From Desulfuromonadales bacterium (GTDB taxonomy: Bacteria; Desulfobacterota; Desulfuromonadia; Desulfuromonadales; BM103), in NCBI GenBank assembly GCA_023701265.1, contig JAMPXI010000009.1, forward strand, positions 1 to 37,290: a stretch of DNA of 37,290 nucleotides, in the 5' to 3' direction. Both the position numbers and the translations under genes were made by a program. Shown piece after piece: positions 1-37,290 of the stretch (positions within the stretch are counted from its first letter, which is position 1; each line of letters starts with the position of its first letter). The notes beneath the pieces were generated by a model that worked only from the letters and a program-made list of their open reading frames with translations, was not told the DNA's origin and ran no database searches.

Positions 1-558
1 GGAGGCCTCCGCGGGGAGCTGGATGGTGATATGACGCAGGTGAGCCGTTTCCTCCCGACGGAAACTCTCCTGCCCCTTGTCGTAGAACGCGCGGATCTCT
101 GCCTCGGGGATCTCCGGGTCGGCCACCCCCTGCTCCTGCAGGTAGGCTTCCATGCGAACCTCCTCGGCCAGCAGCGTGCGCAGCTCCGCCTCGGACTTTT
201 CGGCAAAGACCGCCGGCTGAGCGTGCCGCAATCCGGCAATCCGGTTGCTGACCTTTTCTTCCAGGCCCGCAACCTTCAGGCTCCGGGCCTGTTGGGCAAG
301 GAGCTCGACGTCGATCAACTGCTCGATGGCGCGTTTTTGCGCGACCGCTTCCGGCTCGGGCTTTGCACCCCCGCGACGCGGCCGCTGCTTTTGCTGGGCC
401 TTAAGGATCGGCGCCAACTGGTCCTGGTAAAGGGTCTTGCCGTTGACCTTGGCCACCGACACTCTTTCGGCCGCCTTTTCGGCCCCGGCAACGGCCGGGG
501 GTGCCGTCAGGAGGCCGGCAATCAGCACGGCCAGTGAAAACGCGATCAGTCTGCTCAT
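1..558 (-). CDS. PpiC/SurA-type peptidylprolyl isomerase, C-terminus cut by window edge
   Basis: Likely a periplasmic foldase that assists folding of exported proteins. Only the first 186 codons are present; the parvulin catalytic domain should lie beyond the left edge. The product starts MSRLIAFSLAVLIAGLL, a signal peptide ending near APPAVAGA. A SurA-N-like helical segment follows (VAKVNGKTLYQDQL, then AIEQLIDVELLAQQA), and then the EIRAFYDKGQESFRREE and HLRHITIQL segments that usually lead into a PpiC rotamase domain. It begins 19 bp after the stop of the subtilase gene, so the two are probably co-transcribed. The cytochrome-subtilase-PpiC order resembles, from memory, the omcZ locus of Geobacter sulfurreducens. 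The family call is firm; the client protein is inference. Confidence 0.75.
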   Translation of the reverse strand, partial: MSRLIAFSLAVLIAGLLTAPPAVAGAEKAAERVSVAKVNGKTLYQDQLAPILKAQQKQRPRRGGAKPEPEAVAQKRAIEQLIDVELLAQQARSLKVAGLEEKVSNRIAGLRHAQPAVFAEKSEAELRTLLAEEVRMEAYLQEQGVADPEIPEAEIRAFYDKGQESFRREETAHLRHITIQLPAEAS

Positions 559-577
559 GGGGTGCACTCGAACTCTC

Positions 578-2041
578 TCAGTACGCGCGGATGGTGATGT
601 CGGCAAAGCCATTGATTGGCCCTTCTGGGACGAAAACCACCTTGAACAGCCCCTCGCCGGTGACCAGCGGGATGCCTGCCGCCGTCGGGGCTTTCGTCCG
701 GAACCTGACGCTCTCCGAAAGGTCGGCACGATAGCCGGCCTGGTCGAACACTGCGATCTGGATCCGGTAGAGGCTGTCGTTGGCAATGCGGATTTCGTAG
801 CGGCCCGCGGCGAGATCGATGATGCCGAGGCTTTCTTCGATGCGCCCCTTGAGACGAGACAGGCGGACATTGATCATCTGCGGGGCAGCGACTGCCTGTG
901 CCAGTCCAAAGCCAAAGGTGTCATCCCTGCCGGGGTTGCCCAGATCCCGGGTGGTCTGCTGCAACTGCAGACGGAGATCCCGGTGGTCAGCGGTGCCGTT
1001 GCCGTCCAGATCGTTGATGCCGGCGGCCATCAGCAGTGCGGCTACGCCGCTCACGTGGGGCGCCGCCTGGGAGGTTCCGGTCAGGACGCCATACCCCCCG
1101 CCTGGAACCGTTGAGTAAATATTGCCGCCGGGGGCGGCCAGTTCGATTTTTGGTCCGGCCGCCGCAATCCACACCGCGGAATCGTCCGGGGCCGTCGCGG
1201 AAACGGCGATGACCGGCGCGTAGGCGGCCGGATACTGGACCGCGCCGCCGCTGTTCCTGGTATTGCCGGCGGCGGCCACCATCAGCACCCCTGCGTCAAA
1301 AGCCGCCTGACAGGCCTGCTCCAGTGCCAGCGACGGGGCATTGGTGCCGAGACTGATGTTGGCGATGTCGATCTGGTTGGCGATTGTCCATTCCAGGCCG
1401 GCGATCAGGTCGCTGATGGTCCCGCTGCCACTGCCGCCAATGATCTTGACCGCATAGAGGTCCGCTGCCGGAGCGATCCCCACGACCCCGCTGCCATCGT
1501 CGGCCGCGGCCAGGATCCCCGCCACATGAGTGCCGTGCCCGTCCCAGCTGTCATCTGCCGGGCTGTCGGGTGATTCCGGGTAGACCAGGTTGACGCCGCC
1601 ACGGTAGCTGGTCGCCAGCTCCGGATGGGTGGCATCGATCCCGGAGTCGAGGATGGCGATCTTCACCCCCTGTCCGAAATTCCCCTGCGCATGCAGCGCC
1701 AGGGCCCCGACCCGCGCAACCCCCCAGGAGTTGTCCTCCTCGATAGAGCCGCTGAGCGGTTCCACCAGCGCGATCGGCGCATCTTCCTCGACATAGGCGA
1801 CTTGCGGATTGGCCTTGATTTTGGCCAGCGCCTCTTCCGGGATGCGGGCAGCGGCGGCCCGGATCGTTGTGAACTGGTGCTTGAGCTTGCCGCCGAGGCC
1901 GTGCAGCAGGGCGTGCTCGCTGGCGCCGGGCTGTTTATGAAAACCGATAATGACGCCTCTCTCCGCGGCGGCGGCATGGAGAGGCATCAGAATTGTCAGG
2001 ATCGTAAGGATAGCCAGAACTGTTTGTCGGGTGCCCCGCAT
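578..2041 (-). CDS. ozpA: Exported subtilisin-like serine protease (S8), OzpA-like
   Basis: A 487-residue secreted serine protease. It has a signal peptide (MRGTRQTVLAILTILTILM...HAAAA), an inhibitor I9-like propeptide (about 27-95, ending VAYVEEDAPIAL), and an S8 catalytic domain. The triad is visible: Asp132 in AILDSGID, His169 in DGHGTHVAG and Ser324 in GTSQAAPHVSG, with oxyanion Asn260 in AAAGN. A roughly 100-residue C-terminal extension follows residue 390. In G. sulfurreducens the subtilase next to omcZ (OzpA) cuts the C-terminal domain from the OmcZ precursor to give the short nanowire-forming form. The same neighbourhood here suggests the same job for the cytochrome gene 149 bp upstream. 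That substrate assignment is inference from synteny; the protease family is certain. Confidence 0.9.
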   Translation of the reverse strand: MRGTRQTVLAILTILTILMPLHAAAAERGVIIGFHKQPGASEHALLHGLGGKLKHQFTTIRAAAARIPEEALAKIKANPQVAYVEEDAPIALVEPLSGSIEEDNSWGVARVGALALHAQGNFGQGVKIAILDSGIDATHPELATSYRGGVNLVYPESPDSPADDSWDGHGTHVAGILAAADDGSGVVGIAPAADLYAVKIIGGSGSGTISDLIAGLEWTIANQIDIANISLGTNAPSLALEQACQAAFDAGVLMVAAAGNTRNSGGAVQYPAAYAPVIAVSATAPDDSAVWIAAAGPKIELAAPGGNIYSTVPGGGYGVLTGTSQAAPHVSGVAALLMAAGINDLDGNGTADHRDLRLQLQQTTRDLGNPGRDDTFGFGLAQAVAAPQMINVRLSRLKGRIEESLGIIDLAAGRYEIRIANDSLYRIQIAVFDQAGYRADLSESVRFRTKAPTAAGIPLVTGEGLFKVVFVPEGPINGFADITIRAY

Positions 2042-2105
2042 CTGCGATCTCCTTCAAGCCCTCCGCAGGGCGGGAATTCCCGGCGCGGAGAGTAGGTTCG
2101 TCGAG

Positions 2106-2148
2106 GACGGGTCAGGGGGCCGGCGCGCGGCCGGCCCCCTGACCCGTC
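2106..2148. repeat. Perfect 19-bp inverted repeat between cytochrome and subtilase genes
   Basis: Two 19-base arms (2106-2124 and 2130-2148) are exact reverse complements around a GCGCG loop. The element lies 43 bp after the cytochrome stop and 65 bp before the subtilase start. No T-run follows on either strand, so it is not a textbook intrinsic terminator. It could be an mRNA-stabilising or attenuating hairpin that sets the cytochrome:protease ratio, or a REP-like element. Confidence 0.85.
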
Positions 2149-2190
2149 AGGTCTGCGAAAAACGCAACTTCATGACGACACAATCAGCGA

Positions 2191-3852
2191 TCAATAGATT
2201 CTCTTGACCGGAACGTTCAGCTTGGAGCCGAAGACCGTATTGACGTTGACGGCCGTCGGGTTGGTCGTGAATTTGGCCACGATCCTGGTGTCGGTCCAGC
2301 TCTGGATCAGACCATCGACGGGCTTGGTCACGTAAACCGGTTTGTACTTGGTGCCGATATTGACCCTGACATTGGCGGTCACGCTGGTGCCGGAGCCGGC
2401 AGCCTTCATGTAGGACGAGAAGCCGGTGCCGGTGAGGGTCACCACGTAGCTTTTGGTGGTCGCCGTGGCGACGCTCAGCTTGGGCGTTACCGCCAGGTTC
2501 AGCGGGTTGCTCAGCTTCGGCCCTTTTTTCGCCGCGATCTTATAATTGCCGGCCGCCAGATCGGCGGGGATGATGACCTGGATCGCATCATTGAAGACGT
2601 TGACCGGGGAAAGCACGATCTGCTTGCCCGCCGCATCGGTCAGAACCACGTCCGATTTGGCGGTAATGGCATAGGCGCCGGTCATCGGATCCTGAATCTG
2701 GTTGATGAAGGCGGTGCCGGTCAGTTCGATGGCGTTCCCGGCCTGGACGCTTGAGGCGCTCAGATGATAAAGCCCGGGGACGACCGGGCCGCTGGCGGGA
2801 GCGGCGGAGGTGGTGGTGCGGTCGAAGCCGTGACAGCCGTCGCAGTCCCATTGCGCCCCGATATGGCCAAAACCACGCAGTTCCGCCCCCGGCTTGATGC
2901 CATCGGTCCCCGAGTCCACCTGGATGTTATGCAGCGACGGGATGCCGTGGCAGATTTCGCAGGTACGGATCGGGGAAGAGTTGAGGGCCGGATTCGGCTG
3001 GGCAAAAGAGTGGCACCACTGGCACTTGGTGCCATCCTCAAAGAAGCCGGTGGTGTGGTGGGTTTCGGAGTTGGTATAGACCAAGACCGGCGCGAACGGG
3101 CCGGAGTTCTCCGACACAGGCTGACCCTCCACGCCGGTCAGGTTGCTGTGGCAGAACTTGCAGCTGCCCTGCTTCTCGCCGAAGATGTTTTTGAGGCGGC
3201 TGTCGGTGCCGGTGGCCGGGCCGTTCGCCGGTTTTTTGCTGGGCCAGGGGGTGACGAGGCTGGCCTGGTAGGTCGGGATCCAGCCGCCATCGGCATAGCC
3301 GTCGCCGTTGAGATCCTCGGTCTTGTCAAGCGCGGCGATAATGCCGTCCTTGTCGGTGTCGAGCAGTCCCTTGTCGACAAAGGAGCCGTGGCAGGCGGCG
3401 CAGTCGCCGCTCTGGGCCAGGGCGCCGCGATGGTGAACGGTGCCGCCGGACGTGCCGGTCTGCTGGTGGCAAAGCGCGCAGTCGCGGAAGTTCGGATCGA
3501 GCACATACGACATGGTGACCGGGTTGTAGGTCGATTGATGACAGTTATAGCAGCCGTATGCGCTGTCCGCCTGGCCATTCCCGTCGGCATCGGTGTAAGG
3601 GATGTCGCTCGCGGCAGGGATGGCCGTGCCGACCAGCAGGTGGTGCCGATCCGGAAGGTAGGTCGGGTCCACCGCGGCAATCGGCGGGCTCTGGTTGTGA
3701 CAGCTGCGACAGCCGGTCTCCGTCAGGTTGTTGAATGTCGTATCGGGAATGCCGAGATGCTGGTTGACCGAGGGCGGGGGGACGGCGGCGTTGGCAGTGA
3801 TGACCGTTGCCGTCAGTAGGACAATTGCAAGGATGACACTTTTGCGGTTCAT
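2191..3852 (-). CDS. omcZ: OmcZ-like octaheme c-type cytochrome with C-terminal Ig-like domains
   Basis: A 553-residue exported multiheme cytochrome, expected to carry electrons outside the cell. The start at 3852 was chosen because AAGGAG lies 8 bases ahead and the protein then begins with a signal peptide (MNRKSVILAIVLLTATVITANA); the upstream in-frame ATG adds nine charged residues. Eight CXXCH haem-binding motifs begin at residues 48, 101, 125, 151, 231, 277, 298 and 337. After residue 355 come two IPT/Ig-like stretches (LSASSVQAGNAIELTGTAF; YVVTLTGTGFSSY) without Cys. G. sulfurreducens OmcZ is also an octaheme with a cleavable C-terminal domain, and its neighbours are a subtilase and a PpiC, as here. 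All eight motifs here are standard CXXCH; from memory, OmcZ has one CX14CH. OmcZ orthology is well supported by layout but not proven. The gene sits behind a three-riboswitch leader. Confidence 0.85.
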   Translation of the reverse strand: MNRKSVILAIVLLTATVITANAAVPPPSVNQHLGIPDTTFNNLTETGCRSCHNQSPPIAAVDPTYLPDRHHLLVGTAIPAASDIPYTDADGNGQADSAYGCYNCHQSTYNPVTMSYVLDPNFRDCALCHQQTGTSGGTVHHRGALAQSGDCAACHGSFVDKGLLDTDKDGIIAALDKTEDLNGDGYADGGWIPTYQASLVTPWPSKKPANGPATGTDSRLKNIFGEKQGSCKFCHSNLTGVEGQPVSENSGPFAPVLVYTNSETHHTTGFFEDGTKCQWCHSFAQPNPALNSSPIRTCEICHGIPSLHNIQVDSGTDGIKPGAELRGFGHIGAQWDCDGCHGFDRTTTSAAPASGPVVPGLYHLSASSVQAGNAIELTGTAFINQIQDPMTGAYAITAKSDVVLTDAAGKQIVLSPVNVFNDAIQVIIPADLAAGNYKIAAKKGPKLSNPLNLAVTPKLSVATATTKSYVVTLTGTGFSSYMKAAGSGTSVTANVRVNIGTKYKPVYVTKPVDGLIQSWTDTRIVAKFTTNPTAVNVNTVFGSKLNVPVKRIY

Positions 3853-4034
3853 ACCCAATTTCTCCTTTTCATAGTTCATTGCATGTCAAGTTGCTTCAAT
3901 ACTGGAACCGTTTAAGCCAAACGTACCCTTGTTCACCCCCTTTCCTTCGGGTTGTTCCGTTACACACCGGCCAAGTGCCGGTACATACAGCCAAAATCTC
4001 CTCGGGCTGGGCTTATGGAGGAATTTGGCATGAC

Positions 4035-4069
4035 AAAAAAAGCCAGGCTGCATGTGCATGCAACCCGGC
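4035..4069 (-). terminator. Intrinsic terminator of GEMM unit 3 (nearest omcZ)
   Basis: On the minus strand a 13-bp stem (4042-4069, GCCGGGTTGCATG with its partner, two-base loop, G-U pairs only as imperfections) is followed by seven T (4041-4035). Its 3' arm contains ACATGCAG, which is also the 3' strand of the aptamer P1 helix, so stem and aptamer are mutually exclusive. Confidence 0.85.
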
Positions 4070-4132
4070 CGTCTCGATGAGACCCGTGGCTTTCCGTCCC
4101 CGCCTCGCAACAGGTTTGGCAATACATTGCAG
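4048..4132 (-). promoter_or_regulatory. GEMM-I cyclic dinucleotide riboswitch, unit 3
   Basis: Minus-strand RNA with the GEMM-I core: AAACCTGTTGCGAGGCGGGG (P2 with loop), GACGGAAAGCCACGGG, the P3 hairpin GGGTCTCATCGAGACAGCC, then CCGGGTTGC. P1 is CTGCAATGT pairing with ACATGCAG (one bulged A). Units 2 and 3 are almost identical. It lies about 195 bases upstream of the cytochrome start. Confidence 0.88.
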
Positions 4133-4142
4133 TCATCAAAAT

Positions 4143-4177
4143 AAAAAAAGCCGGGCTGCATGTGCATGCAACCCGGC
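4143..4177 (-). terminator. Intrinsic terminator of GEMM unit 2
   Basis: Same hairpin as in unit 3 (stem 4150-4177) followed by seven T on the minus strand (4149-4143). The 3' arm again shares ACATGCAG with P1 of its aptamer. Confidence 0.85.
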
Positions 4178-4241
4178 TGTCTCGATGAGACCCGTGGTTT
4201 TCCGTCCCCGCCTCACAACAGGTTTGGCAATAACATTGCAG
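4156..4241 (-). promoter_or_regulatory. GEMM-I cyclic dinucleotide riboswitch, unit 2
   Basis: Second complete aptamer with the same P1 (CTGCAATGT/ACATGCAG), AAACCTGTTGTGAGGCGGGG, GACGGAAAACCACGGG and P3 hairpin. The P1 start is exactly 109 bases upstream of the same position in unit 3. Confidence 0.88.
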
Positions 4242-4254
4242 TATTCAGAACAAT

Positions 4255-4286
4255 AAAAGCCGGGCTGCATGTACATGCAACCCGGC
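4255..4286 (-). terminator. Intrinsic terminator of GEMM unit 1 (weaker tail)
   Basis: Stem 4259-4286 (13 bp, TA loop) followed by only TTTTATTG on the minus strand. The T tract is shorter than in units 2 and 3, so termination here may leak more. Confidence 0.7.
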
Positions 4287-4350
4287 TGTCTCGATGAGAT
4301 CCGCGGCTTTCCGTCCCTGCCTCGCGACAGGTTTGGCAATCAGAAATGCG
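4265..4350 (-). promoter_or_regulatory. GEMM-I cyclic dinucleotide riboswitch, unit 1
   Basis: First aptamer after the probable promoter: ATTGCCAAACCTGTCGCGAG, then GGGACGGAAAGCCGCGGATC and the P3 hairpin, ending CCGGGTTGCATG. The core is conserved, but the 5' P1 strand reads GCGCATTTCTG, which pairs only weakly with ACATGCAG. It is the most diverged of the three copies. Confidence 0.82.
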
Positions 4351-4373
4351 CTGTGCCTTTGAAGCAGGAGGAA

Positions 4374-4402
4374 GGTTAAGGCAAACAAATAAAGATTGTC
4401 AA
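4374..4402 (-). promoter_or_regulatory. Probable promoter of the riboswitch-omcZ transcript
   Basis: A perfect -35 TTGACA (4402-4397, minus strand) is followed after 17 bases by TTAACC, a poor -10. The start would fall near 4367, just ahead of the P1 strand of the first aptamer, in the AT-rich gap after ftsK. The weak -10 suggests activator help, or another sigma factor. Confidence 0.5.
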
Positions 4403-4444
4403 CAAAAATTAATATGTACCGGCTAATTTTATCTTCGGGAGACT

Positions 4445-6736
4445 TTACTCCGAACTGTTCCGCGGGATGAACACCTCGCGTGGACGGCTGGTGCCATCGG
4501 AGGGGCCGACGATCCCCTCGCTCTCCATCTTCTCGATCATTCGGGCCGCGCGGTTGTAGCCGAGGCGCAGGCGGCGCTGCAGCATGGAGATCGACGCCTG
4601 GCGACTTTCAGCGATGATTGCCAGCGCCTCGTCCCACTTCTCGTCGTAGCCTTCCTCGTCTTCGCCGCTGCCGCCGCCGCTTGAGGCCGGTGCCTCGAGG
4701 ATCGTCTTGTCGTAGTCCGGGGAGCCCTGTTTCTTGAGGAAATCGACTACCCGCTGCACCTCGATCTCCGAAACGAAGGCACCGTGGACGCGCTGCAGCA
4801 ACCCGCTGCCGGGAGGGATGAAAAGCATGTCGCCGTTACCGAGCAGCGCCTCCGCCCCCATCGAGTCGAGAATCGTGCGCGAGTCGATGCGCGAGAAGAC
4901 CCGGAAGGAGATGCGCGTCGGCAGGTTGGCCTTGATCAGGCCGGTGATGACGTCAACGCTCGGCCGCTGGGTGGCGAGGATCAGGTGGATGCCGGCGGCG
5001 CGCGCCATCTGCGCCAGGCGGGCGATCGATTCCTCAACCTCGCGGCCGGCAACCATCATCAGGTCGGCCAGTTCATCGACGATGACCACGATGTACGGCA
5101 GATGACCGTGCTCGAGGGTTCCTTCGTCGACCGTCTCGATTTCCGGCAGCAGATCCTCGTTCAGATCATCGTCCATGGCAGGGGACGCCCCGCGGCGCCC
5201 CTTCGGCAATTCCTCGTCCTTGACCAGCTTGCGGTTGTATCCCTCGATGTTGCGCACTCCCTTGTCGGCCATCAGCTTGTAGCGACGCTCCATCTCGCGA
5301 ACCGCCCAGTTGAGGGCCAGGGTGGCCTTCTTCGGGTTGGTCACCACCGGCAGCAGCAGGTGGGGGATCCCCTCGTACATCGACAGTTCGAGCATCTTCG
5401 GGTCGATCATGATCAGGCGCACATCGCGCGGGTCGGCGCGGTAGAGCAGCGACAGGATCATGGCGTTGATCGACACCGACTTGCCGGTGCCGGTGGCGCC
5501 GGCCACCAGCAGGTGCGGCATGCGCGCCAGGTCGCCGACCACGGTGTGGCCGAAGATATCCTTGCCCAGTGACAGCGGCAGGCGGCCGCCACTTTTCTGG
5601 AATTCGTCGGCGGCGATGATCTCCTTGAGATAAACCGTCTCGCGGTCGCGGTTGGGGATCTCGATGCCGACCACGCCGCGCCCGGGGATCGGTGCGACGA
5701 TGCGGATCGACTGGGCTTTGAGCGCCATCGACAAGTCGTCGGAGAGGCCGGCGATCTTGCTGACCTTGACCCCAGGGGCCGGGGCAAACTCGTACATGGT
5801 CACCACCGGCCCCGGCTTGACTTCGGACACTTCCCCCTCGACGCCGAAGTCCTGCAACTTCTTCTCGAGCAGGCGGGCGTTCATCATCAGGGCGTCCTTG
5901 TCGACCGGCTTGGCCTTTTCGCCATCGTGGTCGAGCAGGGAAATCGGCGGCGGGTGATAAGTGCCGGATGGCACGATGAATTCGAAGGTTTCCTGGGAGA
6001 TTTCGTCCTTCCCCTTTTTGCCGCGGCCCTTTTTATCGAAAAGCGGGAGGGTGGCGGCTGCTGCCGGCCGTGGCTCCGGAGCATGGATCACCACCCCTCG
6101 TTCCTTGTCGGGTTTGGCCTGCTGCTCAAGTTCGCGGCGGGCGGCCCGGGCTTCACGATGGCGCTCAAAACGATCGCTGGCGCGGCCGAACAGCCCCTCG
6201 AGGAAGAGCACCATGGAGAAGCGCGCCACCAGAATCGCCGAAACAATCAGGCCGATGGTGAGGAAGAGGGCGGCGCCGATCGTGTTGAACCAGCTCTTGA
6301 GCGTGTCGGCCAGGAAGTCGCCGATGACGCCGCCGCCGCGCACGATGGTCTGGCCGAACCATTCGACCTGGTCGAACTTCAGGGCAATCAACCCGGCCAG
6401 TGTGGCAATCAGGCCGAGGAACGCCAGCAGCTTGTAGAAGCGCGGGTGCAGGTCGCGGAACTTGAGCAGGCGCCAGGAGGCAAGCAGGCACGCCACCGGG
6501 ATCAGCAGGGCCGGCAGTCCGAAGATCTGGTAGAAGAGGTCGGAAACATAGGCTCCGACCCGTCCACAGATATTGTGGATGGCGCCTGGTTCGAGGTTGT
6601 TGTTGAAAGACGGGTCGCCGCTGTGGAACGACGCCAGGCTGAGCAGCAGGAATATCCCGACCGCCAGCCACAACAGGCCGAGAATCTCTTTTTTGAGATG
6701 CTCGCCGAGGAAGGGTTTGCGTGCTTCATCGCTCAT
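4445..6736 (-). CDS. ftsK: DNA translocase FtsK/SpoIIIE
   Basis: A 763-residue membrane-anchored DNA pump that clears chromosome ends from the division septum and positions dif sites for XerCD. The N-terminal quarter (about 15-180) has four hydrophobic segments (e.g. LGLLWLAVGIFLLLSLA, LLAFLGLIATLAGLIAL). A charged, Pro-containing linker (185-260) leads to the motor. Walker A is GATGTGKS at 413-420 and Walker B VIVDELADLM at 551-560, followed by ATQRPSVDVITG. The C-terminal winged-helix gamma domain (about 697-763; SISMLQRRLRLGYNRAARMI) reads KOPS-type sequence in known FtsKs. The linker is short compared with E. coli FtsK, as in many bacteria. The omcZ leader begins just after its stop codon, so read-through into that leader is possible. 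No frameshift seen. Confidence 0.96.
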   Translation of the reverse strand: MSDEARKPFLGEHLKKEILGLLWLAVGIFLLLSLASFHSGDPSFNNNLEPGAIHNICGRVGAYVSDLFYQIFGLPALLIPVACLLASWRLLKFRDLHPRFYKLLAFLGLIATLAGLIALKFDQVEWFGQTIVRGGGVIGDFLADTLKSWFNTIGAALFLTIGLIVSAILVARFSMVLFLEGLFGRASDRFERHREARAARRELEQQAKPDKERGVVIHAPEPRPAAAATLPLFDKKGRGKKGKDEISQETFEFIVPSGTYHPPPISLLDHDGEKAKPVDKDALMMNARLLEKKLQDFGVEGEVSEVKPGPVVTMYEFAPAPGVKVSKIAGLSDDLSMALKAQSIRIVAPIPGRGVVGIEIPNRDRETVYLKEIIAADEFQKSGGRLPLSLGKDIFGHTVVGDLARMPHLLVAGATGTGKSVSINAMILSLLYRADPRDVRLIMIDPKMLELSMYEGIPHLLLPVVTNPKKATLALNWAVREMERRYKLMADKGVRNIEGYNRKLVKDEELPKGRRGASPAMDDDLNEDLLPEIETVDEGTLEHGHLPYIVVIVDELADLMMVAGREVEESIARLAQMARAAGIHLILATQRPSVDVITGLIKANLPTRISFRVFSRIDSRTILDSMGAEALLGNGDMLFIPPGSGLLQRVHGAFVSEIEVQRVVDFLKKQGSPDYDKTILEAPASSGGGSGEDEEGYDEKWDEALAIIAESRQASISMLQRRLRLGYNRAARMIEKMESEGIVGPSDGTSRPREVFIPRNSSE

Positions 6737-6788
6737 AATATGCCGTGAAAAGTAAATTACCGCATGGTAACGCGAATGCGTTCCGGGG

Positions 6789-7583
6789 TCAAAGCGTGAT
6801 GCCGAGCAGTGCCGCGCCGATCAGCCAGCAATAGATGGAAAACCAGACCAGCCGCTGGCGGCGGATGACGTCAAGCAGCAGGCGGATGGCAAACAAGCCG
6901 ACGAGAAAGGCCACAGCGGTGCCGGCGAGATAAGCGGAGATGTCGCCGGCCGGCAGCGTATCGAGGTCCTTCAGGGAGAGCAGGGCGGCGCCGGCAATGG
7001 CCGGCATCGCCATGAGAAACGAAAAGCGCGCGGCGGCTTCGCCATCGACCCCGCGAAAGAGCAGGGTGGCGATGGTCGAGCCGGAACGTGACAGGCCGGG
7101 GAGGACTGCCAGTCCCTGGGCGATGCCGGTCAGCACGGCATCGGTCACGGTAAGGGACGTTTCGCCGCGCCGGCCGGCGCGGCGGTAGCGTTCACCGATG
7201 AACAGCAGGGTGCCGGTCAGAATCAGCATCGCTCCGACCACCACCATGTTCTCCATCCAGCGTTCCACCGAGTTCTTTAGTGCCAGTCCGATAATCGCGG
7301 TCGGTACCGAGGCGACCACGATCAGGCCGAGCAGGCGCCGGTCGCGGCGGGCCTCGGGCGTCCGGCGGAAGGGAGACACCAGCAGGCGCACGACGTCACG
7401 CTGGAAGTAGAGCAGCATCGCGCCCAGGGTGCCGACGTGCAGCATCACGTCGAACAGCAATCCCGGCTGCCCGAAATTCGGCAGGTAATGCTGGGCGATG
7501 GCCAGATGACCGTCTGATGAGATCGGCAGGAATTCGGTGATCCCCTGGATGATGCCGAGGAGAATGGCGTCGAAGAGAGTCAT
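6789..7583 (-). CDS. uppP: Undecaprenyl-diphosphatase UppP/BacA
   Basis: A 264-residue integral membrane enzyme that dephosphorylates undecaprenyl pyrophosphate so the lipid carrier can be reused for peptidoglycan and polysaccharide synthesis; it also gives bacitracin tolerance. The two family signatures are visible: EFLPISSDGHLAIAQ near the N-terminus (Asp in place of the more common Thr) and PGLSRSGSTIATLLFRG about 160 residues in. About seven or eight hydrophobic segments run through the protein. It lies 52 bp upstream of ftsK on the same strand. No good ribosome binding site is seen ahead of the ATG, where the DNA is a degenerate GTGAGGAGTGAGAAG tract. Confidence 0.95.
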   Translation of the reverse strand: MTLFDAILLGIIQGITEFLPISSDGHLAIAQHYLPNFGQPGLLFDVMLHVGTLGAMLLYFQRDVVRLLVSPFRRTPEARRDRRLLGLIVVASVPTAIIGLALKNSVERWMENMVVVGAMLILTGTLLFIGERYRRAGRRGETSLTVTDAVLTGIAQGLAVLPGLSRSGSTIATLLFRGVDGEAAARFSFLMAMPAIAGAALLSLKDLDTLPAGDISAYLAGTAVAFLVGLFAIRLLLDVIRRQRLVWFSIYCWLIGAALLGITL

Positions 7584-7585
7584 TG

Positions 7586-7615
7586 TGAGGAGTGAGAAGT
7601 AAGGAGTGAGAAGTA
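7586..7615. repeat. Degenerate GTGAGGAGTGAGAAGT tandem tract
   Basis: Two imperfect units (gtgaggagtgagaagta and aggagtgagaagta) lie just 5' of uppP, where a ribosome binding site would be expected. A similar unit recurs in the fold-back at 36030-36109. Confidence 0.6.
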
Positions 7616-7627
7616 AAACATCATAAG

Positions 7628-9337
7628 TTATAGTTCCATGATGAACGGGATGATCAGGGGGCGGCGGTCCATGGTGCGGTTGAAGAAGCGGTGCAGCGTC
7701 TTGCGCACCTCGACGCGCAGTTCTTCCCAGCCGGCCACCGCCTCGCGGCTGTGATCGGCCAGGGTGTCGCGCACCAGTTCGAGGGCTTCATCGAGCAGCG
7801 GCTGCCCGTCCATCTCCAGCACGAAGCCGCGGGTGACAATCTCCGGCCCGGTGACAATTTCGCCGGTGGACTGGTTGAGGGCCATGAACACCAGCACCAG
7901 CCCGTGGTTGGCCAGGTGCCGACGGTCGCGCAATTCCATCTCGCCGATGTCGCCGACCCCCTTGCCGTCGACGAAAACCCGGCCGGTATCAACCCGGGCC
8001 TCGAGGCGATGGCCGTTCGGCGAAAGCACCAGCGGCTGGCCGTTCTCGATGACCAGCACGCGCTCGGACGGCATCCCCATGCTCCGGGCCAGGCGGGCGT
8101 GATGCGCCAGGTGGCGGTATTCGCCGTGCACCGGCACGAAGTAATGCGGCTTCACCAGGCTGTGCACGGTTTTCAGTTCGTCCTGGCTGGCGTGGCCGGA
8201 GACATGGATCTCGCTGGTGGTCTCGTAATGGACCTCGGCGCCGCGCCGGCAGAGGTGGTTGATCAGGTCGGTAATTGCCCGCTCGTTGCCCGGGATGAAT
8301 TTGGCGGAGAGGATCACCGTATCGCCAGGGAGCAGCTCGAGCTGCTTGTGGTCGGCCATGGCAATGCGGGTCAGGGAGCTGAGCGGCTCCCCCTGGCTGC
8401 CGGTGGTCAGCACCAGCACCTGCTCGCGCGGCAGCTCGCGCATCCGGCGCAAGTCGATGAATAACTCGTCGGGGACGCGCAGGTAGCCGAGCTGCCGGGC
8501 AATGGCGATGTTCCCCACCATGCTCCGGCCGCTGACCAGAACGGAGCGGCCGGCGGCATGGGCAGCGTCACAGATCTGCTGGATGCGGTGGATGTTGGAG
8601 GAGAAGGTGGCGACAAAGATCATGCCGCTGCTGCGCGGGACAATGTTGTTGAGCGCCTCGCCGACGGTTCGCTCCGACAGGGTTTGGCCGAGGCGTTCGA
8701 CGTTGGTCGAATCGGCCATCAGCAGCAGGACCCCCTCCTCGCCGTAGGCCGCCAGCCGGCCGAGGTCGGTGGTCTGGCCATCGACCGGGGTCGGATCGAG
8801 CTTGAAATCGCCGGTGTGTACGATCAGCCCCGCCGGGGTACGCAGCGCCAGACCGCAGCCGTCGACGATCGAATGAGCGACGCGGAAAAATTCCACCTCG
8901 AACGGTCCCAGCTCGATGCTCTGCCGTGGCAGGACCGTTTCCAGGCGGGCCTTGCCGGTGAGACTGTGCTCTTCGAGCTTGGTGCGCAGCAACCCGAGCG
9001 TCAACGCGGTTCCATAGATCGGCGGGTTGCCCAGCTCCTTGAGCAGAAAGGGGATGGCGCCGATGTGATCCTCGTGGCCGTGGGTCAGGAGAATGGCACG
9101 GATGTCCCCGGTCCGTCCGGCCAGGGCGGAGATGTCCGGGACCACCAGGTCGATGCCGAACATGTAGGCCTCGGGGAACATCAGTCCGCAGTCGATCAGC
9201 ACGATCTCGCCGCGCGCTTCGATGGCCATCAGGTTGAGGCCGATTTCGCCGAGCCCCCCCAGGGGGAGGATGCGCACCGCGTCAGGGTGGAGCGGGGCGA
9301 GGTCGGTGGCGGTAGCGGTCTGGGTCATGATGGCCAA
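7628..9337 (-). CDS. rnj: Ribonuclease J (beta-CASP metallo-beta-lactamase)
   Basis: A 569-residue cytoplasmic RNase expected to act as endo- and 5'-3' exonuclease in mRNA decay and rRNA maturation. The metallo-beta-lactamase zinc motif HGHEDHIGAIPFLL is at 86-99, with HTGDFKLD later and the beta-CASP/C-terminal motif SGHASQDELKTVHSLVKPHYFVPVHGEY. The length matches bacterial RNase J. Presence in a deltaproteobacterium fits: these usually have RNase J, unlike E. coli. The start could equally be the second Met (MTQTATA), three codons later; no clear ribosome binding site separates them. It precedes uppP by 44 bp on the same strand. Confidence 0.93.
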   Translation of the reverse strand: MAIMTQTATATDLAPLHPDAVRILPLGGLGEIGLNLMAIEARGEIVLIDCGLMFPEAYMFGIDLVVPDISALAGRTGDIRAILLTHGHEDHIGAIPFLLKELGNPPIYGTALTLGLLRTKLEEHSLTGKARLETVLPRQSIELGPFEVEFFRVAHSIVDGCGLALRTPAGLIVHTGDFKLDPTPVDGQTTDLGRLAAYGEEGVLLLMADSTNVERLGQTLSERTVGEALNNIVPRSSGMIFVATFSSNIHRIQQICDAAHAAGRSVLVSGRSMVGNIAIARQLGYLRVPDELFIDLRRMRELPREQVLVLTTGSQGEPLSSLTRIAMADHKQLELLPGDTVILSAKFIPGNERAITDLINHLCRRGAEVHYETTSEIHVSGHASQDELKTVHSLVKPHYFVPVHGEYRHLAHHARLARSMGMPSERVLVIENGQPLVLSPNGHRLEARVDTGRVFVDGKGVGDIGEMELRDRRHLANHGLVLVFMALNQSTGEIVTGPEIVTRGFVLEMDGQPLLDEALELVRDTLADHSREAVAGWEELRVEVRKTLHRFFNRTMDRRPLIIPFIMEL

Positions 9338-9392
9338 TGCGGATGAAAGGGGATGATAAACTGGGCAAGTCTAAGGGAGGGCGTTCGTCGAG

Positions 9393-11294
9393 TCAATTTT
9401 TTAGACTCTCGGCCAGCGTCTCCAACTCCTCCCAGCGGGCATAGACCGCGACCAACTCCTGTTCCAGTTCCGGCAGGCGAGTGTTGAGGCGTCCCACTTC
9501 CGTTCCGGCGGATTTGTAGAATTCCGGGTCGGCCAGGGTTGCCAGAATGGCGGTCTGCTCCTCCTCCAGGGCGGCAATCCTGGCCGGCAGCTCGGCCAGT
9601 TCCTGCTCCTCTTTGAAGGTCAGCTTGCGGGGACGCTCCCTTGGCGGCTTCGGCTTGTCCTGGGGAGCTTTCTTCACAGCCGGCGCTGCCGGTGTCTGTT
9701 CCTGGGTCTGCCGCAGCCAGTCATCGTAGCCGCCGACAAACTCGTCCACCGCTCCGTCGTCGCCCAGCACCAGGGTGCTGGTGACCACGCTGTTGAGAAA
9801 GTCGCGGTCGTGGCTGACCAGCAGCAGGGCGCCGGAATAGTCCAGCAGCAGATCCTCCAGCAGTTCCAGCGTCTCGGCATCGAGGTCGTTGGTCGGTTCG
9901 TCCATGACCAGCACGTTGGCCGGCCTGGTGAAGAGCTTGGCCAGCAGCAGCCGGTTGCGTTCACCGCCGGAGAGGATATGCACCGGGGTGCGCGCCCGCT
10001 CCGGCGAAAAGAGGAAGTCCTGCAAATAGCCGATGATATGGCGCGGCTTGCCGTTGATGACCACCGTGTCGTTCCCCCCGCCGATGTTGTCCTGCACGGT
10101 GGCCTGCAGGTCCAGCTGTTCACGCAGCTGGTCGAAGTAGATGACCTCGCGGCGGGTGCCCAGGCGAACGTTGCCTGACTGTGGCTTGAGCTCGCCGAGC
10201 AGCAGGCGCAGCAGGGTGGTCTTCCCCGAACCGTTGCGGCCGATGATGCCGATGCGGTCGCCGCGCAGGATGGTGGTGGAAAAGTCGCGGATCAACGGCT
10301 TGCCGTCCCAGGCATAGGAGATCCCCTCGACCTCCGCGACCAGCGCCCCGGAGCGTTCGCCCTCCTGCAGTTGCAGCCGGGCCGTTCCCTGCCGCTCCCG
10401 GCGCTGGCGATACTCCTCGCGCAGCTTCTTCAGGGCCCGGACCCGCCCCTCGTTGCGGGTGCGGCGGGCCTTGATCCCCTGGCGGATCCACACCTCCTCC
10501 TGGGCCAGCTTCTTGTCGAACAGCGCCTGGCGAGTCACCTCCGCCTCCAGCAGCGCCTCGCGCCGCTCGACGAACTGGTCATAGGCGCAGTCGAAGGCGA
10601 ACAGCCGGCCGCGATCAAGCTCCGCCACCCGGTTTGCCAACCGCCGGGCGAAGGCCCGGTCGTGGGTAACGAAGACCAGAGTTTTGATGTTCTTGCCGAG
10701 GAACTCCTCCAGCCAGAGGATGGTGTCGATGTCGAGGTGGTTGGTCGGCTCGTCGAGCAGGAGGATGTCGGGGGCGGCCACCAGCGCGCGGGCGAGGAGC
10801 ACGCGGCGCTTGGTGCCGCCGGAGAGGGCGGAGAACTCGGCATCGGCATCCAGGCTCAACCGGTTGAGGATCCGCTCCACTTCCTGGTGGAGGCTCCAGG
10901 CTCCGCTTTCCTCCATGCGGTGCTGCAGTTTTTCCAGCTCAAGCAGCAGGGTGGCGCCCCCCTCGGTGGCCAGCCGGTGGGCCACGTGATGGTAGCTCGC
11001 CAGCAGCCCGGCGGCATTGCCCATGCCGGCGGCGACGATGTCGAAGACCGTACCCGCCAGCTCATGGGGCACGTCCTGGGCGACCAGCGCCACTTTGAGC
11101 CCCTGCTGACGATGGATCTCGCCGCCGTCGGGCGGCAGTTCGCCGGCAATCAGTTTGAGCAGGGTCGATTTGCCGGTGCCGTTGCGCCCCAGCAGACAGA
11201 GCCGTTCCCCCGGCTCGATCTGCAGGTTGACGCCGTCGAACAGCGGCGGGCCGCCGAAGGCCAGGGTGATGTTGCGCAGGGTGATGAGAGCCAC
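9393..11294 (-). CDS. uup: ABC-F family ATPase, Uup-like
   Basis: A 633-residue soluble protein with two ABC ATPase cassettes and no membrane segments. Cassette 1: Walker A GRNGTGKSTLLKL, signature LSGGTKRRVLLARAL, Walker B DILLLDEPTNHLD. Cassette 2: Walker A GRNGSGKTTLLRL, signature LSGGERNRLLLAKLF, Walker B VLVMDEPTNDLD. A Lys/Arg-rich linker (about 235-310) joins them. The C-terminus (from KLTFKEEQELAELPARIAAL) is a coiled coil typical of the Uup branch, which in E. coli binds DNA and is linked to precise excision and to ribosome function. Other ABC-F members act as ribosomal E-site factors, so a translation role is equally possible. Confidence 0.9.
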   Translation of the reverse strand: MALITLRNITLAFGGPPLFDGVNLQIEPGERLCLLGRNGTGKSTLLKLIAGELPPDGGEIHRQQGLKVALVAQDVPHELAGTVFDIVAAGMGNAAGLLASYHHVAHRLATEGGATLLLELEKLQHRMEESGAWSLHQEVERILNRLSLDADAEFSALSGGTKRRVLLARALVAAPDILLLDEPTNHLDIDTILWLEEFLGKNIKTLVFVTHDRAFARRLANRVAELDRGRLFAFDCAYDQFVERREALLEAEVTRQALFDKKLAQEEVWIRQGIKARRTRNEGRVRALKKLREEYRQRRERQGTARLQLQEGERSGALVAEVEGISYAWDGKPLIRDFSTTILRGDRIGIIGRNGSGKTTLLRLLLGELKPQSGNVRLGTRREVIYFDQLREQLDLQATVQDNIGGGNDTVVINGKPRHIIGYLQDFLFSPERARTPVHILSGGERNRLLLAKLFTRPANVLVMDEPTNDLDAETLELLEDLLLDYSGALLLVSHDRDFLNSVVTSTLVLGDDGAVDEFVGGYDDWLRQTQEQTPAAPAVKKAPQDKPKPPRERPRKLTFKEEQELAELPARIAALEEEQTAILATLADPEFYKSAGTEVGRLNTRLPELEQELVAVYARWEELETLAESLKN

Positions 11295-11443
11295 AGAAAC
11301 CTCTTGGTCAATCTATCAAAATGCTTGGGCATGGCGTGATGTTTCAAGTATGAGACCAGGCGATTGCTGACGATAGCGCGCTGCTGCCGATTGTTCAAGG
11401 AGAACAATCCGGCTACACTGGCGAAAATCCCGAGAGGTTGACC

Positions 11444-12136
11444 ATGTTTTTGCCCCAACCCCTGCTCGAAGGCCGCCTGCTGCGCCGCTACCAGCGTTTC
11501 TTCGCCGAGGTCGCACTGCATGACGGCCGGACGGTGACGGCGCACACGCCGAATACCGGCAGCATGAAGCAGTGCGCCGTGGCCGGGCAGCGCGTGCTCC
11601 TCTCCATCAGCGCCAACCCGGCGCGCAAACTTGCCTATACCTGGGAGCTGGTCGAGGTCGCCGGGCACTGGGCCGACGTCAACACCCAGCGGGCCAACCG
11701 GGTGGTGGAGGAGGCGCTGCGCAGCGGCACGGTCACGCCCTTTGCCGGCGGCACGGTGCGTCCCGAATTCCCGTGGGGGATCAGCCGCTTCGACTTCCTG
11801 GTGGAGCGCGGCGGCGAGCGCACGCTGCTGGAGGTCAAGAACGTCACCCTTTGCGACGAGGAAGGACGGGCCAGTTTCCCCGATGCGGTAACGGAGCGCG
11901 GGCAGAAACACCTGCGCGAACTGCTGCGGGCGAAAGGGGAGGGGTGGCGGGCGGCGGTGCTTTTCCTGGTGCAGCGTGGCGCGGCAACGGCCTTCACCCC
12001 CGCCGACGCCATCGATCCGGAGTACGGATGTTTGCTGCGCGAGGCGGTGAGGGGAGGAGTCGAAGCTCTGGCGTACCGGACGCTGGTCACGCCAATGGAG
12101 GTGCGGGTCGATCGGGAACTGCCGGTGATTCTGTGA
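11444..12136 (+). CDS. sfsA: SfsA family nuclease/DNA-binding protein
   Basis: A 230-residue member of the SfsA family, named for sugar fermentation stimulation in E. coli and structurally related to nucleases. Visible conserved blocks are AHTPNTGSMKQC, RPEFPWGISRFDFLVE, LLEVKNVTLC and FPDAVTERGQKHLREL; the D...EVK arrangement fits a PD-(D/E)XK-type active site. ATG 11444 is preferred over an upstream TTG at 11438 because GAGAGG lies 6 bases ahead of the ATG. It is divergent from the uup-like gene, and its 3' end runs straight into a C/G-rich repeat. Its cellular role is not well defined in any organism. Confidence 0.93.
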   Translation: MFLPQPLLEGRLLRRYQRFFAEVALHDGRTVTAHTPNTGSMKQCAVAGQRVLLSISANPARKLAYTWELVEVAGHWADVNTQRANRVVEEALRSGTVTPFAGGTVRPEFPWGISRFDFLVERGGERTLLEVKNVTLCDEEGRASFPDAVTERGQKHLRELLRAKGEGWRAAVLFLVQRGAATAFTPADAIDPEYGCLLREAVRGGVEALAYRTLVTPMEVRVDRELPVIL

Positions 12137-12144
12137 CTGTCAGA

Positions 12145-12237
12145 CCCCCCTGCTCCGCAAGGGGGATATAGTCTTGTCCCCCCTGTAACACAGGGGGGAT
12201 GCCCGAAGGGCAGGGGGGGCACAGTAGGGGAGGTGCC
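12145..12237. repeat. Family B intergenic C/G-rich repeat, copy 1
   Basis: Starts 8 bp after the sfsA stop. It contains CCCCCCTGCTCCGCAAGGGGG, CCCCCCTGTAACACAGGGGGG and GATGCCCGAAGGGCAGGGG, all short hairpin-forming modules shared with the copies at 25147 and 30788. Confidence 0.8.
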
Positions 12238-12264
12238 GAACAGATTGATGCGCAGGGGTCACGA

Positions 12265-12891
12265 TCAGTGAATGAGATTCGGCAGTTCGTCGGTATCGTC
12301 ATCCCGTGGCGGGAACTTCTCGGCGAGCAGGTCGCCGCAGTAGGCGACCGCTGCGCACAATGCATCACAGGTTCGCCCCTGTTTGATGCCAACGGTGACC
12401 AGGTCGGCCACCTTCTGCCAGGTTTCGGGGGGGACGGCATGGTGGATGCCGCGGTCCGCCAATACGTGAACGCGGTGCTCGAACAGGCAGATCAGGATGA
12501 GGATTCCGGTCCCGTCAACGGTGCGGTGCAGGCCGTTGTCGAGAAACGCGGTCTTGGCCCGCTCCTCGACCTCGGCGGTGAGTTCGCCCGGGTGGATGAG
12601 CAGGCGCAGCAGGGGGGGGGAGAAGCGCAGACTGAGCCGGCACGGCCAGTAACCGAGCAGGAAGATCGCCAGGAAAATCCACAGCGAGCCGTCAAACAGC
12701 CACCAGCTGAAGTTGACCGCAATCGCCAGGGCGAGCAGCCCTCCCCCCTGGATCTCGGCACGCGGGTAGCTGTAGGCGGCATCGACGACCAACGGGACAA
12801 TCTCGCCGCTGGTCCGCAACTCCACCGCCCGCACCGCTGCCTCGATGCGCGCCTTCTCCTCCGCCGTGAAAAACTCCGCAGCCTTTTTCAT
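12265..12891 (-). CDS. TPM-domain membrane protein
   Basis: A 208-residue protein of the TPM (TLP18.3/Psb32/MOLO-1) family. The N-terminus (FFTAEEKARIEAAVRAVELRTSGEIVPLVV) is the usual TPM opening. Two hydrophobic segments follow (LLALAIAVNFSWWLFDGSLWIFLAIFLLGYW), then the second half of the domain (TGILILICLFEHRVHVLADRGI). It is the second TPM gene downstream of lemA on the same strand, an arrangement seen in many bacteria. Biochemical function is unknown. A family A fold-back element lies between it and the first TPM gene. Confidence 0.85.
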   Translation of the reverse strand: MKKAAEFFTAEEKARIEAAVRAVELRTSGEIVPLVVDAAYSYPRAEIQGGGLLALAIAVNFSWWLFDGSLWIFLAIFLLGYWPCRLSLRFSPPLLRLLIHPGELTAEVEERAKTAFLDNGLHRTVDGTGILILICLFEHRVHVLADRGIHHAVPPETWQKVADLVTVGIKQGRTCDALCAAVAYCGDLLAEKFPPRDDDTDELPNLIH

Positions 12892-12936
12892 CTCGTTTGC
12901 CTCACTCCGGGGCTTTCCTAGAAAAGCTTTAAGGGC

Positions 12937-13039
12937 GGACGCAGATCAAATCGGAAAAATCGGATAAACGCGGATTAAACAAAAATCCTTGGGCTAAATC
13001 AGATTTGATCCGTGCCTTTTCAGCTTTAATCAGCGTTCC
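12937..13039. repeat. Family A fold-back element, copy 1
   Basis: Left end GGACGCAGATCAAATCGG and right end CTTTAATCAGCGTTCC are inverted, with internal AAACGCGGATTAAAC and AAATCAGATTTGATCCG. It sits between the two TPM genes and matches the elements at 29477-29609 and 35776-35846. Confidence 0.8.
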
Positions 13040-13085
13040 GATTTTGGTTCTGCCGCCTTCGGTCATCCACCGTCTACCCGACGAA

Positions 13086-13811
13086 CTACCAGTTTCCTGA
13101 AGCTCCACCGCCGCCGAATCCGCCCCCGCCACCACTGAAACCGCCACCTCCACCACCGCCGAATCCGCCACCGCCCCCGAAGCCGCCGCCATAAAAACCG
13201 CTGCGGCGGTGACCACCGCGCCCCCCGGCAAACATCCGCAGGGCAGCGGGCGCGAGGAACAACAGCCAGATCAATGCTCCGTAGGGGGACTTCTGCTTCT
13301 TCTTGCGCGGTGCCGCATCGCCGGTGTAGGCGCCGCGGGTGGCGTCGACCATCGCCTGCACCCCGGCCTTGATGCCGCCGTCGAAATCGCCCGACTTGAA
13401 GCGCGGCACGATCTCCTGGTCGACGATCCGCCCGGCCAGCAGGTCGGTGAGGCGATCCTCCAGGCCGTAGCCGACCTCGATGCGCACGGCGCGCTCCTCC
13501 TTCGCCACCAGCAGCAGGGCACCGTTGTCCTTCCCCTTTTGGCCGATCCCCCAGGCCTGGGCGACGCGGACCGAATACCCCTCGAGGTCTTCTCCTTCCA
13601 GGGACGGGACAGTGAGTACCGATATCTGGGTCGAATCGCTGCGTTCGAAGCCGGCGAGAAAGTTCTCGATCTGCCCCCTGGCGGCAGGCGACAGGAGCCC
13701 GGCGGTGTCGTTGACGTAGCCGCGCGCCTGGGGGATGGCCGGGGCGGCCAGCGCACTCCCCGCCGTCAGCAGCGCCGCGGCGAGGAGGAATGTCGCCAGC
13801 CGCAGCCGCAC
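13086..13811 (-). CDS. TPM-domain protein with glycine-rich tail
   Basis: A 241-residue exported protein: signal peptide (MRLRLATFLLAAALLTAGSALA), TPM domain (about 28-165, with GYVNDTAGLLSPAARGQIENF and ERAVRIEVGYGLEDRLTD), one transmembrane helix (YGALIWLLFLAPAALRMFA) and a Gly/Phe-rich C-terminus of about 45 residues ending GGGGASGNW. This is the YgcG-like architecture, often next to lemA. The start is GTG, and its G overlaps the last base of the lemA TAG stop (TAGTG), so translation is probably coupled to lemA; GAAGGTGAAG lies just upstream. Function unknown. Confidence 0.9.
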   Translation of the reverse strand: MRLRLATFLLAAALLTAGSALAAPAIPQARGYVNDTAGLLSPAARGQIENFLAGFERSDSTQISVLTVPSLEGEDLEGYSVRVAQAWGIGQKGKDNGALLLVAKEERAVRIEVGYGLEDRLTDLLAGRIVDQEIVPRFKSGDFDGGIKAGVQAMVDATRGAYTGDAAPRKKKQKSPYGALIWLLFLAPAALRMFAGGRGGHRRSGFYGGGFGGGGGFGGGGGGGFSGGGGGFGGGGASGNW

Positions 13812-14392
13812 TAGAACTTCACCTTCGGCGCTTCGGCGGCGCCGGCGTCGGCTTTGAACGGCTCCTTGCGCGCAAGGTGGAGGAGGAAATTGTTGGTCAG
13901 GTTGTTGGGGAAGACGCGGATCGAGGTGTTGAACACCTGCACCGCCTCGTTGTAGCGCTGGCGGGCGACATTGATGCGGTTCTCGGTCCCTTCCAGCTGG
14001 TGCTGCAGGTCACGGAAGTTCTCGTTGGCCTTCAGGTCCGGATAGTTCTCCGCCACCACCAGCAGGCGGGAGAGGGCGCCGGAAAGATTCCCCTGCGCCG
14101 CCTGGAACTGCTGCATCTTGGCAGGGTTGCCGAGATCCGCCGCGGTCAGGGTCGTCTGCCCGACCCGTGAGCGGGCGTCGGTGACCGCCTGCAGCGTCTC
14201 CTTCTCGTGGGCGGCGTAGGCTTTGACCGTCTCCACCAGGTTGGGAATCAGGTCGGCGCGGCGCTGGTAAGTGGCTTCGACATCGGCCCAGGCGCGGGTA
14301 ACGATCTCCTCGTTCTTCTGGATGTCGTTATAGCCGCAGCCGGGGAGCAGCAGCGCCAGGGCGAGCAGCATGAGCAGGGCGAGACGGGGCAT
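13811..14392 (-). CDS. lemA: LemA family lipoprotein
   Basis: A 193-residue LemA protein, usual for the family. ATG 14392 is preceded by AAGGAG at a 6-base distance. The N-terminus has a lipoprotein signal (LALALLLPGCGYND) with lipobox LPGC, so it should be lipid-anchored on the outer side of the inner membrane. The body is helical, with the family blocks YQRRADLIPNLVETVKAYA, ENYPDLKANENFRDLQHQLEGTENRINVARQRYNEAVQVFN and FPNN. It is co-transcribed with the two TPM genes and probably rmuC upstream. The role of LemA is undefined. An open frame continues upstream to 15097, but that part is a shadow of rmuC. Confidence 0.95.
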   Translation of the reverse strand: MPRLALLMLLALALLLPGCGYNDIQKNEEIVTRAWADVEATYQRRADLIPNLVETVKAYAAHEKETLQAVTDARSRVGQTTLTAADLGNPAKMQQFQAAQGNLSGALSRLLVVAENYPDLKANENFRDLQHQLEGTENRINVARQRYNEAVQVFNTSIRVFPNNLTNNFLLHLARKEPFKADAGAAEAPKVKF

Positions 14393-14505
14393 GATGGGCT
14401 CCTTGAGGTTGAAGGTCAGTTTGGGACAGTCGTAACGTGAGATGACAGGTAACAATATAGGGGCGAGTGTGCGGGGTGTAAAGACCACCGCCCGAAAAAC
14501 CTGCC

Positions 14506-15873
14506 TCACCCCTCCATTTCTTCGGGTTCCTCGCTCAAATCCAGGCTTTCCCCGAGAAGTTTTTCGGTCTCCGCCTCGGGCAGGCCCTCGACGCCGCGCA
14601 GTTTGCGGTCCATGGCCCGCTGCCGTACCTCGGTCTGTTCGATCTTGCCGTGAGCTTCTTCCAGCTTTTTCTTGACCGCCTGCAGGGCGATGCCGAATCG
14701 GCCGAACTCGGTCTTGACGGCACCCAGGGTATTCCACACCTCGACGCTGCGCTGCTGGATCGCCAGGGTGCGGAAACCCATCTGCAGGGCGGTCAGGTGC
14801 GCGATCAAGGTGCTCGGTCCGGTGATGGTGATGCGGTGGTCGTGCTGGAGCGTTTCGATGAGCCCCGGCGCCCTGGCCACCTCGGCATAAAGTCCCTCGG
14901 TGGGGAGGAAGATGATGGCAAACGGCGTGGTGTGCGGCGGGCAGACGTACTTGGCGGCTACGTCCTTGGCACACCCCTTGACGCGGTTGATCAGCTGTGT
15001 GCGGGCTGCTTCGACCGCGCCCGCGTCTGCCAGTTCGGCGGCTTCCTGCAGGCGCTGGTAGTCCTCGACCGGGAACTTGGCGTCGATCGGCAGCCACAGC
15101 GGCTGGTCGCCCTGACCCGGCAGGCGGATGGCATATTCGACCATTTCCCCGGAGCGCGGGTTGACCTTGACGTTCTGCTCGTATTGCCCGGGGGCCAGCA
15201 CCTGTTCGAGCATGCTGCCGAGCTGGTATTCTCCCCAGGTGCCGCGGGTCTTGATATTCGACAGGGTGCGCTTGAGGTCGCCCACGCCATTGGCCAGCGA
15301 CTGCATCTCCCCAAGTCCCTTGTGGACCTGCTCCAACCGCTCGGAGACTTGGCGGAACGATTCGCCGAGCCGCGCCTCCAGGGTCTTCTGCAGCTTTTCC
15401 TCGACCATTAGCTGCATCTTCTCGAGGCGCTCGTCGTTCTTGGCCTGCAGCGTTTCAAGGCGCTCCTGCACCCGCTCGCGCAGGCGGTCGGCCTGCTCGA
15501 GCTGGTTGCGGCCAAGCTCGTCAAGCTTCGCGGTCAATTTGCTCTCGAACTGGGCAAAGCTCTTGGTCCCTTCTTCCCTGCTGGCCTGCGCATCGCGGGT
15601 GAGGGTTTCACGCAGGGAGGTCAACCCCTCGCTGAGCTCCCTGCGATTGAGGGCCGCATCATCGCGGGTTTCCTGTCGGGCCAGGGCCGCCTCGTTGCGC
15701 AGCGCTTTCTCCAGCAGTTCCTTGTGCTGATTGAACAACGGTTCCGCGCCCCGGGCGAAGCCTTGTGCCATCTGCTCGTCCGATGCGCCGCGGGCGGCGG
15801 CCCGCCAGGCCAGCCCGGCCAAAATCATGGCGGCCAGCGCAAACAGTGCGGCCAGGGTTACGATCAATTCCAT
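14506..15873 (-). CDS. rmuC: DNA recombination protein RmuC
   Basis: A 455-residue RmuC family protein. There is one N-terminal transmembrane segment (MELIVTLAALFALAAMILAGLAW), a long coiled coil (about 40-190, rich in Glu/Lys/Gln heptads), and the RmuC nuclease-like domain with LSNIKTRGTWGEYQLGSMLEQVL, DAKFPVEDYQRL, YVCPPHTTPFAIIFLPTEGLYAEV and GPSTLIAHLTALQMGFRTL. E. coli RmuC limits inversions at short inverted repeats, which is of interest in a region rich in such repeats. A 113-bp gap separates it from lemA. Confidence 0.95.
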   Translation of the reverse strand: MELIVTLAALFALAAMILAGLAWRAAARGASDEQMAQGFARGAEPLFNQHKELLEKALRNEAALARQETRDDAALNRRELSEGLTSLRETLTRDAQASREEGTKSFAQFESKLTAKLDELGRNQLEQADRLRERVQERLETLQAKNDERLEKMQLMVEEKLQKTLEARLGESFRQVSERLEQVHKGLGEMQSLANGVGDLKRTLSNIKTRGTWGEYQLGSMLEQVLAPGQYEQNVKVNPRSGEMVEYAIRLPGQGDQPLWLPIDAKFPVEDYQRLQEAAELADAGAVEAARTQLINRVKGCAKDVAAKYVCPPHTTPFAIIFLPTEGLYAEVARAPGLIETLQHDHRITITGPSTLIAHLTALQMGFRTLAIQQRSVEVWNTLGAVKTEFGRFGIALQAVKKKLEEAHGKIEQTEVRQRAMDRKLRGVEGLPEAETEKLLGESLDLSEEPEEMEG

Positions 15874-16046
15874 CTCCGACCCTCTCTGGAAGGTAACGAT
15901 GAAGATGCGACGCGACGACAGGGCGGCACGTGCATCAATGGACGCACCTTAGCAGGGCGGTCGCAAGTCAGCAAGAGGACGCACGAACCCCTGTGCCGGA
16001 ATATGACACAGGGGCAGCCTTCAGTTGTCGATGGAAAGAGGGTTGA

Positions 16047-16223
16047 TCAGCCTTCGCAGAAGCAGCGAAGGTCTTGCGCGAAAAGGTTGAGACTTTCGGC
16101 GGTCAGTCTGACCGGTGATTGGCAGCGGTCACAGGTTTGACGGCGGCCCGGGGAGAGTTCATGAAGCGGGAGGGGGAGAGCAGTGCTGCATTGGGGACAT
16201 TCGAGGCGAATCGACAGTTCCAT
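16047..16223 (-). CDS. Small zinc-ribbon protein
   Basis: A 58-residue protein. ATG 16223 is preferred because GGGAG lies 6 bases ahead and the first Cys pair follows at once; longer in-frame starts add a segment without motifs. Two Cys pairs (CPQC near residue 9 and CDRC near residue 31) form a zinc-ribbon of the kind seen in short regulators and chaperone-like proteins. A third pair, CFC, lies near the C-terminus. No further function can be assigned. Confidence 0.65.
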   Translation of the reverse strand: MELSIRLECPQCSTALPLPLHELSPGRRQTCDRCQSPVRLTAESLNLFAQDLRCFCEG

Positions 16224-16327
16224 GACCGGCTCCCAGACAAGAACGTTAACAGACAGGGACCACATACTTACAAAGAATTTGTCTGTTGGCAATAGTTAAT
16301 TTTTTTTTACTAATTTTTTATTATCGT

Positions 16328-16975
16328 TCATCCCGGATCCGCCGATGCCACGGACAAAGCTGCCGCCAGAGTGCTGACCACAAACAAGCCGGTTTCGACC
16401 GCCGTGGCCCCGAAGGCGAGGATGCCATCCGCATGTCCGCCCATGACCAGGAGCCCGGGCCATCCGGCCACCGGACAGAGTCGGCGGATCTCTGCCGCCA
16501 TTGCCGGAGAGCCGTAGGGAGCCTCCGGATCGGTGACCGGCAGACCCAGGCGGGTCCGGGCAGCGAAGATCTCCGGGCTGTGCAGGTGCATGACCCAGTC
16601 GATGCGGGGATCGGCCTGGTAGAGCACGCCGTGGGACAGCGCTTCCGAGGAGGGATGGATCGATCCGCTGGCCTCGATCCGGTTATGCAACGGATCGCAC
16701 GCCGTGACCGTCACGTACTGTGCCGGGGTGAGCCGATCCAATCCGCCGGTCTGGGTGCCGCTGATGACGAAGTCGCTCTTCGGTGGCGCGATCATGACGC
16801 GACGGCTCAGGTTGCCAAAGCCCAGGCCGTCATAGCGTGCCGGATCCTGGCCAAGCAGGCCGAGCCGCCGGAAGATCCGCCGCCAGGCTTCGAGCTCGAC
16901 CAGTATGGTCGCGGCCGGCGCTGGTCCCGGGCGGAACTCCAGCTCAAATTTGATGACCCCTTCGCGGGCAGACAC
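16328..16975 (-). CDS. Class II aldolase/adducin family protein
   Basis: A 215-residue protein of the class II aldolase fold. The metal site is visible: Glu in HPSSEALSHGVLY, two His in MHLHSPEIF and a third in GGHADGILAFG, with the phosphate/substrate loops FGNLSRR and FVISGTQTGG. Members act as fuculose- or ribulose-phosphate aldolase/epimerase or methylthioribulose-phosphate dehydratase; the substrate cannot be told from sequence. The start is GTG with no clear ribosome binding site, so the N-terminus is less certain. It lies 14 bp after the Dabb gene, suggesting one transcript. Confidence 0.85.
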   Translation of the reverse strand: MSAREGVIKFELEFRPGPAPAATILVELEAWRRIFRRLGLLGQDPARYDGLGFGNLSRRVMIAPPKSDFVISGTQTGGLDRLTPAQYVTVTACDPLHNRIEASGSIHPSSEALSHGVLYQADPRIDWVMHLHSPEIFAARTRLGLPVTDPEAPYGSPAMAAEIRRLCPVAGWPGLLVMGGHADGILAFGATAVETGLFVVSTLAAALSVASADPG

Positions 16976-16989
16976 GGTGGGAGCGAGAA

Positions 16990-17280
16990 CTACTCGTTGA
17001 AATCGACGGCGACCACGCTGCTGCAGAAGGCCTTGACCAGGGACACCACCTCCAGGTGGGCAGGATGCACCTGGTAGCGCTGCATCGCGGCCAGATCATC
17101 AAAAGCCGAAACCAGGGCGAGGTCGTAGGAGCGCTCGGAACGCACCACGTCGCGGCCGACGCGGAATTCGCGAATTTCGCTGATGGCGGCCGGCAGCCCC
17201 TTCAGTTTGGCTTCGAGCTGAGCGGACTGTTCCGTGGTGGTCTCAGGCTTGAACTTGAATGAAACGACGTGGGTCAGCAT
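16990..17280 (-). CDS. Dabb (stress-responsive alpha/beta barrel) protein
   Basis: A 96-residue dimeric alpha/beta barrel domain protein. It opens MLTHVVSFKFKPETT, has the typical GLPAAISEIREFRVGRDV and DLALVSAFDDLAAMQRYQVHPAHLEV blocks and ends VVAVDFNE. AAGGAG lies 6 bases before the ATG. Dabb proteins occur in stress and catabolic settings; a few are enzymes (e.g. cyclases), most are uncharacterised. No substrate can be proposed. Confidence 0.88.
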   Translation of the reverse strand: MLTHVVSFKFKPETTTEQSAQLEAKLKGLPAAISEIREFRVGRDVVRSERSYDLALVSAFDDLAAMQRYQVHPAHLEVVSLVKAFCSSVVAVDFNE

Positions 17281-17316
17281 CGGGGCTCCTTGATCATTCA
17301 GTGTTGGTGAAAGTTC

Positions 17317-17715
17317 TCAACGACTGGCGTTGCGCACCGTTATCTGGTCATTCAGCGTCCAGAAGTCGTAGATAACGCCAATCCCCAGCAGCCCCAGGGT
17401 CAGCAGGTAAAGCAGGCCGCTTGGCCATTTCCCCAGGTAGAAACGGTGAATGCCAAAGACGCCGAGAAAGGTGAGGAGGACCCAGGTCACGTTGTAGCTG
17501 CAGGGGCCGCTGGTGAAGCGCAGATCGGCCTCCCGGTCCATGCCGGGGATCAGGATCAGGTCAATCAGCCAGCCGATGCCAAGCAATCCGAGAGTACAGA
17601 GCCAGATGGTGCCGCTGACCGGGCGCCCATAGTAGAACCGATGGGCGCCGAGAAAGCCGAACAGCCAGAGCAGATAGCCGATCACCAGGCTATGGGTGTC
17701 GCCGCGTTGGGACAT
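17317..17715 (-). CDS. Double TM2-domain membrane protein
   Basis: A 132-residue membrane protein with two TM2 modules. Each has a helix, a short loop with G(A/I)HRFY(L/Y)G, and a second helix ending LGIG..(I/Y)D: first LLWLFGFLGAHRFYYG, then LLTFLGVFGIHRFYLG. TM2 proteins are widespread and functionally undefined in bacteria. It precedes the Dabb gene by 36 bp on the same strand. Confidence 0.88.
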   Translation of the reverse strand: MSQRGDTHSLVIGYLLWLFGFLGAHRFYYGRPVSGTIWLCTLGLLGIGWLIDLILIPGMDREADLRFTSGPCSYNVTWVLLTFLGVFGIHRFYLGKWPSGLLYLLTLGLLGIGVIYDFWTLNDQITVRNASR

Positions 17716-17832
17716 GATTTATTCACCTTTCCGTCCGAAGACGTCGAAAATAAGGCGAGACGAAAACCCGGGGATATCGTCTGGGCACAAAGGCATTATA
17801 GGGAAGGGGCGGGTGTTGCTCAAGCGCGGATA

Positions 17833-19776
17833 TTACTGGCAGGCGCTGTCGCCACTGCCGGTAACGAGCAGGTTGGCATTGCTCAAGAGCAGTCGCGCAA
17901 TGTCCTCGGGCGGGAGCGCCGGGCTGAGAAAGGTGCCTGCGACCTCGGTGCAGCCGTGGCTGCGCAGAAACTCCAACTGCCAGGCGTTTTCGACCCCGAC
18001 GGCAGTGACCGCCAGACCGAGGCTGCGAGTCATGCTGATAATGGCCTCGGTTATCGTCGCATAATCCGGGTTCAGGTCAATGTCGGAGATGAATTCCTGC
18101 GCGATCTTGATACGTTCGATCGGGAAGTGTTTCAAATAGAGAAGCGATGAGTAGCCGGTGCCGAAGTCGTCGATTGCCAGATGGATACCATGTACCTTCA
18201 GATCGGTGAGGGACATGATGATCTCCTGCACGTTGCTCATGACCGATGTTTCGTTCAATTCGACTTCAAGCTGCGACCACTCCATGGCGGTGCTTTCCAG
18301 GATCATTTCCAGTCGGTCGATGAAATTGGCCTGGCGGATATGGTGCCCCGACAAGTTGACAGCCATGCGCAATGGGGGCAGCCCGGCTTCTCTCCACAGG
18401 TGTGCCTGACGGCAGGCCGCTTCGAGGGTCCATTCCCCAAGAGGGAAGATCAGCCCACTCTCCTCGGCGACGCTGATGATCTGACTTGGCGAGATCAATC
18501 GTCCTTCGTGGTCGTGCCAGCGCAGCAGCGCCTCGACAGCGACAATCCGACCGCTGGCCAGTTCGATCTGCGGCTGATAGTGCAGGGTTAATTCCTGGTT
18601 GTGCAGCGCCTGGCGCAACCGGTTGGCAAGATCGGCACGGGCAACCGCCTGGGCGTTCATCTCGCCGGAGAAAAATTGGTAATTGTTGCGTCCCCGGCCC
18701 TTGGCCACGTACATCGCTGTATCGGCGCTTTTCAGCAGGGCCTGCGGGTCGTCGCCGTCGTGGGGATAGACGGCGACGCCAATGCTGGCCGTGGTGTAGA
18801 ATTCGCGCTCCCCAAGCTGAAAAGGTTCGCCGAGGGTTTCCAGGATGCGCCGCGCCAGAATGGCGAAATTGGGGTCCTGGTTCGGATCGGCCTGGACAAT
18901 GACAAACTCGTCGCCGCCCAGGCGCGCAAATGTGTCCCCTTCGCGGATGAATTTTTTCAGGCGCTGAGCCACGGAGCGAAGGACTAGATCGCCCACCGCG
19001 TGTCCCTGGGTGTCGTTGATCATCTTGAAGCGGTCCAGGTCGAAAAAGAACAAGCCGACCTGGCGATTGTCGCGGCGTGCCTGGGCGATGGCATGCAACA
19101 GGCGATCGTTGAGCAGGGCCCGGTTGGGGAGCCCGGTCAGGCTGTCGCAGTAGGCCAGTTTTTCGACGCGATCCTCGGCCGCCAACTGCTGGGTCAGGTC
19201 AGTCAGGACCGCCAGGCTTTCGGATGGCGCTCCCGTCTGGTCCGCGTGGCGCACCTCGGTCAGGGCGACATCAATCTCCCGGCCGTCAGCACAGCGCAAC
19301 CGATACCGGGCGTCGCGAACTTCTCCCTGTTCACACAGGGTCTGCAGGTGGAGGCGCTGAGCCGCGGTGGGATCGTCGGCCACGATGAAATCACTGAAAG
19401 GGCGGCCGCTCACCTGATCGTGACGGTAGCCGAGAGTGTCGAGCCAGGTCTGGCTGACGTAAACCAGGCGGCCGTTGGCGTCGAGGGAGTGAAGCATTGC
19501 CGGGGTGTTGCGATAGAGGGCCTGCAGGCGTTTTTCGCTTTCCCGAAGGCGGTGGCCCAGTCGTCCGAGCCGAATTTCGCTGCGGCCGAACAGCATCCCC
19601 GCGAGGGCACCGAGCAGGGCGGGGAGCATCAGCTGCGCCGGGTCGACCGGCAGGCCGTTGGCGTAACGCTCGATGGCCGCGACCGCGCAGAGAATGACCG
19701 CCCCGGAGACTGACCAGAACAGCATCGCCGGTAGTACGAGACGCCAACAGGATGCCTGCAGATTGGATGGGAGCAT
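17833..19776 (-). CDS. Membrane PAS-GGDEF-EAL cyclic-di-GMP enzyme
   Basis: A 647-residue c-di-GMP turnover protein. There are two N-terminal hydrophobic segments (LVLPAMLFWSVSGAVILCAVAAI; LMLPALLGALAGMLFG), a PAS domain (about 85-205), GGDEF (about 215-370) and EAL (about 385-640). The GGDEF motif is intact (RLGGDEFVIV), with an RxxD inhibitory site (REGD) five residues before it. The guanine-contact Asp (GHAVGDLVL) is present; this residue is Ser in the cGAMP-making Hypr enzymes, so c-di-GMP is the expected product. EAL motifs AVEALLRW, ELNET and DDFGTGYSSL are present; IKIAQEF replaces the usual KIDxxF. Both activities look possible. An upstream in-frame TTG (19788) is an alternative start. 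It may feed the GEMM switches of this genome, but that link is only inference. Confidence 0.93.
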   Translation of the reverse strand: MLPSNLQASCWRLVLPAMLFWSVSGAVILCAVAAIERYANGLPVDPAQLMLPALLGALAGMLFGRSEIRLGRLGHRLRESEKRLQALYRNTPAMLHSLDANGRLVYVSQTWLDTLGYRHDQVSGRPFSDFIVADDPTAAQRLHLQTLCEQGEVRDARYRLRCADGREIDVALTEVRHADQTGAPSESLAVLTDLTQQLAAEDRVEKLAYCDSLTGLPNRALLNDRLLHAIAQARRDNRQVGLFFFDLDRFKMINDTQGHAVGDLVLRSVAQRLKKFIREGDTFARLGGDEFVIVQADPNQDPNFAILARRILETLGEPFQLGEREFYTTASIGVAVYPHDGDDPQALLKSADTAMYVAKGRGRNNYQFFSGEMNAQAVARADLANRLRQALHNQELTLHYQPQIELASGRIVAVEALLRWHDHEGRLISPSQIISVAEESGLIFPLGEWTLEAACRQAHLWREAGLPPLRMAVNLSGHHIRQANFIDRLEMILESTAMEWSQLEVELNETSVMSNVQEIIMSLTDLKVHGIHLAIDDFGTGYSSLLYLKHFPIERIKIAQEFISDIDLNPDYATITEAIISMTRSLGLAVTAVGVENAWQLEFLRSHGCTEVAGTFLSPALPPEDIARLLLSNANLLVTGSGDSACQ

Positions 19777-19813
19777 TGAAGTCCGCAAAACAAAATTGGT
19801 AACTGTTCATAGA

Positions 19814-19841
19814 ATAATAAGCAATTGCGACCGGATGTCAA
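19814..19841 (-). promoter_or_regulatory. Sigma-70-type promoter of the GGDEF-EAL gene
   Basis: Minus strand TTGACA (19841-19836), 16 bases, TATTAT (19819-19814). It lies about 38 bases ahead of the ATG and is divergent from clpS. Confidence 0.7.
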
Positions 19842-19927
19842 CCAGATGCGGTCAGTGAACCAGCGATGACAGCCGCCCGGTTTTTGTGCTAAGCTGACAT
19901 AAATTTGCTGACGAACGAGGTGATACC

Positions 19928-20242
19928 ATGGCGCGTGCGTCCGCCAGTGGCCAGACCAGACCTGCATCCGGGACTCAGGAGCAAACCCGACAGCCGCCGT
20001 TGTTCAAGGTGCTGATGCACAACGACGATTATACGACCATGGAGTTTGTCGTCGAAGCCCTGCAGAAGGTCTTTCATAAACCGCCCACCGAGGCCAATCG
20101 AATCATGCTGCATATCCATTTCAAAGGGGTTGGCCTGTGTGGGATCTTCCCTTATGAAGTTGCCGAAACCAAAATTTCCCGGGTGCATGCGATGGCTCAC
20201 GCCCAAGGCTACCCATTGCGCTGTACCCTCGACAGAGTTTGA
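19928..20242 (+). CDS. clpS: ClpS adaptor for N-degron substrates
   Basis: A 104-residue adaptor that binds proteins with bulky hydrophobic N-terminal residues and hands them to ClpAP. The N-terminal 22 residues are flexible and Gln/Ser/Thr-rich. The core has the substrate-pocket block MHNDDYTTMEFVVEAL and MLHIHFKGVGLCGIFPYEVAETK. GAGGTG lies 6 bases before the ATG. The stop overlaps a TTG that continues in frame into clpA, and the clpA ATG is only 5 bp downstream, so the pair is translated together. Confidence 0.96.
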   Translation: MARASASGQTRPASGTQEQTRQPPLFKVLMHNDDYTTMEFVVEALQKVFHKPPTEANRIMLHIHFKGVGLCGIFPYEVAETKISRVHAMAHAQGYPLRCTLDRV

Positions 20243-20247
20243 CCGCC

Positions 20248-22497
20248 ATGTTCAGCCAGGACGTCCAGATCGCCTTTTCGCTGGCGGTGCGCGAAGCTCA
20301 GCGCCGGCACCATGAGTATCTGACCACCGAGCACGTTCTCTATGCGATGCTCTTCGAGGAGTCGGGGCAGGAGGTTGTCGTTGCCTGCGGCGGTGATCCC
20401 GAACGCCTGCGCTTGGCGCTTGAGGAGTTCCTGGAGCAGCACATCGAGGCACTCGACACCAGGGAGGAAGCTGTCCCCGAGCAGACCGTCGGCCTGCAGC
20501 GGATGCTGCAGCGTACCGTCGCCCACATGCATTCTTCCGGCAAGAAGGAGATTGTCCTCGGTGACGTGCTGGCGGCCATTGCCGAACAGGAGCATTCCCA
20601 TGCCGCCCAGTTGCTGCAGGCGGAAGGCGTGACGCGCCTCGACATTCTCAACTTCATCTCTCACGGGATTGTCAAGGCCCCGCGTGCCGAAGCCACCCAG
20701 CAGCCTGCTGCCGATCCCGCGGAGCAGACCAAGCAGCCGCCCAATGCCAAGCCGGCCAAGCGCGTCGACCCGCTCGAAGCCTACACCGTCAACCTGCGTG
20801 CGCGTGCCGTGGCAGGGAAGATCGACCCGTTGATCGGTCGCGAGAGAGAACTGGAACGCACTGTCCAGGTGCTCTGCCGGCGCCGCAAGAACAATCCGGT
20901 ACTGGTCGGCGAGCCGGGAGTTGGCAAGACCGCCATCGCCGAAGGGCTGGCGCTGCGCATCCGTGATGGCCAGGTGCCGAAACCGCTGCGGGAGGCTGAA
21001 CTGTTTGCCCTCGACATGGGCGCCCTGTTGGCCGGCACCAAGTACCGCGGCGATTTCGAGGAGCGCCTCAAAGCTGTGGTACAGGCATTGGAAAAGCGCC
21101 CGCATGCGATCCTGGTGATCGATGAGATTCACACCATTGTTGGTGCCGGGGCAACCAGCGGGGGGTCACTCGATGCCGCCAACATCCTCAAGCCGATGCT
21201 CTCCACCGGTGAGCTGCGCTGCATCGGCTCGACCACCTACGAGGAGTACCGCAACCTCTTCGAGAAGGACCGGGCCCTCTCCCGGCGCTTCCAGAAGATC
21301 GACATCACCGAGCCGAGCGTTGCCGAGACCGTCGAAATCCTGCGCGGCCTGAAGAAGGCCTACGAAGAATACCACGGCGTTCGCTACACCGCCGCGGCGC
21401 TGGATGCGGCAGCGACCCTCTCCGCCCGGCACATCAACTATCGCCACCTGCCGGACAAAGCGATCGATGTGCTCGACGAGGCCGGCGCGCGCCTGCATCT
21501 TTACCCGCGGCCGAAGCCGGTCATCGGGGTGGCCGACATCGAGGCGGTAGTGGCGGGGATGGCGCGCATCCCGGCACGCAAGCTGCCGCAGGCCGACCGC
21601 CGGAAGCTCAAGCAACTCGATGTCGCGATCAAACGCCAGGTCTTCGGTCAGGACGATGCGATCGACCGGCTCTGCCAGACGATTCGCCGCGCCCGCGCCG
21701 GACTCGGCCGCCCCGAGAAACCGACTGGCTGCTTCCTCTTCACCGGTCCGACCGGGGTTGGCAAAACCGAGGTTGCCAAGCAGCTGGCCGCGCAGATGGG
21801 GGTCGAGTTCCTGCGTTTCGACATGAGCGAGTACATGGAGAAGCATGCGGTTTCAAGGCTGATCGGTTCACCTCCCGGCTACGTCGGCTTCGACCAGGGC
21901 GGGCTGCTGACCGACGCGGTGATCCGCAGTCCCTATGCGGTGCTGCTTCTTGACGAGATCGAAAAAGCCCACCCGGATATCTTCAACATTCTGTTGCAGG
22001 TGATGGACCATGGCACCCTGACCGACAACAGCGGCCGTGCCGCCGATTTCCGCAATGTCGTGCTGATCATGACCAGCAACGTCGGTGCCCGTGAAATGAG
22101 CAGCGCCATTATCGGCTTCGGCGACCGTCTGCCGGGCGGTGCCGGTCAGGCGGTGGAGCGTACCTTCTCTCCGGAGTTCCGCAATCGCCTCGATGCCGTC
22201 ATCCCCTTCCGGGCCCTTGACGAAGCGGTCATGGCCCAGGTCGTCGACAAGTTTATGGCTCAGCTCCAGGAGTCGCTGGCTGAGCGTAAGGTTGCGCTCA
22301 GCCTTGCCCCCGCTGCTCGCTCTGATCTGGCCCGGCGCGGCTACGACCCGCTGTTCGGCGCCCGCCCCCTCGGGCGCCTGATCGAGACGGAAATCGGCAA
22401 CGTTCTCGCCGACGAGATCCTGTTCGGGCGGTTAAGCGCCGGCGGGCGGGTGCGCATCGGCCTGAAGGCTGGGCATCTCACCTTCAGTTACTCTTGA
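20248..22497 (+). CDS. clpA: ATP-dependent Clp protease ATP-binding subunit ClpA
   Basis: A 749-residue AAA+ unfoldase that partners ClpP. It has a double Clp-N domain (about 1-145), a linker rich in Ala/Gln/Pro, AAA1 (Walker A GEPGVGKT at 221-228, Walker B LVIDEIH) and AAA2 (Walker A GPTGVGKT at 500-507, LLLDEIEKAH). There is no ClpB-type coiled-coil middle domain between them, which marks it as ClpA. The IGF loop that docks on ClpP is visible in SSAIIGFGDRL. ATG 20248 (MFSQDVQIAFSLAV) matches the family start; an in-frame TTG nine bases upstream is less likely. clpP is not in the window. Confidence 0.97.
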   Translation: MFSQDVQIAFSLAVREAQRRHHEYLTTEHVLYAMLFEESGQEVVVACGGDPERLRLALEEFLEQHIEALDTREEAVPEQTVGLQRMLQRTVAHMHSSGKKEIVLGDVLAAIAEQEHSHAAQLLQAEGVTRLDILNFISHGIVKAPRAEATQQPAADPAEQTKQPPNAKPAKRVDPLEAYTVNLRARAVAGKIDPLIGRERELERTVQVLCRRRKNNPVLVGEPGVGKTAIAEGLALRIRDGQVPKPLREAELFALDMGALLAGTKYRGDFEERLKAVVQALEKRPHAILVIDEIHTIVGAGATSGGSLDAANILKPMLSTGELRCIGSTTYEEYRNLFEKDRALSRRFQKIDITEPSVAETVEILRGLKKAYEEYHGVRYTAAALDAAATLSARHINYRHLPDKAIDVLDEAGARLHLYPRPKPVIGVADIEAVVAGMARIPARKLPQADRRKLKQLDVAIKRQVFGQDDAIDRLCQTIRRARAGLGRPEKPTGCFLFTGPTGVGKTEVAKQLAAQMGVEFLRFDMSEYMEKHAVSRLIGSPPGYVGFDQGGLLTDAVIRSPYAVLLLDEIEKAHPDIFNILLQVMDHGTLTDNSGRAADFRNVVLIMTSNVGAREMSSAIIGFGDRLPGGAGQAVERTFSPEFRNRLDAVIPFRALDEAVMAQVVDKFMAQLQESLAERKVALSLAPAARSDLARRGYDPLFGARPLGRLIETEIGNVLADEILFGRLSAGGRVRIGLKAGHLTFSYS

Positions 22498-22573
22498 TCC
22501 GGTCCTCAGTCATTTGTCCCTTGGCCTGTCTTGACTCAGTACTCACGACTCAGCGCACAGTACTGGTTTAGCC

Positions 22574-23269
22574 ATGCCGATCTTCCGCCTCTCCGACAAA
22601 CTCGCCTTCCCCGATCCGCGCCTGGCCAGCCCCGAAGGATTGCTGGCGGTAGGTGGGGATCTCTCCCCGGAGCGTCTGCTGCTCGCCTACAGTCTCGGTA
22701 TCTTCCCCTGGTACGGCAGCGGTGAACCGCTGCTGTGGTGGTCGCCCGACCCGCGCTGCGTGATCTTCCCCGAGCAGGTTCACGTTTCACGAAGACTGGA
22801 ACGCACCTTGCGCCAGGGAGGCTTCCGCATCACCAGCAATGCCGCTTTCGAGCAGGTGGTTGCCGCTTGTGCCGAGATCAGGGTGCAAAACGGAGAAGGA
22901 ACCTGGCTGGTGCCGGAGATGCAGGCGGCCTACCGGCGCCTGCATCTCCGGGGGTATGCCCATTCCGTGGAAGCCTGGCAGGACGGGGAACTGGTGGGCG
23001 GTATCTACGGCGTGATCCTGGATCGGTTTTTTTTCGGCGAGTCGATGTTCCATCGGGTCACCGATGCTTCCAAGGTGGTCCTGGTCAAGCTCTGCCACTA
23101 TCTTGCCGCGCACCGCTTCGAACTTCTCGATTGTCAGGTGCCGAATCCGCATCTGTTCCGCATGGGGGCCGTTCAGATGTCACGTGCGGCCTTTCTTGAC
23201 CGGCTTTATCAAAACAGTCTCCGCAAGCCCGGGCGGCTACCCAGAGTGCTGCTGCCCGCCGAACTCTGA
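22574..23269 (+). CDS. aat: Leucyl/phenylalanyl-tRNA--protein transferase
   Basis: A 231-residue enzyme that transfers Leu or Phe from charged tRNA to N-terminal Lys/Arg of proteins, creating primary N-degrons for ClpS. Family motifs are all present: GGDLSPERLLLAYSLGIFPWY, WWSPDPRCVIFP, GGIYGVILDRFFFGESMFH, DASKVVLVKLC and LLDCQVPNPHL. It follows clpA by 76 bp. The gap contains a degenerate TACTCA/AGTACT-type tract and no obvious terminator. Confidence 0.96.
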   Translation: MPIFRLSDKLAFPDPRLASPEGLLAVGGDLSPERLLLAYSLGIFPWYGSGEPLLWWSPDPRCVIFPEQVHVSRRLERTLRQGGFRITSNAAFEQVVAACAEIRVQNGEGTWLVPEMQAAYRRLHLRGYAHSVEAWQDGELVGGIYGVILDRFFFGESMFHRVTDASKVVLVKLCHYLAAHRFELLDCQVPNPHLFRMGAVQMSRAAFLDRLYQNSLRKPGRLPRVLLPAEL

Positions 23270-23285
23270 TCGGTAGCACTTCGAA

Positions 23286-23315
23286 CAAAACAGCCGCACC
23301 TTTCGATGCGGCTGT
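23286..23315 (-). terminator. Intrinsic terminator of the hexaheme cytochrome gene
   Basis: A 9-bp stem (23290-23298 with 23307-23315; ACAGCCGCA and its partner) is followed on the minus strand by TTTGTTC. It lies 65 bp after the cytochrome stop and also just after aat on the other strand. Confidence 0.65.
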
Positions 23316-23379
23316 CGCACTTCCACTTTTCGGGGTTGATGCTGATTTCCTTATTCTGATTCCTGAATCCCCGGTTTTT

Positions 23380-23928
23380 CTACATTTCGTGGCATTTGCC
23401 GCAGTCGTTATCGTCCTTGACGCTGAAGGCCGTGCTGCCGTCGTGACAGGCACCGCATGACGCGCCTTTCTCCATCTGTGCCATGGTCGCCTTGTTCGCA
23501 CCCTTCTGGGCTTTGAAAGTCGAGGGGTGACAGGAGTCGCAGCCGAACGCCGCGGTATGCACCTTGTGACTGAAGGTGGCCTTGCCGGCATCGGTGTCGT
23601 AGGCAATGTTGCCGTTGCCATGGCAGCTGTCGCAGCTCTCCTTGACCGAGAACGCCTTTGTGCCGTTATGGCAGGCCCCGCACGCTTTCCCGGCTTCCAT
23701 CTCTTTCATGGTGAAATCCGGGTTGTTTTTCGTCACGATGTGGTAGATTGCATTATGGCAGGCCGGGCAGTTTTTGCCGACGGCCTCGAGGTGGTTGAAG
23801 TGGCTGAATTCGACTTTTCCCACCTCCTTGGTTTCCAGGTAGACCTTGTCCTTGATCCAGCGCGCGTAAAGGGTCGAAGGGGTTACGACCAGCAGCACGA
23901 TAGCCAGCATGATCCAGCGCTGTGACAT
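23380..23928 (-). CDS. Exported hexaheme c-type cytochrome (two c7-like triheme repeats)
   Basis: A 182-residue periplasmic electron carrier. It has an N-terminal signal/anchor segment (WIMLAIVLLVVTPSTLYA) and six CXXCH motifs starting at residues 54, 83, 99, 130, 158 and 176. The protein is an internal duplication: each half has FSH(F/K)xH, a first haem after 10-14 residues, CGACH(N/D)GTxAFSVK, and a final haem. This is the triheme c7-like pattern common in Geobacter relatives, so a role in periplasmic electron transfer is likely. GGGAGG lies 8 bases before the ATG. The redox partner cannot be named. Confidence 0.92.
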   Translation of the reverse strand: MSQRWIMLAIVLLVVTPSTLYARWIKDKVYLETKEVGKVEFSHFNHLEAVGKNCPACHNAIYHIVTKNNPDFTMKEMEAGKACGACHNGTKAFSVKESCDSCHGNGNIAYDTDAGKATFSHKVHTAAFGCDSCHPSTFKAQKGANKATMAQMEKGASCGACHDGSTAFSVKDDNDCGKCHEM

Positions 23929-24024
23929 GATTTAATCCTCCCGTGGCGATTTGCTGGTGTCATTATACCGATTTTGCCCGGGTGGCCAACCGGTAATTTA
24001 ATTGACCGATGTCCAGGGAGAAGC

Positions 24025-25137
24025 GTGGACCATAAACATCCGGAAAAGCTGTTTGCCATTGTTTCTCCAGGGTTGGAAGCGATCTGCGCCCGGGAGTTGA
24101 CCGAACTGGGGCTGAATGACCTTGAGATCGTGCCTGGCGGCATCGGCTTCGTCGGCCGGCTTGCCGATCTTTATCGTGCCAACCTCCGGCTGCGAACTGC
24201 CAGCCGCGTGGTGGTGCGCTTCGCCCGCTTCCGTTGCCGGGCTTTCCCCGATCTTTACCGTGACGCCGCCCGTCTGCCCTGGGGACGCTTCCTGCGGGCC
24301 GACACCCCCATCCATTGTCGGGTGACTTGCCGGAATTCGCGGCTGATCCATACCGGGCGCGTGGCTGAGACGCTGCAGGCGGCGATTGGCCACTCCCTGG
24401 GGCGGGAAATTGCGCCGGTGGATGCCGGCGGGCAATTGCTGCTGGCAAGGGTTGTCGACGATATCGTCGAGTTGTCCATCGACAGCTCGGGAGAGCTGCT
24501 CCACCGCAGGGGCTATCGCACCAGCGTGGCGGCCGCGCCGCTGCGCGAAAGCCTGGCGGCCGGAATTCTCGGGCTGCTCGGCTGGGATGGCGGGGAGCCG
24601 TTGGCCGACCCGCTGTGCGGGACCGGCACCTTTCTTCTCGAAGGGGCATTGCTGGCGGCCAGGCACGCCCCCGGTCTGCAGCGGCCGTTTGCCTTCATGG
24701 CCTGGCCGGGATATCGGGCGGGACTTTGGGGGCAATTATGTACCGAGGCACAGCGAGAGGAACGACCTTTGCCGGCGGCGATTGCCGGCGGGGATGCCGA
24801 TGCCGGTGCCCTGGCCGCCGCCCGCGCCAACCTGGCAAGGGCCGGAGTGGAGGGTGTCGTTACCCTTGAACATCAGCCACTATCGTCCCAGCCGATCCAT
24901 CCCGGCCGCGGGTTGGTCGTCTGCAACCCGCCTTACGGCAAGCGGTTGACGACAGCAGAACCGCTGGAAGAGTATTTTGCCGGGCTCGGTCGGCAACTTG
25001 AACGCGCCTACCCGCAGTGGCGCAAGGCGCTGCTCTGCCCCGATCCCCGCCTGGCCAAGGCGACGGGGCTTTCCTTGCACAAGGTGGCCGAGTTGGATAA
25101 TGGCGGCCTGAAGGTCGGCTTGTTTGCAACAATCTAA
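24025..25137 (+). CDS. THUMP-domain class I RNA methyltransferase (RlmL/Trm14-like)
   Basis: A 370-residue SAM-dependent RNA N2-guanine methyltransferase of the RlmL N-half/Trm14 type. The start is GTG 24025 with GGGAG 5 bases ahead; the frame stays open further upstream without a better site. The N-terminal ferredoxin-like/THUMP part (about 1-150: KLFAIVSPGLEAICARELTEL) is followed by a Rossmann methyltransferase with ADPLCGTGTFLLEGALLA (SAM-binding) and the catalytic LVVCNPPYGKRL. The length equals the first half of E. coli RlmKL, lacking the RlmK half. The exact rRNA or tRNA site cannot be told. Confidence 0.88.
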   Translation: MDHKHPEKLFAIVSPGLEAICARELTELGLNDLEIVPGGIGFVGRLADLYRANLRLRTASRVVVRFARFRCRAFPDLYRDAARLPWGRFLRADTPIHCRVTCRNSRLIHTGRVAETLQAAIGHSLGREIAPVDAGGQLLLARVVDDIVELSIDSSGELLHRRGYRTSVAAAPLRESLAAGILGLLGWDGGEPLADPLCGTGTFLLEGALLAARHAPGLQRPFAFMAWPGYRAGLWGQLCTEAQREERPLPAAIAGGDADAGALAAARANLARAGVEGVVTLEHQPLSSQPIHPGRGLVVCNPPYGKRLTTAEPLEEYFAGLGRQLERAYPQWRKALLCPDPRLAKATGLSLHKVAELDNGGLKVGLFATI

Positions 25138-25146
25138 GCGTATACA

Positions 25147-25214
25147 CCCCCCTGTCGCACTTCGTGCGACGTCCCCCCTGCGAAGTAGGGGAGGTGCCCG
25201 AAGGGCGGAGGGGT
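25147..25214. repeat. Family B intergenic C/G-rich repeat, copy 2
   Basis: Begins 9 bp after the methyltransferase stop: CCCCCCTGTCGCACTTCGTG, then GTCCCCCCTGCGAAGTAGGGG, then AGGTGCCCGAAGGGCGGAGG. It lies upstream of the rpsU promoter. Confidence 0.85.
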
Positions 25215-25248
25215 TAACATCCCGCGACGACAGACTACAGATTTCCTC

Positions 25249-25301
25249 TTGCAACCTGCCGAAAATTTCGATATAAGTCACATTCCTTTGGGCACCAAAG
25301 G
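25249..25301 (+). promoter_or_regulatory. rpsU promoter and 5'-end hairpin
   Basis: TTGCAA (25249-25254), 17 bases, TATAAG (25272-25277). The start should fall near 25284. A 7-bp hairpin CCTTTGG-GCA-CCAAAGG (25285-25301) would then form the very 5' end of the transcript, 31 bases ahead of the rpsU GTG. Confidence 0.65.
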
Positions 25302-25332
25302 ATGTATGTAGAGCGAAAGCGAGGTGAGGTCG

Positions 25333-25527
25333 GTGGAGATCCAAGTGGTCGACAACAACGTCGAAAAGGCCATTCGGGTTCTCAAGCGCAAGCTGCAGCA
25401 GGAAGGGCTCTTCCGCGAGATGAAGCAGCGGAAGTACTATGAAAAGCCGAGCGTGAAACGCAAACGCAAGGAAAAGGAAGCCCAGCGGCGGTTGCGCAAG
25501 AAAATGCGCTTGATGCGTCACGACTGA
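25333..25527 (+). CDS. rpsU: 30S ribosomal protein S21
   Basis: A 64-residue basic protein of the small ribosomal subunit platform, involved in initiation. The sequence VEIQVVDNNVEKAIRVLKRK, then GLFREMKQRKYYEKPSVKRK, is diagnostic. GTG 25333 gives the usual length and follows GAGGTGAGG; a GTG nine bases upstream is in frame but lies inside that ribosome binding site. The leader hairpin and the strong terminator after it suggest a single-gene transcript. Confidence 0.95.
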   Translation: MEIQVVDNNVEKAIRVLKRKLQQEGLFREMKQRKYYEKPSVKRKRKEKEAQRRLRKKMRLMRHD

Positions 25528-25551
25528 TGACCCGCATTGCATGAGAACAGC

Positions 25552-25588
25552 GAAGGCCGACCCCGGAAAGGGTCGGCCTTCGTCGTTT
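25552..25588 (+). terminator. Intrinsic terminator of rpsU
   Basis: 12-bp perfect stem (25552-25563 with 25570-25581) followed by GTCGTTT. It lies 24 bp after the rpsU stop. Confidence 0.8.
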
Positions 25589-25676
25589 AGAATGCGCTGG
25601 ACTTCCGGCGGGGCAAACTGGTATGAAAAAGCGTTCACCATCCTACCGTATCAAGTCCCGAAGGAGGTCTGACGAC

Positions 25677-26651
25677 ATGGGTGACAGCGTGCATTTCTCC
25701 GAACTCGGCCTGGCCAATACCCGCGAGATGTTCGCCAAGGCGATGGCCGGCGGCTACGCGATTCCGGCCTACAACTTCAACAATCTCGAACAGCTTCAGG
25801 CGATCATCACCGCCTGCGCCGAAACCGGTTCGCCGGTGATCGTCCAGGTCAGCAAGGGGGCGCGCGACTACGCCGACCAGACCATGCTGCGCTACATGGC
25901 GATGGGGGCGGTGGCGATGGCCCGCAAGATGGGCTCCAATATTCCGATCTGCCTGCACCTTGACCACGGCGACTCCTTCGAGCTGTGCAAGTCGTGCGTC
26001 GATTCCGGCTTCTCCTCGGTGATGATCGACGGGTCACACCTCCCCTACGAGGAGAACGTTGCCCTGACCCGCAAGGTGGTCGAATACGCCCATCAATTCG
26101 ATGTCACCGTCGAAGGGGAACTCGGCGTGCTGGCCGGGATTGAGGATGAGGTCTCCGCCGAGCACTCGACCTACACCCGTCCCGAGGAAGTTGAAGATTT
26201 TGTCAAAAAGACCGGGGTCGACTCCCTGGCGATCTCCATCGGCACCAGCCATGGCGCCTACAAGTTCAAGGCTGGCCAAGCGGTGCCGCCGCTGCGCTTC
26301 GACATCCTCGAAGAGGTTGAAAAGCGCATTCCCGGCTTCCCGATCGTACTGCATGGCGCCTCCAGCGTGGTCCAGGAGTATGTCGAGCTGATCAACAAGT
26401 ACGGCGGCAAAATGGAAGGGGCGGTCGGCATCCCCGAGGAGCAGTTGCGCCGGGCCGCCAGAAGCGCGGTTTGCAAGATCAACATCGACTCCGACGGCCG
26501 CCTGGTGGTTACCGCCAAGGTGCGCGAGTACCTGGCCCAGAATCCCGGTGAGTTCGACCCGCGCAAGTACCTCGGCGCGGCGCGCAAGGAACTGGTCAAG
26601 CTGTTGAAGGAAAAGAATGCCAACGTTTTGGGGAGTGCAGGGAAAGCTTAA
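25677..26651 (+). CDS. fba: Class II fructose-bisphosphate aldolase
   Basis: A 324-residue zinc-dependent aldolase cleaving or forming fructose 1,6-bisphosphate in glycolysis/gluconeogenesis. ATG 25677 was chosen because AAGGAGGT is 8 bases ahead; the open frame upstream (to 25623) adds a basic stretch without family similarity. The active site ICLHLDHGDSFE at 91-102 gives the catalytic Asp96 and zinc His97. The second signature EGELGVLAGIEDE, the SIGTSHGAYK histidine and VLHGASSV (third His) follow. It is flanked by terminators on both sides and so probably monocistronic. Confidence 0.95.
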   Translation: MGDSVHFSELGLANTREMFAKAMAGGYAIPAYNFNNLEQLQAIITACAETGSPVIVQVSKGARDYADQTMLRYMAMGAVAMARKMGSNIPICLHLDHGDSFELCKSCVDSGFSSVMIDGSHLPYEENVALTRKVVEYAHQFDVTVEGELGVLAGIEDEVSAEHSTYTRPEEVEDFVKKTGVDSLAISIGTSHGAYKFKAGQAVPPLRFDILEEVEKRIPGFPIVLHGASSVVQEYVELINKYGGKMEGAVGIPEEQLRRAARSAVCKINIDSDGRLVVTAKVREYLAQNPGEFDPRKYLGAARKELVKLLKEKNANVLGSAGKA

Positions 26652-26694
26652 CTCCCCCACGCTTCTGAAACGTCTTGCCTGGTCAAATAACAAC

Positions 26695-26731
26695 GGCCGC
26701 CCCAATGAACCGGGGCGGCTGTTTAATTTCT
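26695..26731 (+). terminator. Intrinsic terminator of fba
   Basis: An 8-bp GC stem (GCCGCCCC with GGGGCGGC, 26696-26719) is followed by TGTTTAATTT. Confidence 0.7.
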
Positions 26732-26778
26732 GTAGGGGCGGGGTTTTCCCGCCCAAGGCGCGGTGACCGCGCCCCTAC
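26732..26778. repeat. GTAGGGGC-bounded inverted repeat, copy 1
   Basis: Bounded by GTAGGGGC and GCCCCTAC. The inner part has two small hairpins (GCGGGGTTTTCCCGC and GCGCGGTGACCGCGC). Confidence 0.85.
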
Positions 26779-26794
26779 ATTGACGCATTCCCAC

Positions 26795-26847
26795 GTAGGG
26801 GCAGGCCCCTGTGCCTGCCCAGGGCGGCCACGGGGGGCCGCCCCTAC
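26795..26847. repeat. GTAGGGGC-bounded inverted repeat, copy 2
   Basis: Same boundaries. The inner hairpins are GGCAGGCCCCTGTGCCTGCC and GGCGGCCACGGGGGGCCGCC. Its right end overlaps the ChaN-PDZ gene and supplies the TAG stop (26846-26844, minus). Confidence 0.85.
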
Positions 26848-28091
26848 GGTTTGTGCCCTTCCCTCGGTGGCAGCGGCTGGAAGTCGAGGCCGAGCTTCAG
26901 CTTTTCGCCGCCGCGCTCCACCTCCAGCGTGGCCTTGTCACCCGTCTTGTGCAGCCCGACGGCATAAACCAGGTCAAAGCTTTCAACAACCGGCTCGCCG
27001 TCGAGTGCCAGGATGATGTCCCCGGCCTTGACTCCGCCCTTCTCGGCCGTCGAGCCGGAAATCACGTCCTGCACCACCACCCGCCCCTCCTTTTCTTCCA
27101 TCCGCACGCCGAGCTTGACCCTTTCGCCGGGAAGATCCTCATAGGCGGTGAAAACCATGTAATCGTAAGGGGCCATTGGAAAGCGCGGCATCTCCACATC
27201 CATCAGCAGATCCTTCTTGTCTTCTGGGACCTCTATTTCATAGCTGCCGACCAGCACATAGGATGTCGGCAGGCGGCGAAAGACCCGGCGCGGGATGCCA
27301 AAGCCATAGCGCACATGATTGCCGCCGGCCAGTACCACCATCCGTCGTGAGCCGTCCAGGCAGGTCAACAGATGGTTGGCGATCGATTCCGCCATGGTTT
27401 CGTCCCACAGCGTCTGCACCCGCTGAAAACCGGCCAGGCGATTGTCGCCGCTGGCGTGTTCGCCGTAAATCGCATCGACCATGGCGGTCTGGTAAGGATC
27501 GGTCAGGTCCATTTCCGGCAGGCGGGCGCGCTCCTCTTCGGAAAGTTCGGAGGGATCATTTCGTCCGACGGATTTGATCAGGTCTTTCTCGGCATTGAGC
27601 CCGATCACGGGGATCCGGTGATCCCGGGCGTAGATCAGCAAGTCGCGGTAGAGGGCGAAGTCCATGCTCCAGACCGAATACCAGTCGGATTCCTTGAGGA
27701 ACGCTTTTTCGCTCAACTCGCCGGCGACCCAGCGATCGAGGACCGGCTGCTGCTTGCGGGTGAACATTTCCATGCCGAGGCTGACCTGGCCGGGCCAGCG
27801 CTCCGACATCGCTTCGATCATGGCCAGTTGCAGGCGATGGGAGGCCGGATTGTCATGGGTTTCACCGACGTAGACGATATGGGCGTCGGTCGCTGCGGCC
27901 AGCATCTCCGCCTCGTTGATGCTGGTGCCGGTCGGTATGTGCAGAATGTCGCCAACCTGTGGCGGTTGAACGGGCGGGTAGGGGGCTTCCGGGTTGCCGA
28001 TCGGTGCGATGGCCATGGAGCAGGCAGTCAAGGCCCACAGGGCAAAGCCACTGGTGGCAGCAGACAGAAGGGCACGAATGGTGCGATCCAT
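26844..28091 (-). CDS. ChaN-like lipoprotein with C-terminal PDZ domain
   Basis: A 415-residue envelope lipoprotein. The signal peptide ends in lipobox LTAC with Cys24. Residues about 60-290 form a ChaN/Tiki-type domain (haem-binding in Campylobacter ChaN) with the conserved VYVGETHDNPASHRLQ, SLGMEMFTRKQQPVLD and VVLAGGNHVRYGFGIPRR. A PDZ domain (about 320-405; GVRMEEKEGRVVVQDVISGS, GGVKAGDIILALDGEPV) follows. The ChaN-PDZ combination suggests recognition of a protein C-terminus or anchoring to a partner. Iron/haem handling is plausible in a cytochrome-rich organism but not shown. The TAG stop lies inside a GTAGGGGC-type repeat, so the last residues (about REGHKP) may have been set by that insertion. 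Confidence 0.88.
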   Translation of the reverse strand: MDRTIRALLSAATSGFALWALTACSMAIAPIGNPEAPYPPVQPPQVGDILHIPTGTSINEAEMLAAATDAHIVYVGETHDNPASHRLQLAMIEAMSERWPGQVSLGMEMFTRKQQPVLDRWVAGELSEKAFLKESDWYSVWSMDFALYRDLLIYARDHRIPVIGLNAEKDLIKSVGRNDPSELSEEERARLPEMDLTDPYQTAMVDAIYGEHASGDNRLAGFQRVQTLWDETMAESIANHLLTCLDGSRRMVVLAGGNHVRYGFGIPRRVFRRLPTSYVLVGSYEIEVPEDKKDLLMDVEMPRFPMAPYDYMVFTAYEDLPGERVKLGVRMEEKEGRVVVQDVISGSTAEKGGVKAGDIILALDGEPVVESFDLVYAVGLHKTGDKATLEVERGGEKLKLGLDFQPLPPREGHKP

Positions 28092-28258
28092 AATGAGTTC
28101 CTAGCGTGAATTTGACAACAATTGCGGGCCGGCAGGGACATTGTCGAATTAGACCATGGACCGCCCGGCGTCTCAAGAGGAAATGGAAAGCTGGATTCTG
28201 CATCCTGAATTCTGTATTCTGATTTGCTGTCAGTTCGCCCATGAAGGAGGCATGAAAC

Positions 28259-29458
28259 ATGAGCAAGGTTCTGATCATCGGGGCCGGCGGGGTTGGCCGG
28301 GTCGTCGTCCACAAGTGTGCCCAGCGCACTGATGTCTTCTCGTCGATCACCCTGGCCTCGCGCACCAAGGCCAAATGCGACGCGATCGCCGCGGAAATCA
28401 AGGGCGTCAAGGTGGCGACCGCCCGGGTCGATGCCGACAACGTGCCGGAGTTGGTGGCGCTGATCAGGCAGGAGCAGCCGAAGCTGGTGATCAACGTGGC
28501 GCTTCCCTACCAGGATCTGACCATCATGGATGCCTGCCTGGAAACCGGGGTCGACTACCTCGACACCGCCAACTATGAGCCGATCGATACTGCCAGGTTC
28601 GAATACAGCTGGCAGTGGGCCTACCAGGACCGGTTCAAGGCGAAAGGGATCATGGCCCTGCTCGGCAGCGGTTTTGATCCGGGGGTGACCAATGTCTATA
28701 CCGCCCTGGCGGCGAAAAAGTACCTCGACGAGGTGCAGGAAATCGACATCATCGACGCCAACGCGGGGTCGCATGGCCAGCCGTTCGCCACCAACTTCAA
28801 TCCGGAGATCAATATCCGCGAGGTGACCGCCACCTGCCGCCACTGGGAAAACGGCCAGTTTGTCGAGAGCCCGCCGCTCTCCACCAAGCGCAGCTTCGAT
28901 TTCCCCGAGGGGATCGGGCCAATGAACATCTACCGGCTCTACCACGAGGAGATGGAGTCGATCGTCAAGCACATCCCGACGATCAAAAAGGCCCAGTTCT
29001 GGATGACCTTCTCCGATAACTACCTCAAACACCTCGAAGTGCTGCAGAACGTCGGCATGACCCGCATCGACGAGGTCGAGTTCCAGGGGCAGAAGATTGT
29101 GCCGATCCAGTTCCTCAAGGCACTCCTTCCCGATCCCGGCAGTCTGGGGCCGCTGACCAAAGGAAAGACCTGTATCGGCGTCATCGCCCGTGGCCTCAAG
29201 GACGGGAAACGGAAGCAGGTCTACATCTATAACATCTGTGACCACGAGGCCTGCTACGCGGAGACCAACTCCCAGGCGATCAGCTACACCACCGGCGTGC
29301 CGGCGGTGGTCGGCGGCATCATGATGCTGACCAAAAAGTGGCATGCGCCGGGGGTGTGGAATATGGAGCAGTTCGACCCAGAGCCGTTCCTCGACGTGCT
29401 CGGCCCGATGGGACTTCCTTCGATCGTGGTGGATGGTGGACATTGGCCTGAGCTTTGA
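28259..29458 (+). CDS. Carboxyspermidine dehydrogenase (saccharopine dehydrogenase family)
   Basis: A 399-residue NAD(P)-dependent enzyme of the saccharopine dehydrogenase fold. The Rossmann motif VLIIGAGGVGRVVVHKCAQR starts the protein, then VINVALPYQDLTIMDACLETG, DTANYEP, GSGFDPGVTNVY, DANAGSHGQPFATNFNPE and, near the end, YTTGVPAVVGGIMML. Enzymes of this group condense aspartate semialdehyde with putrescine (or diaminopropane) to carboxyspermidine (carboxynorspermidine). The next two genes, the matching decarboxylase and arginine decarboxylase, make this much more likely than lysine metabolism. AAGGAGG lies 8 bases ahead of ATG 28259. Confidence 0.9.
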   Translation: MSKVLIIGAGGVGRVVVHKCAQRTDVFSSITLASRTKAKCDAIAAEIKGVKVATARVDADNVPELVALIRQEQPKLVINVALPYQDLTIMDACLETGVDYLDTANYEPIDTARFEYSWQWAYQDRFKAKGIMALLGSGFDPGVTNVYTALAAKKYLDEVQEIDIIDANAGSHGQPFATNFNPEINIREVTATCRHWENGQFVESPPLSTKRSFDFPEGIGPMNIYRLYHEEMESIVKHIPTIKKAQFWMTFSDNYLKHLEVLQNVGMTRIDEVEFQGQKIVPIQFLKALLPDPGSLGPLTKGKTCIGVIARGLKDGKRKQVYIYNICDHEACYAETNSQAISYTTGVPAVVGGIMMLTKKWHAPGVWNMEQFDPEPFLDVLGPMGLPSIVVDGGHWPEL

Positions 29459-29476
29459 GGCGAAAAGCAAAGGCGA

Positions 29477-29609
29477 GAACGCAGATTAACGCTGAAAAGG
29501 CGGGATAAAGGCGGATCAACCCAAAGCTTTAGGGTTAAAAAACATGAATTTGTTGTTTTCTTTTGATTGATCAGATTTGATCCGCCTTGATCAGATTTAA
29601 TCAGCGTTC
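29477..29609. repeat. Family A fold-back element, copy 2
   Basis: Left end GAACGCAGATTAACGCTG and right end AGATTTAATCAGCGTTC are inverted, with inner GGCGGATCAA and TTGATCCGCC-type arms and an AT-rich centre. It fills the gap between the dehydrogenase and decarboxylase genes, ending 9 bp before the decarboxylase TTG. Confidence 0.85.
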
Positions 29610-29617
29610 TGTAGCTT

Positions 29618-30787
<1,170 letters not shown>

Positions 30788-30889
30788 CCCCCCTGTCACG
30801 CTGTGCGTGACATCCCCCCTGCTCCGCAAGGGGGACACGGCCTTGCCTCCCCTGCGTAGTAGGGGAGGTGCCCGCAGGGCGGAGGGGTC
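30788..30889. repeat. Family B intergenic C/G-rich repeat, copy 3
   Basis: Starts directly after the decarboxylase stop: CCCCCCTGTCACGCTGTGCG, CCCCCCTGCTCCGCAAGGGGG, then CCCCTGCGTAGTAGGGGAGG and GCCCGCAGGGCGGAGGGG. The speA leader begins immediately after it. Confidence 0.85.
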
Positions 30890-30937
30890 ACGTATCACGA
30901 TAAAACGTTCAACCGTTCCAATAGAAAGGTGCTGTCC

Positions 30938-32845
30938 ATGGAAAAATGGAGCATTGCCGAGTCCGATAAGATCTACAACTTGAGCAACTGGGGCGCCGAC
31001 CTCTTCTCCATCAACAAGAAGGGTAACCTCTGCGTCCATCCGTCGCCGACGTCCAAGCACTTCATCGATCTGCGCGCGCTGGTCGATGACCTGATCAAGC
31101 GCAAGATCAAGCCGCCGATCCTGCTGCGCTTCATGGACGTGCTCGAAGGGCGCATCTCGGCCATCAACCGGGCGTTCAAGAGTGCCATCAGTGATAACGA
31201 CTATCCGGCCAGCTACCGGACCTTCTATCCGATCAAGGTCAACCAGCAGCGCCAGGTGGTCGAGGCCATCACCAAATTCGGCAAGCGTTACAACATCGGT
31301 CTCGAAGTCGGCTCCAAGCCGGAACTGCTGATCGCGATCTCCTTTGCCACCGGCAACGGCGTGCCGATCATCTGCAACGGCTACAAGGACACCGAGTTCA
31401 TCGAGACGGTCCTGTACGCCACCAAGATCGGCTATGACATCACCATCGTCGTCGAGAAGCTCTTCGAACTGGAGAAGATCATCGCTCTGGCCAAGAAGAC
31501 CGGCATCAACCCGAAACTCGGCATCCGCGTCAAGCTCTCCTCGAAGGGGACCGGCAAGTGGGCGACCTCTGGCGGCGAAGATGCCAAGTTCGGTCTGCGC
31601 ATCTCCGAGATCATCACCGCCATCGAAATGTTGGAAGAGGAGGGGATGCTCGATTGCCTGAAGCTCCTGCACTCCCACATCGGCAGCCAGATTACCAAGA
31701 TCGACAAGATCAAAACCGCCCTGATCGAGAGCACCCGCGTCTACGCCGAGATGCGCAAGATGGGGGTGAACCTCGAGTCCGTCGATATCGGCGGCGGGCT
31801 CGGCGTCGACTACGACGGCTCCAAGTCGAGCTACTTCTCCAGCGTCAATTACACGATCGAGGAGTACGCCAACGACGTTGTCTACCAGATCAAGAACATC
31901 TGCGATGATGCCGGGGTCGAATGCCCGAACATCATCTCCGAATCAGGGCGGGCCATCGTCGCCCACTACTCGGTGCTGGTCACCAACGCCCTCAACACCA
32001 ACACCCAGAGCCTGACCCCCGACTTCGAGGAGGTCCTGGAAACCGGGGCAAAGCTCTCCCCGACGGTCAAAAAACTGGTGGATATCTACCAGAGCATCGA
32101 CCGCCATTCGCTGCGCGAGGACTACCACGATACCCTGCAGCTGATTCAGGAGGCGGTAAGCCTGTTCAATCTCGGCTATCTGACGCTGCACGATCGTGCC
32201 GTGGCCGAATGGCTCTGCTCCAGGATCTTTCGCAAGATCAACAGCATCATCGAACGGATCAAGCCGATCCCCGAGGAGTTGCAGAACTTCCAGCTGAGTC
32301 TGCGCCAGACCTATTTTGCCAACTTTTCGCTGTTCCAGTCGATCCCGGACTCGTGGGCTATCGACCAGCTCTTCCCGATCATGCCGATCCAGCGGCTCAA
32401 TCAGAAGCCCGATGTCATGGCCTCGATCGCCGACATCACCTGCGATTCCGACGGCGAAATCACCAGCTTCGTCGGCGAAAACGGCCGGACCAAGTTTCTG
32501 CCGCTGCACAAGGTGCGCAAGGGGGAGGATTACTATATCGGTTTCTTCCTGATCGGCGCCTATCAGGAGATCCTCGGCGACCTGCACAACCTGTTTGGCG
32601 ACACCAACGCAGTGCACATCACGTTCAACAAGAAATCCGGGTACAAGATCGACACGGTGATCAACGGCGACGCCATCTGGGAGAGCCTCAAGTACGTGCA
32701 GTACAAGGGCCCGGAGATCCTCAAGCACGTGCGTGACACCCTGGAGAAGAGCGTCGCTTCGCGCAAGGTCACCATCGAGGAAAGCAGCCACTTCCTCGAA
32801 CTGCTCGACAAGGCGTTGGTGTCGTATACCTATCTGGGGGAATAA
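30938..32845 (+). CDS. speA: Biosynthetic arginine decarboxylase
   Basis: A 635-residue PLP enzyme making agmatine from arginine, the first step to putrescine. ATG 30938 is preferred because GAAAGGTG lies 6-7 bases ahead; an in-frame GTG at 30929 is inside that site. PLP Lys100 lies in FYPIKVNQQRQVV, with NIGLEVGSKPELL, LLHSHIGSQ, DIGGGLGVDYDGS and NIISESGRAIVAHYSVL, all typical of SpeA. The length agrees with the family. It follows the spermidine genes and probably feeds them through agmatine and putrescine; the agmatinase or agmatine deiminase step is not in the window. Confidence 0.96.
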   Translation: MEKWSIAESDKIYNLSNWGADLFSINKKGNLCVHPSPTSKHFIDLRALVDDLIKRKIKPPILLRFMDVLEGRISAINRAFKSAISDNDYPASYRTFYPIKVNQQRQVVEAITKFGKRYNIGLEVGSKPELLIAISFATGNGVPIICNGYKDTEFIETVLYATKIGYDITIVVEKLFELEKIIALAKKTGINPKLGIRVKLSSKGTGKWATSGGEDAKFGLRISEIITAIEMLEEEGMLDCLKLLHSHIGSQITKIDKIKTALIESTRVYAEMRKMGVNLESVDIGGGLGVDYDGSKSSYFSSVNYTIEEYANDVVYQIKNICDDAGVECPNIISESGRAIVAHYSVLVTNALNTNTQSLTPDFEEVLETGAKLSPTVKKLVDIYQSIDRHSLREDYHDTLQLIQEAVSLFNLGYLTLHDRAVAEWLCSRIFRKINSIIERIKPIPEELQNFQLSLRQTYFANFSLFQSIPDSWAIDQLFPIMPIQRLNQKPDVMASIADITCDSDGEITSFVGENGRTKFLPLHKVRKGEDYYIGFFLIGAYQEILGDLHNLFGDTNAVHITFNKKSGYKIDTVINGDAIWESLKYVQYKGPEILKHVRDTLEKSVASRKVTIEESSHFLELLDKALVSYTYLGE

Positions 32846-32876
32846 ACTCCAGTACTGAGCGATGAGTGCATTAAAA

Positions 32877-32913
32877 AAGGGGACGCTTCGAATGAAGCGT
32901 CCCCTTCGTCTTT
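32877..32913. terminator. Bidirectional terminator between speA and thiC
   Basis: A 13-bp perfect stem (32877-32889 with 32894-32906). On the plus strand it is followed by CGTCTTTC, on the minus strand by TTTTAATG after the TT-ending stem, so it can stop both convergent transcripts. Confidence 0.85.
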
Positions 32914-32965
32914 CACGGTATTGAGTTTTTCACGTCTCTTGTTTCTTGTTTCGCGCTTCTATCTA

Positions 32966-34273
32966 TTATGCGCCGTGTGCCACCTTTTTCTCCCCCCGCT
33001 CGTTCATCACCTTGTAGGCGCAGAACGCCCCGCACATGGTGCAGGCGCCATGTTCTTCGTCAACCCCCGATTCGGCCCGCAGGCGGCGGGCTTTGGCCGG
33101 GTCGAGAGCGAGGGCGAACTGCCCTTCCCAGTCGAGTTTTTTCCGGCAGCGGGCCATGGCGTTGTCCTTGTCGATGGCGCCCGGCACCCCCTTGACGATG
33201 TCGGCGGCATGGGCGGCGATGCGGCTGGCGATCACCCCCTCGTGGACATCCTCGACGGTCGGTAGGCGCAGATGCTCACTGGGGGTGACGTAGCAGAGAA
33301 AATCGGCTCCGGCGCTGGCGGCGATCGCCCCGCCGATGGCGCAGGTAATGTGATCGTAGCCGGGGGCGATGTCAGTCACCAGCGGGCCGAGCACGTAGAA
33401 CGGCGCACCGTGGCACAGGCGCTTCTGCAACTGGATGTTGGTCTGGATCTGGTTGAGCGGCACGTGCCCCGGACCCTCGATCATCACCTGCACCCCGGCG
33501 GCCCAGGCGCGCTCGGTCAACTCGCCGAGGATGATCAGTTCGTGGATTTGCGCGCGGTCGGTGGCATCGGCCAGGCACCCCGGACGGAAGCCGTCGCCGA
33601 GCGAGAGCACGGCGTCATAAGGCTTGACGATTTCCAGCAGGCGATCGTACTGCTCGTAGAGTGGATTCTCGGCGTTGTTGTGGGCCATCCACTCGACGGT
33701 GAACGAGCCGCCGCGCGACACCACCTCCATGATCCGCCCTTCGCGCTCCATCCGCTCGACGGTGGCGCGGGTCACTCCGCAGTGGACGGTAATGAAGTCG
33801 ACGCCGTCGTCGAGGTGCTTGACGATCCCCTCGAAGATCTCGTCGGCGGTCATGTCGACCATCGCCTTCTGCTTGCGCATGACCGTATCGACCGCCGCCT
33901 GGTAGAGCGGCACGCTGCCGACGCAGGCGCCGGTCTCCTTGATCACCGCGCGGCGGATCTCGTCGATCGGCCCGCCGGTGGAGAGGTCCATGATCGCATC
34001 CGCACCGGCGGCCACGGCCACCCGCGCCTTTTCCAGTTCCTTGTCGATGCTGGTGTCGTCGCGGCTAGTGCCGATGTTGGCATTGACTTTGGTGCGCAGC
34101 CCCAGGCCGACCGCCAGCGGTATGCCATGGGTATGCTTGCGGTTGCGGCAGATGATCGCCGTTCCCTCGGCGATGCGCTGGCGCAACGTCTCGGCGGCGA
34201 TCCCTTCAGCGGCGGCCGCCTGTTCCATCAGTTCGGTGACAATGCCCTGGCGGGCGGCTTCGAGTGTGGTCAT
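32966..34273 (-). CDS. thiC: Phosphomethylpyrimidine synthase ThiC
   Basis: A 435-residue radical SAM enzyme converting aminoimidazole ribotide to HMP phosphate, the pyrimidine half of thiamin. ATG 34273 (MTTLEAARQGIVTELM) follows GAAGG by 9 bases. Seen: NANIGTSRDDTSIDKELEK, MDLSTGGPIDEIRRAV, FITVHCGVTRATVERM, SRGGSF, LGDGFRPGC, EGPGHVPLNQI, DIAPGYDHITCAIGG and FLCYVTPSEHLRLP. The C-terminal cluster motif reads CTMCGAFC, i.e. CX2CX3C, one residue shorter than CX2CX4C in the E. coli enzyme. The protein is of the short ThiC type without the N-terminal extension of enterobacterial ThiC. It lies 54 bp after the thiED stop and is presumably under the same TPP riboswitch. Confidence 0.97.
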   Translation of the reverse strand: MTTLEAARQGIVTELMEQAAAAEGIAAETLRQRIAEGTAIICRNRKHTHGIPLAVGLGLRTKVNANIGTSRDDTSIDKELEKARVAVAAGADAIMDLSTGGPIDEIRRAVIKETGACVGSVPLYQAAVDTVMRKQKAMVDMTADEIFEGIVKHLDDGVDFITVHCGVTRATVERMEREGRIMEVVSRGGSFTVEWMAHNNAENPLYEQYDRLLEIVKPYDAVLSLGDGFRPGCLADATDRAQIHELIILGELTERAWAAGVQVMIEGPGHVPLNQIQTNIQLQKRLCHGAPFYVLGPLVTDIAPGYDHITCAIGGAIAASAGADFLCYVTPSEHLRLPTVEDVHEGVIASRIAAHAADIVKGVPGAIDKDNAMARCRKKLDWEGQFALALDPAKARRLRAESGVDEEHGACTMCGAFCAYKVMNERGEKKVAHGA

Positions 34274-34327
34274 TGGTTTTGCCTTCTCTTTTGATAGGTC
34301 CAATAAGTCGTATAGGTCCTATATGAC

Positions 34328-35740
34328 CTATGTTTTTAAAGCCTTTGCCCCTGCCGCATGATTGATCGGTCCGTGTCCTTTGCCGAGCGGCACCGCATTG
34401 CGGATGGCCATGTCGATAAAACGCTTGGCCCGCTGCGCTGCGTTCGGCAACGTTTCCCCCTGGGCGAGCAGGGTGGCCAGTGCCGCCGCGTAGCTGCAGC
34501 CGGTGCCGTGGGTGTTGGTGGTGGCGATGCGCTCTCCCGGCAGCCGATACACGGCATCGCCGCTCACCAGCAGATCGGTAGCGTCGCCATCGCGATGCCC
34601 CCCTTTGATCAGCACATGGCGGGCGCCCATCTCGTGCAAACGTCGGCCGGCGGCTTCCATCTCCTGCAAGGTACGAATCGTCATGCCGGTCAGGGCCTCG
34701 GCCTCGGGGAGGTTGGGGGTGAGGAGGAACGTTCGTGGCAGCAGTTGTCCGCGCACGGCGGCCATCGCCTCGTCACGCAGCAGCGGTGCGCCTCCCTTGG
34801 CGATCATCACCGGATCGACTACTGCCGCCAGGCCATAACGTTCGAGCAGCCCAGCAACGCATTCGACGATATCGGCGGAGTAAAGCATGCCGGTTTTCAC
34901 CGTGTCGGCACCAATGTCGGTCAGCACGAGTTCGACTTGCTGTTGTACGAATGCGGCCGGGGCCGGGTACACGCCGTGCACGCCTCGGGTGTTCTGGGCG
35001 GTCAGCACGGTGATGGCGCTCATGCCAAAGGAACCGAGCAGGGCAATGGTCTTCAGATCGGCCTGGATGCCGGCGCCGCCACCTGAATCGGAGCCGGCGA
35101 TGGTCAGCACCCGGACCTGCTCTAAAGGTGTTTTCCGATTGAAGAGCAGTGCCAGTTCGCGGGCGGCCAGCACCGGCTGCGGATCCGCGGCGATCGCCGA
35201 GATCACCGCCAGGGCATCGGCCCCGGCGTCAATAACCTCAGCCGCATTGCCATAGCTGATCCCGCCGATGGCAACAATCGGCAGCCCCACCGCCTGCCGT
35301 ACCTGCCGCAATCGCTCCACCCCGACCAGTTCGGCATCGTCCTTGGACCCGGTGGGGAACATGGCGCCGAGGCCGATGTAGTCGGCTCCCGCCTGCTCGG
35401 CCTGACGCGCCTGCTCGACCGTACGGGTCGAAACCCCGATCAGCTTGCCCTTGCCAAGGATCGACCGGGCTTCCGCTACGCTGCTGTCCCCCTGGCCGAG
35501 ATGCACGCCGTCGGCATCGCAGTCACGGGCCAGGGCAGGGGCGTCGTTGACCAGGAAGGTTGCCCCTCCCTTACGACACATCTCCCCGATTTGCCGCCCC
35601 AGTTCGACCTGTACTTCACACGTCCGCTCCTTGTCGCGATACTGGATCACACGAGCCCCGCCGCACAGCGCGGCGCGAGTTGCTGCAAGCACCTGCTCTC
35701 CAGAGGCGGAGGGAGTAATGAAATAAAGTCCCTTGATCAT
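34328..35740 (-). CDS. thiED: Fused thiamin-phosphate synthase / HMP(-P) kinase ThiED
   Basis: A 470-residue bifunctional enzyme. Residues 1-205 are ThiE ([77 protein letters not shown]), joining HMP pyrophosphate and the thiazole. Residues about 213-460 are ThiD ([68 protein letters not shown]), which phosphorylates HMP twice. ThiE-ThiD order in one chain would channel HMP pyrophosphate to the coupling step. Both active sites look complete. It is first in the thiamin transcript after the TPP riboswitch. Confidence 0.96.
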
Positions 35741-35775
35741 TTTCCTTGAAAACTTCCTTGAAAACTGAAAATCCG

Positions 35776-35846
35776 CGGACGCTGATTAACGCTGAAAAAT
35801 CCGGATTTCAGGTTAGTCAGCGTTTATCAGATATGATCAGCGTCCG
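35776..35846. repeat. Family A fold-back element, copy 3 (short)
   Basis: CGGACGCTGATTAACGCTG at the left and CAGATATGATCAGCGTCCG at the right, inverted, with a shorter centre than the other copies. It lies in the thiamin leader between the riboswitch terminator and the thiED start. Confidence 0.8.
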
Positions 35847-35862
35847 AACTTGCCTTGTAATG

Positions 35863-35897
35863 AAAAACCGCCGCGGCCGAAATGGGCGACGCGGCGG
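35863..35897 (-). terminator. Terminator of the TPP riboswitch
   Basis: An 8-bp stem CCGCCGCG/CGCGGCGG (35897-35890 with 35875-35868) is followed by TTTTTC on the minus strand. It lies directly after the aptamer and ahead of thiED, the usual expression platform. Confidence 0.8.
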
Positions 35898-35919
35898 TCC
35901 AAATGACGCCTTGTTCGCC

Positions 35920-36012
35920 GCTTCCCTCCGCCGGCATGACCCGGATCAGGTTCGAGGGGTCGCCCTGCCCAATGCAGGACTCTCAGCGAGTCAAACTCGC
36001 TCCCCCAGCGGG
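35920..36012 (-). promoter_or_regulatory. TPP riboswitch (THI element)
   Basis: The minus strand reads GGGGGAGC, GCTGAGAGTCC, AACCTGATCCGGGTCATGCC and GGCGGAGGGAAGCG, the conserved THI-box blocks in order, closed by a P1 helix. With TPP bound the downstream terminator would form and shut off thiED and thiC. Confidence 0.95.
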
Positions 36013-36029
36013 TTTTAAAAACGTGAGGT

Positions 36030-36109
36030 GTGAGGAGTTAGGTGTGAGGAGAAAAACCCTGAACTTTTCTCCAGAGGGTATGCTTCACTCCTCTCGCCTG
36101 ACTCCTCAC
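36030..36109. repeat. GTGAGGAG fold-back
   Basis: A 22-base arm (36030-36051, GTGAGGAGTTAGGTGTGAGGAG) is inverted with four mismatches at 36088-36109. It lies between the cooT stop and the TPP aptamer. Units resemble the tract upstream of uppP. No T-run was seen after it. Confidence 0.7.
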
Positions 36110-36112
36110 ATG

Positions 36113-36298
36113 TCAGCCGATAACAATCCGCCTGTTCAGCAGATCGATTTCCTGGATGTTGCCATCGATCTCGCGCTGTTTGCCGAACACGTCGATCAGT
36201 CGCAGTTTTCCAGCCACCGGCAGAATGGTGGTGATGTCGTCCAGGTGACTTTCCGTTTCTCCCTGCACCAGCAGGAAATGTCCATCATTCATGCACAT
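36113..36298 (-). CDS. CooT family nickel-binding small protein
   Basis: A 61-residue protein. It opens MCMNDGHFLLVQGE, has a central VAGKLRLIDVFGKQREIDG and ends IQEIDLLNRRIVIG, the pattern of the CooT family. In the CO-oxidiser Rhodospirillum rubrum, CooT is a homodimer that binds Ni(II) through Cys2, which is present here. Many anaerobes have such genes far from CO dehydrogenase, as in this case. GAGGT lies 9 bases ahead of the ATG. It is on the same strand as the thiamin genes, but a riboswitch and a fold-back separate them, so co-regulation is doubtful. Confidence 0.8.
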   Translation of the reverse strand: MCMNDGHFLLVQGETESHLDDITTILPVAGKLRLIDVFGKQREIDGNIQEIDLLNRRIVIG

Positions 36299-36456
36299 CG
36301 GTGGATACCTCGCTCAAGCATTGCAAACACCATATAAAGGTTGACTCTTCCCTGTCAACTTTTTCGCATGATCACCCCTTTACACCCCCGCTGGCGCGTG
36401 GTTAAATAACCCTCTTCACATCGGTCATTTCCCCGCCACGAGGTTGCAGATCCGTC

Positions 36457-37290
36457 ATGATGTCTCCACCGCTGACCCGCCCGACCCGAGTTGAAATCGA
36501 CCTTGATGCCCTGCGCTTCAATCTTCAGCAGGTTCGGCTGAGAGTCGGTCCGGCTTGCGAAATCCTCGCCGTGGTCAAAGCCGACGCCTACGGCCACGGG
36601 GCTTCCGGGGTCGCGCCGGCTTTGGCTGCCGCCGGTGCCGATCAGTTTGGCGTCGCCCTGGTCGGAGAGGGGCTTGCCCTGCGCCGCTACGGGCTGACCC
36701 AGCCGATTGTGGTCCTCGGCGGCGCTTTCCCTGGCGAGGAGGAGGCCATCCTTGGACATCAGCTCCAGCCGACGCTCTACGATCTCGACACGGCCCGTCG
36801 TCTCGATGCTGCGGGGCGCGCCGCGGGGAGCCGCATCCCCTGCCATCTCAAGATCGATACCGGCATGGGGCGCCTCGGTTTCCGTCCCGAACGGCTCAGC
36901 GAAGTTCTCGCCGTGCTGAAAGGGCTGCCGGCTGTCGAAGTACGTGGTGTCATCAGTCACCTGGCACTGGCCGACGAACCGGACCAGCCGTTTACCACGA
37001 CCCAAATCGAGCGTTTCCAGGCGGTCGTTGCCCAGGTGCGGGCCGCCGGTTTTGCCCCGCGTTATCTCCACCTTGCCAACAGTGCTGCGATCTACAGTCG
37101 GCAACTGGCCGGCTGCAACCTGGTCCGTCCCGGTGTCTCCCTGTACGGCGGGCTGACCGGAACCCCCTTCGAGCAGGAGGTGCCGCAGCGCCCGGTCATG
37201 CGCTTCCTCAGCCAGGTTGCCCAACTCAAGGAGCTGCCGGCCGGGGAGGGGGTCTCCTACGCCCACCGCTTCGTCACGCAGCGCCCATCC
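36457..37290 (+). CDS. alr: Alanine racemase, C-terminus cut by window edge
   Basis: PLP enzyme making D-alanine for peptidoglycan. 278 codons are present and the frame is still open at the right edge. PLP Lys41 lies in AVVKADAYGHG. Further blocks are CHLKIDTGMGRLGF, VISHLALADEPDQP, HLANSAAIYS, VRPGVSLYGG and GVSYAHRF, whose Tyr is the second catalytic base in the family. Two consecutive ATG codons start the gene; the ribosome binding site is poor (GAGG about 15 bases ahead). Divergent from cooT. Confidence 0.95.
   Translation, partial: MMSPPLTRPTRVEIDLDALRFNLQQVRLRVGPACEILAVVKADAYGHGASGVAPALAAAGADQFGVALVGEGLALRRYGLTQPIVVLGGAFPGEEEAILGHQLQPTLYDLDTARRLDAAGRAAGSRIPCHLKIDTGMGRLGFRPERLSEVLAVLKGLPAVEVRGVISHLALADEPDQPFTTTQIERFQAVVAQVRAAGFAPRYLHLANSAAIYSRQLAGCNLVRPGVSLYGGLTGTPFEQEVPQRPVMRFLSQVAQLKELPAGEGVSYAHRFVTQRPS

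Follow-up and report, generated by a model that had tools for sequence, protein, structure and literature searches.

Known tandem riboswitches and the present locus

Riboswitches for c-di-GMP tend to occur in tandem and are enriched in Thermodesulfobacteriota (PMC12452182). A survey of tandem riboswitches has catalogued 12 triplet and 347 doublet c-di-GMP-I arrays; the triplets belong to the same architecture class as the array described here, and none in front of omcZ is named in that main text (PMC9481103). The closest described system is the Bc3-5 array of Bacillus thuringiensis, in which, as in our array, three complete c-di-GMP-I aptamers are each followed by their own terminator. Its terminators make use of P3, P1 and the ligand-contact C, and it has been tested as an ON-switch; it stands, however, in another phylum and in front of the cspABCDE operon, whereas the present array is known from sequence (PMC4759541). 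In Geobacter sulfurreducens, tandem GEMM-Ib riboswitches, for example before omcAHG, are likewise GEMM-I tandems in front of outer-surface cytochromes, but the omcAHG tandem has two units and cGAMP as ligand. The omcZ operon of the same organism has no known riboswitch, and omcZ responds to cyclic dinucleotide mutants (PMC6456294). The pilM riboswitch of Geobacter metallireducens resembles the present units in that its terminator is built with the 3' strand of the aptamer itself, the ligand-pairing C included, and differs in being a single unit with cGAMP as ligand (PMC9262584).

In our study, a window of 37,290 nucleotides (the whole of the stretch analysed, from the Desulfuromonadales contig JAMPXI010000009.1) was examined, and our main reading, to which a probability of about 0.78 is assigned, is that three homologous c-di-GMP-I riboswitches control the transcription of an omcZ-ozpA type operon in an array that has grown by unequal crossing-over. 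Triplet c-di-GMP-I arrays are already known, and the present one is a clean further example with a physiologically interesting target. No description of such a triplet on omcZ was found in the literature covered, which included the survey's main text. The preliminary description, made from the sequence, had known of no triple array on this gene; triplets as such have been catalogued (PMC9481103), tested in one instance (PMC4759541) and found again in the same family, as given in the last section.

Architecture of the aptamer array

On scanning the whole window with all Rfam models (cmscan), exactly three matches to RF01051 were obtained, each of them on the minus strand and covering the full model (1-87). 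Unit 1, the promoter-proximal one, lies at 4273-4347 (54.1 bits, E 5e-8), unit 2 at 4164-4238 (57.4 bits, E 8e-9) and unit 3 at 4056-4130 (52.3 bits, E 1.4e-7). The preliminary description had recognised three complete GEMM-I aptamers and had named fewer than three covariance-model matches as the outcome that would speak against it; three full-length matches of 52-57 bits against a gathering cut-off of 35 bits were found. With three complete aptamer-plus-platform units, where two would suffice, in one intergenic region and one gene downstream, the locus is a tandem riboswitch. When the Rfam models were run on the region around the array, other RNA families scored no better than chance. Elsewhere in the window, a TPP riboswitch was found at 35906-36016 on the minus strand (82.3 bits).

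The array is a direct repeat of a 108-nt unit with spacings of 108 and 109, and the covariance-model starts are 109 and then 108 apart, so that the exact 109-bp period given earlier was off by one base. The near identity of units 2 and 3 claimed at the same time is borne out by 90 identical bases among the 94 aligned. Unit 1 shares 81/94 bases with unit 2 and 80-81/94 across the comparisons with units 2 and 3. P2 and P3 are intact in all three units save for a single A-C mismatch beside the AG bulge in P3 of unit 1, and the P2 loops are of the GNRA type throughout (GCGA, GUGA and GCGA in units 1-3). P1 is very weak or absent in the units of the array.

Ligand pocket

The pocket nucleotides G20, A47 and C92, whose numbering we have set by analogy to Vc2 and pilM, are present in all three units, where the G precedes CCAAAC, the A follows GACGG and the C follows GGGTTG. 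Among tested aptamers, G at the discriminating position goes with c-di-GMP and A with c-AMP-GMP (PMC9481103). The array looks tuned to c-di-GMP because the pocket has G and not A in every unit, and c-di-GMP rather than cGAMP is predicted as its ligand. Both had been left open as ligands in the preliminary description; the pocket points to the former and away from the latter. Assignment to the GEMM-Ib/cGAMP class was rejected, since it needs A at the G20 position. The c-di-GMP-I-GGC family (RF03167), membership of which was defined by a score of at least 59 bits and G at position 47 (model consensus GCGAA), was also rejected for the array units, which score 54.5-58.4 bits and carry A at position 47. 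The single units at other omcZ genes match RF03167 by overall likeness, yet they also carry A47.

In ordinary diguanylate cyclases the GHxxGD motif ends in D, a residue whose meaning is known from PleD and GacA, and S at this position is the change seen in the cGAMP-making GacA. There are 15 GGDEF matches in the source genome, two of which (L102 and L105) have S in this motif (GHLVGS). Among the 19 matches to the GEMM-I family in the same genome, A at the discriminating position is clear only in L018 (G000:C122:30011-30087). This aptamer and the two GHLVGS domains suggest a cGAMP pathway beside that of c-di-GMP in the source organism. The window itself holds a GGDEF domain of the ordinary type (GHAVGD) at 18682-19155 on the minus strand.

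Terminators and predicted switch geometry

Three hairpins on the minus strand were found directly 3' of the aptamers, which agrees with the earlier claim that each aptamer has its own terminator. Terminator 1 (4258-4287) is a 13-bp hairpin with a 4-nt loop and an interrupted T tail (TTTTATTG), terminator 2 (4149-4178) has a stem of 13 bp and then a T run, and terminator 3 (4041-4070) has 13 pairs, more of them G-T than in the other two, and is likewise followed by a T run. Four terminator-like sites lie in the region against 1.0 expected. The P3 3' strand of the aptamer and the ligand-contact C (C92) together make up the terminator's 5' arm in every unit (AGCCGGGTTGCAT for units 1 and 2). Aptamer and terminator are therefore mutually exclusive, like those of the pilM ON-switch (PMC9262584) and of the B. 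thuringiensis units (PMC4759541). From this layout we infer that the units are transcriptional ON-switches, and the sharing of the P3 strand upholds the ON-switch geometry. In the absence of c-di-GMP the terminator would form and RNA polymerase would stop, whereas in its presence the aptamer would keep the shared strand and the polymerase would read on.

When the two folds were imposed, with ligand energy excluded, the terminator was favoured over the aptamer by 16.4, 11.6 and 8.7 kcal/mol in units 1, 2 and 3, respectively. In a transcript cut before the 3' arm of the terminator, P2 and P3 fold in units 1 and 2, and the unconstrained fold of unit 3 at aptamer length is not the aptamer. The modelled energies and the folding of the cut transcript in units 1 and 2 are what a pilM-like ON-switch would lead one to expect (PMC9262584).

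Nine units of the same genus were aligned, namely the three of this array, the two of a sister genome and two doublets in front of other multihaem cytochromes. The terminator stem is paired in 100% of cells; its outer pair varies among A-U, G-U and G-C, and one pair is changed on both sides. The aptamer helices are paired in 97% of cells, with a P3 mismatch in four units. For nine such close sequences this indicates that pairing is retained, and it is not strong or independent proof of covariation.

Expected effect of three gates

Under the proposed mechanism, cytochrome would be made only from polymerases which pass all three points, giving a low leak with the loss of some maximum output. In a gate model which assumes three independent units, basal read-through is cubed, the maximum is lowered and the EC50 becomes about 3-4 times the single-unit K, while EC90/EC10 goes from 81 to 32-46, corresponding to an effective Hill coefficient of 1.15-1.26. 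According to the model, a lower leak is the main effect of three independent gates and the response is only slightly steeper. The steep response predicted in the preliminary description is not borne out, as the Hill coefficient of independent gates reaches no more than about 1.26; the low basal level also predicted there holds in the model if the gates are independent, since the leak is strongly lowered, at the price of a lower maximum. The B. thuringiensis triple agrees with the model in that leak and maximum both fall as units are added: output at high c-di-GMP goes from 90% to 46% and 29% with one, two and three units, and induction from 1.2 to 1.8 and 3.4 fold (PMC4759541).

Target gene and its surroundings

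The gene downstream of the array, at 2191-3852 on the minus strand, encodes a protein of 562 aa with eight CxxCH motifs. Its best solved relatives are the OmcZ structures 8d9m (E 7e-50) and 7lq5 (E 1e-34), in line with the OmcZ-like cytochrome gene first proposed at this place. Translation probably starts from the ATG at 3852, which has GGAG in front, and an in-frame ATG is also present at 3879; residues about 171-195 are without counterpart in OmcZ. The homology, the eight hemes and the adjacent OzpA-type protease identify the product from its sequence as an octaheme OmcZ homologue. In Geobacter, high current on electrodes depends on OmcZ, which forms conductive filaments outside the cell, and c-di-GMP is an attachment signal. 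The OmcZ-like cytochrome is probably made only when c-di-GMP is high and, if the main reading is true, c-di-GMP would directly license the synthesis of a nanowire cytochrome at the level of transcription.

The next gene on the same strand (578-2041) encodes an OzpA-like protease of the subtilisin family (S8) with a prodomain, and would be co-transcribed with the cytochrome gene. This order, omcZ and then the protease gene ozpA, is a known one, and OzpA cleaves OmcZ to the filament form (PMC9473688). Upstream of the array lies a gene named ftsK-like from its sequence. A tentative candidate promoter was located at 4373-4401 on the minus strand, with TTGACA, a 17-nt spacer and a weak -10 box TTAACC, and TTGACA-17-TTAGCA occupies the corresponding position in front of the sister genome's doublet. 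A consensus scan of the region gave no sigma-70 promoter match at the array, and it also missed the candidate TTGACA box.

A strong anti-SD-like element (GGAAAGGGGGTGAACAAGGG; AAAGGAGGTGA in relatives) was observed at 3927-3950 of the window on the minus strand. It precedes the omcZ start by roughly 80-150 nt, and almost all of the omcZ 5' UTRs read (L021, L022, L024, L027, L028, L031 and L034) have retained it, those with no riboswitch included. No conserved small ORF was found after it in these 5' UTRs. The element is possibly a ribosome stand-by site or a site stabilising the mRNA.

Relatives and growth of the array

An OmcZ-like protein is present in 14/136 genomes of the order and, at a stricter cut-off, in 27/277 of the class. 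In the sister genome, Desulfuromonas sp. MAG MnB_14 (G022; L021/L050), two homologous units against three in our array stand at the same place, within the same gene order of ftsK-like gene, array, omcZ and S8 protease, and this fits the duplication of units which had been proposed earlier. A single unit precedes more distant omcZ homologues in at least eight cases (G040, G041, G043, G045, G105, G123 and, twice, G124). On reading the flanks, no unit was seen before the omcZ homologues of other orders in the class (14 loci), nor before several further omcZ copies within the order. Short GEMM-like pieces before omcZ in G100 (L022, TGCCAAACCTGT) and G124 (L025, GGCAAAACCCAATGCGAGGCGGGG) were rejected as units, being devoid of covariance-model signal even at E 1; they are suggestive by eye and are possibly decayed riboswitches.

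Unit 1 is similar to unit 1 of the sister genome (TCGCGAGGCA, GGATCT), and the other two units to its unit 2. In the middle unit, the 5' half is like that of sister unit 2 (GTGA loop) and the 3' half like that of unit 1 (GACAGCC). The two linkers of the array are each related to the single linker of the sister (CTGCAATGT). This hybrid middle unit and the related linkers fit, at few sites, an origin of the third unit from a doublet by unequal crossing-over, in which unit 2 of one copy would have recombined with unit 1 of another. The array would then have grown from one unit to two and from two to three; in the alternative direction, a unit may have been lost in the sister genome. With zero, one, two or three units on one gene family, these loci provide a natural experiment on extra riboswitch copies and on array growth and shrinkage.

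A pattern search over 277 genomes of the class, with a seed-specific pattern, found the three-fold array as a riboswitch only in the source genome, the three other genomes with three-fold matches having repetitive coding-like sequence. Matches to the two-fold pattern were recognised as riboswitch doublets only in this genus, again with a seed-specific pattern, which misses arrays such as that of G005.

Alternative explanations

The points against the main reading include the weak P1, the P3 mismatch and broken U tract of unit 1, the non-aptamer fold of unit 3 at aptamer length, the two GGDEF proteins with the cGAMP-type serine, with which cGAMP may be present, the draft state of the genome, and a predicted cross-pairing between units. 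The first of these bear on the explanation that one or two units still sense the ligand and the others are decaying copies, acting as plain terminators or attenuators which only lower expression. Recently duplicated units need not all be under selection and, besides the defects of unit 1, the terminator stem of unit 3 is weaker and P1 is poor. We nevertheless consider such decay unlikely: all three units have kept their pocket nucleotides, P2 and GNRA loop and almost every P3 pair, the mismatch of unit 1 is common to sister unit 1 and the G021 doublet and hence tolerated, and a constitutive strong terminator would silence the gene. That the array works as proposed but answers 3',3'-cyclic AMP-GMP (cGAMP), like most GEMM-Ib switches before Geobacter electron-transfer genes, appears quite improbable. 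Many Geobacter cytochrome genes are under such switches (PMC6456294), and the two GGDEF domains with GHLVGS in place of D would suit a cGAMP response, but all three units have G where cGAMP aptamers have A, and L018 alone of the 19 genome matches clearly has A. An assembly artefact, with a true locus of two units, might be suspected from the draft state of the genome (180 contigs) and the two units of the sister; it is very hard to reconcile with units differing at 4-14 of about 94 bases, unequal spacings (109 and 108) and different linker sequences, and is considered extremely improbable.

The predicted cross-pairing concerns the independence of the gates. The three terminators are near-identical and near-palindromic, and equilibrium folding predicts pairing between units. 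In this equilibrium model, which is without tertiary contacts, ligand energy or kinetics, imposing the aptamer of unit 1 pairs the free arm of that unit with the strand of unit 2 at 0.77-0.99 as long as terminator 2 is incomplete and at 0.24 thereafter, and imposing the aptamers of units 1 and 2 reduces terminator 3 to about 0. The same cross-pairing is obtained for the sister doublet, with 0.55 after terminator completion. The units might accordingly depend on each other, the free 3' terminator arm of a ligand-bound unit 1 capturing the P3/terminator strand as unit 2 or unit 3 emerges; such pairing would block the downstream aptamer as well as the downstream terminator, and the first decision would be relayed. 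This dependence is quite improbable, as local hairpins usually form first and kinetics may well prevent the capture, and in B. thuringiensis leak and output go down with every further unit of the triple, in the manner of independent gates (PMC4759541). We hold it to be a distinctly remote prospect that the array as a whole is a relay with one main decision, in which binding at the first unit frees an arm disabling the later terminators and copy number tunes the coupling. If true, this would give tandem riboswitches that stem from recent duplication a new way of acting.

Other arrays in related genomes

Triplets are not unique even within the family, because G005 carries another one, with three c-di-GMP-I aptamers at a period of about 182 (L109 1053-1506; G005:C168:4851-5304) in front of a small secreted-protein-like gene. 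Its third unit is without a clear U-tract terminator and ends near a possible start codon, and may act on translation. In the source genome, a second short-period doublet was observed at L111 (G000:C59:48500-52600), with 55.4 and 53.3 bits at a spacing of 113. The gene following it encodes a cytochrome of 965 aa, which has 33 CxxCH motifs and carries an F5/8 type C domain at its C terminus. The arrangement in G021 (L110) is as at L111, with a cytochrome having 26 CxxCH motifs.
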